A program made the position numbers and the translations under genes. From Planctomycetota bacterium (GTDB lineage: Bacteria; Planctomycetota; JAJSAM01; JAJVHW01): 64,000 bases of DNA. Shown in pieces: positions 1 to 64,000 of the stretch. The stretch is from positions 1-64,000 of the forward strand of contig JAJFFG010000005.1 of NCBI GenBank assembly GCA_021776825.1, given 5' to 3'. The notes under the pieces were generated by a model. The model made no database searches. It saw only the letters and a list, made by a program, of their open reading frames with translations, and was not told the origin of the DNA. The stretch's first letter is position 1. Each line of letters begins with the position of its first letter.

Positions 1-54
1 GCCCGGTGCAGCCACTGCACGGTCGCGACGTCCTGACCGACCGCTGATTCGAGC

Positions 55-294
55 TTAGCCCGACCTTCTCACCACATCGCCACGCCTGACACGTCGCGGG
101 GACCACGATCTCTGCGTTGTCCCCGCTCGTTGGGGGGAGCAGCCCCGACTTCGCGACGACGCCGCGGACCTCGCGCGCCCTGCTTGGTCATGACGATCTG
201 AGTCCATCGCAAGGCGTGCGGCACGGCGTGCGACGCAGAGACACCGTGCGTTGGGTGCCGCATCCCGCGCCGACGTGGTGAGAAGGCCGGGTAG
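55..294. mobile_element. MITE-like element copy 1 (TIR CCCGACCTTCTCACCAC / GTGGTGAGAAGGCCGGG)
   Basis: Terminal inverted repeats at about 59-75 and 274-291; interior near-identical to 57356-57586 (e.g. CGCCTGACACGTCGCGGGGACCACGATCTCTGCGTTG); flanked by TTAG / GTAG. Confidence 0.75.
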
Positions 295-314
295 CGGCCC
301 TCACGAGCGCGCGT

Positions 315-1187
315 TCAGTCGAGCTCGCGCAGCGCGATGGCGAGACGCGGGATCAAATCGGCGGCGATCATGCCACGCTCGCCGACGTCGGCGGCCGCGA
401 GATCGCCGGCGCGGCCGTGCACGTGGGCTCCCAAGACGGCCGCGTCGTACGCGGCGAGGCCCTGGGCGAGGAGCGCAGCGACGAGTCCGGTGAGCACGTC
501 GCCCGACCCGGCCGTCGCCATTCCGGGGTTCCCCGTCGTGCTCACGTGCAGCCGCGTGCCATCGGTGACGATCGTCCCGGCGCCCTTCAGGATCACGACG
601 CTGCCCGCTCGAACGGCGAGCGTCGTCGCGGCTTCCCGGCGATCGGTCGCGATGTCGGCGATCGCCCGATCCAGCAGCCGCGCCGCCTCGCCCGGATGCG
701 GGGTCAGCACGCGGGGCGCCGCGGCGGCTGCGAGCGTCTCGATGCGACCGGCGAGCGCATTCAGCGCGTCCGCGTCGACGACCGTCGGCACGGGGAGCGC
801 CACCGCGACGGTTCGGGCGAACGCGACGGTCTCGTCGGAGCGCCCGAGCCCCGGACCGATGGCTGCCGCGTTCCGTTGTGACGCCAGCGCGGAGGCTTGG
901 GGCGCAGCCTGGCTCGCGAAGCCACCGGCGTCGTCGCTCGGCAGCGCACAGCTCATCTCGCCGAGCAGCTGCGATGCGATCAGCGGACGCGCGGCGGCGG
1001 GGCAGCCGAGAGTCACGAGCCCAGCACCGCCGCGCAGGACCGAACGAGCGGCCAGGACGGCTGCTCCGGGGTATTGGACGGAGCCGGCGAGGACGAGGAC
1101 GTCGCCGCACTGCCCTTTGTGGGCGCCCACCGCTCGAGGCGGGAGACGCGGCAGGCCGAGATCGGCACTCACGCGGGCTCTCGGCAC
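315..1187 (-). CDS. nnrD: ADP-dependent NAD(P)H-hydrate dehydratase (YjeF C-terminal domain, stand-alone)
   Basis: GQCGDVLVLAGSVQYPGAAVLAARSVLRGGAGLVTL, LTPHPGEAARLL, NPGMATAGSGDVLTGL motifs; GTG start overlaps the end of the upstream gene. Confidence 0.9.
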   Translation of the reverse strand: MPRARVSADLGLPRLPPRAVGAHKGQCGDVLVLAGSVQYPGAAVLAARSVLRGGAGLVTLGCPAAARPLIASQLLGEMSCALPSDDAGGFASQAAPQASALASQRNAAAIGPGLGRSDETVAFARTVAVALPVPTVVDADALNALAGRIETLAAAAAPRVLTPHPGEAARLLDRAIADIATDRREAATTLAVRAGSVVILKGAGTIVTDGTRLHVSTTGNPGMATAGSGDVLTGLVAALLAQGLAAYDAAVLGAHVHGRAGDLAAADVGERGMIAADLIPRLAIALRELD

Positions 1188-2200
1188 GCGGCCACGAGTT
1201 CGGTCGGAAGCTCGACGTGGGTAGCGCCGACCTCGACCTGACGGTGATTGCGGCGGACCGTCTCTCGGTGCGGAGCGAGTCGGTCCCAGCCGGCGTCATC
1301 GAGGGCGCCGGCCGCTCGGAGGAGCTCGATGCCGACCCTGCGCGCCTGCGCACCGTCACCGTCGGCGCACTTCAGCGCGATGCCGGTGCCCGTGGTGGCG
1401 TCGGCGACGCACCAGAGCCCCTCGGCGCCGACCTTGCTCAAGAGCCGCCCTCGTGCCGAGTTCATCAACAGCGTGTCCGCGCGACCGGTCCCGCCGACCA
1501 TCTCCGGAGCGGACGACATCGCTCTCGTCACTCGTCTCGCGGCGTCGGCCAGAGGGCCATCGATGCCGGCAAGATCGGGGCGAACCAGGCTCGCGAACGC
1601 CCGAGCGGCCGCGGCGAGCGACGTGTGGAACGTGGGCACGCTGCAGCCGTCGGTCCCCACCCCGAGCGCATCCGACTCGAGACCGGCGAACGCGGCGACG
1701 TTCGCGCGATTGAGGCGTTGGAGCGGATGGTCGGGCGCTAGATACCCAGCGGTGTCCCAGCCTGCCGCCACGCACGCGGCCAGCATGGCGGCGTGCTTGC
1801 CGGAGCAGTTGTTGTGCAGCGCCGAGGCGCTGGCCTCGTCGCGGATCAGTTGCTGAGCACTCCCCTCGTGGACGGGAGCGTGCGCCCCGCAGCGGAGGTC
1901 GGTCGGTCCGAGTCCGATGCGCTCCAGCACGGCTGCCGCGCCCTCGGTGTGGCGGCGCTCACCACTGTGTGACCCGCAGGCGAGCGCCAGCTCGGGATCG
2001 GTCATCTCGAACTGGTCGACGGCGCCCGAGAGGATCGCCGCAAGCGCTTGGATGGGCTTGGCGGCGGAGCGCAGGAACGCCCGAATCTCGGCGTCTCCGG
2101 CCGTCGCGATGAGGCTGCCGTCGCGATAGACGGCGACGTGCACGAGGTGCTCGGACTCCGGCAGACCATTTCGTTCGCGGAGGACACGTACGGCCTGCAT
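1169..2200 (-). CDS. Asparaginase (L-asparaginase II family)
   Basis: RSAAKPIQALAAI, CGSHSGERRHTEGAAAVLERIGL, NNCSGKHAAMLA, GVGTDGCSVPTFHTSLAAAARAFA; start chosen at ATG 2200. Confidence 0.88.
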   Translation of the reverse strand: MQAVRVLRERNGLPESEHLVHVAVYRDGSLIATAGDAEIRAFLRSAAKPIQALAAILSGAVDQFEMTDPELALACGSHSGERRHTEGAAAVLERIGLGPTDLRCGAHAPVHEGSAQQLIRDEASASALHNNCSGKHAAMLAACVAAGWDTAGYLAPDHPLQRLNRANVAAFAGLESDALGVGTDGCSVPTFHTSLAAAARAFASLVRPDLAGIDGPLADAARRVTRAMSSAPEMVGGTGRADTLLMNSARGRLLSKVGAEGLWCVADATTGTGIALKCADGDGAQARRVGIELLRAAGALDDAGWDRLAPHRETVRRNHRQVEVGATHVELPTELVAACREPA

Positions 2201-2282
2201 GGCTGGGTAGGAGAGCGGCGCTCGAGGGGCCACGCAAGGGAGAACGGGAGGCCGACACACGGCGCCCGCGTAGCATGAGGCC

Positions 2283-2693
2283 ATGATCGAGGTCGTGCTC
2301 TCCCGCATCGTGATCCGCGAAACCAGCGATCAACAGCGCATCTACCTCCGTGAGAAGGGCGGCGATCGGCAGTTCCCGATCGTGATCGGCATCCACGAGG
2401 CGGCTGCGATCGACCGCAAGGTGCGCGATCGCATGGCGCCGCGACCGATGACCCACGATCTCTTCGCGTCCGTGGTGCAGGAACTGGGCGCGGAGCTCGA
2501 GCGCGTCGTGGTCTCGGAACTGAAGCAGAACACGTTCTACGCTCGCATGGTCCTGCGTCCGCGCGACGCGACCGACGTGGTCGAGGTCGATGCGCGCCCG
2601 AGCGACGCCATTGCCATCGCCACGCACCTCGGCGCCCCGCTGTTCGTGGCCGACGACGTGCTCGACGCTGTGCTCGCCTCGTCCTCCGAGTAG
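2283..2693 (+). CDS. Bifunctional nuclease family protein (DUF151)
   Basis: QQRIYLREKGGDRQFPIVIGIHEAAAIDRK ... RPSDAIAIATHLGAPLFVADDVLD. Confidence 0.88.
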   Translation: MIEVVLSRIVIRETSDQQRIYLREKGGDRQFPIVIGIHEAAAIDRKVRDRMAPRPMTHDLFASVVQELGAELERVVVSELKQNTFYARMVLRPRDATDVVEVDARPSDAIAIATHLGAPLFVADDVLDAVLASSSE

Positions 2694-2820
2694 CTCCCGT
2701 CTGCGGACGTTCGTAACCTTCGGCCTCTCTAGCACGTCCCTGGGATGGGTGGAGGGGGGCGGGTGGGTCGCGCGCGCTCGCGATTGCGCCCGCGTGCGCG
2801 ACGGCGACGCGCCCCCCCCC

Positions 2821-2990
2821 CTCGCCGTGACGCGCGGAATGAGGCCACGCAAGGCTGCGACCGACGGGGATCTCACACGAGTCTGAAGTGACGCAGCCGC
2901 GGAGCCGACCAGAAACACAAAGGGCGCGGCGATTGCCACGGTGTCGACGCGCGCCCACCGACGACGCGCCCCGCAATCGCCGTGACCCCC
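2821..2990 (+). repeat. Dispersed repeat R1 copy a (about 170 bp)
   Basis: CGCCGTGACGCGSGGAATGAGGCCACGCAAGGCTGCG...CAGCCGCGGAGCCGACCAGAAACA...GCGCGGCGATTGCC...CAATCGCCGTGACCCC; same unit at 6670, 7451, 7622, 51925. Confidence 0.85.
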
Positions 2991-3057
2991 GCTTCTCCGC
3001 GCTCTCAGGCACGCTTTCGCGACGCCGCGCCCCTCGTCGGCTATAGCAGGGGCACGC

Positions 3058-3147
3058 GGAGGGTTGCCCGAGCGGTCGAAGGGAACGGTTTTGAAAATCG
3101 TCGCCGGCTCACGCTGGCCCCGGGTTCGAATCCTGGACCCTCCGCCA
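3058..3147 (+). tRNA. tRNA-Ser(TGA)
   Basis: Acceptor GGAGGGT/ACCCTCC, anticodon loop TTTGAAA with stem ACGGT/ATCGT, long variable arm, T-arm GGTTCGAATCC, encoded CCA. Confidence 0.95.
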
Positions 3148-3204
3148 TAGACCGTTCGGTGGCCATCGACGAGTTCGGATCCCTCCGGGGAGCCACGTCG
3201 GCCT

Positions 3205-3225
3205 GCGGTTCGAATCCTGGACCCT
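3205..3225 (+). other. Partial duplicate of tRNA-Ser(TGA) 3' end
   Basis: gcGGTTCGAATCCTGGACCCT matches the T-arm/acceptor of the tRNA at 3058-3147. Confidence 0.7.
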
Positions 3226-3229
3226 ATGG

Positions 3230-3291
3230 CTAGCAGGCTGTCGCGCCAACCAGCGTGGACCGTCGAGGCCGAGACTCCGACAGCGTGCTAG
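3230..3291. repeat. CTAG-tipped palindromic element, solo copy (H1)
   Basis: CTAGCAGGCTGTCGCGCCAAC...CTCCGACAGCGTGCTAG; related to 30817-30879, 31183-31244, 55218-55279, 55544-55606. Confidence 0.85.
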
Positions 3292-6119
3292 CGTTTCTCG
3301 GCGACGTGGATGAAGCGACCGTCGTTGCGGTCGGCCATGCCGCGTAGGAGTACGAGGTCAACGCCGCTGTTGCCGAACGCGATCACGTGCGTGCGCACGC
3401 GCGTGTACCGGTTCAGCGAGGAGTACCACTCCAGCAGCGTGTCCGCGTTCGTCATCTCGCCCCGCGTCGGCATCCCGTCCGTCAGGAAGGTCAGGGTGTC
3501 CGGCGTGCTGCGGAAGCTCGGGCTGGAGTCGACGGTCTCACCGAGATCGAGCGCGGCGCGAAGCGCGCCATAGTAGTTCGTCTCTCCCGTCGCAGGCTGA
3601 CTGCGAAGGAAACTGAACCCCTTCTTGATGTTGCCGGGACTCGCGGAGATCGGGTTCTTGCTCATCGACTTGATGCCGGTGCCGAACGCGATGATGTTGA
3701 AGTGCGACCGCGGATCGAGCGACTTCAGCGCGTACGCGATCTCCTCCTTGCAGATGGTGATCTTGTTCGTGCCGGTGTACTTGCGCGACAGGCGCGTGGT
3801 CATGGCGGGGTCCGGCTCGAAGTTCTTTGCCATCGAGCCCGATGTGTCGAGCACGAACCCGAGGCGGCTCGAGTAGATCTCGATGCCGTAGTACTCCTGC
3901 TGCGCGTACCGGTCGTTGGGGTCGGGCTTCTCGGGCTGCTTGGGACCATCGCCCGTCGGAGCGTCCGGTTCGTCAGGGCGCTTCGGCATGCCGCCCGGGG
4001 CATTCGCTTTCTCGCGGTCCCACCATTTGCGCCAGTTCTCCGGCTTGCGGCCGAGGTCGTCGCGCGTGATCTCCTTCAATGCGGCGTAGATGTCGCCGCG
4101 GACACGACCGGACTCGACCTCCATGCGCTCGACGAGCGACTCGACGGCCTCCATGCTGCCGATCTTCCCGAGCGCTTGACAGGCCGTGACGCGGAGCTGC
4201 CACTGCGGAGAGGTGAGGTGCCGCACGATGAGCGGCACAGCCATCTCGCCCTCTTCGCCGAACATCGCGACGGCGTCCATCGCCCCGACACGTGCCTTCT
4301 CGGCCTTGTCGTGGATCATCTTGCGCAGACCCGACATCGCGTTGATGTCGTGCATCAGTCCACACGCGACAGCTGCCTCGGCCCGCGCGTACCAGTTCTT
4401 GTCGTTCAACTGTTCTCGGAGCTTGGGCAGCGCGAACTCCAACTCGAGACTTCCGCAGATGCGAGCGGTGTACGCGCGGCACATGGGCTTCTTGTGCGCG
4501 AGGCCGTACTGCCACATGGCCTCCTGCACCTCGGGGTCCTTGATCTTCTTCAAGGTCACCACGATGTTCTCACGGACGAGCGCGCTGTTCCGTGGCATGA
4601 GATCGACGACGGCCTCGACCGTCCTCGTCTCGGTGATCGTGCCGAGACCGCGGATGAGGGCCGCCAGCTTCTGCGGCTCGGTGGTTGAGCGGAGCTTGCG
4701 CCGGTCCCGCGCGCCGGGCGTGTCGTTCTCCGCGACCTCGCCCTCTTCGACTTTCCGAGGGTCGAGGCTGCGGCGTCGGCCCATCACGCGGTCCATCCAG
4801 CGCTCGTGATAGATCTCCGGCGTGCACTCCATGTTCCGCATGAAGGTGTCGCGTGGCTCCTTCTGACGACGGATGTCCTCGAGCACCTTCGCGAATGGCT
4901 CGCGCCACTCCATCAGCGTGAAGTGCAGGTAGCCCCATGCTCGCTTGTGATCTTCGACCGTCAGCTGACCCAGCGCCGTCTTCCCGAAGAGTTCCTCGAT
5001 GGGAGTGAACTTGTTGCCGCGGGCGAGCTTGGCGCAATCGCGGGCCCAGTCCTCGCCGCGTGCCGTGAGCGCGGCGCTCTCGTTTCCGCAGAACGTCACG
5101 TCGTCGCGGAAGCGCGGCTGCAACTTGCAGAGCCAGTGCCCGGCGCCCGCGTAGAGCCACTGCGGGAGCGCGCGGTTGTTCGGGTTCACCACGATCCAGC
5201 ACGAGACGAAGATGTGCCCCAGCATGTGACGCATCGCCATGTGCATGTCGTGGTCGTCGCCGTACTTCTGGGATGAAGCGGAGAACCCGTTGAAACAGAA
5301 GCCGTCCGCCATCTTGCCGGTGAGCGTGCCGCCGAACGAGATGTTCGTACCAGTCGATCCCAGGTAGGCACCTTGGATCTTCGCGGCGTCGCGCTCCTTC
5401 GCCGGGAAGTACATCCCGGTGGGCTTCGTGATCAGTGGCTCTGCACCGAAGTGGTCGCTGAACTCGCGTCGCGCGTACTCCGCACGTTCGATCATCAGGT
5501 GGATCCACTCGTGCGTGTCGGCGATGCGGAAGCTGCCGCCGCCCTTCTTCTTGACCTTGAGGGGCGGGACGTCCGTCACGACGTAGAAGTTGCGGTTGTA
5601 GGCAACGATGACGTCCTTCGGCTTCTTGAAGTGACGCTTCTCCTTCTCGAGTCGGTCGAGGACGGTTTCCTTGGCCGGTCGGCCGTACGCGTCCCGCTCG
5701 AGCGGGTTGCTCTCGCCGTCCAGGCAGTCGGGGCAGTTGTGCGCTCCCTCGAACTTGCAGCACTTCTCGGTCTGTACGCACTCGCTGCAGGTGATGCCCC
5801 ACGCCACGGCGTGCCGCTTCAGGTAGCAGTCCATGCTCTTGCTCGTGAAGCACAGGGCGTTGGTGTTGTCCGGCACCGTCTCGCCGTCGTGCTGCGAGTA
5901 CGTGCGGCACTTGTGGCACCAGCACGGGTCCTCAGTGGCACCCTTCGGATTGCGGAGGAAGTGCTGGCACGCCCCGAACGCGTCTTCGCAGAGGCACTCC
6001 TTGTTCCGCTCGACGCGCGGGTCGTCTTCCTGCGCGTGGGCGGGCGAGGTGACCGCGCCCGCCACGATGAAGAGGAAGGCAGCGAACACAGCGGCAAGAA
6101 GGGTTGGGATCGGGCGCAT
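3288..6119 (-). CDS. Secreted protein with Cys-rich N-terminus, HEAT-like repeats and C-terminal VWA domain
   Basis: Signal peptide MRPIPTLLAAVFAAFLFIVAGAVTSPAHA; Cys-rich N-terminal segment; HEAT-like LVERM/LIRGL units; VWA motif FVLDTSGSMAKNF. Confidence 0.8.
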   Translation of the reverse strand: MRPIPTLLAAVFAAFLFIVAGAVTSPAHAQEDDPRVERNKECLCEDAFGACQHFLRNPKGATEDPCWCHKCRTYSQHDGETVPDNTNALCFTSKSMDCYLKRHAVAWGITCSECVQTEKCCKFEGAHNCPDCLDGESNPLERDAYGRPAKETVLDRLEKEKRHFKKPKDVIVAYNRNFYVVTDVPPLKVKKKGGGSFRIADTHEWIHLMIERAEYARREFSDHFGAEPLITKPTGMYFPAKERDAAKIQGAYLGSTGTNISFGGTLTGKMADGFCFNGFSASSQKYGDDHDMHMAMRHMLGHIFVSCWIVVNPNNRALPQWLYAGAGHWLCKLQPRFRDDVTFCGNESAALTARGEDWARDCAKLARGNKFTPIEELFGKTALGQLTVEDHKRAWGYLHFTLMEWREPFAKVLEDIRRQKEPRDTFMRNMECTPEIYHERWMDRVMGRRRSLDPRKVEEGEVAENDTPGARDRRKLRSTTEPQKLAALIRGLGTITETRTVEAVVDLMPRNSALVRENIVVTLKKIKDPEVQEAMWQYGLAHKKPMCRAYTARICGSLELEFALPKLREQLNDKNWYARAEAAVACGLMHDINAMSGLRKMIHDKAEKARVGAMDAVAMFGEEGEMAVPLIVRHLTSPQWQLRVTACQALGKIGSMEAVESLVERMEVESGRVRGDIYAALKEITRDDLGRKPENWRKWWDREKANAPGGMPKRPDEPDAPTGDGPKQPEKPDPNDRYAQQEYYGIEIYSSRLGFVLDTSGSMAKNFEPDPAMTTRLSRKYTGTNKITICKEEIAYALKSLDPRSHFNIIAFGTGIKSMSKNPISASPGNIKKGFSFLRSQPATGETNYYGALRAALDLGETVDSSPSFRSTPDTLTFLTDGMPTRGEMTNADTLLEWYSSLNRYTRVRTHVIAFGNSGVDLVLLRGMADRNDGRFIHVAEKR

Positions 6120-6224
6120 GCAGGGATCTTCCTCGGAGGCGGGGAACCGTCAATCGAGACACGCGCCGTCCGTCGGCGCTAGGACGGCAGGAGACTCGCC
6201 CGGGTTCCGCGCGATGGCGCTGAG

Positions 6225-6437
6225 TCAGACTCCGTAGCGGCGCCGCGCGGAGTCGAGTCGGCTGATCTGCGTGGAAGACGAGCGCGTCTTGTGCGCCTTG
6301 CAGGTCAGCGTGCCCGATTCCGTGGGCTCGCCACACGGTCGCTCGGCGTCCTGGTCGTAGACAGGGCAGGGAATCGAGTCGTCGTCGTCGCCGGGAGGGG
6401 GGTCTGCGGTGCTGCCCATGCCCCGAGGATAGCACAC
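6225..6437 (-). CDS. Small hypothetical protein
   Basis: 70-aa ORF, CPVYDQDAERPCGEPTESGTLTCKAHK; ATG start; no family recognised. Confidence 0.35.
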   Translation of the reverse strand: MCYPRGMGSTADPPPGDDDDSIPCPVYDQDAERPCGEPTESGTLTCKAHKTRSSSTQISRLDSARRRYGV

Positions 6438-6577
6438 GCCGGACGGCCTGCGAGCACCGCGGATCTGCCCTCATGAGAGACCTCCGGCGGTCCTCTTGGC
6501 GTCCTCGGGGCGGGCTGGTAGGTTGCCCGCCCTGCGGTCGGACGGAGCCCGTTCGATCCGCATGTGACGACCCGAGC

Positions 6578-6669
6578 GGAGAGATGGCTGAGTGGTCGAA
6601 AGCGCCGCATTGCTAATGCGGTGTGGGTGTTGAAGCCCACCTCGGGTTCGAATCCCGATCTCTCCGCCA
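6578..6669 (+). tRNA. tRNA-Ser(GCT)
   Basis: Acceptor GGAGAGA/TCTCTCC, anticodon stem-loop CCGCA-TTGCTAA-TGCGG, long variable arm, GGTTCGAATCC, CCA. Confidence 0.95.
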
Positions 6670-6850
6670 TCGGGGGTCACGGCGATTGCGGGCGCGTCGC
6701 CGGTGGGCGCGCGTCGACACAGTGGCAATCGCCGCGCCCGGTGTGTTTCTGGTCGGCTCCGCGGCTGCGGCGGCCCGCCAACGAGAACGATCCCCCTCGG
6801 TCGCAGCCTTGCGTGGCCTCATACCCCGCGTCACGCTGCTTGCGCTCGAG
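6670..6850 (-). repeat. Dispersed repeat R1 copy b, abutting the tRNA-Ser(GCT) 3' end
   Basis: Reverse complement of R1: GGGGTCACGGCGATTGCGGGCGCG...TTTCTGGTCGGCTCCGCGGCTGCG...CCTCGGTCGCAGCCTTGCGTGGCCTCATACCCCGCGTCACG. Confidence 0.85.
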
Positions 6851-6929
6851 CGCAACCAGCGCGCCCCGGGGTTCGGACTCGGACCCGGTGGGTCTCCTCC
6901 GTACCCGTGGGCGCGCAACTCCATCGGTC

Positions 6930-7380
6930 CCGTACGGGTGGATCTCCTGATCCGCCCCGCCCGCTGGCGTGGCCGAACGATCCGGGCCCGATGGCGCTCC
7001 GCGAACGACTCACGTGATGCGGACGGCCATCGGTCCACTTCGTCACGGCTCGGCGACCCGCACGGCCATCATCCGTGCGCATCACTGTCTTCGTTCAGGT
7101 GCCCAGCCACCAACCTCGTGCGCGCGAACCGTCGTCGGCGCGGGTGGGTCAGGGGACCCACCCCTACGGCGCCGTTGGCCAAGCGGATCCCGCCGTACGG
7201 ATCTCCTGATCCGCCCCGCCCGCTGGGGTGGGACGGACGATCCGGGCCCGATGGCGCCCTGCGGACGACCCTCGTCACGCGCACGGCCGTCGGTCGAGGC
7301 GCGTCGTTGCTGGATCCGCGATGGGGCACGGTGTCCCCTCGGGCTGTCGGCGCGGATGGCATGACGCCCGATCGGCGCTG
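6930..7380. repeat. Dispersed repeat R2 cluster (hairpin units)
   Basis: GGGTGGATCTCCTGATCCGCCC (6936-6957), GGGTGGGTCAGGGGACCCACCC (7142-7163), CGGATCTCCTGATCCG (about 7198), each linked to GGGCCCGATGGCGC(T/C)C. Confidence 0.8.
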
Positions 7381-7450
7381 GCGATCCCAGCGGCGGCGAG
7401 GAGGTGAATCGGTCCGGATACTCACGCCGGGGCGCGGCGGTTGCGCGTCA

Positions 7451-7622
7451 GCGCAAGCGCCGTGACGCGGGGAATGAGGCCACGCAAGGCTGCGGCCGAG
7501 GGGGTGGCTCTCGCGTGAGAGCGGACGCAGCCGCGGAGCCGACCAGAAACATGGAAGGCGCGGCGATTGCCGCATGTCCCCATCGGCGTCCACCCGCCAA
7601 CCGCCAGCAATCGACGTGACCC
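7451..7622 (+). repeat. Dispersed repeat R1 copy c
   Basis: GCGCCGTGACGCGGGGAATGAGGCCACGCAAGGCTGCGGCCGAGGGGGTGGCTCTCGCGTGAGAGC... Confidence 0.85.
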
Positions 7623-7792
7623 CTCGCCGTGACGCGGGAGATGAGGCCACGCAAGGGTGCGGCCGAGGGGGTGGCTCTCGTGTGAGAGCTATCGCGCCCG
7701 CGGAGCCGACCAGCAACAACGGAGCGCGCGGCGGTTGCCACCCTCTCGACGTGCGTCCACCCACGACGCGCCCAGCAAGCGCCGTGACCCCT
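7622..7792 (+). repeat. Dispersed repeat R1 copy d (tandem with copy c)
   Basis: CGCCGTGACGCGGGAGATGAGGCCACGCAAGGGTGCGGCCGAGGGGGTGGCTCTCGTGTGAGAGC...AGCAAGCGCCGTGACCCC. Confidence 0.85.
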
Positions 7793-7847
7793 CCGGGAAG
7801 AACCCGCGTACCGTGCTTGTTCTCGGGTTCGACGGTTGGGGGTTGTC

Positions 7848-9236
7848 ATGGAGTCAGAGCAGTTCGACCTCGTCGTCCTTGGTGGCGGCAACGCGATCAC
7901 GGTGGCGATCGAAGCCGCGCGCGCCGGACAGCGCGTTGCGGTGGTCGAGGAGGGGCCGCTCGGCGGGACGTGCCCGAACCGGGGCTGCATCCCGACGAAA
8001 CTCCTGATCGGCTACGCGGAACGCGCCCAGGCGGTGCGCGAGGCGGGACGCTTCCACGTCGACGCGCACCTCGAGGCCATCGACGGTCCCGCTCTGCTGC
8101 GCGAGACGTTCGACGCCACACGGCAGACCGACGGGAAGATTGCGTCGGCGCTGCCCGACAGCGCCACGCTCGTCCGCGCTCGCGGTCGGTTCGTCGGCGA
8201 GCGGACGATCGAGGCCGATGGGCGGCGCTTGCAGGGCACGCGCGTTGTTGTGGCCACCGGAGGGCGTCCGCGGCGCACTGCGCCAGGCGCGGTACCGGGG
8301 CTCGATGACACGCCGTACTGGACGAGTCGCGACGTGTTCGATCTCGAGGACCTGCCCACGTCGATCGTCGTCGTGGGCGGTGGCTACATCGGCTGCGAGC
8401 TGGCGCACTTCTTCCACGGCGTCGGCGTCGAGACGACGCTCGTGCATCGGAGCGAGCGCCTGCTTCCCGCCGAGGACGAGGACGTCCGTGCGGTGTTCCA
8501 GACGGGCTTCGTCGCTCGCGTGCCGACGCTGCTCGATACCAACGTCGTGGACGTGGCGTACGACGGCCGCACGTTTGACGTGACGATCGAGGGGCCGACC
8601 GCTCGACGCACGCTTCGCTCCGCGGCGCTGCTCTACGCCATCGGCCGGGTCCCCAACGCCGACGCGATCGGCGCGGACATCGCCGGTATCGCGACCGATG
8701 CACGCGGGTTCATCACCGTCGACGACCACCTCCGCACGAGCGCTGCCGGCGTCTACGCGATGGGGGACGTGACCGGCGGGTACCAGTTCACGCACTCGGC
8801 GGCTCGCGAGGCCACGTACCTCGCTGACGCACTCGTTCGCAATGCCGAGGGGCCCCTTGATCTCGGTCCGGTGCCGCACGCCGTGTTCTCGGAGCCGGAG
8901 GTCGCCGGCGTCGGCGCGACCGAGGCGGATCTCGCTGCCGGTGGCGTGGCGTTCCGCGCCGCATCGGTCCCGTACATCGCCGCGGCAAAGGGGCGCGCCA
9001 TCAAGGAAGCGCACGGACTCTGCAAGTTCCTGGTCGCGCCGGGAACGGGCGAGATCCTCGGCTGCCACATCGTGGGGCGTGACGCGTCCATCCTCCTGCA
9101 CGAGGTCATCCCGGTCATGCGCTGGCGTAACCGGATCGACTCGCTGACCGACATCATCCACATCCACCCGTCGCTCTCCGAGGTCGTGCGCAACGCTGCT
9201 CGCAAGGCGGCGGCGCTCGTCGACGCGCCGGCATGA
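7848..9236 (+). CDS. FAD-dependent pyridine nucleotide-disulfide oxidoreductase (mycothione reductase / dihydrolipoamide dehydrogenase-like)
   Basis: FDLVVLGGGNA, GGTCPNRGCIPTK redox motif, VVVGGGYIGCELAHFF, AMGDVTGG, C-terminal HIHPSLSEVV. Confidence 0.85.
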   Translation: MESEQFDLVVLGGGNAITVAIEAARAGQRVAVVEEGPLGGTCPNRGCIPTKLLIGYAERAQAVREAGRFHVDAHLEAIDGPALLRETFDATRQTDGKIASALPDSATLVRARGRFVGERTIEADGRRLQGTRVVVATGGRPRRTAPGAVPGLDDTPYWTSRDVFDLEDLPTSIVVVGGGYIGCELAHFFHGVGVETTLVHRSERLLPAEDEDVRAVFQTGFVARVPTLLDTNVVDVAYDGRTFDVTIEGPTARRTLRSAALLYAIGRVPNADAIGADIAGIATDARGFITVDDHLRTSAAGVYAMGDVTGGYQFTHSAAREATYLADALVRNAEGPLDLGPVPHAVFSEPEVAGVGATEADLAAGGVAFRAASVPYIAAAKGRAIKEAHGLCKFLVAPGTGEILGCHIVGRDASILLHEVIPVMRWRNRIDSLTDIIHIHPSLSEVVRNAARKAAALVDAPA

Positions 9237-9694
9237 CCGCTGCTCCCGAGACCGACGGCGCGGTGCGAGTTCTGTTCGTTTGCACCCACAACGCCGCGCG
9301 GTCGCAGATGGCCGAGGGGCTGGCGCGGGAGGCCGGCGGCGCGCGCATCGTCAGCCGCAGCGCGGGCACGCAACGGACCCGCGTCCACCCCCTCGCGGTA
9401 CGCGCGATGGACGAGATCGGTGTCGATCTGCGCGATCACACCTCGAAGACCGTCGACGAACTGTCCGGCATGGGCTTCGACGTCGTCGTCACAGTCTGTG
9501 ACGACGCAGCGCGCTCCTGCCCGGAGTTCCCGGACTGCGTCGATCGCCGACACTGGCCTCTGCGCGATCCGTCGTCCGCCGTGGGAACCGAAGTCGAGCG
9601 CCTCGCGGCCTTCCGCGCCGCACGTGACGAGCTCCGCGAGCGCATCGACCGGCTGCTTGCAGAGCAGCGTCTCGGCATGCCCCCGGACCGGTAG
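9233..9694 (+). CDS. arsC: Arsenate reductase / low-MW protein tyrosine phosphatase-fold protein (thioredoxin-type ArsC-like)
   Basis: VLFVCTHNAARSQMAEGLAR, SAGT, VCDDAARSCPEFPDC, HWPLRDPS; ATGA overlap with upstream gene. Confidence 0.82.
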   Translation: MTAAPETDGAVRVLFVCTHNAARSQMAEGLAREAGGARIVSRSAGTQRTRVHPLAVRAMDEIGVDLRDHTSKTVDELSGMGFDVVVTVCDDAARSCPEFPDCVDRRHWPLRDPSSAVGTEVERLAAFRAARDELRERIDRLLAEQRLGMPPDR

Positions 9695-9757
9695 GGGCGG
9701 GGGCGACCACGGTGTAGTCTCCGCGTGTCCGTAGGCACGGACACGGGGAGCCTCGCC

Positions 9758-10408
9758 ATGTCGCTTCGGTCTCTACTGCTCTGCGCAACGCTCGCACTTG
9801 CGCTCCCGGCGCTCACGGGCTGCCAGTCGGTCTACTACGAGGCATGGGAGGCGCTCGGCCGCGAGAAGCGCGACATCCTCCGCAGCGAGCTGTCCGGGAT
9901 GGTCGGCGACCAGGAGGACGCCGAGGAGGCGTTCACCGACGCGCTGACGCGGATGAAGCATCTGACCGGCTTCGACGGCGGCGACCTCGAGACCGAGTAC
10001 GACAAGCTGAAGTCGTCGTACGACGACGCGAGCGGCGCCGTCTCGGACATCGACGGTCGTATGGAGGACGTCAACGACGTCGCCACCGACATGTTCGCGG
10101 AGTGGCAGTCCGAGATCGGTCAGATGCAGACACCGAACCTGAAGAACGCGAGTCGTCGCAAGCTCGCCGAGACGCGAGAACGCTACGCCTCCATGCGGCG
10201 CTCCCTGGTCGACACTCGCACGAAGATGGACCCCGTTCTGGCGCTGCTCAACGACCACGTGCTCTTCCTGAAGCACAACCTGAACGCCGCGTCGATCGGT
10301 TCGTTGGGACGCGAGATGCGCGAGGTCGAGTACAGCATCGAGGACTTGAAGGACCGCATCCAGAGCTCGATCCGCGAGGCGCAGGCGTTCCTCGCGACGA
10401 TGCAGTAG
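9758..10408 (+). CDS. DUF2959 lipoprotein
   Basis: Lipobox LTGC; QSVYYEAWEALGREKRDILRS...ADALTRMKHL-type DUF2959 pattern. Confidence 0.8.
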   Translation: MSLRSLLLCATLALALPALTGCQSVYYEAWEALGREKRDILRSELSGMVGDQEDAEEAFTDALTRMKHLTGFDGGDLETEYDKLKSSYDDASGAVSDIDGRMEDVNDVATDMFAEWQSEIGQMQTPNLKNASRRKLAETRERYASMRRSLVDTRTKMDPVLALLNDHVLFLKHNLNAASIGSLGREMREVEYSIEDLKDRIQSSIREAQAFLATMQ

Positions 10409-10410
10409 CG

Positions 10411-11511
10411 ATGCCTCCCGAGGTGCGCTGGAGCGCGTCGGCACGCCGTCCGGTCGAACTGCCCGAGACCGTCGAACGAGCGCTCGCGGCCTTCCTGAAG
10501 TCGCGCTTCCCGAAGGCGACCAAGGAGCGCCTGAAGTACGCCGTCCGGGATCTGTCCGAAGCGTTCACGGCAGAGCGGGCACGTCTGCCGGGCTCCTACC
10601 TGAACCAGCCACCTGTGCGGAGTGCGTATCTCGCGTTCGCACACCCGCAGCAGATGCTTCGCGGGTTGGCGGCGCTCGACGAGTCGGTGACGCGAGCAGG
10701 GTCGCGCGGACTCTGGCCCGAGCGAGTCGAACGCGTGCTCGACCTCGGTGCCGGTCTCGGCGCCATGACACAGGCGTACCTCGTCCATCGCGCCAGCGAG
10801 CCCTGGCCGTCGTTCACGATGGTCGACCATCAGCGCTCGGCGCTCAAGGACGCTCGCGCGCTGACCACGTCCGTTGCCCTGGCGCTCCACCCGGACCGCT
10901 CACCTCCGCACGTCCGCACGGCGCCGGATCGCCTGTTGCCGTGGCTGGCCTCGGAGCGCGAGGGCTCGTACGACGTCGTGCTGCTCGGCGCCGTGTTGAA
11001 TGAGCGACGCGAGGCCTGGGAGCCTCTGTTGGCGGCACTGGTCCGCCTCGTTCGCCCGGGCGGTATCGTCATCGTCGTCGAGCCGGCGCATCCCGCAACT
11101 GGGCGCCGCCTGATGGAGCTGCGCGAGAGTGCGCTCGGGATGACGACCACGGTGGCGCCGTGTACGCACGCAGTGGCGTGTCCGCTGCTCGCGCTGCGGA
11201 AGGACTGGTGCTTCTCGACCCGCGGGGCGCGTCTGCCGGAGAGCGTCGCCGCACTGGCTCGCGTTCTCGGTCACCAGGCCGTCGAGGTGCGGTACGCGCT
11301 CTGGACGTTCGCTCCGCGCCCTGACGCCGCCCCGTTCGAGGCCGAGCCCGGAACGCTGGGCCGCATCGTCAGCGACGAGATGGACCGCGAGCGCGTGATC
11401 TGCGTGGACGGAGAGCGTCAGCGCTCCCGCGGGCTCGGCGTCGCCCAACGCGGCGATCTAGCCCGCTCACGCGGCGGTGTCAGCGACCGTCCTTCTTCAG
11501 GTCGAAGGTGA
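10411..11511 (+). CDS. Rsm22-like small-ribosomal-subunit methyltransferase family protein
   Basis: YLAFAHPQQMLRGLAAL, VLDLGAGLGAMTQAY, VLLGAVLNER, GGIVIVVEPAHPATGRRLMELRE, PCTHAVACPLL. Confidence 0.78.
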   Translation: MPPEVRWSASARRPVELPETVERALAAFLKSRFPKATKERLKYAVRDLSEAFTAERARLPGSYLNQPPVRSAYLAFAHPQQMLRGLAALDESVTRAGSRGLWPERVERVLDLGAGLGAMTQAYLVHRASEPWPSFTMVDHQRSALKDARALTTSVALALHPDRSPPHVRTAPDRLLPWLASEREGSYDVVLLGAVLNERREAWEPLLAALVRLVRPGGIVIVVEPAHPATGRRLMELRESALGMTTTVAPCTHAVACPLLALRKDWCFSTRGARLPESVAALARVLGHQAVEVRYALWTFAPRPDAAPFEAEPGTLGRIVSDEMDRERVICVDGERQRSRGLGVAQRGDLARSRGGVSDRPSSGRR

Positions 11512-13933
11512 TCCGACCGGTCGTGGTCTCGGTGTCGAACTCGGTCTCGAGCGGCTCGAGTCCCGACCCTCTCGGCGCGCCGAGCCGCACGCTCCATCGG
11601 CCGCGTGGCAGATCGTCCAGGTCCATCCAGGCCTCCGTGGCGCGGACCGCGAAGCCGCGCGGGAGCCCGGTGCGTAGGACGTGATTCGCGGCGGATCCGT
11701 CGGTCACGTCTTCGGTGGCTGACTCCATGCGAAGCTCGAGTCGTCCACCGATGTACGTCTTCGGCACAGTGATGCGCGCCTGGGTGAGCGCGTCACCGAG
11801 CTCCATCCGAACGGTCGCCACCAGGTTCGGACGTAAGCGCCAGTGCTCCGAGGCTACGGCCAGGCCACGAGGCCCGGCGATGCCAACCCAGATGCGCCCG
11901 GCGCCGATCTGCAACGCATCGCGCGCCGGGAGGTGCGGCCATACGCCGTCGTAGGTGACGACGACCTGCGGCTCGCCCGGCGCACGCAGCCGTCCGAGCG
12001 CCTCGTCCACGAGATTGGTTGCCAGCGCTGCGACGACCGCGAGCTCGGGGTCGCGTTCCCCCGGCGGGACGATCCGCAGCAGCGCGACAGGGCGAGCGGC
12101 GAGCTCGATGACGCCGACGTCGAGATCCTCACCCGCCGGCGGCGCCACGATCACGTGTCGCTGTCGAACGAGCAGGCCCGGAGGGGGAATGAGGATCAGC
12201 GTCGGAGACGCCGCCCCCTCCTCGAAGACCACTCCGGGCAGTGCAAACGTCCCGTCCGGACCGGTCTCGGTCGAGACACCCGCTGCCGCGACGACCGCCC
12301 CGTAGACGGGGCGTGCGCGTCGATCTCGGATGAGACCCCTGACGACGATGCCCGCCGGGTCCATCGCCTCGGTCTCGCCAGCCGGCGCCTCGTCCGACTC
12401 CTCTGGTTGCAGCACCAACTCGACACCGATCCAGGCGCCCTCTCGCAGGGTGAACGCCCTCGAGTGCGTGGACCCGGCCGCTGACGGAACGAACCGGTCG
12501 GCACTCGCGACGAGCCGTTGCTGCGTATCGAGCGGCGCATTGTCGAACCGGAAGCGACCCTTCATGTCCGAGGTCTCCGAACGTCCGGCGGGCTCCAGGC
12601 GCACGGTGGCATCGGGGATCGGTGCTCCCAGCGGGTCGAGGACGAACCCCCGGATGACGGCCGGGCGTCGACGCTCGAGGGGGACGTCCAGATCGACCTC
12701 GGTCTCCGGCTCGCCGTCGAGGCGCGACTCCCACGTGGCGTACCCGTCACCTGCCACGGAAACGAGCAGCGCGCCGGCCGGAACCCCGGTCACGCCGAAG
12801 CGCCCCTCAGCATCGGTCGTGACGGCGCGCTCGACGGCGCCGCCCGGGAGACGCACCGTGACGGTCGCGCCGGCGAGCGGGACCCCATCGGCGTGCACGC
12901 GGCCGCCCACCGACGTCCCCTGCGTGAGCTTGACCGTGACCTGCCGCTCGCCACCTTCGGTCACGCGAGTCGTGGCACGCCCGCGCAGCTGCTCGGTCTC
13001 GAGCTCGGCCACGATCTCGAGCGCGGCGCGCGGCGGGACGCGCTCGAACACCGAGCGGCCGAACGAATCGGAGGCGTCCGTCCGCGGCGCGAGCCCCTCG
13101 CCGGCGAGGATCACCCGCGCGGCCTGGACCGGCGAGCCGTCCGGCCGCTGCACCAACACCTCCAGCCGACCGCCGAGGTCGACGCGGCGCTCGAGCTCCA
13201 CGTCCCCGCTCCCCGGCGTGAATCGGATGACCTCCGAGGGAGCGGCGGCGTAGACCGCGCCGCCGATGCGCAACTCGTACTCGCCGAACCCGGGCACGGC
13301 GAGATGCAGCTGACCGCTCTCGTCGCTTCGTTTGACGGCGATCATCCGACCGTTGGCGGACAGCATCACCTGCGCGGGATCGGGCGGCTCCCCCTTTGCG
13401 GTCTCCAGACGCAGCCGCACCTCGGGCATGCGGAGCAGGCGCGCGTCCTTTCGCAACGCGGCGCCCGCGGGCAGCGACACGTCGCCGAACACGCCCGTGA
13501 GGTAGCCCGGCGAGGAGAGTCGGACGACGAGCGGCGTCTCGTGGGGGAGCAAGGTCAGTCGATACCGGCCCGCGTCGTCGGTGACCGTGTCCGCGACGGG
13601 AGCACCCGTGAAGCGGAGGACCTCGACACGAGCGCCGGCGACGGCATTGCCGTCGACCGCGTCCACCAGCACGCCCTGGAGCAGACCCTCCCCAGACGGC
13701 GGAGGCGGCGGCGCGGGGGCGAGCGGTGCGGGCTCCGGATCGGGGACGGCCGGGGCGGCTGCAGGCGCTGCCTCCGGCTGGGAGCGCCGCCGTTCTCGCC
13801 GCGCTGCCTCGGTCTCCGCTTCGGTCGGGGCGACCGTCTCGTCGCCGATGCCACGCAGCACGACGAACGCCGCGACCGCTCCGAGGAGGAGCAGCACGAC
13901 GCCCACTCCGAGAACGGCACGTTCCTGCTTCAT
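11480..13933 (-). CDS. Membrane-anchored protein with carboxypeptidase-regulatory-like (CarboxypepD_reg) repeats
   Basis: N-terminal TM VLLLLGAVAAFVVL; repeated GRVHADGVPLAGATVTV, GFVLDPLGAPIPDATVRL, GLIRDRRARPVYGAVV modules. Confidence 0.75.
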   Translation of the reverse strand: MKQERAVLGVGVVLLLLGAVAAFVVLRGIGDETVAPTEAETEAARRERRRSQPEAAPAAAPAVPDPEPAPLAPAPPPPPSGEGLLQGVLVDAVDGNAVAGARVEVLRFTGAPVADTVTDDAGRYRLTLLPHETPLVVRLSSPGYLTGVFGDVSLPAGAALRKDARLLRMPEVRLRLETAKGEPPDPAQVMLSANGRMIAVKRSDESGQLHLAVPGFGEYELRIGGAVYAAAPSEVIRFTPGSGDVELERRVDLGGRLEVLVQRPDGSPVQAARVILAGEGLAPRTDASDSFGRSVFERVPPRAALEIVAELETEQLRGRATTRVTEGGERQVTVKLTQGTSVGGRVHADGVPLAGATVTVRLPGGAVERAVTTDAEGRFGVTGVPAGALLVSVAGDGYATWESRLDGEPETEVDLDVPLERRRPAVIRGFVLDPLGAPIPDATVRLEPAGRSETSDMKGRFRFDNAPLDTQQRLVASADRFVPSAAGSTHSRAFTLREGAWIGVELVLQPEESDEAPAGETEAMDPAGIVVRGLIRDRRARPVYGAVVAAAGVSTETGPDGTFALPGVVFEEGAASPTLILIPPPGLLVRQRHVIVAPPAGEDLDVGVIELAARPVALLRIVPPGERDPELAVVAALATNLVDEALGRLRAPGEPQVVVTYDGVWPHLPARDALQIGAGRIWVGIAGPRGLAVASEHWRLRPNLVATVRMELGDALTQARITVPKTYIGGRLELRMESATEDVTDGSAANHVLRTGLPRGFAVRATEAWMDLDDLPRGRWSVRLGAPRGSGLEPLETEFDTETTTGRITFDLKKDGR

Positions 13934-14004
13934 GGTCCCTTCGTTGGACGCCAGAGGTGTCGCCTTCGTGCGCCCGCCCGCGTTCCTGCGGTAGGCTCCG
14001 CCGC

Positions 14005-15384
14005 ATGAGCGCCCACGCGAACCCGGGCTCCGCGCCCGTGATCCTCGACCGCGATCGGGCCCGTGCCCGCGCCGAGGATCTGCTGAGTTATGTCGACGCG
14101 AGCCCGATGCCGCACCACGCGGTCGCGGAGACCGAGCGCCGTCTTCGAGCGGCAGGCTACCAAGAGCTGCGCGAGGACGCGGCGTGGGACCTGGCCCCCG
14201 GTGACGCCCGCTACGTGATCCGCGGCGGCTCCACGATCCTCGCGTTCCGGCTCGGCACCGAGGCGCCGTCCGAGACGGGTGTGCGAGCGGTCGGCGCCCA
14301 CGTCGACTCGCCGAATCTCCGCGTCAAGCCCGTGGGCGAGACGGGGCGTTTCGGATACCGCCAGCTCGCGGTCTCGATGTACGGCGGCGCCATCGTGGCG
14401 AGCTGGACCGATCGAGATCTGGGCCTCGCGGGCCGCTTGATCGTCCAGGGCTCGAACGGACCGGAGTCGCGGCTCGTCACCATCCGACGTCCGATCGCCC
14501 GCGTCCCGAACCTCGCGATCCACCTCAATCGCGATGTCAACAAGGAGGGCCTGCGCGTCAACCTGCAGCACCACCTCCCGCCCGTCATCGGTCTCGGCGA
14601 CAGCGATTGGTCCGTGCGCCGGATCGTGGCTGACGCCGCCGGCGTCGACGCAGGTGACGTGCTCGACTACGACCTCGGGCTGTTCGACGTCACGCCGTCC
14701 ACGCTCGGTGGCCTCGACGAGGACTTCGTGTTCGCGCCGCGACTCGACAACCTCGGCAGTTCGCACGCGGCGTTGACGGCTCTGCTCGCCGCCGGCGAGG
14801 GCAACACCCCGCCCGAGAGCACCCCACCCGAGAGCACCCCACCCGAGAGCACATGGATCGTCGCGCTCTACGATCACGAGGAGTGCGGCAGCTCGAGTGC
14901 GCAGGGCGCGGCCGGAACGCTCATGCGCGACGTCGTCGCCCGGCTGGCGAGTGGGCATCCCGCCGCGGGGTCGAACGCTGCAGAGGAACTGACGCGCACG
15001 ACCGTGCGCTCGTTGCTCATCAGCGCCGACATGGCCCACGCCGTGCATCCCAGCCATCCCGAGGTGCACGAGCCAGCGCACATGCCTCGCATGAACCGGG
15101 GACCGGTGATCAAGCGCAACGTCAATCAGCGGTACGCCACGGACGCGGACACGGGATCGCAATTCGCATTGCTCTGCCGCGCAGCGGGCTTCGAGCCGCA
15201 GCAGTTCGTCATACGCTCCGACATGGGCTGCGGGTCCACGATCGGGCCGATCTCCGCCTCGCGCGTTGGGTTCCCGACGGTCGATGTCGGCAACCCGATG
15301 CTCTCCATGCACTCCGTGCGGGAGATGGCGGGGACCTGGGACCACGACCTGATGATCGAGGCGCTGATCCGGCACTTCTCTTGA
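14005..15384 (+). CDS. apeB: M18 family aminopeptidase
   Basis: SPMPHHAVAETERRL, GAHVDSPNLRVKP, YGG..ASWTDRDLGLAGR, DHEECGSSSAQGA, ADMAHAVHPSHPE. Confidence 0.88.
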   Translation: MSAHANPGSAPVILDRDRARARAEDLLSYVDASPMPHHAVAETERRLRAAGYQELREDAAWDLAPGDARYVIRGGSTILAFRLGTEAPSETGVRAVGAHVDSPNLRVKPVGETGRFGYRQLAVSMYGGAIVASWTDRDLGLAGRLIVQGSNGPESRLVTIRRPIARVPNLAIHLNRDVNKEGLRVNLQHHLPPVIGLGDSDWSVRRIVADAAGVDAGDVLDYDLGLFDVTPSTLGGLDEDFVFAPRLDNLGSSHAALTALLAAGEGNTPPESTPPESTPPESTWIVALYDHEECGSSSAQGAAGTLMRDVVARLASGHPAAGSNAAEELTRTTVRSLLISADMAHAVHPSHPEVHEPAHMPRMNRGPVIKRNVNQRYATDADTGSQFALLCRAAGFEPQQFVIRSDMGCGSTIGPISASRVGFPTVDVGNPMLSMHSVREMAGTWDHDLMIEALIRHFS

Positions 15385-15415
15385 GCCCGGTATCGCCCTT
15401 GAGCACGGCACTCCC

Positions 15416-16462
15416 TTGATCCCCGCATCGCCCTCGAACGCTGGACCGACTCGTCGCCGCCATCGCGTCGTGGCGGTTCTGATCGGTCTGCTCCTCGCGG
15501 TGGTCATCGCCGAGGGCCTCCTACGGGCGACGGGCGCCGGCTCGTACAGCGCACGCTCCGACGACTACGGCTTCCGCGTCCTCTCCGACGAGCCTCTCTA
15601 TTGGGGGTTCGATCCGGGGCACACGCCGTCGCACACCTGGGATGGCGACCCGTACGGGACGCTGCCTCCCGGTGCGCGCATGACGTACCCACACATCGGC
15701 GAGGACGGTCTGCGTGGGCCTGATGTCGCGGCGGACGAGTCGCGCCCGATCGCTCTGGTGGTCGGCGATTCGTTCACGTTCGGCGAGGGTGTGCCCCTCG
15801 AGGAGACGTTCGTCCATCGCGCCGAGTCGCTGCTGGCCGAGCGCGGCAGCACGCCCGCTCGCCTGGTGAACGCGGGCATCCCGGGGTACGGGACGCTCGA
15901 GGAGACGGCGCGACTGCCGTCCCTGGCGGAGCGGCTGCGGCCCCGCGTCGTGGTGCTGGTGTTCGTCCCGAACGACCCGATCCACGTCTCCGACTCGGTG
16001 GATCAGGTCGGTGACCTGATCCAGAGCCCCGGACGCGGAGAGACCGGACTCGAGATCGTGCGGCGGCTTCAGCAACTGACGGGGGCGTCGGCGGCCACCC
16101 GCGCCACCGAGGACTGGTACTTGGACCACTACGTCGGCGATCGCTCCCAGGCCTGGCTCACCGCCCAGACGCAGATCGGCGTCGCGCACGCCCCGTTGAG
16201 GACGTCCGGATGCGCCCTCGGCGTGGCCTACTTCCCGCTGCTTCACGATCTCACCGGCGGGCGACTCGATCCGATCCGCGACGAGGTCGCACGCTTCTGC
16301 CGCGCCGACGGCATCCCGTTCCGCGATCTGGGGGTGACGCTACGCGACCGGGCCCCGCGTGACCTGTGGGTGCATCCGATCGATCACCATCCGAACGCCC
16401 GTGCTCACGAGGCCGTGGCCCCGGCGATCGCCGATCTGGTGACCGAGCTCCTCGGGGAGTGA
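15416..16462 (+). CDS. SGNH/GDSL-like hydrolase with N-terminal TM
   Basis: LVVGDSFTFGEGV; NAGIPGYGTLEE; DLWVHPIDHHPNARAHEAVA; TTG start. Confidence 0.65.
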   Translation: MIPASPSNAGPTRRRHRVVAVLIGLLLAVVIAEGLLRATGAGSYSARSDDYGFRVLSDEPLYWGFDPGHTPSHTWDGDPYGTLPPGARMTYPHIGEDGLRGPDVAADESRPIALVVGDSFTFGEGVPLEETFVHRAESLLAERGSTPARLVNAGIPGYGTLEETARLPSLAERLRPRVVVLVFVPNDPIHVSDSVDQVGDLIQSPGRGETGLEIVRRLQQLTGASAATRATEDWYLDHYVGDRSQAWLTAQTQIGVAHAPLRTSGCALGVAYFPLLHDLTGGRLDPIRDEVARFCRADGIPFRDLGVTLRDRAPRDLWVHPIDHHPNARAHEAVAPAIADLVTELLGE

Positions 16463-16497
16463 GTTCCGCGTTGCGCGGGCTCCCGTACACTCACGCC

Positions 16498-18216
16498 GTG
16501 TTCGCACGACACATACCCCTCCTTGCTGCGGCGACGCTCGCCGTGGTTCTCGTCGCTCCGGCGCGCGCCGATACGGAGCTGGCCGATCCGGCCGGCAACC
16601 TGAAGCTGACCGCACCCGGGAAGTGGCGAACCCACGAGACTGAGTTGGCGTTCTCGGCAACGGGCTTCCTCGGCGTCAAGCGCGCCGAGTTGTTCGCCGT
16701 CGTCTACGACGACGAGAAGGACGCCAACGGCGCCGCGAAGCGCTGGAAGGCCTGGCGTGAGAAGGACGGCGGAGGGCCCGTCTTCACGCACGACGACTCG
16801 GACGCGTTGCACTGGTCGGCGCACAGCGCCGAGCGAGGCACCGTCGACTATGTCCGGGCACTGGCGGGTGCCGATCGATCGGCGGTCGTCTGGGTGCGCC
16901 TCTCCGGAGCGCCGGGCGACGCTGCGGACGATTCGCGCAAACTGCTCGGTGCCGCGGTCCTGGCAGCGCCCGAGAAGGAACGGCCCGGCCCTGGTGGCGA
17001 GATGTTCGGCGGCGGGAAGGGCGACGAGACGGCGAAGCCCTCCGGCGTCACGCTCAAGGACCAGGACTTCCGCGTGGCGATCACGCTCCCCGCGGGCTTT
17101 ACCGTCCGCAAGGAGATCGAGCCGGACGGGCGGCGCGTGCTCTCGACCGTTGGGCCCGTCGGAAGCGACGAGCGAGCGTTCGTGGACGTCTACGCGCTGG
17201 ACTCGTTCCTGCGCGCCGATGCCGCCGGTCGGTGGTGGCAGATCTCTGAACTGCGCGGGTGGGACAAGGCGCCGGGCATCGAGGGCGATGCGATCTCGTT
17301 TCGCGTCGACCCGGCCGGCGAGCTCTGGTCGCGACACGTGCGCATCATCCACACGAAGGCCGGGGTCTACGGCTTGAAACTCGACATCGCGTCGCAGGCC
17401 GAGCAGGCCGCGACGAAGATGCTCGACGCACTTCTGCGCGACGGGATCGAAGTGTTGAAGGAGCGCCCCTCGCAGCCGTCTCCGATGCCCGGCACGAAGG
17501 CCGTCGAGGGCAACGGCGTGACGATGTTCGTGCCCAAGGCCGCGACGGACGGCGGTTCGATTCAGACGGCTGCCGAACGCGTCGACAAACTCATCGGGAC
17601 CTCGCTCGGACTCGAGCCGTTCGAGGAACGACGCGGGTTCGTTCACGTGCACCGTGACGCCCCCGCGCTGCAGGCGGCCCTCCGACCGATCGGAGCCGAG
17701 GCCGAGACGAATGCGTACTGGGATGTCGGGAGGGGCATCGTCCACACGCACTCCGGCGTGCTCAGCGACGACGCCGGCCAGGACCGGCTCTACGAGGAAC
17801 TGGCACGCGACGCCATCCATCGTCGCTTCGGCTTCCGACCACCGTGGTGGATCGAGCGCGGGCTCGCGCTGGTCGCCGCTGGTATGGCGCGCAACAACGG
17901 TCGCTCCGATCTCGCGCACCCGGGCTTGATCGACGGAGCGCGCAACGCCGCCGTCGGCAGCGTCGAATTCGAAGCCGCCCGCTGGTGGAGCGAGGACGAC
18001 AGCTCCGGCAACGACGAGCGTGACGCCGTCGTCTGGAGCTTCGCGTTCCTGTTTGCCCAGCGCGGGCCGCTGGCGAAGAAGTACGAAACTCCGTTCACGG
18101 AGTACATCACGCGCCTGCGCACGTACGCCGACGCGAACCAGGCTGGCAAGGCCTTCGACTTCGCTCGCGAGCGGGAGTACATCGACGATTGGAAGAAGTG
18201 GGTACGCAAACTCTGA
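16498..18216 (+). CDS. Secreted hypothetical protein
   Basis: Signal peptide FARHIPLLAAATLAVVLVAPARA; peptidase-MA-like WIERGLALVAAG segment. Confidence 0.6.
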   Translation: MFARHIPLLAAATLAVVLVAPARADTELADPAGNLKLTAPGKWRTHETELAFSATGFLGVKRAELFAVVYDDEKDANGAAKRWKAWREKDGGGPVFTHDDSDALHWSAHSAERGTVDYVRALAGADRSAVVWVRLSGAPGDAADDSRKLLGAAVLAAPEKERPGPGGEMFGGGKGDETAKPSGVTLKDQDFRVAITLPAGFTVRKEIEPDGRRVLSTVGPVGSDERAFVDVYALDSFLRADAAGRWWQISELRGWDKAPGIEGDAISFRVDPAGELWSRHVRIIHTKAGVYGLKLDIASQAEQAATKMLDALLRDGIEVLKERPSQPSPMPGTKAVEGNGVTMFVPKAATDGGSIQTAAERVDKLIGTSLGLEPFEERRGFVHVHRDAPALQAALRPIGAEAETNAYWDVGRGIVHTHSGVLSDDAGQDRLYEELARDAIHRRFGFRPPWWIERGLALVAAGMARNNGRSDLAHPGLIDGARNAAVGSVEFEAARWWSEDDSSGNDERDAVVWSFAFLFAQRGPLAKKYETPFTEYITRLRTYADANQAGKAFDFAREREYIDDWKKWVRKL

Positions 18217-18299
18217 CATAGAGAGATGGACACACGCTCGACGCTTCGCCGGCTCCGCCCGGACGCCGTGGCGCAGAGTGATAGAGTGACCATCTGAGC

Positions 18300-20666
18300 A
18301 TGCGCACTTCCCGCCTCGCCGCGAGCCTCGCGAGCGCCGCGGCCTTCGGGGTCGTGGCGTGCTTCGTGTGGACTGCGTCGACGCCGGGCGCCCCCGAGCC
18401 TGGCCCGAGCCTGGCGGAGATGGTGGCCCGAGGCCGGATTGCCCGACCGGCTGATCCCGTCCTCTCGGCCGAGCCCGCAGCGGCCGCCTCCGTCGCGGCC
18501 CCTGTACGAGTTGTTCCGGGTCGCTCGCTCGTCCTCACTCATCTGCCCGCCCGTGACGGGGCACCGGCCCAGATTGCACGCGATCTGCTGGCAGAGCACG
18601 GCGCCGCGCTCGGCGTGACCTCCGCACCGGGCTCGCTCACGCTGCACCGTGAGATCACGTCTCTCTCGGGCGTCCACGTGCGCTTCCGCCAGACGGTTGA
18701 CGGCGTCCCCGTCGTCGGGAGCGAGGTCAGCGCCCACGTGGCTCCGGACGGTCGTCCGCTGCTCCTGCGTGCGGACCTCTACCCGCTCCACGGCATCGCG
18801 GGGGAGCAGTTGGCGACGCTGCCTTGGATCGACGAGGCCGAGGCGCGCGGGGCGGCGGCGTCCTTCGTGACCGACGAGGAGTCCGATGCTCCCGCGCCGG
18901 ACATTCGGACCCCTCGGCTCGCCATCCTCCCCGAAGGACGCGATGGCCGACTCGTCTGGATCGTCGACACCGTGACGCCCGCCGAGTCCCTGCGCCTCTA
19001 CGTGGACGCCGTCGAGGGCGGGGTGGTCCGCTCCGAGAACAAGCGCGTGGCCGCCGACGGCGTCGCGCTGATCTTCGACCCCAACCCCGTGCACAGCGAG
19101 GGCGACTCGACCCTGCGTGATCAGAGCGACCGCGACTACGGCGCCGTCACGAACGCGCGCCAGCTCGTGACGCTGCGACGGCTCGACGGCACCGGCTTCC
19201 TGCGTGGCGATTGGGTCGATCTCCGCCGCTCGCCGGTCTCGACGTTCTCGTCCGAGCTCGATTGGTCGTTCGCCACGCGCAGCCACCACGCCTTCGAGCA
19301 GGTGATGTCCTACTACCACTGCGATCGCGTCCAGGAGCGGCTGCGCGGCCTCGGGATCCTGAACGTGAACGCGGAACGCCAGGACGTCAACGCCCACGCA
19401 TCGTCGGCGGACAACTCGTCCTACGACACCATCGACGACGTTCTGAAGTTCGGTGACGGCGGCGTCGACGACGCCGAAGACGCGGACATCATCGTGCACG
19501 AGTACGGGCACGCCATGCAGCACGACCAGGTCGACGACTACGGTCGGACGGGCGAGGGCGGCGCGATGGGCGAGGGGTTCTCGGACTTCCTGGCCGTGCT
19601 CATGCACGAGTCGGGACGACCGTTCTGGGACCCACTCTTCGGATCGTGGGATGCGGTGGGGCTCCCCGGCGCGAAGGACCCGCCGGCACTCCGGCGCGTG
19701 GACCGCGACAAGGTCTACCCGCGTGACTTCGTCGGCCAGGTGCACGGGGATGGCGAGATCTGGTCGCGCTTCCTCTGGGACGTGCGGCAGGCCATCGGCG
19801 CCGACGCCGCGCTGCAGCTCGTCGTCGAGCACCACTTCTTCCTCGGGCCGAACTCACGCTTCCGCGACGCCGTGGACTCCTTGCTCGCGACGAACGTGGC
19901 GCTGCGGGACGGACGCCACGACGCCTCGCTGCGCGCAGCCGCGAGTAACCGCGGCCTGCCGTTCAGCGTGCCGCCGGCACCGTTGCCGCCGGAAGACGCG
20001 TTCGACGACAACGACGTGCTCGGCGACGCGGCGGATCTCGGCGTGGGCGACCATCCGAACCTGCTGCTGGCCGACGACGACTGGTACCGCTTGGTCGTTC
20101 CGCCGTTCCGGCGAGTGCTGCTGCGCGCGCTGTTCGATCCGGTCTCACTCGATCTCGACCTGCGGGCGCACACGCCGGACGGCCGTCCTGCCGGGCGTTC
20201 TGATGGGGTGTCGGGAGTCGAGGAACTCGAGATCGCCGCCGGCGCAGCGGGCGTCGTCGTCCACGTGCGGTGCTTCCGCGCCGACGGACAGACCGATCCG
20301 GCCGCCTACGATCTGACGCTGGTGGAGACCGACCTGCCCGCGTTCGGACCGGAGCAGACCGTCGTGCGCACGCTCGAGGTTGGCGAGGGCTTCGCGTTCC
20401 GCGTCCCGGTGGAGCCGCAGAAGGTCGACGATGGCTCGCAGATGAAGCTGAAGAGCCGCCGGCTGAGCCGGGGTGCGAAGAACGACCTGCGCGTCTATCG
20501 GCCGAACGGCACCGAGGTGCTTGGCATTCTCGAGACGCGCAAGCGGCGTGGCGCCAAGGCGATCGTGACTCCGGACGAGCCTGGCGACTGGATCGTCGAG
20601 CTCGTGCCGCGCGACGACACCTCCGGCCGCTACAAGCTGAAGGTGAAGTTCAAGACGCCGCGCTAA
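18300..20666 (+). CDS. M36/fungalysin-like secreted metallopeptidase with FTP-like propeptide
   Basis: Signal peptide; propeptide VHVRFRQTVDGVPVVGSEVSAHV; ADIIVHEYGHAMQH; GEGFSDFLAV. Confidence 0.82.
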   Translation: MRTSRLAASLASAAAFGVVACFVWTASTPGAPEPGPSLAEMVARGRIARPADPVLSAEPAAAASVAAPVRVVPGRSLVLTHLPARDGAPAQIARDLLAEHGAALGVTSAPGSLTLHREITSLSGVHVRFRQTVDGVPVVGSEVSAHVAPDGRPLLLRADLYPLHGIAGEQLATLPWIDEAEARGAAASFVTDEESDAPAPDIRTPRLAILPEGRDGRLVWIVDTVTPAESLRLYVDAVEGGVVRSENKRVAADGVALIFDPNPVHSEGDSTLRDQSDRDYGAVTNARQLVTLRRLDGTGFLRGDWVDLRRSPVSTFSSELDWSFATRSHHAFEQVMSYYHCDRVQERLRGLGILNVNAERQDVNAHASSADNSSYDTIDDVLKFGDGGVDDAEDADIIVHEYGHAMQHDQVDDYGRTGEGGAMGEGFSDFLAVLMHESGRPFWDPLFGSWDAVGLPGAKDPPALRRVDRDKVYPRDFVGQVHGDGEIWSRFLWDVRQAIGADAALQLVVEHHFFLGPNSRFRDAVDSLLATNVALRDGRHDASLRAAASNRGLPFSVPPAPLPPEDAFDDNDVLGDAADLGVGDHPNLLLADDDWYRLVVPPFRRVLLRALFDPVSLDLDLRAHTPDGRPAGRSDGVSGVEELEIAAGAAGVVVHVRCFRADGQTDPAAYDLTLVETDLPAFGPEQTVVRTLEVGEGFAFRVPVEPQKVDDGSQMKLKSRRLSRGAKNDLRVYRPNGTEVLGILETRKRRGAKAIVTPDEPGDWIVELVPRDDTSGRYKLKVKFKTPR

Positions 20667-20681
20667 CCCGCGCTAACCGGG

Positions 20682-21212
20682 CTAACCAGAGCTAACTCGG
20701 GCGTCGAAGCCGTCGCCATCGACTGCGATGCCCTCGATCGCGAGCAGCGCACGCTTCCACGGATGGCCTCCGCCGAAGCCTCCAAGGCGGCCACCGGCCG
20801 CCACCACGCGGTGTCACGGGACGACGATGGAGACGGGGTTCGCCCCTACGGCGCCGCCGACGGCGCGCGCGCCGCCGGGGCTCCCGGCCGCGCGGGCAAG
20901 TTCGCCGTACGTCACGAGCCCGCCGAACGGGACATCGCACAACGCGGTGAGCACGCGCCGCGCGAAGGGCGTGGCAAGACGGAGGTCCACCGGGACGTCG
21001 AACGAACGCACGGAGCCGTCGAGGTACCCGCGCAGCGTCTGCGCGATGGCGTGGTGGTCGTTGCGCTTCACGGAGACGCTCTCCGAGAACCGGGCGACAT
21101 CGCGCGTGTAGCCGACGTCTCCGAACGAGAGAACGGCGAGCCCGGTCTCCGTCACGGCGCCGAGAAGAGGACCGACCGGGCCGTCCACGCGGAATGTCGT
21201 CAGCGCGATCAC
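20682..21212 (-). CDS. ogt: Methylated-DNA-[protein] alkyltransferase (OGT/MGMT) with in-frame TGA at the catalytic Cys (candidate selenoprotein)
   Basis: MIALTTFRVDGP...FARRVLTALCDVPFGGLVTYGELARAAGSPGGARAVGGAVGANPVSIVVP-(TGA)-HRVVAAGGRLGGFGGGHPWKRALLAIEGIAVDGDGFDARVSSG*; frame intact on both sides of TGA 20814-20816. Confidence 0.8.
20786..20802 (-). promoter_or_regulatory. Candidate bacterial SECIS hairpin
   Basis: GGCGGCC-GGU-GGCCGCC, perfect 7-bp stem; apical loop begins 18 nt after the TGA. Confidence 0.55.
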
Positions 21213-22447
21213 CGCTCGATCCTCCGGTGCCGGTACGGCTGCTCGAGGATCAGGACTCCGAGCGCCGTGGCGAACACGCGGCCGCCCGTCTGCCGCTCGT
21301 AGGTGCCCTTCGGATCCCACGACCCCGTCGCGCACCCCCGCTTCTCCTGGTGACCGACGAGCGCGCTCTTCGCCTTGCCGTACCAGCCGCTCCAGGACGT
21401 GCCGCCGGCCTGGAACGTGGCGACCGTGCCGTACCACCACTGGTACATCGACAGGTTGCCGATCTGAACGGGCACCTTGCCGCGCCCCGGCACGTTGACG
21501 TCCCGGAACGAGATCTTCCACGAAGGCTTCTGCTTCGCAATCAGGCTCATGTTCGCCCGATGGGCAGGCGTGGAGAGGCCGACACCGAGCAGGTGCCGGA
21601 TCGCGGCACCGCAGTGTGCGTTCGACGAGGTGGGGGTGTAGCCGTACCGCCGCCCCTCCTTCATGTACGCGAGGCGGCCCTTCTTCACCTCGAGCGTCGC
21701 CAGGAACTTCTCGACTCCCGGGGCCAGGTCAGCGGGGAGTTCGACGCCGGCGTCGCGGGCCGTGACGAGGGCCTGGACGGCGAGCGCGGTGAACGGAATG
21801 TCCGATCCCGGTCGGTACGGCGCGGCGTAGCCCCACGCTCCGTCCGCCTGCCGACGCCCGAGCAGAGCCCTGGCGCCACTCTCCGCATCGTCCTGCCAGC
21901 GGCCCTTCCGTTCCAGAGCCTCAGCCTCGGCGAAGCACTGCGTCGCGAGGGCGAGGCCCCACGTGCCGCCCGCACCACGCAGCCGCTCGAGCGCCGCTTC
22001 GACAAGCGCACCGTGTGGGTCGTCGTCCGCGCCGGGCAGGTGTCCGCGTCCCAGGAACGCCAGCGTCGCGACGGCGGTGATCGCGTCGTCGAATGGGCAG
22101 GGCATGTCCTCGCCGTGCTGGCCCTTGCCGATGCCCGTGCAGGCCGTGCCCTCGGCGCACTGGTCCGCGAAACCGTCGGCGTCCCAGCCGCCGTCCTCGC
22201 CGACGTGGCGCGCCAGCCAGTCGAGACCGGCCGTGACCGCCCGCTCGGTCGCGGCGTTCCCTCCGCCCTTTTGCAGCGCCTTCGTCCGAGCTTCGTCGAG
22301 GCGGGGGCCGACCAAGCGCGGCGCCGGAAGTGTCGGCACCTCAGGCGGGGCCGGACCGTCGGTGGTTTCGTCTTCTGCGGAGAGTGGAGGCAGCGACGAC
22401 CACGCGAGCGCGAGAAGGGCGGCAGCGATCACCGTGTGACGGAGCAC
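21209..22447 (-). CDS. Prenyltransferase/squalene-cyclase-like (alpha-alpha toroid) secreted protein
   Basis: GLDWLARHVGEDGGWDADGF, TCATGSWDPKG-like repeat, GGRVFATALGVLILEQPYR. Confidence 0.72.
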   Translation of the reverse strand: MLRHTVIAAALLALAWSSLPPLSAEDETTDGPAPPEVPTLPAPRLVGPRLDEARTKALQKGGGNAATERAVTAGLDWLARHVGEDGGWDADGFADQCAEGTACTGIGKGQHGEDMPCPFDDAITAVATLAFLGRGHLPGADDDPHGALVEAALERLRGAGGTWGLALATQCFAEAEALERKGRWQDDAESGARALLGRRQADGAWGYAAPYRPGSDIPFTALAVQALVTARDAGVELPADLAPGVEKFLATLEVKKGRLAYMKEGRRYGYTPTSSNAHCGAAIRHLLGVGLSTPAHRANMSLIAKQKPSWKISFRDVNVPGRGKVPVQIGNLSMYQWWYGTVATFQAGGTSWSGWYGKAKSALVGHQEKRGCATGSWDPKGTYERQTGGRVFATALGVLILEQPYRHRRIER

Positions 22448-22473
22448 CCCGACAGCCTACAGGCGGCTCGCGC

Positions 22474-24642
22474 CTACGGGCGCGTGTAGAGGTGACACGT
22501 GCTCTGGAAGGGGAGGTACTGCTCCCACTTCGTCGCGACGTAGTCGGCGCTCCGCTGGAAGTCGCGCCGGAACGCGTCGGTGCGGCGGCCGTCGATCTTG
22601 TGGCTCTGCTCGGAGCGCTCGATCAGCGTGCCGTCGGGCCGCACCAGTTTGTGGATCACGGGCGCGTCGATCACGTACGAGCGTCGGCCGGCGGCCCGCG
22701 CAGTCATGCAGAGGTCGGCGCCGTAGCAGTGGAACCCCGGGAGCTCCGCGTCGAAGTCGACGTCGTGGGAGGCGCGGACGCCGAGCCACAGCTCGTCGAG
22801 CACCTGAACCTCCAGGGGCAACCCGGCCCGCGGCGGCTTGTGGTACTTGTGCGGATCGCTCCAGTGCCCGACGTTCGGCGGCTCGCTGTCGCCCTCCGGG
22901 AGCGCTCGCCCGGCCGCACCGATGACCCCCCAGTCCGGATCGCGCTCCTCGAGGTCGCGGAGTGCGCGGAAGAGTCGGTCCTCCCAGTCCGGCGGGAACA
23001 GCACGTCCTGGTGGACGTAGAAGCGGAGGTCGTGCTGCGCTCGACGGGCGGCATCCCAGTACAGCCGTGAGATCGAGTCGCACGCACGGTTCGCGCGGTT
23101 CTCCACGAACAGCCACTGGTGGCCGCCGTGCTCGTAGCAGTCCGAGGCCAACACGTGGCGCCGCAGCTCCACGGGATCGTCGACGGCGACGATGAACGTG
23201 ATGGGCTCTCGCTCGGCGATCTCCTCGAAGCGGCGGTGCCGCTCGACCGGGGGCAGTCGGCGCCGCGAGCGGATGGAGCGGGCGCGACGCTCGTACCCCT
23301 CGGCCGCCCGGAGCAGGCGCGCCTCGTCGGAATCCGAGCGGAGTCCGCGCCACGCTGCACGCACGGCGCCCTCGTCGCGCTCCGGCCGGCGCACCGGTCC
23401 GTGGGCTCCTCGCGCGAGATTCACCCGCTCGAATGGATCGAGCTCCAGGTCGTACTCTTCGGACCAGGTCTGGCGTCCCAACCGCAGGTCGATGCGCTTC
23501 CGCGGCCAGTTCACGGTGGCGCGGCTCTTGAGTTCGTGCGTCTTGTACTCATAGCGCCGGAGGCGCTCCGCGACGTCGTTCGTGGGCAGGTAGAGGTAGC
23601 CGAGGTCCTCGGCGATGAGCTCGCGCTGTGCAGGCAGGCGCCGCAGGTCGTGCCCCGTCAACTCGCCGGGATCGACGCCGGCGAGCCCCAGCAGGGTCGG
23701 GACGACGTCCAGGACACTGCACGGAGTGTCGACCACCGTGCCGGGTGCGGGTGCGTCAGGTGTGTCGGGCGGCAGGACGACGACGAGCGGAACGTGCAGC
23801 AGATCCTGGTGCAGGCGACCGCAGTGGTGCACGCGCGCAGCGGGGCCATCGAAGCCCTCGCCGTGATCGCTGACCACGATGACCGCTGTCGTCGAGAGAT
23901 CCACGTTGGCCAGAACGGCGCGCAGCCGACGATCGGTCTCGGCGATGCAGCCGTCGTACTTCGCCTCGAGGGCCGCCGCGAGGGCGTCGTCGTCGAGGTC
24001 CCCCGGAGGCTCGCGCCAGATCCACGGGCCGTCGCGAAAGCGATGCACGGACGGCGGTAGGGGCGCCCCGAGGAAGCGCTCCACGTCCAGACACCAGGGC
24101 TGATCCTCGTCGTAGTCGTGGACGAGGTTCGTGTGGAGCATGGCGAACCACGGCCGATCGTCGCTCGGGCGCTCCGCGACCCAGTCCTCGAACGCGGCGA
24201 ACGGCCCGTCCTTGTCCTGCTTGTGGAACCACCGATACGTCTCGAAACCCTCCTGCCACCCGAAGTGCTTCCAGACCTCTGGCCGGCGTTCGAAGCCGAG
24301 GGCGTCGAGCGTCTCCGCCGAGAGATCGTCCGGGACGAGGTTGCCGTTGTTCGCGATGCCGACGGTGGCCCAGTCCGGGCTGAGTAGCGCCGAGATCTTC
24401 GGCACGCGGAAGCGATGGTCGTGATGGATGAGGCCGTGGCTGCTGGGGAGGTGCCCGGTCACGATCGACGCGCACGCCGGGAGCGTCCATCCGCAGGTGG
24501 TGAGGCACCGCGTGTACCGGACGCCGCGAGCGGCCAACTCGTCGAGGAATGGCGTCTCGGCGCCGGCGTGTCCGTTCGCGCCCACGCGATCGAAACGCAG
24601 GTCGTCGACGATGACGAGCAGTAGGTTGGGTGGGCGGGCCAT
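22474..24642 (-). CDS. Sulfatase-like (alkaline-phosphatase superfamily) domain fused to a StrF-like glycosyltransferase domain
   Basis: N-term PPNLLLVIVDDLRFDRVG...VIVVSDHGEGFDG; C-term ITFIVAVDDPVELRRHVLAS...HDLRFYVHQDVLFPPDWEDRLFRAL...ADLCMTARAAGRRSYVID. Confidence 0.78.
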   Translation of the reverse strand: MARPPNLLLVIVDDLRFDRVGANGHAGAETPFLDELAARGVRYTRCLTTCGWTLPACASIVTGHLPSSHGLIHHDHRFRVPKISALLSPDWATVGIANNGNLVPDDLSAETLDALGFERRPEVWKHFGWQEGFETYRWFHKQDKDGPFAAFEDWVAERPSDDRPWFAMLHTNLVHDYDEDQPWCLDVERFLGAPLPPSVHRFRDGPWIWREPPGDLDDDALAAALEAKYDGCIAETDRRLRAVLANVDLSTTAVIVVSDHGEGFDGPAARVHHCGRLHQDLLHVPLVVVLPPDTPDAPAPGTVVDTPCSVLDVVPTLLGLAGVDPGELTGHDLRRLPAQRELIAEDLGYLYLPTNDVAERLRRYEYKTHELKSRATVNWPRKRIDLRLGRQTWSEEYDLELDPFERVNLARGAHGPVRRPERDEGAVRAAWRGLRSDSDEARLLRAAEGYERRARSIRSRRRLPPVERHRRFEEIAEREPITFIVAVDDPVELRRHVLASDCYEHGGHQWLFVENRANRACDSISRLYWDAARRAQHDLRFYVHQDVLFPPDWEDRLFRALRDLEERDPDWGVIGAAGRALPEGDSEPPNVGHWSDPHKYHKPPRAGLPLEVQVLDELWLGVRASHDVDFDAELPGFHCYGADLCMTARAAGRRSYVIDAPVIHKLVRPDGTLIERSEQSHKIDGRRTDAFRRDFQRSADYVATKWEQYLPFQSTCHLYTRP

Positions 24643-24690
24643 CGCCCTCACCTCACCGCGCCGGCGCGCGGAACGCCAGCCGAGAATCAG

Positions 24691-24718
24691 ACCGCCCCGC
24701 GCCGAAGCGCGGGGCGGT
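24691..24718 (-). terminator. Perfect hairpin between two minus-strand genes
   Basis: ACCGCCCCGCGC-TTCG-GCGCGGGGCGGT on minus strand (12-bp stem, TTCG loop); no clear U-tract. Confidence 0.5.
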
Positions 24719-24876
24719 GGGGCATGCCGGGGGAGCTGCGCGTTGGGGTGGGAAGGAAGGGAGAGGAGGCAACAGCTTTACGCGTGGGTCGCAACCCCGG
24801 CACCTTCACAACCGTCCGGAGGCCTCGGGCATTCCCGATGCAGCCTCCCCAACGCGGCCCCGCGAGTGGTATCGAG

Positions 24877-25176
24877 TTACCGCTCGTCCTTCGGCTTGAG
24901 GCCACGACCGGCCAGCATCTTCCGCACGCGCACTTTGCGCTCCTCGGGGGTCATCGTCGCCCACGGGTTCTTGCGGGGCTTCGAACTCTTCCTCCGAGGC
25001 TTCGGCTCGTCGGCCGACGCGGCTCCGCGAGTCGCGGGGCTCCGGCCACCGACGAGGGCGCGGACATCGGCGAGCGCCTGCTCCCGACCCTCGGCGCGGG
25101 CCGTCTCGACCAGCTTCTCCATGCGCTGCTGCAGATCTCTGAGCAGCGCGTCTGTGTTGTTCGCAATACGAGGCAT
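24877..25176 (-). CDS. Small basic hypothetical protein
   Basis: MPRIANNTDALLRDLQQRMEKLVETARAEGREQALADVRALVGGRSP...KPRKNPWATMTPEERKVRVRKMLAGRGLKPKDER. Confidence 0.6.
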   Translation of the reverse strand: MPRIANNTDALLRDLQQRMEKLVETARAEGREQALADVRALVGGRSPATRGAASADEPKPRRKSSKPRKNPWATMTPEERKVRVRKMLAGRGLKPKDER

Positions 25177-25553
25177 AGTGTCTTTCCTTCGGCTCAAAGG
25201 AGTGACCGGGTCATACAGGAACCGGTCGCGCACAGCGGAACGGAGCTGCGCTTCATGCATACGTGCTGCACTGATTACAACAGACCCATAGTGAGTGATG
25301 ACAGTTCATCCGGGTCTGTCGGTGCTGCTCGAGCGCCAGAGATCCTGATTACGCTCCTGTCCCCGAGGCTGACGGTGACGGAGCGCGACACCCGAGGGTC
25401 GACCGTGTCCTCCCGCGTGGCCGTGTCGAGATCCGTGGACGTCCGATGATGTGCAGATTCGTCGACATCCGCCCAAAGCCGCGTTCAGAAAACGCCATAT
25501 CGTGGTGGCTGCCGGAGGAGTCCGTACCACCTCCCAAACCCCCCGAGAGAGGG

Positions 25554-25733
25554 ATGGAAACGCACCGTCCACACATCCAGCCCTACCTGGCGGACTACGC
25601 CGCCGGCACGCTCGAATCCCGCTGTTTGCAGGAGCTCGAGGCTCACGTGCTGGTCTGCGACGTCTGCTTCGCGGCGCTCGTCGCACAGGTCCTGTTCGGT
25701 CCCACGAACGAAGAGGAGAGCGCTCCGGCATAG
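25554..25733 (+). CDS. Small zinc-finger (zf-HC2-like) putative anti-sigma factor
   Basis: HIQPYLADYAAGTLESRCLQELEAHVLVCDVCFAAL; directly upstream of an ECF sigma. Confidence 0.6.
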   Translation: METHRPHIQPYLADYAAGTLESRCLQELEAHVLVCDVCFAALVAQVLFGPTNEEESAPA

Positions 25734-25804
25734 CCCTTGCCTAGGTCCTCCCGTCGGCAGGCACGTCCCCCGAAAGGACGTCACGACCGGCGAGGAGGAC
25801 CCCC

Positions 25805-26461
25805 TTGGCGAAGCGAATCGCACGGACGACGACGCAAGGCGAGACGACAACTCGTCGTGCGCCCGCTCCCCGCCCCGCGAACGCGCGGCGCCGCAAGGAG
25901 GACACCTCGCACGAGGCGCTCATGCGCGCTCTGCGGGACGAGTCGAGCACCCACTCGCTCTTCTCGAAGGTCTGCTTCATGGCCCGCGCTCGATACGGCA
26001 TCCTCCCGCAGGACGCCGAGGACATCTTTCACGAAGCCGTAGTCACGTATCTCTCGATCCACTCGCGTTACCCGCCGCGTGACAATCACTTCGGACTCCT
26101 CGTGGGCATCTTCCACAAGAAGTCACTCGAGCACCTCGGTTCACGTGAACGCACCGGTCGCGTGAACCGTCGTTTCGTGGCGCGCCTACGCTCCCACCGA
26201 CCGAACGTCGCCCGCGGCGAGGACCCGAAGGGTGCTGCCGTCGAGCGCGTGATCCGCGGCGAGGACGCCGACCTGATCCGTGCGGCGATCGGCTCGCTGA
26301 ACGAGGAGGGGCGTGAGATGCTCCTGACCCTCGCGGAGGGCCGGATGTCGCGCCTGGAGATGATCGAGTTCCTCGGCATCAACCGGAACACGTTCGACAC
26401 GCGACTTCGCTCGCTCCGCCTGAAGCTGCGCTCGACCCTCGAGCGTCAGGGCGTCATCTAG
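25805..26461 (+). CDS. ECF-type RNA polymerase sigma factor
   Basis: QDAEDIFHEAVVTYL (sigma2-like) and EEGREMLLTLAEGRMSRLEMIEFLGINRNTFDTRLRSLRLKLR (sigma4-like); TTG start behind GAGGAGG. Confidence 0.75.
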   Translation: MAKRIARTTTQGETTTRRAPAPRPANARRRKEDTSHEALMRALRDESSTHSLFSKVCFMARARYGILPQDAEDIFHEAVVTYLSIHSRYPPRDNHFGLLVGIFHKKSLEHLGSRERTGRVNRRFVARLRSHRPNVARGEDPKGAAVERVIRGEDADLIRAAIGSLNEEGREMLLTLAEGRMSRLEMIEFLGINRNTFDTRLRSLRLKLRSTLERQGVI

Positions 26462-28024
26462 CCTTTGACGCGCGGAGCGTCTTGATCCACGTCGTCAGGA
26501 CGTCGATCGCCGCCTTGTCCGGGACCGCGGACGCCAGCGGTGGCATGCGACCCGGACCGCGCTGCTGCATGCGGTGCAGCACGATGCTCTCGCCGGGCTT
26601 GCGGGGGACGAGCAACCGAGCGTTACTCACGCCGAGGTCACCGTGAGTCGGTGCGACGTCCACGAGACCCGTCTCGGCGAGCGGAGTGGTTGCCCGGAGA
26701 TCCAGATGAGTCACCAATGGCGCGCCCGGTCGGTGGCAGAACGAGCAGTTCGCATCGAGGCGGCGTCGAAGCCCTCGGCGCTGCGGCGGATGACCCGAGT
26801 CTCGAGCAGCCTCTGCCGCCCGCGCCTGTCCGGCACAGCGAACGACTTCACGACCGAAGCCCCGACGGGAAGCTCGAACGCTTCGTCGTCACTCCACGTC
26901 ATCGCCGTGCCGGGTGCGAGGACGACGAAGCGCTCCTTCGACGCGCCGTCCGACCAGAGTGGAGAGCGGACGCCGTAGCGAAGGGCACCCGCGACGGGAG
27001 TACCCGCCGCGACGTCCGAGAACAGCCCGGTCTCCGAGAGCAGGTCCGGGAACGGAGGCGGAGGAGGCGGCCCGTCCGTGGGCTCCAACCGACGCACCGA
27101 GCCCGAGAGCAAGCAGACGGCCAGGGGCCCGACGAGGTCGCCGCTCGGCTCGGCGCCGCGTCGGAACGCCTCGAGACCCTCTCGCGCGTTCCAGCCGTGA
27201 TTGCCGCCCCGCCGCAGGATGCCGACCTCCTCGAACCGGTTCTGACCGACGGCGGCGCCCCACATCTCGCCCGTCTCCCGATCGAACGAGAACCGCCAGA
27301 CGTTGCGAAGCCCGTAGGCCCAGATCTCCGCGCGGGCGTTGCGACGCCGCGCGAACGGGTTGTCGTCCGGGATCCCATACGGACGACGTCCCGACTTCGC
27401 ATCGACGTCGACGCGGAGGATCGTCCCGAGCAGCGTGCCGAGGTCCTGGCCGTGGCCGTGCGGATCGTTCGCCGCGCCTCCGTCGCCGAAGCTGGCGTAG
27501 AGCATGCCGTCCGGTCCGAACGCGAGCATCCCGCCGTTGTGGTTGCCGTACGGCTGCGGCACTTCCAGGAGCGTGCGCTCGGTCTGCGGGTCGGCGCGGC
27601 TGCGCGTGGCGTCCGGGGCGACGAACTCGCTGATGACGCCGCGTCGATCGCGGCCGCGTTGGAACGCGCGCGAGTAGTGCACGAAGAGGCGTCCGTTGGT
27701 TGCGAACTGGGGGTGGAACGCCAGTCCGAGCAGACCCTCTTCGTTGTGGCGACGGCTCACCTGGTCAGAGATGTCCAAGAAGACCGTTCGCTCTCCTGCG
27801 CGATCGACGGCCACGATCCGGCCGTCCTGCTCCAGCACGAGGAAGCGGTCGCTGTCGTCTGGGGCCTGCGTCAGGAAGACCGGGCGTCGGAAGGCGCCGC
27901 CCGGGAACGCCTCGGTGAGTCGCACGCCGCCGGAGCTCGGCGCGGCCTCCTGGGCTCCGACGGGGCATGCGGTCAGGAGCATCAATAGGATAACCAGCGC
28001 GATTCGCGGTGCCGTCACGTGCAT
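26454..28024 (-). pseudogene. Frameshifted/deleted glucose-sorbosone dehydrogenase - cytochrome c fusion
   Basis: N-terminal GSDH ORF (ATG 28024 to stop 26711) and C-terminal LDANCSFCHRPGAP (CxxCH)...PLAETGLVDVAPTHGDLGVSNARLLVPRKPGESIVLHRM lie in different frames; apparent missing middle segment. Confidence 0.7.
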
Positions 28025-28263
28025 GGCCGGATCGTATCCGGTCCGACATGGGGTGCAGGCCGTCGCACGATCCGACAAACCCGGAGGCGCAAACGAGCGC
28101 GAGCCGCTATCCTCCGCAGCGGAATAGGGCCCGGGCCCGCTCTGTTGAGGCGTCGTGACGGAGTTTGCGGAGGCCGCCGCGGTTCGTCCCCCGAGGCCAT
28201 CGGGGATGTGGAAGACACGGCCAATTCGCCCCGCGTGCGGGGTCATCTGGAGGAGACCGTTCG

Positions 28264-28527
28264 ATGGAGAACAAGAAGATCTTCGGTGCCCTGCGCGCCA
28301 CCACGCTGGCTGCGCTGTGCGCCGGCGGCCTCATGCTCGTCACAACCGCTTGCTGCAGCGCCCAGAAGAGCGATGGCGGCGATTCGGCCGCCAAGAGCTC
28401 CGGCGAGAAGTCCTGCGGCGACAAGTCGTGTGGCGACAAGTCGTGCGGCGAGAAGAGCTGTGGCGACAAGTCCAGCGGTGAGAAGAGCTGCGGCGAGAAG
28501 AGCTGCGGCGAGAAGTCCTGCGGCTAG
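28264..28527 (+). CDS. Secreted/lipoprotein with KS(C/S)G(E/D) pentapeptide repeats
   Basis: MENKKIFGALRATTLAALCAGGLMLVTTACCSAQ then KSSGE KSCGD KSCGD KSCGE KSCGD KSSGE KSCGE KSCGE KSCG. Confidence 0.75.
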   Translation: MENKKIFGALRATTLAALCAGGLMLVTTACCSAQKSDGGDSAAKSSGEKSCGDKSCGDKSCGEKSCGDKSSGEKSCGEKSCGEKSCG

Positions 28528-28549
28528 ATCTCTCGATGACGAGTGATCG

Positions 28550-28580
28550 GGGCGGCGTCCGAGAGGGCGCCGCCTCTTTC
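28550..28580 (+). terminator. Hairpin plus T-rich tail after the Cys-repeat gene
   Basis: GGCGGCG-tccgagagg-GCGCCGCC-TCTTTC. Confidence 0.5.
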
Positions 28581-28978
28581 GATTCCGCGCCGCCGCGCCG
28601 CCGCGCCGCGCCGCGCGGCGCGAACGACGATCGCGGACAGGAGCGGGGAGGGGCGCGGACGCGGTCCCCGTTGCGGGCGCCTCTGCCGGCGGGCGGGAGC
28701 GGAGCAGGAGGCCCCGGGACCCTGCCGGGTGCGTGCGGGGATCGGGCGGAACCGTAGGAGGGACCGGCGGCGTCGCGCGATCTCCATCTGCGCACTCGCG
28801 GGATGGACGCGCTTCAGCGGCGCTGCCTGAGCGGCGCCTACCCCGTGTCCATCGGGACCCCCGCCCCTCTGTCCACGGGGCCGCCTATCCCCAGGGCGAC
28901 CCATCCACCGGGCCGCGTATCCATCGGGCCGCGGCGGGACCGCGACGCGGCGGCTCGTTCGACGACCACTGGGAATCG

Positions 28979-29012
28979 TCACGGGCGGCCTGCCGAAGCA
29001 GACCGCCCGTGA
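28979..29012. terminator. Intergenic hairpin
   Basis: TCACGGGCGGcctgccgaagcagaCCGCCCGTGA. Confidence 0.45.
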
Positions 29013-29052
29013 GCGTTGCGATGGATGAGGTCAGGCCGTCAGATCGATGAGG

Positions 29053-29505
29053 TCAGGCCGAGGCGTTGCGGCGTCGGAGGAGCAGCAGCAGGCCCATCAG
29101 GACGACGATGGCGATGCATCCGCCGCCACTGACCCAACTCGTGAGGTAGAGAAGCGAGGCTGACTGATAGGGGTACTCGCCCTCTCCGGCCGCCGAACCG
29201 GCCGCCAGGAGCGCCAGGCTCTCGTCTTCCACCGGCCGGATGACGCCGGAGTCGTCGAAGAGCAGGATGCGATCCGTCTCCAACTCGGGTTTGGGATTCG
29301 AGCCGTAGATCGCGACGATCGCCGCCGCGCGCTGCGGCTCCGGAACCTCGAGATCGGAGATCTCGCGTTCGAACTCGACGGTGGCCTCGTCGTTCACGGT
29401 CGCGAGCAGGATCACGTCCTGCCCCCAGACGCTGTCCGCGAGCATGCCGGCGGGATAGGCCAGGGCCGCAGCCGCGGCCACGATGAGAAGGAGTCGGATG
29501 AGCAT
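29053..29505 (-). CDS. Hypothetical membrane protein
   Basis: N- and C-terminal TM segments (LIRLLLIVAAAAALAYPAG; GCIAIVVLMGLLLLLRRR). Confidence 0.55.
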   Translation of the reverse strand: MLIRLLLIVAAAAALAYPAGMLADSVWGQDVILLATVNDEATVEFEREISDLEVPEPQRAAAIVAIYGSNPKPELETDRILLFDDSGVIRPVEDESLALLAAGSAAGEGEYPYQSASLLYLTSWVSGGGCIAIVVLMGLLLLLRRRNASA

Positions 29506-29755
29506 CTGCACGATGGCGCCTCCTGGGGCTGGATGTCCTGAGTCGGAAGAATGCTCGCCGTCGGACGGGCTTCGGTGACGGCACCACAAGGCACCAGGCT
29601 CCCTCCAGCGACTCTAGCGAGTCAGTGAAGAGAGCCTGGCAGTGACGTGCGGGGCAGGGGAGAGCCGGCTGGCCGAACCCACCCGATGCGAGAACGAGCA
29701 GCCGGGTGGAACTCCCAGAGTCCGCGCCCGGTTTGGCCCTAGCGGCTGATTGCCT

Positions 29756-30403
29756 CTAGCGGCCGGGCTTCGTGGTCGAGGCGAACGCAGAGAACGCCAC
29801 GTTCCAGGTCTCGCTGACCTTCGGACCCACCATGTCGGCGTTCGGGATCTTGATGTCGTGGTCGCCGAACTTCACGTCGAAGCGCGCCGCGACCTTGACC
29901 CAAGAGCCCTTGCCGAGCCGCTTGGCGACGGAGGCAGGGAGCTTCGTCACCGTCGCGTCGATCGTGCGCTCGTGCGTCACGCCGTGGATCGTGAGGTTGC
30001 CCTTCACCTTGGCGGTGTAGATGCCCTTGGCCGCGTTCTTCGCCGTGAGGGTGATGTCGCCGCTCTTCAGCGTGATCTCGGGGTAGTTCTCGGCGTCGAG
30101 CCACTGGTCGCTGCGCAGGTGCTCGTCCCGCGTCGGGAGGCCGGTCTTCAGCCCGGAGACGGGAATCGACAGGCTGCACTTGCCCTTGCCGTCTTCGAGG
30201 TCGAGGAAGCACTGGCCGCCCATCTCGTTCGAGCTGCCGTAGATCGTCTCGATCTCGGCCTCGGAGACGAACGAGATGTTCGTGTGCTTCGTGTGGCTGC
30301 CGAAGTAGTAGAGCGTGCCCGAGTCCTGCGCGGCGGCCGCGCCGCCGGCGAGCCCCGCGGTGACGACGAGCGCGAGCGCTCCAGCGATGAGTGACGTGCG
30401 CAT
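29756..30403 (-). CDS. YceI family protein
   Basis: Signal peptide; HTKHTNISFVSEAEIETIYG, LKSGDITLTAKN...KVKGNLTIHGVTHERTIDATV. Confidence 0.85.
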   Translation of the reverse strand: MRTSLIAGALALVVTAGLAGGAAAAQDSGTLYYFGSHTKHTNISFVSEAEIETIYGSSNEMGGQCFLDLEDGKGKCSLSIPVSGLKTGLPTRDEHLRSDQWLDAENYPEITLKSGDITLTAKNAAKGIYTAKVKGNLTIHGVTHERTIDATVTKLPASVAKRLGKGSWVKVAARFDVKFGDHDIKIPNADMVGPKVSETWNVAFSAFASTTKPGR

Positions 30404-30532
30404 TTCTGCCTCCTGTCGAGATCCGTTCCTGGCGGCTTCGCGCCGCTGGGACCTCCAACAGCGCTCTCCCGCGCGACATTCCCCGGCGACCCGGCTTGGC
30501 GGTTGCCGTCGCGCCGTGTACCACGGTGCGCC

Positions 30533-30820
30533 ATGTCCGAGCCCGACGAGGACCCTGTGGTTTGTATCTGTTTCCACGTACCGCGTGGGAAGGTCATCCG
30601 GTACGTGCGACGGGAGCGACCGCGCGTCGTCTCGTTGATCTCGGAGTGCCTCTCTGCCGGCACGGGCTGCGGCTGGTGCATCCCGTTCCTCGAGCGCATC
30701 CACGAGGACGTCATCGCCGGGCGCGAACCCGAGCCGGCGATCAGCGCCGAGGAGTACAAGGCCCGCCGCCTGGAGTACCGCACGAAGCTCGCCTCCGGCG
30801 ATCCCGACCCGCGCAGCTAG
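30533..30820 (+). CDS. BFD-like [2Fe-2S]-binding protein
   Basis: VVCICFHVPRGKVIRYVRRERP...ECLSAGTGCGWCIPFL (CxC...CxxC). Confidence 0.72.
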   Translation: MSEPDEDPVVCICFHVPRGKVIRYVRRERPRVVSLISECLSAGTGCGWCIPFLERIHEDVIAGREPEPAISAEEYKARRLEYRTKLASGDPDPRS

Positions 30821-31244
30821 CAGCCCGTCGGAGTTTGCGCGTCGCCGTGCGTGAGACCGTCTGGGCGACAGGCTGCTAGTTAGACCCCGGCGGGCACCAG
30901 AGCGTCGCCGCCGAGGACGATGATCTGGACCTGAGTGCGATCTTGCGGCGCTGCCTGCACCGAGGCCTCGAGATGGTCTTGGCGGAGTGGACCATGCTCT
31001 GCATGGCATGATCCGGGACGGGGCACAACCTGCCGAAACGGTCCGCTGCGAGGGCGCGAGCGGCCGTTTCGAGACGGATTCGGCCAGGAACCCGTTCCAG
31101 AGCGCCCGCATCGGCCCGGGACGCCGCACGCGGCCCGGGCGCGCCACAATTCGACGCCGCTCGCCCACCAGTCGCCCTATGGCTAGCAGGCTGTCGCGCC
31201 AACCGCCGCGGCCCGTCGAGGCCGCAAGTCCGACAGCCTGCTAG
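30817..31244. mobile_element. CTAG-bounded IS remnant E1 (palindromic ends plus degenerate IS1182-like transposase C-terminus)
   Basis: Palindromes 30817-30879 and 31183-31244, both CTAG...CTAG; interior encodes RRCLHRGLEMVLAEWTMLCMA*...HNLPKR. Confidence 0.78.
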
Positions 31245-33097
31245 TCGACGAAGTAGTCGCGGAGGATGTCCTTGGCGACCCCCTGGCGGTCGACCATCTC
31301 GGCCACTTGGCGATGATTGCTCGACTGCTTCGCGAGGCCGAGCTCCGCGGCCAGGATCGCGAGATAGACGTTGCCGTCGACGTTGCTCTGGGAGACGAAC
31401 TTGCGCGTCAGATCCCACATCGCGTCCGCCGTGACGAACTGCCAGTCGATCTGGCGCGGCAGGTCGCCGGCCTTCGTCTGGACACCCTTGTCGTCCACGC
31501 CGACGACCACCTCGTCGCCCCCGGCGTCCGCCTTCACGACGCTCGCCGAGATGCGGCCGTCGGCCACGCCCTCGTTGGTGCGCCTCTGGAACTCGTCGGC
31601 GAGGTACCCGATCCGACGGCGCTTCGCGCGCCACTCCTGGATCGTCTCGCCCTCGATGTTCGTGTGGCTCGCCGCGAGCTTCTTGGCCGTCGCAAAGTCG
31701 AAGAGCTTCAGGGCGGCGGTGATCTCGTCGCGCCTCGCCTTCGTGCGCGCCTCGACCTCCGCAAGCTCCTGGCGGCGCTCGGCGATCTCGGCCTCTTGCT
31801 TGGCGCGCTCGCGGGCGTACGTGGCCTTCTCGCCGGCCTGCGTTCCGTGGGGTGTCGCGGCGTGATCGCGCGCGACGATTTCCCAGCGCCCGGCCTCGTC
31901 CTCCCACTGCTTCGGGTTGTCCTTCGCCCAGGCCTCGACGGCCTCGAAGGCGGTCCTCGCCGCCGCGGCCCGCGGGTCCTCCACGCTCTTCGGAAGCGGG
32001 GTCGTCGTCGTGCCTCCGGTCGTGCTCACGCCCCCAGCACCCGCGCCAGTCTCCGGCGCGGTGCTCGGTGCGTCGCCGTTGCCGGTATCCGTCGGCTTGG
32101 GGTCGTCGCCCATGATCATGAGGACGCCGGCGATGACGGCGATGAGTCCGACCACGGCGGCGATGATCACGCCGGTCGAGGGGCCTGACTTCTGCGCCCC
32201 GCGAGGTCGACGACCCTTCCCGCCGCGCGCTGCTCCGCGGCCTCCGCCGCCCGGCTTGCCGCTCTCGAGTAGCGGCTCGAGCAACGCGACGGCCTCGCCA
32301 GCGCTCGGGCGGTAGCCCTTCGACGCGATCATGAGCTTCTTCGCGACGTCGTCGAAGGCAGTGCCCAGGGCCGAGTTGACCTCGCTCGGGGGCACCAGCT
32401 CGGCCGCGATGTGCGCCTGCAGGATCGCCTTCACGGTCTTGCCGGTGTAGGGGAGCTTACCGGTGAGCATCTGATAGAGGCAGACGCCGAGCGCGTAGAC
32501 GTCGCTCTTCTCGTCGATCCGCTTGCCCTGACAGGCCTCGGGGGACATGTAGAGCGGCGTGCCGGCCCGGTTCGCGAGCGCCTTGGGGCCGGCGAGACCG
32601 AAGTCCACGACCTTCACCGTCTCGCTGCCCGCCGCGAGGATGATGTTGGCGGGCTTCACGTCGCGGTGGACGACGCTCTCGGCGTGCGCGGCCTCGAGGG
32701 CGCGCGCCGTCTGGAGGGCGATGCGCAGCGCCTTCTTCAGGGGCAGCGGCTCTCCGTCGGTGAGTCGTTCCTGGAGCGTCTGTCCCGCGACGTACTCCAT
32801 CAGGATGCAGAGGTGGCCCTCGTCTTCGACGACGTCCAAAACCTTCACCACGTTCTCGTGGTCGAGGCGGGCGATCGCGCGGGCCTCGCCTTGGAAGTGG
32901 TCACGGATCTCGGCCGTCTCGGCGAACTCGCCGGAGAGGATCTTGATGGCGATCTCGCGGTCCAGCGGCTCGTAGTGAGCACGGCAGACCCACGAGGTCC
33001 GACCCTGCCCGATCGCCTCGCCGACCTTGCAGCGTGCGAGCGTGACTCCGAGGAACGGATGCGCCGAGGCGGCGCCGGCAGACGGGTTCTGGGGCAT
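31241..33097 (-). CDS. Serine/threonine protein kinase with TM and extracytoplasmic coiled region
   Basis: VGEAIGQGRTSWVCRAHY, IAIKIL, ESVVHRDVKPANIIL, VVDFGLAG, SDVYALGVCLYQMLTGKLPY; TM GVIIAAVVGLIAVIAGVLMIM. Confidence 0.92.
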   Translation of the reverse strand: MPQNPSAGAASAHPFLGVTLARCKVGEAIGQGRTSWVCRAHYEPLDREIAIKILSGEFAETAEIRDHFQGEARAIARLDHENVVKVLDVVEDEGHLCILMEYVAGQTLQERLTDGEPLPLKKALRIALQTARALEAAHAESVVHRDVKPANIILAAGSETVKVVDFGLAGPKALANRAGTPLYMSPEACQGKRIDEKSDVYALGVCLYQMLTGKLPYTGKTVKAILQAHIAAELVPPSEVNSALGTAFDDVAKKLMIASKGYRPSAGEAVALLEPLLESGKPGGGGRGAARGGKGRRPRGAQKSGPSTGVIIAAVVGLIAVIAGVLMIMGDDPKPTDTGNGDAPSTAPETGAGAGGVSTTGGTTTTPLPKSVEDPRAAAARTAFEAVEAWAKDNPKQWEDEAGRWEIVARDHAATPHGTQAGEKATYARERAKQEAEIAERRQELAEVEARTKARRDEITAALKLFDFATAKKLAASHTNIEGETIQEWRAKRRRIGYLADEFQRRTNEGVADGRISASVVKADAGGDEVVVGVDDKGVQTKAGDLPRQIDWQFVTADAMWDLTRKFVSQSNVDGNVYLAILAAELGLAKQSSNHRQVAEMVDRQGVAKDILRDYFVD

Positions 33098-33311
33098 GCG
33101 GAGAGGCTCTCAGACGTAGAATATGGGGTGGCGAGGATAGCCGTCTGCCCTGACTGTCGATATGGATGACGGGGTGTCAGTTCGTCGGGATCATAGGATC
33201 TGTCGCGATCGCGCGGCCAACCCTCGATCTTGAGGCTACACTGACCTGGACGAGCCAGGCTCGCCGTAGGCTGGCACGGCATGTGCCGTGAATGTCGCTG
33301 GAGGTACCCGT

Positions 33312-35873
33312 ATGTTCGATCGTTTCACCGAGCGAGCCCGCAAGGTCATGAGCCTGGCGCGCCAAGAGGCGCAGCGCTTCAACCATGACTACATCGGGAC
33401 GGAGCACATCCTGCTCGGTCTGGTGCAGGAGGGCAGCGGCGTCGCCGCCCAGGTCCTGAAGAACCTCGATGTAGAGCTGCGCAAGATCCGCATCGAAGTG
33501 GAGAAGATCGTCAAGAACGGGACCAACATGGTCACGATGGGCCAGTTGCCCTTCACGCCTCGGGCGAAGAAGGTCCTCGAGCTCGCGCTCGAAGAGGCCC
33601 AGAACCTCGGCCACAACTACATCGGGACGGAGCACCTGCTGCTCGGCCTGATCCGTGAGAACGAGGGCATCGCCGCGCAGGTGCTCATGAACCTCGGCAC
33701 GAAGCTGGAGGAGGTCCGCGAGGAGGTCCTCGATCTGCTCGGCGCCGACCAAGGCGAGACGGCCGGCGGCACCCCGGAGTTCGCCAGCGGCGACCCCGAC
33801 GAGTCCTCCGAGTCGACACCCTCGTCCGGCAAGTCCAAGACTCCGGCGCTGGACGCCTTCGGTCGCGACCTGACCGACCTCGCCCGCGAGGGCGAGCTCG
33901 ATCCGGTGATCGGCCGCGCCCGCGAGATCGAGCGGGTCATGCAGATCCTCTCGCGCCGCACGAAGAACAACCCGGTGCTCCTCGGCGAGCCCGGTGTCGG
34001 CAAGACAGCGATTGTCGAGGGTCTCGCCCAGCTGGTCGTCTCGGGCAACGTCCCGGAGATCCTGCGCGGCAAGCGCGTGGTCACGCTCGACCTCGCCATG
34101 ATGGTCGCGGGCACGAAGTACCGCGGTCAGTTCGAGGAGCGCATCAAGGCCGTCATGACCGAGGTCCGGCGCGCCAAGAACGTCATCCTCTTCATCGACG
34201 AGCTCCACACGCTCGTGGGTGCCGGCGGCGCCGAGGGCGCCATCGACGCCTCCAATGTCCTGAAGCCCGCGCTCTCGCGCGGTGAGCTGCAGTGCATCGG
34301 CGCGACGACGCTCGACGAGTATCGCAAGTACATCGAGAAGGACGGCGCGCTCGAGCGCCGCTTCCAGATGATCCTGGTCGAGCCGCCCAGCAAGAAGGAG
34401 ACGTACGAGATCCTTCAGGGCTTGAAGGAGCGCTACGAACAGCACCACCGCGTCAAGTACACGGACCAGGCGCTGCAGCAGGCGATCGATCTCGCGACCC
34501 GCTACATCACCGGCCGCTTCCTGCCGGACAAGGCGATCGACGTCATCGACGAGGCCGGTGCGCGCATCCGACTGCGGTCGATGACCCAGCCGCCCGACCT
34601 GAAGGAGCTGGACGACGAGATCCGCACGCACGACGGCGAGAAGGCCGAGGCTGTCCAGGCTCAGGACTTCGAGCGTGCCGCGCGTCTCCGCGATCAGGTG
34701 CAGAAGCTCAAGAAGAAGCGCCAGACGATCCTCGAGAAGTGGCGTCAGGAGACGCGCGAGACCGAGGGCCTGGTGGACGCGAACGTGATCCAGGAGACCG
34801 TTTCCCGCGTCACCGGCATCCCGCTCACGCGGATCGAGTCCGGCGAGGCCGAGCGCCTGCTCCAGATGGAGGAGGAGGTCCAGCGGACCGTCGTCGGTCA
34901 GGAGGCCGCGGTCTCGGCCGTGTGCCGTGCCGTGCGTCGCTCGCGCTCCGGGCTCAAGAACCCGCAGCGTCCTGTGGGCTCGTTCGTCTTCCTCGGACCG
35001 ACGGGCGTCGGCAAGACGCTCCTCGCGAAGGCGCTCGCGCGCTTCATGTTCGGTGACGAGGACGCGCTCATTCACATCGACATGTCGGAGTACATGGAGA
35101 AGCACAACGTCTCGCGGCTGGTCGGGGCCCCTCCGGGCTACGTCGGCTTCGAGGAGGGGGGCCAGCTCAGCGAGAAGGTCCGCCGGCGTCCGTACTCGGT
35201 CGTGCTCTTCGATGAGATCGAGAAGGCTCACCACGACGTCTTCAACATGCTCCTCCAGATCCTGGAGGAGGGTCGCCTGACGGACTCGTTCGGCCGCCAC
35301 GTCGACTTCCGCAACACGATCATCATCCTGACGTCGAACATCGGCTCGTCGATCATCAAGAACCAGGCGACGCTCGGCTTCACGACGACGACGAAGTCGG
35401 CCGAGTCGAGCTACGACAAGATGAAGTCGCAGCTCGATCGCGAGCTCGAGCGCCACTTCCGCCCGGAGTTCCTGAACCGCATCGACGAGGTCGTGGTGTT
35501 CCGCCAGCTCCGACGTGAGGATCTCAAGGAGATCGTCGACATCGAGCTGAAGGGCGTTCTCGCCCGCCTCCGTGAGCGTGGCGTCGACCTCACGGTCGAC
35601 GACAAGTCCAAGGAGATCATCATCGACGCCGGCACCGATCTCGACTACGGCGCGCGTCCGCTCAAGCGGTCGATCGAGAAGCTCGTCGAGGACCCGCTCT
35701 CGGAGAAGGTCCTGCGTGGCGAGGTCCCCGAGAAGAGCCTGGTCAGCGTCGTGGCCGAAGACGGGAAACTGCGCTTCGATGTCCGCGAGCTCTCGGAAGA
35801 GGATCAGATCGACCGTCCCGAGCGGCTCAGCGACGAGGTCACGCCGACCGAGACGCTGCCGACGGGCCAGTAG
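33312..35873 (+). CDS. clpC: ATP-dependent Clp protease ATP-binding subunit ClpC
   Basis: [37 protein letters not shown], two Walker A sites ([27 protein letters not shown]), UVR-like linker, D2-small domain. Confidence 0.95.
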
Positions 35874-35919
35874 ACCGGGCCAGTAGAGCGGGGCGACAGG
35901 CCCCCGGGACCCGACGCAG

Positions 35920-35955
35920 AGAGCGTCCGCGATGCATCGTCATCGTGGGCGCTCT
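35920..35955 (+). terminator. Hairpin downstream of clpC
   Basis: AGAGCGTCCGCGATG-CATCGT-CATCGTGGGCGCTCT, 15-bp stem with G-T pairs. Confidence 0.6.
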
Positions 35956-36094
35956 TCCCATTCGGGTTAGCCTCGGCCCGGACGGACCCGATCCATTCCG
36001 TGGCTCATCCGTTCAGTCTGAGTGGGGCACTCCGTGTCCGCTCTCCTCCTCTTGAGCGCGCTGCTTCGCGCGGCGTGTCGAGGCCTGACCGACG

Positions 36095-37186
36095 ATGACC
36101 AACCCCGACGCCTCCACCTCATCGCCCCTCTCCGGCTGGATCGCCGGCGGCCTGCTCGTGGTCGTGGGACTTCAGGTCTGGTCGGGCTGGACGACCCGCG
36201 CGGCGTTGCAGGAGGTGCGCGCCTCGGCGAAGGCGCTCGACGAGGCGGGCGTGTCGGCGGGGGAGCTCGATCGCATCGCCGCCCGCATCGAGAAGGCCGC
36301 CATCGACATCGAGCAGGTTGGGCGGCGCCTCGATCGCATCGACGGTCGCCTGGTGGAGATCGAGGTCATCGCGCGCGACTGGGAGTTCCTGGTCGACGAC
36401 ATCACCCGCATGCGGCAGCGCGTCGACGAGATCATCTCGAGCCTGGAGGGGCGTGGGGGCGCGGGCTCCGGCGTCCAGCAGCCCCCCGAACTCGACTGGA
36501 CGCAGCCCGACCTCTTCGGCGCCGCCCAGCGCGCGGCCGAGACGGTCGGCGTGACGCTGACCGAGGACGAGGTCCGCATCCCCGCTCGCATCGTCGCGCG
36601 CGAAGGCATCCTCGAGTACTTCGCGGTGCTGAAGGGCGGCAAGGAGCACGAGGCGCTGATCTCGCTCGTCGGCAACGCGGGTCCGAAGGACGTGCGCCCG
36701 GCTCAGTTTGCGGCAAAGATCAACAACGCCGTCCAGGCGCTTGGATTTCGCCGCGGGCGGCCGATTCGCATCACGGCGTCTGGGACGTGGCCCGCCGAAG
36801 GGCAGACGGCCTACCTGTTCGTCGAGTGGGACGAAGACGGCGAGACGGTCGTCGTGCGCGCGGAGGACCTGGTCTGGAACCGTCGCCTCGCCCAGCCGAT
36901 GCCGCGCGACAGTTGGGTGTACGTCGGATCGAGCTGGATCGAGGGCGAGACGCCCGACGAGCTGATCTTCGCAGCGGATATCACCGCTGAGGTTGTCGCG
37001 ACGTACTCGGCCGTGAACACGATGTTCGACACGATTGCGGAAGGGGCGCAGGACGACACCGTCTTCCTGGCGGCCACCCCGCGCATTCCTCAGGAGATCG
37101 ACGCCGCGACGTTCGTCGTGCGGTTCACCGATCGCGAGCCGACGCGCACCTTCCCGGCCATCGAGGACGATGCCGGCGATGAGTGA
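36095..37186 (+). CDS. Hypothetical protein with TM and coiled coil
   Basis: SGWIAGGLLVVVGLQVWSGW then long heptad-like region; ORF overlaps next gene by ATGA-type junction. Confidence 0.6.
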   Translation: MTNPDASTSSPLSGWIAGGLLVVVGLQVWSGWTTRAALQEVRASAKALDEAGVSAGELDRIAARIEKAAIDIEQVGRRLDRIDGRLVEIEVIARDWEFLVDDITRMRQRVDEIISSLEGRGGAGSGVQQPPELDWTQPDLFGAAQRAAETVGVTLTEDEVRIPARIVAREGILEYFAVLKGGKEHEALISLVGNAGPKDVRPAQFAAKINNAVQALGFRRGRPIRITASGTWPAEGQTAYLFVEWDEDGETVVVRAEDLVWNRRLAQPMPRDSWVYVGSSWIEGETPDELIFAADITAEVVATYSAVNTMFDTIAEGAQDDTVFLAATPRIPQEIDAATFVVRFTDREPTRTFPAIEDDAGDE

Positions 37187-38111
37187 GCTCGACTCCGCAC
37201 GACGTGTGGTGGCGCGCGCGCGCCGGAGGCTCGGCGCTGCGTGGGCGCTCGAGGGCGCCGTCACGGGCCTTCTGCTCGGAGCTCTCGTCGCCGTGGGCCT
37301 GGGCGTCCTGGGTGCTCTCGGTTGGATGGAGCCGTCCGGGGCCATCGCGCTCGTACTCCCCGCAACGGGCACCGTCGTCGGTGCTGCGTTCGGGCTGCGG
37401 CGCACGCCGGACCTCGGCCTCGCGGCGCTCACCCTCGACCGAGCCGCTCAGACGGACGAGGGCCTCGTGGCCGCGCTGACGGCCGTCGATGCACCCCCGG
37501 CGTTTCGGGAACTCGCAGCGGCACACGCGCTCGCGCGGATCGGCGAACGCCGGCTCGGCGAGGTGCTGCCGTTCGTGGCGCCGCGTCGGGCCGCCCCGTC
37601 GGTCGTGGCCGTCGGGCTCGCGTTGGCCCTCGGCTGGCCGGCGCAGAGCGTCGACGCCGCTCCGAGCGGCGTTCCTGGCGAGCAGGCGCTGACGACGACC
37701 GGTGCGGCGGAGGCCGGCTCCGACGTCGGCGAGTCGAGCACTGGCGAGGGCACCAGCGAGCGCGCAGACGCCGCCGCTGAGACCTCGTCCTCACAGCTAG
37801 GAGACCGCGCCCTCCGCGCGGTGGCCGAGGGCGATCCGGCCGGCGAACGGGCGCTCGCGAGCCTGAAGGAGGGCGATGTCGCGGGAGCTGCGGCGGCGCT
37901 CGGACCGAGTGACCCGGCGTCGACGGTGCCGACGGGCGGAGCCGGCGGCAGCCCGGACGGGACGGCAGCGGCCGCCGAGAACGGCGATCGCGCCCCCGAG
38001 GTGTGGTCGGCCGGACGTTGGCCGCTCCGGTACGATCGCGCCGTTCGCCGATGGTTCGAGCGCGCGGAGCGCGGAACCGATCGCGCGCCCGAGTCGGGAG
38101 AGCGTCGTTGA
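37179..38111 (+). CDS. Hypothetical membrane protein
   Basis: TM pair GAVTGLLLGALVAVGLGVLGALGW / GAIALVLPATGTVVGAAFGL. Confidence 0.55.
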   Translation: MSELDSARRVVARARRRLGAAWALEGAVTGLLLGALVAVGLGVLGALGWMEPSGAIALVLPATGTVVGAAFGLRRTPDLGLAALTLDRAAQTDEGLVAALTAVDAPPAFRELAAAHALARIGERRLGEVLPFVAPRRAAPSVVAVGLALALGWPAQSVDAAPSGVPGEQALTTTGAAEAGSDVGESSTGEGTSERADAAAETSSSQLGDRALRAVAEGDPAGERALASLKEGDVAGAAAALGPSDPASTVPTGGAGGSPDGTAAAAENGDRAPEVWSAGRWPLRYDRAVRRWFERAERGTDRAPESGERR

Positions 38112-39418
38112 GCCGCAAGGTCGGAGCCTGGATCCTCGGAGCGCGAGGCAACGTCGGGACCTGCGTCATCGCCGGCGTGGCTGCGATTCAGCGTGGCCTC
38201 ACGGACCTCACCGGACTCGTCAGCGAGACCCGGGAGCTCCGAGACCTGGACCTCGTCCCGCTGTCGGATCTCGTGTTCGGCGGTCACGAGGTGCGGTCGG
38301 GAACGCTCGTCGAGGCGGCCCGCGACTTCGGTGCCCGCAACGGCGTGCTCTCGAAGGAACTGATCGATACCGTGCAGGACGACCTCGTCCGCGCCGATGC
38401 GGCCATCCGACCGGGCGTGGTCTGGGGCGCTGATGACGACGTCCACGCACCGACCGCCGATGCGACGACCGCTCCTGCGAGTGCCGCCGCGGCGATCGAG
38501 CGCATCCAGGCTGACCTCCAGGCGTTCCGCACGGATCACGGCCTCGACGACGTCGTCGTCCTGAACCTGATCTCGACCGAGGCGCACCCGGGCGACGTGG
38601 CGTCGCTCGCGTCTCTCGAAGCCTTCCAGGCCGCGCTGGCGTCCGGCGAGGACGCCGAGATCCCGAGCTCCGTGCTCTACGCGTACGCAGCCGTGGAGGC
38701 CGGCTTCCCGTTCGTCGACTTCACCCCGGCGGTCGCCGCCGGCACCGCGCCGGTGCGAGAGATGGCTCGCCGCCGCGGCGTCCCGCACATGGGCCGCGAT
38801 GGCAAGACCGGTGAGACGCTCGTCAAGACCGTGCTGGCGCCGATGTTCGTTGCGCGCCATCTGCGTGTGCTCTCGTGGCAGGGCGTCAACATGCTCGGCA
38901 ACCGCGACGGCGCGGTGCTGCGGGGCGCCGGCGCCCTGGCCTCCAAGGTGCGCGACAAGGATGAGGCGTTGCGGCGCATCCTGCCGGACGACGATGCCGA
39001 CAGCCGCGTCCACATCGACTACGTACCGTCGCTCGAGGACTGGAAACAGGCGTACGACTTCATCCACTTCCAGGGCTTCCTGGGCGCCCGGATGCAGATG
39101 CACTTCCTGTGGCAGGGATGCGACTCCGCGCTCGCCGCGCCGCTCGCCATCGATCTGGTGCGACTGGTCGACGTGGCTCGCCGTCGCGGCGAGACCGGCA
39201 CGCTCCCGCAGCTCGCGTGCTTCTTCAAGACCCCCCTCGACGTCGAGCAGCAGGGCTTCTCCGAGCAGCTCGATCTGCTGCATCGATGGGCCGTGGACGT
39301 TCGTGCTGACGCGGTCCGTGCCGAGAGCGTCGCCCAAGACGATGGGCACGCGTCGGCTGCGTCTCGATGCCCTGCGGTCGATGAGCGCGTCAGCGCACGC
39401 GTCGACTCCGGCACCTGA
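38108..39418 (+). CDS. Myo-inositol-1-phosphate synthase family protein
   Basis: VGAWILGARGNVGTCVIAGVAAI, GKTGETLVKTVLAPMF, VLSWQGVNMLGNRDG; TTG start overlaps upstream TGA. Confidence 0.85.
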   Translation: MSRKVGAWILGARGNVGTCVIAGVAAIQRGLTDLTGLVSETRELRDLDLVPLSDLVFGGHEVRSGTLVEAARDFGARNGVLSKELIDTVQDDLVRADAAIRPGVVWGADDDVHAPTADATTAPASAAAAIERIQADLQAFRTDHGLDDVVVLNLISTEAHPGDVASLASLEAFQAALASGEDAEIPSSVLYAYAAVEAGFPFVDFTPAVAAGTAPVREMARRRGVPHMGRDGKTGETLVKTVLAPMFVARHLRVLSWQGVNMLGNRDGAVLRGAGALASKVRDKDEALRRILPDDDADSRVHIDYVPSLEDWKQAYDFIHFQGFLGARMQMHFLWQGCDSALAAPLAIDLVRLVDVARRRGETGTLPQLACFFKTPLDVEQQGFSEQLDLLHRWAVDVRADAVRAESVAQDDGHASAASRCPAVDERVSARVDSGT

Positions 39419-39572
39419 CCGGACTGAGTTCGACCGGACTCTCACCCTAGTCCGCCCGCGGGAGCCGGAACGCACCGCCATCCGTGGGGGAAGGTCGGAG
39501 GGCTTGGGTAATCTCTCCGGTCCTGCGCGCGCTCGCGCGCATCCCCGCGGCAGTGAACCCCGGAGCTCTCCC

Positions 39573-41045
39573 ATGTGCGGCGTGATCGGCGCGATCGGCA
39601 ACGGTCCGGTGATCGGCGAGATCGTCGATTCCCTGCTCTTCATCCAGCACCGCGGCCAGGACGCCGCCGGTGCGGCAACCTTCGACGGCACCACGTTCCG
39701 CCTGACGCGGCGCATGGGCCTGGTTCGCGAGGCGTTCGCGAACGAAGACCTCGGCCGGTTCAAGGGCAACATGGGGATCGGGCACGTCCGGTACCCGACC
39801 ATCGGTGGGGGCGGCGTCGAGGACGCGCAGCCGTTCCAGGTGAACAGCCCGTTCGGCATCGTGATGGCCCACAACGGCAACCTCACGAACTTCAAGCCGT
39901 TGCGCGACGAGCTGCAACTCCAGCACCGTCGACACGTCGGCTCGAACTGCGACGTCGAGGTCATCCTCAACGTTTTCGCGCACGAGCTCGAGAGCCTGAT
40001 CACCGACGGTGACGGTGACGGAGACGCCACGGACGCGATCTTCGATGCCGTCGCGGGCACGTTCCGCCGTTGCCGTGGGTCGTACTCAGTCGTGGCGTTG
40101 GTCGCCGGCCACGGGCTGCTGGCGTTCCGCGATCCCTACGGCATCAAGCCCCTCATCTACGGTCGCAAGCCGGACGGTGACGGCTGGCGCTACATGTTCG
40201 CGTCGGAGAGTTGCGCCCTGGTCTCGCTCGGCTACGAGGTCGTGCGCGACGTCCTGCCCGGCGAGGCGATGCTCGTGCGTCCCGGCGAAGAGCCCGAGTC
40301 GCGTCAGATGGCCGAGTCGAACCACCACCTCTGCATCTTCGAGTTCATCTACTTCGCGCGACCGGACTCGATGATCGACGGCATCAGCGTCTACAAGGCG
40401 CGCCTCCGGCTCGGCGAGGCACTCGCGCGGCGCTGGGGCGATCGCGGTACCGAGGTCGACACGGTGATCCCCGTGCCCGACTCGTCGCGTCCCGCGGCGC
40501 AGCAGATGGCCTTCGCGCTCAAGCGGCCCTTCCGCGAGGGGCTGCTCAAGAACCGCTACATCGGCCGCACGTTCATCATGCCGGGCAACGAGGCTCGGCG
40601 TCGCGGCATCCGCTTCAAGCTGTCGCCGGTGCGCCTCGAGATCGACGGCAAGCGCGTGCTGCTCGTCGATGACTCGATCGTGCGCGGGAACACGGCCGAG
40701 CAGATCATCCAGATGGTGCGCGACACCGGCGCCGCGGAGGTCCACATGGCCTCGTCGTGTCCGCCGCTGCGACACCCCTGCGTCTACGGCGTCGACATGA
40801 GCACGAAGAACGAGTTCATCGCATCGGAAAAGTCCGAGGACGGCATTCGCGACGCAATCGGCGCCGACTCGCTGCTCTATCAGGAGCACGCGGACATGGT
40901 GCAGGCGTGCACGCCGCCCGACGAGGACACGCCGCGTCAGTTCTGCATGGCCTGCATGGACGGGCGCTACCCGACGGGCGACGTCGACGACGAGGTGCTC
41001 TCGCGGATCGAGGCCGAGCGCCTCGCCGCCGGGCCCACTGTGTGA
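39573..41045 (+). CDS. purF: Amidophosphoribosyltransferase-like
   Basis: MCGVIGAIG, FIQHRGQDAAG, GIGHVRYPTIG, AHNGNLTN, VLLVDDSIVRGNTAEQIIQMVRDTGAAEVHMASSCPP. Confidence 0.93.
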   Translation: MCGVIGAIGNGPVIGEIVDSLLFIQHRGQDAAGAATFDGTTFRLTRRMGLVREAFANEDLGRFKGNMGIGHVRYPTIGGGGVEDAQPFQVNSPFGIVMAHNGNLTNFKPLRDELQLQHRRHVGSNCDVEVILNVFAHELESLITDGDGDGDATDAIFDAVAGTFRRCRGSYSVVALVAGHGLLAFRDPYGIKPLIYGRKPDGDGWRYMFASESCALVSLGYEVVRDVLPGEAMLVRPGEEPESRQMAESNHHLCIFEFIYFARPDSMIDGISVYKARLRLGEALARRWGDRGTEVDTVIPVPDSSRPAAQQMAFALKRPFREGLLKNRYIGRTFIMPGNEARRRGIRFKLSPVRLEIDGKRVLLVDDSIVRGNTAEQIIQMVRDTGAAEVHMASSCPPLRHPCVYGVDMSTKNEFIASEKSEDGIRDAIGADSLLYQEHADMVQACTPPDEDTPRQFCMACMDGRYPTGDVDDEVLSRIEAERLAAGPTV

Positions 41046-41120
41046 TCTCCCGGTGTGATCTTCCGGTGTGATCTTCCGGTGTGATCCTTCGGCCTGATCT
41101 TCCTGGCTGGTCCTTCCGGT
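41035..41120 (+). repeat. 13-bp degenerate tandem repeat spanning the purF stop
   Basis: TGTGATCTCCCGG TGTGATCTTCCGG TGTGATCTTCCGG TGTGATCCTTCGG CCTGATCTTCCTGG CTGGTCCTTCCGG. Confidence 0.85.
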
Positions 41121-41318
41121 TGCTCGCGCCGGGCGTTCCGATGTCGGTCGTCGCCACGTAGGGCGCCGGATCTCGCGCCGCCCTCAGGCTCGGATGCGGG
41201 CCTGGCTCGGTCTCGGCCCTTCCCTCGAGTCCCTTGGGACACGTAGGATCGGAGCGACGGGTGGATCCGCGGCGTCCTCGCAGCCGCCGCGGCGCTCCAC
41301 CTGTCGGCGGAGGTGACC

Positions 41319-44285
41319 GTGTCGCACGCGCGGATCCTGGCTGCCGCAGCTGCCCTCGTTCTGGGTGCCGTGGTTGCCGTCGGTGGTGAGATCGAGGTAT
41401 TCGTCCCGAATGCGCACTCGCTGACGGGACGGCTGCCTCCGGGCGGTGAGCACTACATCCCGCTGGACCTTCCGGCGGGGACGTCGCTCTCGTTCCAGTA
41501 CCGCGCGGACAAGAAGGCAGACAAGGCGAACGCCCTGCTGCCGGTCGCCGTCCTGGTCGGTCCCGACGGCGCGGACCTCGACATTCCGACCGCGTTGATC
41601 AAGGACAAGAAGGGCTTCGACGTGAAGAAGCTCGTGATCGACGTCAGCGGGCGGCACATCCTCGTCCTGCGCGGACGTGACGCCGCCGGCGGACCGTACG
41701 CGCTGAAGGTGAAGGCCAAGTTCCCGAAGAGCTACGCCGGCACGTTCGACGGCAATGGCGTGGATCTCGAGATCCCGTTCCCCGCGGACACCGATGCCGC
41801 GATCAAGGCCACGGTGAAGGGCGCCAAGGGCGGCGCTGTGCCGACGACGGCTCGGCTGCGTCAGCCCGACGGCAACGCGTTCGGCGCGTCGAAGTTCAAG
41901 CAGAAGAAGACCAGTTTCAGTGCGAGCGGTTTCTCGCCGAACGCCGGCTTCGGCACGTACGTCCTCACGTTCGACGTGAGCCGCGAGACGGCGCTCCTCG
42001 ATCGCACGTTCTCGTACAAGATCGTCGTCAAACTGCCGAAGGTCGCGAAGGCCAAACTCGAGTACACGAACGACATCGTCGTCGCCCCGTTGGTCACCTC
42101 GATCGTTCCGAGCGTCGTTGACGTCCGTTCCGACCCGATCCAGATGACCGTGCAGGGCCGCTTCTTCCAGCCCGGTGCGACGGTCTTCCTGCGCAAGGGT
42201 GGCGAGCTCGACTGGATCCCCGAGGGACAGATCGTGACCGGCGCGTCGATCACGACGCCCATCCGCACTCTGTCGCGAGCTCCGGGCTTCTGGGACGTCA
42301 TCTCGAGCAATCCGTCCGGAGGTCAGACCCTCCGCAACGGCGCCCTACTGGTGCGACCCCCGACGCCGACCGTGCTGACCGTCGATCCGACGTTCACCTC
42401 GGACGATCGCACGTCCACCGCAATCGAGCTCACCGGTGCGCAACTCTCGAACTCCACCGAGGTCACGCTCCGCCGCGACCTCCCGGGCGGCGGCGAGGAA
42501 GTCATCACCCCGAGCAACGTGGTCGACGCGGCGAGCGGGGGCATCAACGTCACGTTCAGCCCGTTCCGGCGCTCGCTCGGCACGTACGACATCGTGGTCA
42601 CGAACCCGGGACCCATTGGGGTGCCGAACTCGGCGACGACCACCGCTTCGGACGTCTTCGAAATCCGCAATGCCCCGCCGACGCTCACCGCCGCGACACC
42701 GGATCGTCACTTGGCCGGTGGCACGTTCACGATGACGATCGACGGCGCCGAGATCGACGACGGCGCGTCGGCACGTCTACGCCGGACGGGACAGAGCGAC
42801 GTCCAGGGCACGTTCGAGACGGTGCTGGACGACGGCGCCCAGATGACGGTGCGCTTCGACATGGATGGCCAGAGCGTCGGGTTCTGGGATCTCCTGGTCG
42901 AGAACCCCGATCTGCAGCAGGCGTCGCTCACCGAGGTCTTCGGCGTGACCGCGGACGACTCGATGAGCCTCTCGCAGAAGGTCCTCGGTGAGCCGTCGAT
43001 CTCGATCGCCGAAGAGCACGACCTTGGGCTCATCGTCTGGATGGAGACGGACGAGACGGCAACGACGGGGTCCGACTGGGACATCCGCGGTCGTCGCTTC
43101 GACGCGAAGCTGAACCAGTGGCAGGGCGGGACGTTCACGATCTCGACCGGGAGCAAGGGCGCCCGATCGAAGCGCACGGTCTCGGCGTCGTACAACCCGG
43201 CCGTCGACCAGTGGCTCGTGGTCTGGACCGAGCTCACGTTCGTCCAGTCGATCAACGAGAAGGTCCGCGCGCTCCTCAACCCGGTGTCGGGCGACGTGTA
43301 TCAGGTCTACGGTCGTCGCGTCGACACGGACGGCGGGCTCGTCGGGGCCGAGATCGACTTCATCGACGGCTCGCTGTCAGCCACAGGTAGTGGGCAGGTC
43401 TACGACCAGTTCGAGTACTCGTTCCCGGAGGTCCACTACGCGCCGTGGGACGACAACTGGTACCTGATCATGTCGCAGCAGTGGGACAACCTGTCCCTTC
43501 GGCCCGACAACTCGCTCACTGACGACTTCGACGTGTTCGTGTGGCGTCTGCCCAAGGACAACCCGCGGCTCGACCCAGGGTTCCACCTCGCGATCCACAC
43601 GACGCAGAACCACGAGGGCGAGGGCGCGGCCTGTGTCAACGATGACGCCGACCGCTTCCTGATCGTGGCCTCGAGCGACTCGCGGCAGCTCACCGTGACG
43701 AGCCCGCGCGAGATCGAGGCCAAGTGGGTGACCGCCGGCGCCGCCACGCTCCCAGGCTCAGGTGGCAGCACCGCGAGCCCGTCGGGCGTCGTTCAGGTCA
43801 CGAGCCGTGGGGGGAGCGAGGTGAAGGACTTCACGATCCCGCGCTGCGCGTACAACCCGGACGACAAGGAGTACCTCGTCGTCTACGAGCGCATCGACGA
43901 GGGCGGCTCGAACAAGAAGGAGATCCGCGCTCGGCGCCTGGACTCGACGCAGGAGTCGACGCTCGGCTCGGAGATCGTGATCGCCGAGAGCGCGACCATC
44001 GATCAGATCCTGCCGCGTGTGGTCTACAACTCCGTCGCGGGCGAGTACCTCGTCACGTGGACGCACGACGCCGGCGGTTCGGCGCGTGCTCGTGGGCAGC
44101 GCGTCACGGGCGGTACCGACACCCTCAGTGGCAGCGCGATCGACTTCGGGTCGGCGGGCAGCGGACTGCCCTGCGTCGCGGTCGACACCGCGCGCGGTTC
44201 GTACACCCGTGTGTTCGTGACGAGCCTCTCCGCGGTCGGCGCCGATCGCGCGGGGACCGGGTTCCGACTCGAGATCTTCGAGTAG
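41319..44285 (+). CDS. Large secreted protein with repeated IPT/Ig-like and WD/beta-propeller-like segments
   Basis: Signal peptide; repeated PTVLTVDPTFTSDDRTSTAIELTGAQLSNSTEVTLRR-type modules; VHYAPWDDNWYLIMSQQW and YNPDDKEYLVVYERIDE repeats. Confidence 0.65.
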   Translation: MSHARILAAAAALVLGAVVAVGGEIEVFVPNAHSLTGRLPPGGEHYIPLDLPAGTSLSFQYRADKKADKANALLPVAVLVGPDGADLDIPTALIKDKKGFDVKKLVIDVSGRHILVLRGRDAAGGPYALKVKAKFPKSYAGTFDGNGVDLEIPFPADTDAAIKATVKGAKGGAVPTTARLRQPDGNAFGASKFKQKKTSFSASGFSPNAGFGTYVLTFDVSRETALLDRTFSYKIVVKLPKVAKAKLEYTNDIVVAPLVTSIVPSVVDVRSDPIQMTVQGRFFQPGATVFLRKGGELDWIPEGQIVTGASITTPIRTLSRAPGFWDVISSNPSGGQTLRNGALLVRPPTPTVLTVDPTFTSDDRTSTAIELTGAQLSNSTEVTLRRDLPGGGEEVITPSNVVDAASGGINVTFSPFRRSLGTYDIVVTNPGPIGVPNSATTTASDVFEIRNAPPTLTAATPDRHLAGGTFTMTIDGAEIDDGASARLRRTGQSDVQGTFETVLDDGAQMTVRFDMDGQSVGFWDLLVENPDLQQASLTEVFGVTADDSMSLSQKVLGEPSISIAEEHDLGLIVWMETDETATTGSDWDIRGRRFDAKLNQWQGGTFTISTGSKGARSKRTVSASYNPAVDQWLVVWTELTFVQSINEKVRALLNPVSGDVYQVYGRRVDTDGGLVGAEIDFIDGSLSATGSGQVYDQFEYSFPEVHYAPWDDNWYLIMSQQWDNLSLRPDNSLTDDFDVFVWRLPKDNPRLDPGFHLAIHTTQNHEGEGAACVNDDADRFLIVASSDSRQLTVTSPREIEAKWVTAGAATLPGSGGSTASPSGVVQVTSRGGSEVKDFTIPRCAYNPDDKEYLVVYERIDEGGSNKKEIRARRLDSTQESTLGSEIVIAESATIDQILPRVVYNSVAGEYLVTWTHDAGGSARARGQRVTGGTDTLSGSAIDFGSAGSGLPCVAVDTARGSYTRVFVTSLSAVGADRAGTGFRLEIFE

Positions 44286-44309
44286 CCGGAGCGAGTCGGC
44301 ACGGCGCTC

Positions 44310-44981
44310 TCAGAGATCCCAGGGCAGCCGGAGGAGCAATCCTCCGGCGCCCAGGTTCTCGTAGGACGAACGCGCTTCCGGCGGAACGTCGGCCACCCAC
44401 ACGAACGCGCCGCGTCGGCGGAGCTGCGGCACGAGCACGTCGCGCACGCGCTGCGGAGACGTCGTCGCCGCCGAGACCATCAGGTCGTCGGCGTCGGAGG
44501 CAGCCCGGGCCAGGTTCGGCGCACGTCGTCGCAGTCTGGAACGGATGCTGGTCCCCGCATCGAGCTCCCTCGCGGAAGGCAGGTCGCCGGCGTCCCGTCG
44601 CAGCCACTTGCCGATGCGCGTCGACGGCACGACGACCAGATAGCGCCGGCGGAGTTCCGCCGGACCCTCGCTACCCAGGATGCCGAGCCCGCCTGCCAGC
44701 GAGGAGATGACGTCGGTCTTCGCGATGCGCACAACCAGCCCGAGGGACGCGCGATGCGCCGCAAGCATCACCTCCTCGAGCGAGGGGGCTCCGTCAGCGG
44801 AAGCCCCGCACGGATGGACGACCGCCCAGCCCTGTGGTCCCAACCACGCGCGCACCGCCAGTCGATCCGCACCGGCGGCCGAGGCCCACGTCACGAGCGA
44901 CTCCGCGCTCGGACAGGGCGTCTCGATCTCCGTCGACGGGAACACGGGGTCCGCCACGATCAGTGACCGGTCGGTGTTCAT
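44310..44981 (-). CDS. Hypothetical protein
   Basis: 223-aa ORF with coherent codon use; no family recognised. Confidence 0.5.
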   Translation of the reverse strand: MNTDRSLIVADPVFPSTEIETPCPSAESLVTWASAAGADRLAVRAWLGPQGWAVVHPCGASADGAPSLEEVMLAAHRASLGLVVRIAKTDVISSLAGGLGILGSEGPAELRRRYLVVVPSTRIGKWLRRDAGDLPSARELDAGTSIRSRLRRRAPNLARAASDADDLMVSAATTSPQRVRDVLVPQLRRRGAFVWVADVPPEARSSYENLGAGGLLLRLPWDL

Positions 44982-45005
44982 GCGTTGGCGGTCATGTGTC
45001 GGCAG

Positions 45006-45881
45006 TCACGCATCGACGAGTCGTCCGCCGGCGTGCGCGTCGACCTCGGCCAGGAAGGGCTCGAGCGCGTCGCGGCACACGCGTGCGTGGGAGATGAACG
45101 GCACGTGCCCCGCCGAATCCAATTCGACGACGCGCGAGCGTGGGATGCGGGCGAGCGTCCGCGCGGCCCGTGGTGGGATCGCGCGGTCACGCCCGCCGTG
45201 GATGACCAGAGTGGGGGCGTCGATCTCGCCCAGGCGACTGCGCAGGTCCACGCCGCCGCGTCGACGCAGTGCCGTCACCAAGCGTTCGCCGTACGCCTTC
45301 GTGCGATGCCGCATCTGCTGCCGGAGCGCCTCGTTGACGGGGCTTCCGGCGGGGGCGTCCGCCGATCCTGGGATCAACACGCGCGGGAGAATACGCGGGT
45401 ACGAGCGACGGGGGATCAGTCCGTGCATCCTCGCGGCGCACCGAACGCCGAGCCCGACCTCGCGCCAGCTCGCGGTCGTCCCGAACAGCACGAGACCGGC
45501 GACGCGTGACGGATCGAGCAGAGCGGCGGTCAGCGCGATCAGACCGCCGAGCGACGCTCCGCCGAGGATCAGGGGCCCCGAGCAGCCCGCGAGCGAGGCG
45601 TCCTCGAGCGCGAGCCGCGCCACCCCCTCGAGGTCATCCCCTGGCGGCAGCCGATTCGGCGGGTTCCAGAACGCCACGCGGCGGGCGGTCGCCAACGGGG
45701 CCAGCTCGGAGAACGAGCGGCCGTCGAGGCCGAACCCGGGAGCGAGGAAGAACGGTGTGCCGTCGCCGTGGGAGATCTCGGGGAGCCAGACGGACGCGGT
45801 GCGCTCACCGGTCGCGTCACGACCGGCCGGAAGCGTCTCGCAGCGCAACCCGTCGCCCACCACGCCGGGAGGATACGCCAT
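45006..45881 (-). CDS. Alpha/beta hydrolase
   Basis: LGGASLGGLIALTAALLDPSRVAGLVLFG nucleophile elbow; PTLVIHGGRDRAIPP; ELDSAGHVPF. Confidence 0.85.
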   Translation of the reverse strand: MAYPPGVVGDGLRCETLPAGRDATGERTASVWLPEISHGDGTPFFLAPGFGLDGRSFSELAPLATARRVAFWNPPNRLPPGDDLEGVARLALEDASLAGCSGPLILGGASLGGLIALTAALLDPSRVAGLVLFGTTASWREVGLGVRCAARMHGLIPRRSYPRILPRVLIPGSADAPAGSPVNEALRQQMRHRTKAYGERLVTALRRRGGVDLRSRLGEIDAPTLVIHGGRDRAIPPRAARTLARIPRSRVVELDSAGHVPFISHARVCRDALEPFLAEVDAHAGGRLVDA

Positions 45882-45932
45882 CGGCAGCGGAAGCGGTGGT
45901 GGCAGAGGGGCGTGGCGAGATACCTTCCCGCC

Positions 45933-47000
45933 GTGCGGACCGACGACTTCGACTACCACCTGCCGACCGAACTGATTGCGCAGGAGCCGGCGCCGAAGCG
46001 CGCCGATGCGCGGCTGCTCGCGGTCGACCGTTCGACGGGCGGTCTACGCCACCTCGGCATTCGCGACCTGGTCGACGAGCTCCGCGAGGGCGACCTGCTC
46101 GTCACCAACGACACGCGCGTGATCCCAGCGCGACTGCACGGGCGGCGTGACACGGGCGGCAAGGCCGAGCTCCTGCTGCTCGCACCGACGGCGGACGGCG
46201 ACGTCTGGGACGCCATGGTGCGCTGCGGCGGGTCACTTCGCGCGGGAGAGCGGATCGACGTGCGCCACGGCGCGGCCAGCGGAGTCGTCGAGTTCCTCGC
46301 GGCTCCTGAAGGCGGTCGCTGCCGGGTGCGCGGCGTCGACGAGCCGCTGACCGACGTGATGACGCGCTGCGGCAAGCTGCCGCTCCCGCCGTACATCCGA
46401 CGCGATGTCGAGGACACGCGGGACGACGACGACTCGGAGCGGTATCAGACCGTGTTCGCGCGCGAGCCAGGAGCGGTCGCCGCTCCGACGGCCGGCCTGC
46501 ACCTCGGTGCCGGCCTGCTGGACACGCTGGCCGAGCGCGGCGTGCGCCACGTCTCGCTGACGCTGCACGTCGGTCCGGGCACGTTCCAGCCAGTGCGCAC
46601 GGAGGACCTGGACCAGCACGAGATGCACTCCGAGTCGTTCGCGATTCCGGCCGAGGTCGCCGAGGCCGTGCGAGCGACGCGCGCGGCACGCGGTCGCATC
46701 GTCGCCGTTGGGACCACGACGGTGCGCGCGCTCGAGGCGTCGGCGGCGGGATCGACGGACGGATTGCCCGCCGCCGGTGCCGCTGACACGGCGCTCTTCA
46801 TCCGGCCCGGCTACCGGTTCTGCGTTGTCGACGCGCTCCTGACCAACTTCCACCTGCCGCGCTCGACGCTGCTCTGTCTCGTCAGCGCGTTCGCGAGTCG
46901 CGAGCGCGTACTCGACGCGTACCGGACGGCCGTCGCCGAGCGCTACCGCTTCTACAGCTACGGCGATGCCATGCTCATCGCCGGGCCGTCTGCGACTTAG
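45933..47000 (+). CDS. queA: S-adenosylmethionine:tRNA ribosyltransferase-isomerase
   Basis: DFDYHLPTELIAQEPAPKRADARLL, LVTNDTRVIPARL, PTAGLHL, GPGTFQPVRTEDL, NFHLPRSTLL. Confidence 0.93.
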   Translation: MRTDDFDYHLPTELIAQEPAPKRADARLLAVDRSTGGLRHLGIRDLVDELREGDLLVTNDTRVIPARLHGRRDTGGKAELLLLAPTADGDVWDAMVRCGGSLRAGERIDVRHGAASGVVEFLAAPEGGRCRVRGVDEPLTDVMTRCGKLPLPPYIRRDVEDTRDDDDSERYQTVFAREPGAVAAPTAGLHLGAGLLDTLAERGVRHVSLTLHVGPGTFQPVRTEDLDQHEMHSESFAIPAEVAEAVRATRAARGRIVAVGTTTVRALEASAAGSTDGLPAAGAADTALFIRPGYRFCVVDALLTNFHLPRSTLLCLVSAFASRERVLDAYRTAVAERYRFYSYGDAMLIAGPSAT

Positions 47001-47271
47001 ACGCTGTTTCAGAACTCCCCGCGGCCACGATCGTTCGAGGCCGCAGTGGAGCAAGGCGGACGGAGGAAGGCAGGTCCGCGATGTCCTGGTGACGACGTCC
47101 AACGCCGCGCCGCGATGGCCTCGGACGACCCGAAGGGCGCGCCTCCGGAGGCTCGTCTGCTGTGTTGGATCTCCTCCACAACCGGAAGGGGGGTGCGTTC
47201 GTCGATCCGCCTTGCATCCAAGCCTCCGGTGACGCGTCGTGGCCGTGGCGAGTTCTGAAACAGCGTCTTAG
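46996..47271. mobile_element. MITE-like element between queA and ligA (about 30-bp TIR, CTTAG direct repeats)
   Basis: CTTAG-ACGCTGTTTCAGAACTCCCCGCGGCCACGA ... TCGTGGCCGTGGCGAGTTCTGAAACAGCGT-CTTAG. Confidence 0.8.
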
Positions 47272-47281
47272 ACTGCGTTCG

Positions 47282-49333
47282 ATGTCCGACGACGTTCCCG
47301 CCGACGTACCGCCCGAGATCGCCGCCCGCGCCGCCGAGCTGCGCGCGTCGCTCGTCGAGGCCAATCGCCGCTACTACGAGCACGCCGATCCGCTGCTGTC
47401 GGACTTTGAGTTCGACGAGCAGTTGCGCGAACTCCAGGCGCTCGAGACCGAGTACTCCGCGCTCGCCACGGACGACTCCCCGACTCGGACCGTGGGCTTC
47501 ACGGCGTCGTCGCTGTTCGCCCCGGTCACACATCGACGGCCGATGTTGTCGCTCGCCAACACGATCTCGGCCGAGGAGCTGGCGGCGTGGCACAAGTCCA
47601 TGGCGGAGTTCGACGAAGGTGCCGACTTCGAGCCGAGCTTCACGATCGAACCCAAGGTCGACGGTGTTGCGCTGGAGGTCGTCTACGAGCAAGGCCGCCT
47701 CACGGTCGGTTCGACGCGCGGTGACGGGACGACGGGCGAGGACATCACAGCCAACGTGCGGACGATCGGTGCACTGCCGCGCACGCTGAACGGCGACGCG
47801 GTGCCGTCGCTCCTCGAGGTGCGCGGCGAGGTCTACATGACCAAGGCCGACTTCGCCGACCTGAACGCACAGCTTGTCGCCGCCGGTGAGGAGCCGAAGG
47901 CGAACCCGCGCAACACGACCGCGGGATCGCTCAAACAGAAGGACCCGCGAGTGACGGCGGCGCGTCCACTCACCGTGATGATCTACGGTCTCGGCGAGGT
48001 CGAGTGGGGTGACGACCAGCCGGCGTCGTGGAGCGAGGCGCGGGCACGTCTCGCGGCTCTCGGCTTGCCCGTGGCGCCGGACGATCTGTTCGAGCAGACC
48101 GCGGACGCGGACGCGCTCGGCGACCTCGTCCTCGGGTTCCAGGAGCGCCGCGACGAGCTGGCGTTCGAGATCGACGGTGCCGTGGTCAAGGTCGACGAGT
48201 ACGCGCTCCGTCGTCGACTCGGCTCTCGATCGCGCAGTCCGCGCTGGGCGGTGGCGTACAAGTTCCCGCCGCGCGAGGGCCGGACCGTGGTCGAGGAGAT
48301 CATCGTGTCGGTGGGGCGGACCGGAGCGCTGACGCCGGTCGCGGTGCTGAAGCCGCTCCCGCTCGGCGGCGTGACCGTCACGCACACGACACTGCACAAC
48401 CGCAACGAGATCGAGCGCCTGGGTGTTCGGGTCGGCGACACCGTGGTGGTGATTCGTGCCGGTGACGTCATCCCGAAGGTCGTCCAGGTGCAGACGGAGC
48501 TGCGGCCCGAGGGCTCGGTGCCGTTTGTTTGGCCGGACGAGTGTCCCGTCTGTGCCGCGTCCGTCGACGCCGCCGAGGGCGAGCCGCTCTCCTACTGCAC
48601 GAACATCGCCTGCCCCGCGCAGGTCAAGGGGCGCCTGCTGCACTTCGGCTCGCGGCGCGCCATGGACCTCGAGGGCCTCGGTGACCGGATCGTCGAGCAA
48701 CTCGTCGATGTCGTCGGATTGACCGACCCGTCCGGTCTCTATCGTCTCACGCTCGAACAGCTCACGGAGCTGGACCGCATGGGCGAACGCAGCGCTGCGA
48801 ACCTGATCGCGGTGATCGAGGCGTCGCGGACAAGACCGTTGGCGCGCTTCCTGTACGGACTGGGCATTCGGCACGTCGGGGAGTCGGGCGGACGCGACCT
48901 GGCGGAGCACTTCAGCACGCTGGAGCGCGTCCGCGCCGCGGAGGTCGAGGAGATGGCGGACGTGCCGGGGATCGGCGATGTCGTCGCGGAGAGCGCGCAC
49001 CGCTTCTTCCGCGAGCCCCAGAACGTGGCGATCCTCGACGCGTTCCTCGCCGCGGGTGTCGCGCCGGCGCCCGCTGCAGAGCGCAGCACCGAGGGACCCT
49101 TCGTGGGCAAGACCGTGGTGTTCACGGGCAACTTCGTCACGATGACGCGCGACGAGGCCAAGGCGATCGTGCGCCGCATGGGCGGCAAGGCGTCGGGTTC
49201 GGTCTCGAAGAAGACCGATCTCGTCGTGGCCGGCCCGGGCGCGGGGAGCAAACTCGCCAAGGCCGAAAAACTCGAACTCGAGATCATCGACGAGGAGGCG
49301 TTCCGCGCGCTCGTCGACGGAGCCGACGCATGA
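47282..49333 (+). CDS. ligA: NAD-dependent DNA ligase
   Basis: FEPSFTIEPKVDGVALEVVYE (KVDG), RGDGTTGEDITANVRTI, Cys4 zinc CPVC...C..C, BRCT GKTVVFTGNF. Confidence 0.95.
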   Translation: MSDDVPADVPPEIAARAAELRASLVEANRRYYEHADPLLSDFEFDEQLRELQALETEYSALATDDSPTRTVGFTASSLFAPVTHRRPMLSLANTISAEELAAWHKSMAEFDEGADFEPSFTIEPKVDGVALEVVYEQGRLTVGSTRGDGTTGEDITANVRTIGALPRTLNGDAVPSLLEVRGEVYMTKADFADLNAQLVAAGEEPKANPRNTTAGSLKQKDPRVTAARPLTVMIYGLGEVEWGDDQPASWSEARARLAALGLPVAPDDLFEQTADADALGDLVLGFQERRDELAFEIDGAVVKVDEYALRRRLGSRSRSPRWAVAYKFPPREGRTVVEEIIVSVGRTGALTPVAVLKPLPLGGVTVTHTTLHNRNEIERLGVRVGDTVVVIRAGDVIPKVVQVQTELRPEGSVPFVWPDECPVCAASVDAAEGEPLSYCTNIACPAQVKGRLLHFGSRRAMDLEGLGDRIVEQLVDVVGLTDPSGLYRLTLEQLTELDRMGERSAANLIAVIEASRTRPLARFLYGLGIRHVGESGGRDLAEHFSTLERVRAAEVEEMADVPGIGDVVAESAHRFFREPQNVAILDAFLAAGVAPAPAAERSTEGPFVGKTVVFTGNFVTMTRDEAKAIVRRMGGKASGSVSKKTDLVVAGPGAGSKLAKAEKLELEIIDEEAFRALVDGADA

Positions 49334-50262
49334 GACATCTCGCACTCGCCGCCGCTCTCCTCGCGGGTCTCATCGTGGCGCTCGCCGGTTGCGGCGACGC
49401 CCCGCCGGAACTACGACTCCGCCCGACTCCGGGCCGCGAACTCGTCTACGACGCCCACCGCGTCGACGACTGGGCCGACGCCGAGCTCGGCTTCGGCGGT
49501 GTTCTCGCGAGCGACGCGCGGCTGCGTCTGACCTGCTTGGAGGCCGTCAAGGGCCGCGGCACGTACGAGGTCGTCGTGGAGCGGCTGGTGGTGTCGAGCC
49601 CCGAGCGGTTCGGCGTGCACCTCGATACGGCGACCGCCGAGCCCGATCCCGCCGATCGTCACGGAACGGGCGACGTTGCGCGTCGCCTTGTCCGACGCCG
49701 TGGAGAACTCGTCATCGGCGCGAACGGCGGTGCCTCCGAGCCGGAGGCGGATCGCGAACTGCGCGAGATCCTCCGCGAGTGGGGCCAGTCGGGTGCTGGA
49801 ACGTCCGTTGCTGGGACGTCCGGTGTGGGGAGACGGCCAGCGATGATGCTCCTCGACGAGATGCTCGACGGACCGCGCGTCGCTGCGCGCTGGATGCAGA
49901 CGTGCGGGCGCTTGTTGCCGAGCGAGGCCCGGCCCGAGCTCCCCGCGACGTGGACGATCGACCTCGCTCCCATCCCCTCGCGCGCCGGCAATCTGGCGAT
50001 CTCCATGGAGGTCACGGCCATTCGCGCAGGCGAGCGCTTGGTCACGATCTCGGCGAAGTGCGAGCCGACGCTCGAGGCCGCGGCACCGGATGCCGTCGTC
50101 GACTACGAGTCCGGCACGCTGAAGATGACGCTGCAGCTCGACATCGAGCAGGGCGTCGTGCGCGACTACACCGAGCAGGCGCGCTTCGTGTTCCGCAAGC
50201 GGGACGCGGAGAAGACCGTGATGCCCGTCAGTTGGGAGCGCTCGCTCACGCTGGTCGATTGA
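49330..50262 (+). CDS. Hypothetical lipoprotein
   Basis: LIVALAGCGDAPPELRL lipobox; ATGA overlap with ligA. Confidence 0.6.
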   Translation: MRHLALAAALLAGLIVALAGCGDAPPELRLRPTPGRELVYDAHRVDDWADAELGFGGVLASDARLRLTCLEAVKGRGTYEVVVERLVVSSPERFGVHLDTATAEPDPADRHGTGDVARRLVRRRGELVIGANGGASEPEADRELREILREWGQSGAGTSVAGTSGVGRRPAMMLLDEMLDGPRVAARWMQTCGRLLPSEARPELPATWTIDLAPIPSRAGNLAISMEVTAIRAGERLVTISAKCEPTLEAAAPDAVVDYESGTLKMTLQLDIEQGVVRDYTEQARFVFRKRDAEKTVMPVSWERSLTLVD

Positions 50263-50917
50263 GGGCGGACCGGATGGCCCGGGCCGCGGCCTCGGGGTCG
50301 GCGGCGCCGAGGATGCCCGAGCAGAGCGCGAGGCGCCGGAACCCGGCCGCCGCCGCAGCTTCCGCCCGTGCGACGTCCAGCCCTCCGATGCCGAACGCCG
50401 GGACCCCGGCCTCCTCCGCGTCGAGAGCCAGCGGCGCGAGTAGCTCCGGGCTCCCGACCGGGACGAAGCGGCCCTTCGTCGCGGTGGGGAACAGACTGCC
50501 GACGCCGACGTAGTCCGCGGCGTCGTCCAACGCTCCGCGGAGCTCGACTGCATCGTGCGTCGAGACGCCGAGGAGCACGGATGGGCCCAGGTGCTCTCGC
50601 GCCGCCGCGACGGGAGCATCCTCCTGACCGAGGTGCACGCCGTCGGCCTCGATCGTCCGCGCCAGGTCGATGCGATCGTTGACCACGAAGAGCGCCCCAT
50701 GACGTCGACAGAGGTCCCGCAGCGTCCGGGCGAGATCGAGGAGCGCCGCGTCGTCACCCCGCTTCTCGCGCAGCTGCACCATGTCCACCCCGCCGCGCAG
50801 GGCCCCCTCGACGGCGTCGAGCAGGGGCCGCGCGCCGATGCCCGGGGTCGCAATCAGGCACAGTCGCGCATCGGCCAGTCGCGTTCGCAGAGTGGGGGTG
50901 GAGGGGGAGCGGTTCAC
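50246..50917 (-). CDS. thiE: Thiamine phosphate synthase
   Basis: LRGGVDMVQLREK, LFVVNDRIDLARTIEADGVHLGQEDAPVAAAREHLG, LGVSTHDAVEL, YVGVGSLFPTATKG. Confidence 0.9.
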   Translation of the reverse strand: MNRSPSTPTLRTRLADARLCLIATPGIGARPLLDAVEGALRGGVDMVQLREKRGDDAALLDLARTLRDLCRRHGALFVVNDRIDLARTIEADGVHLGQEDAPVAAAREHLGPSVLLGVSTHDAVELRGALDDAADYVGVGSLFPTATKGRFVPVGSPELLAPLALDAEEAGVPAFGIGGLDVARAEAAAAAGFRRLALCSGILGAADPEAAARAIRSALNRPA

Positions 50918-51011
50918 GCGGTGTCCTTCGATACGGTGTCCTTAGATGCCGGCGCGGTCCGGTTCGGATGCCACGTCATGATAGGATCGGACTGGATCCA
51001 TCGAGGTACAG

Positions 51012-51920
51012 ATGACCGCCACACGCCGCTTTCCGACCGCCCTCACCGCCGCCCTGCTGCTCCTCTCCACCGTCGCGATGGCCGATGACGTCCAGCTCGT
51101 CAACGGCAAGACGATCGAAGGCAAGGCCCGTCGCGTTGGCGACGAGGTCATCGTCGAGACCTCCGCCGGCGAGCTGCGGCTCCCCGCCGACGAGGTGCGT
51201 GAGATCGTGCCTGGGAAGACACGCGCCGACCGCTATCAGGAGCGCGCCAAGGCGCTCCCGAAGGACGACGCCGAGGGTGCCGCCGACGCGCACGCCGCGC
51301 TGGCTGACTGGTGCAAGGAGCAGAAGCTCAGCGTCCAGGCTCGGCGCCATTGGAAGCGCGCGGTTGAGATCGACCCGGACCACCGCGGCGCCCACGCGGG
51401 CCTCGGCCACGTTCGCTACGAGAGCCGATGGCTGACGCAGACCGAGTACTACGAGGCGCGCGGCTTCGTCCGCTCGAAGGGCGCGTGGGTCCACCGCGAC
51501 GAGTTGGCTCGCCGCACGGCGATCGCCGCCCGGGACAAGGCGCTGCGCGAGCACGTGAAGACCATCCGCGACAGCGTGACGAAGATGTCGTCGCACAAGC
51601 GCAAGACCCGCCTCGTCGGCCGCGTGGCATTGCAGGAGTACGCCGAGGGCCGCGGCGATCTCGAACTGGCCGCCTTCGCGACCCGTGTCGCTGAGCACTA
51701 CAACGCCGCCTGGCGCGTTCAGCGCATCCGGCAGCGCGCGACCGCACTGACCGAGATCCGCGCGACGCACAGCCAGCTGAAGCGCCCGATCCCGACGATC
51801 CAGACGAGCCTCGGCGCCAACTCGACTCCCGTCACCATTCAGCTCCCCGAGCTGGCGATTGCGCAGATCAAGACGACCGTTCGTGTCCCACTGAACATCG
51901 AGCTGGACGAAGACGAGTAG
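51012..51920 (+). CDS. Secreted hypothetical protein
   Basis: Signal peptide FPTALTAALLLLSTVAMA; VQLVNGKTIEGKARRVGDEVIVETSAGELRLPADEVREI. Confidence 0.6.
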   Translation: MTATRRFPTALTAALLLLSTVAMADDVQLVNGKTIEGKARRVGDEVIVETSAGELRLPADEVREIVPGKTRADRYQERAKALPKDDAEGAADAHAALADWCKEQKLSVQARRHWKRAVEIDPDHRGAHAGLGHVRYESRWLTQTEYYEARGFVRSKGAWVHRDELARRTAIAARDKALREHVKTIRDSVTKMSSHKRKTRLVGRVALQEYAEGRGDLELAAFATRVAEHYNAAWRVQRIRQRATALTEIRATHSQLKRPIPTIQTSLGANSTPVTIQLPELAIAQIKTTVRVPLNIELDEDE

Positions 51921-51924
51921 GAGC

Positions 51925-52130
51925 GGGTAACGCCGATTGCGGAGCGCGTCGTCGGTGGGCGCGCGTCGCGAGATGCGGCAATCGCCGCGCCCTCGGTGTC
52001 TCTGGTCGGCTCCGCGGCTGCGTCCGCTCTCACACGAGAGCCGCCCCCTCGGTCCCAGCCTTGCGTGGGCCTCATTTCCCCGCGTCACGGCGCTTGCGCT
52101 TGGGCGCAACCGCCCCGCCCCGGGTGAGGA
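51925..52130 (-). repeat. Dispersed repeat R1 copy e
   Basis: CGCCGATTGCGGAGCGCGTCGTCGGTGGGCGCGCGTCG...CTGGTCGGCTCCGCGGCTGCG...CAGCCTTGCGTGGGCCTCATTTCCCCGCGTCACGGCGCTTGCGC. Confidence 0.85.
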
Positions 52131-52179
52131 TACGGAGCGGTGGGGTGTCCTCCGGTCCGGCGGACTGCTCCACCAATGA

Positions 52180-52760
52180 CGCCGTAGGGGCGGGGCCCCT
52201 GGCCCGCCCGCGCCCGCTGGGGTTGCTCGCGCGATGCGGGCCCGATGGCGCTCGGCGAACGACCCTCGTGGTTCGCGCGGCCATCGGTCGACGACGTCAC
52301 GGCTCGGCAACCGCGATCGCCATCCATCGTGAGACCCACGGTCCTCGCTCGCGTGCGCCAGCCACCGACGTCGCCCGCGCGACCCGTCGTCGGCGCGGGA
52401 GGGTCAGGGAACCCACCCCTACGACACCGTCGGTCACGCGCATCCCCTCGTACGGGCGGATCTCCTGATCCGCCCCGCCCGCTGGGTTGGCGCGGGCAAG
52501 GCGGGCCCGATGGCGCTCCGCGGACGACTCGCGCGACGCGTTCGACCAACGGACGATGGCGTCGTGGCCCGAGACGCGCGCCGTCTTGGCGCGACTGCTC
52601 CGTGACGCCGTAGGGGCGGACCCCCTGGTCCGCCCCGCCCGCTGGGGTGGCGCGGGCGAGGTCGGCCCGATGGCGCTCCGCGGACGACTCCGGTGCTGCG
52701 CGCGGCGACCGGTCGATTCTCGCCGCATCGCGGCCACTCGGCGGCTGCCAGCCTGACAGG
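52180..52760. repeat. Dispersed repeat R2 cluster
   Basis: Hairpins at about 52188-52210, 52398-52420, 52453-52475 and 52612-52635, followed by GSCCCGATGGCGCTCSGCGRACGAC cores. Confidence 0.8.
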
Positions 52761-53010
52761 GCGGATCCTCGGCGCCTCCCGATCTGCCAGCTTGGCACGC
52801 GTTGGTCGACGCCGCAGGTCGTGATCTAAGGACTTGTTTCAAATGGACTTACGGATTCAGTCCTCGCCGCGCCCCCCGTGGTACCGGCCTTGCATCTCGG
52901 CGAGCGGAGATGGCGTGGCGATCGGGGATTCCCGTTCGCTCTCAACGAACACGACGGCGCGGACGAGCGGGAACCCGCTACCGCGGACCCCGCGAGGAGA
53001 TCCAGGACCC

Positions 53011-53304
53011 ATGGCGAAGATCAAGCCGATCAACGACAAGGTGCTCGTCAAGCGCCTTGAGGCCGAGAGCAAGACCGCGGGCGGCATCGTCCTCCCCGAC
53101 AACGCCAAGGAGAAGCCCAAGGAGGGCACGATCGTGGCGATCGGGAACGGACGCCTGCTGAAGAACGGCGAGCGCAGCCAGTTCCAGGTCTCCAAGGGCG
53201 ACCGGGTCATCTTCAGCTCCTACGCCGGCACCGAGATCAAGGTGATGGGCGAGGACTTCCTGGTGCTCGGCGAGGACGACATCCTCGCCATCGTCGAGGG
53301 CTAG
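53011..53304 (+). CDS. groES: Co-chaperonin GroES
   Basis: [45 protein letters not shown]. Confidence 0.95.
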
Positions 53305-53358
53305 TCGCGCCCTAGCGCGCCGACGACCGAACTCCGCAGCAACGAAAGCGAGACGACC

Positions 53359-55056
53359 ATGAGTGCCAAGAAGATCGCATACAGCCAGGAGGCGCGGGAG
53401 AACACCCGCCGGGGCGTCAACGCCCTCGCACGCGCCGTCAAGGTCACCCTCGGCCCGCGCGGCCGCAACGTCCTCATCGAGAAGTCCTTCGGCGCGCCGC
53501 AGGTGACCAAGGACGGGGCGACCGTGGCCAAGGAGGTCGAACTCAAGGACCGCTACGAGAACATCGGCGCCACGATGGTCCGCGAGGTCGCCACGAAGAC
53601 CGCCGACGTCGCGGGTGACGGCACGACCACCGCCGTCGTCCTCGCCGAGGCGATCTTCGAGGAGGGCCTGAAGAACGTCGCCGCCGGCGCCTCGCCGCTG
53701 GGCATCAAGCGCGGCATCGAACTCGCCGTCGAGTGCGTCGCCGAGCGTCTGAAGCGCGACTCGATCAAGATCGACGCCTCGAACGAGCAGCAGATCGCCA
53801 ACGTCGCCGCCATCGCCGCGAACAACGATGCCGAGATCGGCAGCAAGATCGCGGAAGCGATCACGCGCGTCGGCAAGAACGGCGTCGTGACCGTCGAGGA
53901 GGGCCGCGGCCTGACGACCGAAGTCGAGTGGAAGGAGGGCATGCAGTTCGACAAGGGCTGGCTCTCGCCGCACTTCGTCAACCAGCCCGCCAACATGGAG
54001 TGTGTCCTCGAGGACGCACTCATCCTGATCCACGAGAAGAAGATCGGCTCGATCAAGGACATGCTTCCGCTGCTCGAGAAGGTCGCGAAGGCCGGCCGGC
54101 CGCTCGTGATCCTCGCCGAGGACGTCGAGGGCGAGGCACTCGCCACGCTCGTCGTCAACCGCCTGCGCGGCACGCTGCACGTCGTCGCCGTCAAGGCGCC
54201 AGGCTTCGGTGATCGCCGCAAGGCCATGATGCAGGACATCGCGGTCCTGACCGGAGGCAAGGCGATCTTCGAGGACCTCGGCATCCAGCTCGAGAACGTC
54301 GAGGTCGCCGACCTCGGCAGTGCTCGCAAGGTGATCGTCTCGAAGGACGTCACGACGATCGTCGAGGGTGGCGGCAAGGCGAAGGACATCAAGGCGCGCG
54401 TCGCCCAGATCCGCGCCGAGCTCGAGGACACGTCCTCGGACTACGATCGCGAGAAGCTCCAGGAGCGCCTCGCGAAGCTCGCCGGCGGCGTCGCGCAGAT
54501 CAACGTCGGCGCCGCGACCGAGGTCGAGATGAAGGAGCGCAAGATGCGCGTCGAGGATGCGCGCGACGCGACGCACGCCGCACTCGAGGAGGGCATCCTC
54601 CCCGGCGGTGGGTCCTCGCTGCTGCGCGCCCAGGCGGCGCTCGACACGCTCGCCAAGAACACGGACGACCAGGATGCGCACGTCGGCATCAGCATCATCC
54701 GTCGGGCACTCGAGGCGCCGATCCGTCAGATCGCCAGCAACGCCGGCGTGGACGCTTCGATCGTGGTCGAGCGCGTGCGCAGCGAGAAGGGCAAGCGCTT
54801 CGGCTACAACGCCGCGACCGAGGAGTACGGCGATCTCATCGAGATGGGCGTCATCGATCCTCGCAAGGTCGTGCGCACGTCGCTGCAGAACGCCGCCAGC
54901 GTCAGCACGCTCCTGCTGACTACCGAGGCGGTCATCACCGAGATCCCCGAGAAGAAGCCTGCGATGCCCGCCGGCGGCGGCATGGACGGCGGCGGAATGG
55001 GTGGCATGGGCGGAATGGGTGGCATGGGCGGCATGGGAGGGATGGGCGGCTTCTAA
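53359..55056 (+). CDS. groEL: Chaperonin GroEL
   Basis: [59 protein letters not shown]-terminal [15 protein letters not shown]. Confidence 0.97.
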
Positions 55057-55087
55057 GCGCTCGTCGTTCGCTCGTCCGAGCACTCGA

Positions 55088-55122
55088 GAGAAGGGCGGCG
55101 CCGGAGACGGCGTCGCCCTTCT
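55088..55122 (+). terminator. Hairpin downstream of groEL
   Basis: GAGAAGGGCGGCGCCG-gaga-CGGCGTCGCCCTTCTC. Confidence 0.65.
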
Positions 55123-55217
55123 CGATTCCCAGTTCTCGATTCGCCGCCGAACGAATCGAAAGGGCCGCTGCGCCCCGATGGCCACGCCGCCTGTGTGCCA
55201 CTCTCGAAGAACAAGCG

Positions 55218-55606
55218 CTGGCAGGCTGTCGGAGTTTCGGCCTCGACGGGCCACGTAGGCTGGCGCGACAGCCTGCTCACTATCGGCCGACTGGGCGGCG
55301 AGCGGCGGCGAACTGCGGCGCGGCCGGGCCGCCTGCGGCGCCACGTTGTGATGCGGGCGTTCCGGAGCGGATCCGTCGCCGAATCCGCCTCGAAACGGCG
55401 GCCCACGCCCTCGCAGCGGCCAGTTTCAGCAGGTTGTGCGCCGTGCAGAGCATGGTCCACTTCCCACGGAGGAAGTGCCTTCTCACTCATGCCCAGATCA
55501 TCGTCCACCGCGACGGCGCTCTGGTGCCCCGCGGGACCTCTAACTAGCAGCCTGTCGCGTCGACGGACTCGCGCACGGCGACGCCGAGACTCCGACAGGC
55601 TGCTAG
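55218..55606. mobile_element. CTAG-bounded IS remnant E2 (inverted relative to E1)
   Basis: Palindromes 55218-55279 and 55544-55606; minus-strand RRHFLRGKWTMLCTAHNLLKLAAAR resembles an IS1182-type transposase C-terminus; interior is the reverse complement of E1. Confidence 0.78.
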
Positions 55607-56280
55607 TTGACCTGCTTCCACTTCGCGCCGTCGCGGCCGATCGTGCCGATGGCCATGTTGCCCGTGATCACGTTCGCGTGACCTCCGGCGATGAACGCTG
55701 CACCCTGCGACGGGTACGCGCCGGTCCCGTCGTCTTTGGCGGAGACCTCACCGGACTGGTTCGTGAAGAACACGCGTGAGCCGCTGTTGGCATAGGTCGT
55801 GGGGTACGCGGCAGCGCACCAGGTCGTCTCGGCGAGGTTCGAGTCGACCGTGCCGATCTGGCCGGTGCCGGTCTCGCCGGATCCGTGGCCGTCGCCCTGG
55901 GGCAGAAAGCACTGGAACGTGTAGCCCGAGCGCGACACGCTGCCGTCGGCCGCATAGGCGCGGAACGCACCGGAGAGGACGGTCGGATTGATCACGACCC
56001 CGCGCGTCCCCGACGCGTCGATGCGCACGCCCTTCGAGCCGGACAGCTCGCTGAAGAAGCCGAACTCGCCGGTTCCGTCATCGTCCAGGTCGCACTTGGA
56101 ACTCGTCTGGAACTGCGCCTGGGCCGACGAGATGGTGCGCAGCGTCGAGACGGCGGAGGTCTCGTTTGCGTTGAGGCGCGCCGACAGCAGGTTCGGGATG
56201 GCGATAGCGGCGATGATGGCGATGATCGCGACGACGATCATCAGCTCGATCAGCGTGAAGCCCTTCTGGTCTCTCGACAT
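55603..56280 (-). CDS. Prepilin/pseudopilin with type IV N-methylation motif
   Basis: KGFTLIELMIVVAIIAIIAAIAIPNLLSARLNANETSAVSTLRTI. Confidence 0.88.
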   Translation of the reverse strand: MSRDQKGFTLIELMIVVAIIAIIAAIAIPNLLSARLNANETSAVSTLRTISSAQAQFQTSSKCDLDDDGTGEFGFFSELSGSKGVRIDASGTRGVVINPTVLSGAFRAYAADGSVSRSGYTFQCFLPQGDGHGSGETGTGQIGTVDSNLAETTWCAAAYPTTYANSGSRVFFTNQSGEVSAKDDGTGAYPSQGAAFIAGGHANVITGNMAIGTIGRDGAKWKQVN

Positions 56281-56499
56281 GTGGTTCTCCTCCCTGACTT
56301 GCCCGGCGCAGGGAACGCGTCCGGAGCGTCCTCCGGACAGATGGGCGTGAGAAGCGCGGACACAGGTCGTGTCGACACCGCGGGCGCGTTCACATGAGAG
56401 AATTCGCGGATAGATATCGGCAACGCTTGCCGCGACCTCGCTGCGACGTCGCCGGGCGCGAGACTCGACGCCGTCGACTCGCTACGATCCGGTCGTCGG

Positions 56500-56560
56500 T
56501 CAGGCGCTGAGCGCCCAACGCCCAGTACCCAGCGCCCAGTACCCAGTGCCCAGTGCCGAC
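56500..56560 (+). repeat. 10-bp tandem repeat (GCCCAGTACC-like) upstream of orn
   Basis: cgcccaac gcccagtacc cagcgcccagtacc cagtgcccagtgcc. Confidence 0.8.
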
Positions 56561-56575
56561 GCGTCGGGAGAGTGC

Positions 56576-57142
56576 ATGAGCGCGAAGAGCCCCAAGTCCC
56601 ACCGACTCGTGTGGATCGACCTCGAGATGACCGGACTCGATCCCGACCGGCACGTCATCGTCGAGATCGCAACGATCGTGACGGACGGCGAGCTGGAGCT
56701 CATCGCCGAGGGACCCGAGCTCGTTGTGCACGCCACCGACGCGGAGCTCGACGAGATGATCACGCTCGTCCGCGACATGCACACGAGCAGCGGGCTGCTG
56801 CCCGAGATCCGTTCCGCGTCGCTCAGCGTGACGGAGGCCGAGGAGCAGACCCTGGCGTTCGTGCGCGAGCACTGCCCGCGCAAGGGGCAGCATCCTCTCT
56901 GCGGCAACTCGATCGGCACCGATCGCCGCTTTCTCGCGCGCTATATGCCCCGGCTCGAGGACCACCTCTCGTACCGCTGCGTCGACGTGTCGACGATCAA
57001 GGAGCTCAGCCGACGGTGGTATCCGGGGTCCTACCGCGACCGACCGGGCAAGTCGAAGGGGCACCGCGCTCTCGCGGACATCCGCGAGAGCATCGAGGAA
57101 CTGCGCCACTGGCGCGCGTCCGTGTTCCGCGCGGAGGCGTGA
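56576..57142 (+). CDS. orn: Oligoribonuclease
   Basis: LVWIDLEMTGLDPDRHVIVEIATIVTD, CGNSIGTDRRFL, YRCVDVSTIKEL, HRALADIRESIEEL. Confidence 0.94.
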   Translation: MSAKSPKSHRLVWIDLEMTGLDPDRHVIVEIATIVTDGELELIAEGPELVVHATDAELDEMITLVRDMHTSSGLLPEIRSASLSVTEAEEQTLAFVREHCPRKGQHPLCGNSIGTDRRFLARYMPRLEDHLSYRCVDVSTIKELSRRWYPGSYRDRPGKSKGHRALADIRESIEELRHWRASVFRAEA

Positions 57143-58060
57143 CCCGCCCCGGCGTGCTGCGATACCGGAACGGCGACCCGGTCCCGCGCTTGGGTCAGGG
57201 TACCTGGCGGATGGGGGAACAGCGCCACCGACGAGCCGATGAGGCCCGCGTCCTGCGGTGTGGCATCGACTTGGGCATGACGTTGCTCGACACGGCGGAG
57301 ATGTACGGCGAGGGCGGTGCGGACGAGGTGATCGGCGACGTCCTCGCGGAGCTAGCCCGACCTTCTCAGTGCGCCACGCCTGACACATCGCGGGGACCAC
57401 GATCTCTGCGTTGACACAGCTCGTTGGGGGGATCAGCCCCTGACCACGCAGCGTCCGCCTTGATCTCGCGGCCCCCACTCGGTCAGGACACGCTGTCGTC
57501 GGTCCAACACCAGTCTTCACGTCGTACATCCTTCGTAGTCCCGGCGTTCCGGCCGCAGGCCGCGCCGACGTGGTGAGAAGGCCGGGCTAGGACCGACGCG
57601 AAGAGAGAGCGGCTTCGTCGTCGCGAAGCTCTATCCCCACGACGCATCGACGGCGGGAACCGTGGCCGCGGCCGAACGCTGTCTGCAGCGGCTTCGCACG
57701 GACTACATCGACCTGTTCCTCTACAACCTCGCGCGGCGGGGGATCGAGCTCGACTTGCTGCCGTGGTGCGGTGCTCACGGTGTCGTGCCGATGGCGTACT
57801 CGCCGCTCGAGCAGGGGCGGCTCGACTGGGGCGGTGCCCTCGGGGAGGCCGCGACCGCGGTCGGTGCGACGCCGCGTCAGGTCGCGCTGGCCTGGACGCT
57901 CCGCCTGCCACGGATCGTGAGCGTCGTGAAGTCGGCGAACGAAGACCACGTTCAGGAGAACTCTGCGGCGCTCTCGCTCCGTCTGCCCGATCCCGTGCTC
58001 GGCCTGCTCGATCGGGCGTACCCGGCGCCGAACGCACCCGTGCCACTCGAGTCGCTCTGA
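57139..58060 (+). pseudogene. Aldo/keto reductase interrupted by MITE-like element, with apparent internal deletion
   Basis: RYRNGDPVPRLGQGTWRMGE...LLDTAEMYGEGGADEVIGDVLAEL | element | GPTRRESGFVVAKLYPHDAS...LRTDYIDLFLYNLARRGIELDLLPWCGAHGVVPMAYSPLEQG. Confidence 0.85.
57352..57590. mobile_element. MITE-like element copy 2 with CTAG target duplication
   Basis: CTAG (57352-57355)-CCCGACCTTCTCA...GACGTGGTGAGAAGGCCGGG-CTAG (57587-57590); interior matches 59-290. Confidence 0.88.
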
Positions 58061-58373
58061 CGGCGCAGGAGGCCCACTCCGCTCCTGCTTCCCGCCGCCC
58101 GCCGCATGCATCCACGGAGAACGCGCACCGGATTCCTCTGGGCCCACCTGTGTCGCCACGGCGCCACCACCTTGCCATCCGGAGGGAATCCGGGAGCGCG
58201 CCGGGCATCGCCCGGGTCGTGACCTCGCTGACGGACACGTCGGCGCCGAGGTGACCGTCCAGGAGAAGGACGCACGGGAGGCTCGAAGGTTACATCGCCC
58301 TCCTCAACGCTCCGATCCCACGTCGGGCTCTCCGGCCGCTCCGCTACCCTCGGGGGCTTCGCGGAGGAGAACG

Positions 58374-59927
58374 ATGAGAACGCTCGAGAACTACGTCTGC
58401 GGCGCATGGAAGCGCGGCGAAGGCACGCTGCGCAAGCTTCACAACCCGACCACCGGCGAGCAGTGCGCCGAGACTGGCACGGGCGGCGTCGACATGAAGG
58501 CCGTGATGGATCACGCCCGTCACGTCGGCGGTCCCGCCCTACGAGAGATGACGTTCTCGGCGCGCGCCGCGCTGCTGATGAACGCGTCGAAGGCGATCCA
58601 CGCTCACCGCGAGGCGCTGATCGACCTCGCGGTCGAGAACGGCGGCAACACGCGCAAGGACGCCAAGTTCGATCTCGACGGCGCGACCGGCACGCTCGCT
58701 GCGTATGCGCGCTTCGGCGAGACGATCGGCGACACGCGCGTGCAGTTCGACGGCGGGGGCGTCCAGCTCGGCCGGACCTCCCGCTTCTGGGGCGAGCACG
58801 TGTTCGTGCCGCGCGAGGGCGTGGCCGTGCACATCAATGCGTTCAACTTCCCCGCGTGGGGACTCGCCGAGAAGGCCGCTGTCGCCTGGCTCGCCGGCGT
58901 CCCGGTGGTCACCAAGCCGGCGACGGCAACCGCCACGGTCGCCGAGGCGATGGTGCGCATCCTGATCGACGATGGGGTCGTGCCCGAGGGCGCGCTGCAG
59001 CTGCTCTCCGGGTCGGCCGGCGATCTGCTCGATCACATGGAGTCGCAGGACATCCTGGCGTTCACGGGCTCTGCCGCCACCGGCTTCATGCTCCGCAGCC
59101 ACGAGAACCTGCTCCGGAAGAGCGTGCGCGTGAACATCGAGGCCGACAGCCTCAACTCCGCCGTGCTCGGGCCGGACGTCCAGCCCGGTTCCGAGACCTG
59201 GAACCTCTTCCTCCGCGACGTCGTGACCGAGATGACGCAGAAGGCCGGTCAGAAGTGCACCGCCGTGCGGCGTATCTTCGTCCCCGAGGCGATCGCCGAC
59301 ACCGTGCAGGAAGAACTCTGCGCACGACTTTCCGACATGGCAGTCGGCAACCCGGCCTTGCGTGAGGTTCGCGTCAGCCCGCTGGCGTCGGCAGCACAGC
59401 GCGACGACGTTCGCGCGGGTGTCGAGCGACTCGCCGCCGAGGCCGACATCGTGTTCGGCTCGACCGACACACCGGAGGTCGTCGATGCCGATGCCACCGC
59501 CGGCTACTTCGTCGGTCCCGTGCTGTTGCGGGCTCGCGACGCCGCGTCGTGCAGTGCGGTCCACGAGCACGAGGTGTTCGGGCCCGTCGCGACGATCGTG
59601 CCGGTGGCCGGCGATGCCGCCTCGGCTGCCGCCGAGGTCCGCAAGGGCGACGGCAGCCTGGTCGCCAGCGTCTACAGCGACGACCGTGAGTTCATCGGAG
59701 CCATGATCCTTGGGATCGGTGCCTGGCACGGCCGCCTCTACCTCGGTAGCGCGCGCGTCGCCGACCAGACGCTGGGCTCGGGCGCCGTGCTGCCGGCTTC
59801 GGTGCACGGCGGACCGGGTCGCGCCGGCGGCGGCGAGGAACTCGGCTTCGAGCGCGGGATGCGGCTGTATCAGCAGCGCGTCGCGCTGCAGGGCGATCGC
59901 GGCATTCTGCAGCGGCTCTTCAAGTAG
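58374..59927 (+). CDS. Aldehyde dehydrogenase, PaaZ-like (ALDH domain only)
   Basis: LENYVCGAWKRGEGTLRKLHNPTTGE, NAFNFPAWGLAEKAAVAWLAGVPVVTKPATATA, DILAFTGSAATGFMLRSH, QKAGQKCTAVRRIFVPE, VFGPVATIVPV. Confidence 0.88.
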   Translation: MRTLENYVCGAWKRGEGTLRKLHNPTTGEQCAETGTGGVDMKAVMDHARHVGGPALREMTFSARAALLMNASKAIHAHREALIDLAVENGGNTRKDAKFDLDGATGTLAAYARFGETIGDTRVQFDGGGVQLGRTSRFWGEHVFVPREGVAVHINAFNFPAWGLAEKAAVAWLAGVPVVTKPATATATVAEAMVRILIDDGVVPEGALQLLSGSAGDLLDHMESQDILAFTGSAATGFMLRSHENLLRKSVRVNIEADSLNSAVLGPDVQPGSETWNLFLRDVVTEMTQKAGQKCTAVRRIFVPEAIADTVQEELCARLSDMAVGNPALREVRVSPLASAAQRDDVRAGVERLAAEADIVFGSTDTPEVVDADATAGYFVGPVLLRARDAASCSAVHEHEVFGPVATIVPVAGDAASAAAEVRKGDGSLVASVYSDDREFIGAMILGIGAWHGRLYLGSARVADQTLGSGAVLPASVHGGPGRAGGGEELGFERGMRLYQQRVALQGDRGILQRLFK

Positions 59928-60268
59928 GCCGACAGCTCGCGTTCGCCTGTCCGCCCGGCTGCCCGAGCGCCCGTCTGCCTGGCCTGTCCGCCACAGCACG
60001 GCGCGCTCGTCCAACGCCGCTGCGACGTCACCGCGCCGGCTGGAGCGGTCGTCGGATCAGCGTCGATGATGCGTCGGTAACCTTCCGCCTCGTTCCCGAG
60101 TCCTTACCCGGGAGGGAGGGGGGTGGCGGGTGGGCTCGTCGCGCGCGCGAGCCGACTCTGCGGTGGAGCCGTAGAACCGTAGAGCTGTGGAGCTTTGGAG
60201 CCGAGGAACGAGCGATTGCCCGCGATCGGCTCCCGATCGACCTCGATCAGTTCGAGAGCCGCGCCTCC

Positions 60269-60829
60269 TCAGCGCGCGCCGAGCAGCATGCCGTCGCGGA
60301 GCGCCGCGGCCGTGTCGCCGTCGACGAGCCGTGCGACCAACGCCGTCGCGAACTCGAGCGCGGTCCCGGGCCCCGCGCTCGTCACGATCGGGCCGTCTTC
60401 CACCACGCGCGCATCGGACCGCTCGGACGCCGAGACGAGTTGATCCCGAAACGACGGGTAGGCCGTGGCCCGCCGTCCGGTGAGGAGTCCCGCCGCCTCG
60501 AGCGCGATGGGCGCGGCGCAGATCGCTGCGGCCGTCCCGCCGGCGTCGACGACCTGGCGCAGCGCCGCGAGCACGCGCGAGTCGTCGCGCAGAGTCGCCG
60601 CGCCGGGCATGCCTCCGGGCAGCACGACGGCGTCGTACGCGTCGCCCGCGATCGCCTCGTCCAACGTCGCGTCCGCACTCACGATGATCCCGTGTGCGCC
60701 CCGCACGCTGCGCTCGCCCAGCGAGGCCGTCGTCACGTCGACACCGCCGCGGCGAAGGACGTCGATGATCGTCACGGCCTCGATCTCCTCGAAGCCATCG
60801 GCCAGCGGAACCAGGACTCGGACCGGCAT
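60269..60829 (-). CDS. DJ-1/PfpI family protein
   Basis: VLVPLADGFEEIEAVTIIDVLRRGGVDV, DAVVLPGGMPGAATLRD, AAICAAPIALEAAGLL. Confidence 0.9.
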   Translation of the reverse strand: MPVRVLVPLADGFEEIEAVTIIDVLRRGGVDVTTASLGERSVRGAHGIIVSADATLDEAIAGDAYDAVVLPGGMPGAATLRDDSRVLAALRQVVDAGGTAAAICAAPIALEAAGLLTGRRATAYPSFRDQLVSASERSDARVVEDGPIVTSAGPGTALEFATALVARLVDGDTAAALRDGMLLGAR

Positions 60830-60841
60830 GCGTGCCTCCGC

Positions 60842-62679
60842 CTACTCGTCGTCGCCGGGTGTCCCGGGCGCGTCCTCGTCGGGCACCGATTCGGGAGCCG
60901 GAGCACCGACCAGCGACTCAGCGTCCGGCACGAACGACGCGCCGTCGACGGTGAACGCGTGGCCGCCGAGTACGAGAGTGAGGCCGCCGTCGTCGGAGTC
61001 GTGAACGACGAACGTCAGCGGCTCGCCCTCCTTCCGCTCCACCGTCACCGACTGTCCGGCGCTGCTCGGAGAGGCCGCGATTGCGGTCACCTCGAGCTCC
61101 AGGAGCTCGTCGACGAAGCGCGTGACGCGCAGTCCCTTGCTCGGGCCCTCGACGCCATCGCGAACGAGCGTCCACTCGCGCTCGCCCTGGACCAACGCGA
61201 ACTGCTCAACGCCGGCCGCCGACACGGCGATCCGCGTGATCGCGTCGCGCTCCCACCCGTCCATCAGTCGCGTCTCGAAGAGACTCAGCGGATCGGGGAT
61301 CAGGCGCTCGACGGAGTCACCGGCCAGCGCCATGAGTCGGGACGGATTGTCCGGGAGGATGGCGATGCGGTCGGAGCCGGCAGCGGGCTTCGCGCCGACG
61401 CGGATGGTCCTCAGCTCGTCGTCGGCCACGCCGTGGGCGCCGTACGCGATCGTGATCTCGGTCTCGAGCTCCGCGGGCCCGTCGACGAAGTCCACTGGGC
61501 GCAGCGAACGCAGAAGCGAGGGCAACGAGCGCAAGAGCTCGTTACGTGGCTCGAGCGGCCAGTTCGGCGAGTGCACGGTCCAGTCGGACTGCGACCGTCC
61601 GTCGGGGCGACGCAGGTCCAGCACGCCCTTTGGACTGGTGATCAGAATGCGGCCGAGCCCATCGTCGACGACGTCGAGCGTCGGCAGGTCGAAGATGGAC
61701 CCGCCGGTTGGGAACAGCCGGTCCCAGGGGTACTTCGCGCACTCGTAGACGACGTCGGGATCCTGCTCGACGTCCAGCCGTGCGAAGAACGTCCCCGAAT
61801 CGCGATCTGCCGCACCGACTGCGGAACGCCGTGTCCCGTCGGCGAGCACGGCGGTGACGCGATACGGCGCTGCGTCGAGCCCGAGGTCCGCACGCCGCGC
61901 AGGATCGACCAGCGTCTTCGCCTGCAGCCCGCCACCGAGTTGCGACAGGAGCGCCTGGACGCCCGACGGCTTCAACGGAAGATCCGCTGCGCCCTGGATG
62001 ACGCTCCATTCCGGTCCCGTCTTGGCCATCACGATGTGCCAGCGCGGCGACGTCAGCTCGATGCGCTCGACGCCTGCGAGTGCGAGCGGCGCGACGCCCA
62101 TGTCGTAGAACGTCTCGGGCTGGGGCGCCGTCGGCGTTGACTCGCCCGCCGGCGTGCGGGCCAGCCCGAGCACGCTCCGTAGATCGCGACTCACGAAGTA
62201 CGCGACGGACTCCAACTCGGGACTGTGCCGAAGGCGTACGAACGCGCCATTCTGTCCAGAGCTGCGTCCGACGAGCACCGACGCCAGATCGCCGGACGCG
62301 CCACGCAGGATGACGCCCACACCGCGATCGTCCGAGAGGTCGAACGACGCGAGCTTGGCGGGATCGTCCAGGCGCTCCTCAGCGCGCGCCGAGGCCAACG
62401 TCTCGATCAACTTCGCGACGACGCCCGTCGACGCAGGAGCGCGGAACGGGTCGAGCACGAGCCAGCGATCGCCGTCCTTCTGGATGCGGAATGAGTCCGA
62501 GAGTCCCGGACCGCGAATCTCCAGCTCGAGGACGTCGGCGGCCGTGAACGGCGCGCTGCCCAGTCCCCGCAACGCGACCTGATCGCGCAGGGCGCCGGCC
62601 TCCGGACGCGAGACCTCCTTCTTCACGACCGCTGCCACCAGCAGTGCGAACAGGATCGAGAGGATCACGATGTGACGCA
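60842..62679 (-). CDS. DUF4340-type protein
   Basis: N-terminal TM; EIRGPGLSDSFRIQKDGDRWLVLDPFRAPASTGVVAKLIETLASARAEE; RRSAVGAADRDSGTFFARLD. Confidence 0.75.
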
Positions 62680-62691
62680 TGGTGAGTCCTC

Positions 62692-64000
62692 CTACCTTCC
62701 GTGCTGAGCGTTCCAACGCTCACGCGTACGCATGCGGCCGATGCCGATGCTCAGACCGATGGCGATGATCAGCACCGGCACCACGCCGAGCGGCACGGCC
62801 ATCCAGAACCAGTGCTTGGCACTCGACGGCTCCTCGAACTGCCGCGACCGCGCCGTCTTGCTCCGCACCGTCGCGAGCTCCGGATCGAGGGTCAGCGCCG
62901 AGAGCGAGTTGACGAGCAGGTCCCGGTTGCCGGGGCTTCCGAGGATGCCGTTCCGCCACATGGAGGCAGAGCCCGCGATGATCAGGCGCCCGGGCCCCGG
63001 GACGATCGCGGTTTCCGCGAGATCGGGCGGCGCCGGCAGGGGCCGTCCGTCACGCGACATCTCGAGCTTCGGCGTCCACTTCGGCCGTGGCTGACCCGCG
63101 AACGTGTCCTGGAACTGACCGACGACCTCGACCATCAGTGGGAATGTGCCGAACGCCTGACCCTTTGGCTGGAGATGCGGGGTCCGCAGCGGAATGTCCG
63201 CGGGGATCTGCCACGCTTCGTTCGTCGTCGAGAGCAGCGTTGTCGACTCGAGGAGCAGCGCCGCGAGCCGCTCCTCGTTCAGGTCGAGCGCACTGCCCCA
63301 GAGGTAGTTCACCGGGGCCAGCCGCTCGGTGATCGCGTGGTCCGTGTTGATCTGCTCGGGCGCCACGAGGATGTGCATCGGCGGGTCCACGCGCGGGCCG
63401 CTGCCGCGCATCCGCTCCAAGAGGTTGTTCGGCGACGGAGGCAGCGTCAGCACGAACTTGCCCTTGTCCTGCATGAGGATGTCGGTGCTGAGGTTCACCC
63501 CCTGCGGTGAGAGCACGGCGTCGAGGCCGGGGTCCACGTCCTCGCGGCGGATCGAGATTGCACCGTTGGTAGAGCGTGGGTAGTCCCACCCGAAGCGCTG
63601 CGCCGCGATCAGCACCGGCTTGCCGGAGACGAGCGCCTTGTTCACCTCGTAGCGTCCGCGATCGTCGAGCTCGACCGGTCCGATCAGGACGAGAGCGTCG
63701 TAGTCCGCCGGCATCGGCTCGTGCTGCGTCAGCCCGATGCGGACGACGTCGAACTTCTGCTGCTGTAGAAAGCCCGCGATCTGGGAGTACGGATCAGGCA
63801 GAGGCTGGCCTTGCTGCCGGTACATCTGCTCGAGCTGCGGGTCCATCGGCTGTTTGCCGAGGTGCAGGGCGATGCGCGGCGGCGCGTCGCGGACCAGTCG
63901 GGAGACCGTGCCGGCCACGAGGGACTCGAGGTCCGGCAGCCGCTCCGGAACCATCTGGTGGATCAGCTCCTCGTCCTTCTCGCGGTAGGTCAGACCGAGC
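62692..64000 (-). CDS. GldG-like ABC-type auxiliary transport protein (partial, continues past window end)
   Basis: LTYREKDEELIHQMVPERLPDLESLVAG...YDALVLIGPVELDDRGRYEVNKALVSGKPVLIAAQ; C-terminal TM; open at window edge. Confidence 0.75.
   Translation of the reverse strand, partial: LGLTYREKDEELIHQMVPERLPDLESLVAGTVSRLVRDAPPRIALHLGKQPMDPQLEQMYRQQGQPLPDPYSQIAGFLQQQKFDVVRIGLTQHEPMPADYDALVLIGPVELDDRGRYEVNKALVSGKPVLIAAQRFGWDYPRSTNGAISIRREDVDPGLDAVLSPQGVNLSTDILMQDKGKFVLTLPPSPNNLLERMRGSGPRVDPPMHILVAPEQINTDHAITERLAPVNYLWGSALDLNEERLAALLLESTTLLSTTNEAWQIPADIPLRTPHLQPKGQAFGTFPLMVEVVGQFQDTFAGQPRPKWTPKLEMSRDGRPLPAPPDLAETAIVPGPGRLIIAGSASMWRNGILGSPGNRDLLVNSLSALTLDPELATVRSKTARSRQFEEPSSAKHWFWMAVPLGVVPVLIIAIGLSIGIGRMRTRERWNAQHGR

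Follow-up and report, generated by a model that had tools for sequence, protein, structure and literature searches.

The stretch of DNA analysed here (64,000 nucleotides, hereafter the window) carries an ogt gene in which a TGA stands at the codon of the catalytic cysteine, raising the question of whether this codon is read as selenocysteine (Sec) or marks a gene that has been broken. We regard it as highly probable that the gene encodes an O6-alkylguanine-DNA alkyltransferase with a predicted selenocysteine acceptor, and the evidence was all read from sequence, namely the frame, the position of the TGA, the genes of the decoding machinery, the match to a model of the SECIS element, selection and orthology.

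The ogt Reading Frame and Its Product

The features of the gene are as follows.

20682..21212, minus strand: ogt, from GTG to TAG, with a UGA in frame; 176 residues including the predicted Sec133; PF01035, TIGR00589
20814..20816, minus strand: in-frame TGA, a candidate Sec codon, in place of the PCHRV catalytic Cys; 12 further genes have TGA at this codon too
20838..20840, minus strand: Asn codon 8 residues before the Sec, equivalent of Asn137 of human AGT (hAGT)

Read on the minus strand, the frame of 176 codons opens with a GTG at 21212 and closes with a TAG at 20682, and its sole internal stop is the TGA at 20816-20814 (codon 133). The translation runs VIALTTFRVDG...GANPVSIVVP-U-HRVVAAGGRLGGFGGGHPWKRALLAIEG...VSSG-TAG, the same frame carrying on past the TGA as HRVVAAGGRLGGFGGG...KRALLAIEG, and apart from the TGA it is free of any lesion. 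The product matches PF01035 from end to end (1-81 of 81, E = 4.5e-30, 103.8 bits with a cut-off of 27), indicating a complete domain, as well as TIGR00589 "ogt" (E = 2.9e-27, 94.5 bits, cut-off 46.4). Its acceptor motif reads NPVSIVVP-U-HRV...ALLAIEG with U replacing C, accompanied by the Asn 8 residues before the acceptor, a His adjoining it, and a Glu near the C-terminus. Judged by the complete domain and the acceptor motif, the product is a member of the O6-alkylguanine-DNA alkyltransferase family, and the earlier description of an intact OGT/MGMT frame, whose lone internal stop falls on the catalytic Cys, is thereby confirmed.

Among solved structures, the product is matched by PDB 4bhb and 4wx9 (E = 2.5e-28) and by human MGMT, PDB 1eh6 (E = 1.8e-18). 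The nearest solved relative is the Ogt of Mycobacterium tuberculosis, the enzyme of 4bhb and 4wx9. By sequence these proteins have the same fold, but their acceptor is Cys where that of the window gene is predicted to be Sec.

Recurrence of TGA and Switching Between Sec and Cys

A sample of 392 phylum genomes, searched with the pattern NP-x-P-TGA-HRV, yielded 11 matches, every one of them an OGT, and the reversed pattern gave 0 matches over the same 392 genomes. Two extra genes obtained from homology bring the total to 13 TGA-OGTs in four families: f1 (the genome of the window and G052), f77 (G161, G279, and G304), f60 (G253, G188, and G100), and f57 (G316, G275, G374, G308, and G284). The eleven outside f1, in three families, are loci L177, L178, L159, L179-L185, and L164. 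The acceptor column across homologues holds TGA in 13 genes and Cys in 119. Since TGA recurs at one codon in 13 OGT genes and the reversed control is empty, its position is not a matter of chance. A number of other flags of an internal TGA (G135, G339, G147, G162, G164, L041, L043, and L047) were dropped, the stops lying after the gene or elsewhere and not at the Cys. Beyond the phylum set, the best 80 loci of a scan of GTDB contigs contained no TGA form, one of the six patterns being Cys-based and the result having no bearing on rarity outside the phylum, and IMG/VR held no exact match to the TGA-OGT pattern.

The Asn 8 residues before the acceptor is kept in 13 of 13 TGA-OGTs; because the search pattern that found 11 of them demanded Asn or Asp at this position, such retention hints only weakly at a site that Sec has not relaxed.

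The gene neighbourhood provides a positional anchor for comparison within f1.

21209..22447, minus strand: 412-aa protein without Pfam match, 5′ of ogt; adjoins the OGT in G052 and G027 too
18300..20666, plus strand: M36-type metallopeptidase, convergent neighbour; marks positional orthology of the OGT in G052 and G027

The stop of the 412-aa gene and the GTG start of ogt overlap by 4 nt (GTGA, 21212-21209), so that the two genes are probably translationally coupled. Further upstream (22474-24651) lies a gene for a 725-aa protein in which a glycosyltransferase-like stretch (PF13712) comes after a sulfatase domain; this gene adjoins the OGT in G052 and G027 and is also found near the OGT locus of G139. 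On the other side, short and degenerate copies of GCTAACC..GC are repeated in direct orientation at 20658-20702 (spacings of 19 and 10), across the stop codon of ogt and the end of its convergent neighbour.

Family f1 comprises five genomes, in which the acceptor codon is TGA in the genome of the window and in G052, TGT in G027, and TGC in G139 and G090. The OGT genes of G052 and G027 have the same sulfatase, 412-aa and M36 peptidase neighbours as the window gene, so positional orthologues carry TGA in one species and TGT in the other, which is the Sec/Cys alternation that the first-pass annotation had named as support for Sec. The OGT proteins of the window and G052 are 51% identical. The simplest reading of these sequences is that Sec was present in the ancestor of the three genomes and that TGA later changed to TGT in G027. 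Of the two Cys codons, TGT is the less common in that setting (2 of 20 in neighbouring genes), a rarity that fits such a change, short of proof. When the acceptor column is masked, the resulting tree requires 7 changes of the Sec label, and well-supported branches force at least three of them. The genome of the window also has a second OGT with a Cys acceptor (L021, G000:C42:53675-53911), and in the tree it branches well away from the Sec form. In G052 (91% complete), no OGT other than the Sec gene was found, and this gene may hence encode the sole alkyltransferase of that species.

Selection Downstream of the TGA

NG86 distances were calculated over the 29 codons downstream of the TGA. Between the window gene and that of G052, dN is 0.149 and dS 1.28; the other pairs gave dN 0.059 and dS 0.314 (G253-G188, few changes), dN 0.094 and dS 0.995 (G316-G284), and dN 0.183 and dS 0.988 (G374-G308), dS being only approximate where it is large. 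In the first three pairs dN/dS past the TGA is about 0.1-0.2. The downstream frame is under purifying selection as protein, which answers, for this side of the codon, the comparison of substitution rates that had been proposed at the outset. A pseudogene was rejected on the same ratio past the stop, together with the lack of any further lesion.

Selenocysteine Decoding Machinery

The genome of the window (6.88 Mb, 93.6% complete) contains a tRNA-Sec scoring 68 bits, over the Rfam cut-off, which ARAGORN calls tRNA-SeC(tca), with anticodon UCA; SelB, over its cut-off; SelA, at 493 bits; and a selD whose own GGG-U-ACK site contains a TGA in frame (L018:1531-1533, G000:C111). This selD would itself be a selenoprotein gene. 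All four genes for which a search had been suggested (selA, selB, selD, and that of tRNA-Sec) are thus present, and on its gene content the organism is able to decode Sec. The survey of the machinery covered this genome, its order for tRNA-Sec and SelB, and two further genomes of the phylum for tRNA-Sec. Each of the 8 other order members and of the 2 further phylum genomes has a tRNA-Sec candidate over the cut-off; those of G124 (48 bits) and G041 (52 bits) are weak. Of the 8 genomes of the order, only G139 (76% complete) lacks a SelB match over the cut-off, the remaining 7 having one.

The Hairpin Downstream of the UGA

Immediately 3′ of the UGA lies a candidate for a bacterial SECIS element (bSECIS).

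20786..20802, minus strand: candidate bSECIS hairpin GGCGGCC-GGU-GGCCGCC, 7 bp, 3-nt loop, -13.7 kcal/mol
20793..20795, minus strand: apical loop GGU, codon +7 after the predicted Sec, 18 nt after the UGA

The published bSECIS model has a loop of 3-9 nt with a G in the first two positions, a stem of 4-16 bp, a distance of 16-37 nt from the UGA, and an energy of at most -7.5 kcal/mol (PMC13188914), and the window gene lies within all of these ranges. The offset of its GGU loop is that of the GGU in Escherichia coli fdhF, and across four neighbouring genes GGT accounts for 11% of the Gly codons. The 7-bp stem and the 18-nt distance of the loop, both pointed out in the first-pass annotation, stand, but as an argument for Sec the hairpin of this GC-rich gene is by itself weak evidence, because GC-rich synonymous shuffles often fold equally well. 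The fold of 39-56 nt is unremarkable (z = -0.59), and whole-fold energy, or a hairpin anywhere, is equalled by 36-44% of synonymous shuffles; 4.6% of them form a stem of equal length at the canonical register, and 8.5% attain the strict SECIS score. Whole-fold energy (56 nt) and shuffles with free position do not single out the hairpin, whereas the register and model tests across genes do.

The bSECIS model is passed by 12 of 13 TGA genes vs. 21 of 119 Cys homologues (Fisher p = 1e-7), and by 8 of 41 Cys homologues within the phylum (p = 4e-6 against the TGA genes), both p-values being too small because the TGA genes are partly related. In the strict G[G/U] form, 11 TGA genes were observed vs. 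3.2 expected from synonymous shuffles, and 7 Cys genes of the phylum vs. 5.8 expected. The pattern by which the genes were found stops before the stem, so the choice of genes is not the cause of this enrichment. The TGA gene of G275 fails the model outright, and that of G100 passes solely on a hairpin located well away from those of the others; our implementation needs an unbroken stem, by which even the bulged hairpin of E. coli fdhF fails, and G275 may fail for that reason. In 4 of the 5 f57 genes, a GGUC-type loop lies 21 nt after the UGA and not 18. A search of Rfam returned no match to a SECIS model.

Proposed Mechanism and Alternative Explanations

The Sec-dependent alkyltransferase first proposed for this locus is thus supported by the machinery, by the alternation of Sec and Cys, by downstream selection, and by the enrichment of matches to the SECIS model; the insertion of Sec itself and the alkyltransferase activity are inferred. 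SelA would charge the UCA-anticodon tRNA-Sec, drawing on selenophosphate from SelD, a predicted selenoprotein, and SelB, bound to the GGU-loop hairpin past the UGA, would deliver Sec at codon 133, after which translation would run in frame to the TAG. The alkyltransferase would flip the O6-alkylguanine, with Sec133 as the acceptor by homology, and the selenolate would take over the alkyl group in a single turnover, as Cys does in Ogt/MGMT. Sec may be favoured since a selenolate needs less help with deprotonation, and its chemistry suggests that Sec, as a stronger nucleophile, would benefit the cell.

The plainest alternative is a TGC-to-TGA nonsense mutation, or a sequencing error, in an ordinary Cys OGT, leaving a truncated product and a decaying gene. 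Although this would take a single base, TGA occupies this codon in 13 genes from four families and is common to the window genome and G052 despite the 51% identity of the proteins. The loss of the gene could be covered by the second, Cys-type OGT of the genome, yet the frame downstream remains under purifying selection, and while the hairpin of the window gene alone is unexceptional, SECIS-like hairpins are enriched over both Cys homologues and synonymous shuffles; moreover, the f1 genomes decode Sec. Decay or error is effectively excluded by these sequences, and we grant it a very small chance, in agreement with the initial assessment, which the recurrent TGA codon and the downstream selection now reinforce.

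A full-length protein without Sec could also arise if the UGA were read as Trp or Cys by near-cognate suppression, or if TGA had been reassigned, as occurs in some bacterial phyla; beyond this general precedent, nothing specific speaks for it. The upstream 412-aa gene ends with TGA, as does one other of the four neighbours checked, and TGA is therefore still a stop codon in this genome. The UCA tRNA folds as tRNA-Sec, no other TGA is found anywhere in ogt, and a Trp at the acceptor position would be unable to accept an alkyl group by the established mechanism, which makes this explanation hardly credible. It is likewise conceivable that under selenium shortage the cell makes the truncated protein of 132 residues on purpose, alongside the Sec form, as a decoy with a regulatory or DNA-binding role. 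UGA/Sec codons do terminate when Sec-tRNA is scarce, and the truncation would fall just before the acceptor and after the DNA-binding helices; against this, the C-terminal 30 residues are part of the fold, and nothing points to a stable fragment or to its conservation in its own right, leaving this idea with next to no probability.

Relation to Known Systems and Implications

The earlier remark that Sec-containing MGMT homologues had already been predicted proved correct. Sec-containing PF01035 ("Methylated-DNA-protein-cysteine methyltransferase") is listed as a predicted selenoprotein family (PMC2398784, PMC9312934, PMC13188914), the Global Ocean Sampling table giving 1 Sec sequence vs. 2,879 Cys homologues (PMC2398784) and reviews giving ABB14497.1 as an example (PMC9312934, PMC13188914). 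That family is bacterial and belongs to the same Pfam family, a likeness that follows the family listing, given without motif; the present gene comes from a different genome, is joined by 12 related TGA genes within a single phylum, and belongs to a set in which close relatives clearly switch between Sec and Cys. In algae, a methylated-DNA-[protein]-cysteine methyltransferase (MDP) has been predicted as a selenoprotein of the same enzyme family (PMC7539508); it uses eukaryotic Sec decoding, whereas the window gene has a candidate bacterial in-frame SECIS adjoining the UGA. An engineered Sec145 human AGT, which guards E. coli lacking ada and ogt from MNNG, likewise has Sec at the acceptor, but made by UAG recoding; Asn137, which helps to form the Cys thiolate in the human enzyme, becomes dispensable in the Sec145 form (PMC4150793), whereas the 13 natural TGA-OGTs all keep the Asn. 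Novelty is therefore limited, the Sec-OGT family as such being already known as a predicted selenoprotein. What appears to be new is its breadth within the phylum and the repeated switching between Sec and Cys; no report of such breadth of TGA-OGTs in the phylum was found in the literature, in a search that was thin on subscription journals. Automatic annotation probably cuts these genes at the UGA, so that they are called truncated or pseudo OGT.

A further reading, tempting though rather unlikely, is that within the phylum Sec was repeatedly acquired, and also lost, at the acceptor of this non-redox, single-use repair protein because the selenolate gives a property that Cys lacks, such as faster repair, a wider range of alkyl groups, or a reversible alkyl-selenoether allowing turnover. 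To our knowledge, nearly all known selenoproteins are redox enzymes with many turnovers, and a single-reaction alkyltransferase is an odd place to spend selenium. For this reason a recurrent natural Sec-OGT would be a clean case for roles of selenium beyond redox, and the neighbouring species whose positional orthologues carry UGA in one and UGU in the other would offer a natural pair for testing what selenium contributes.
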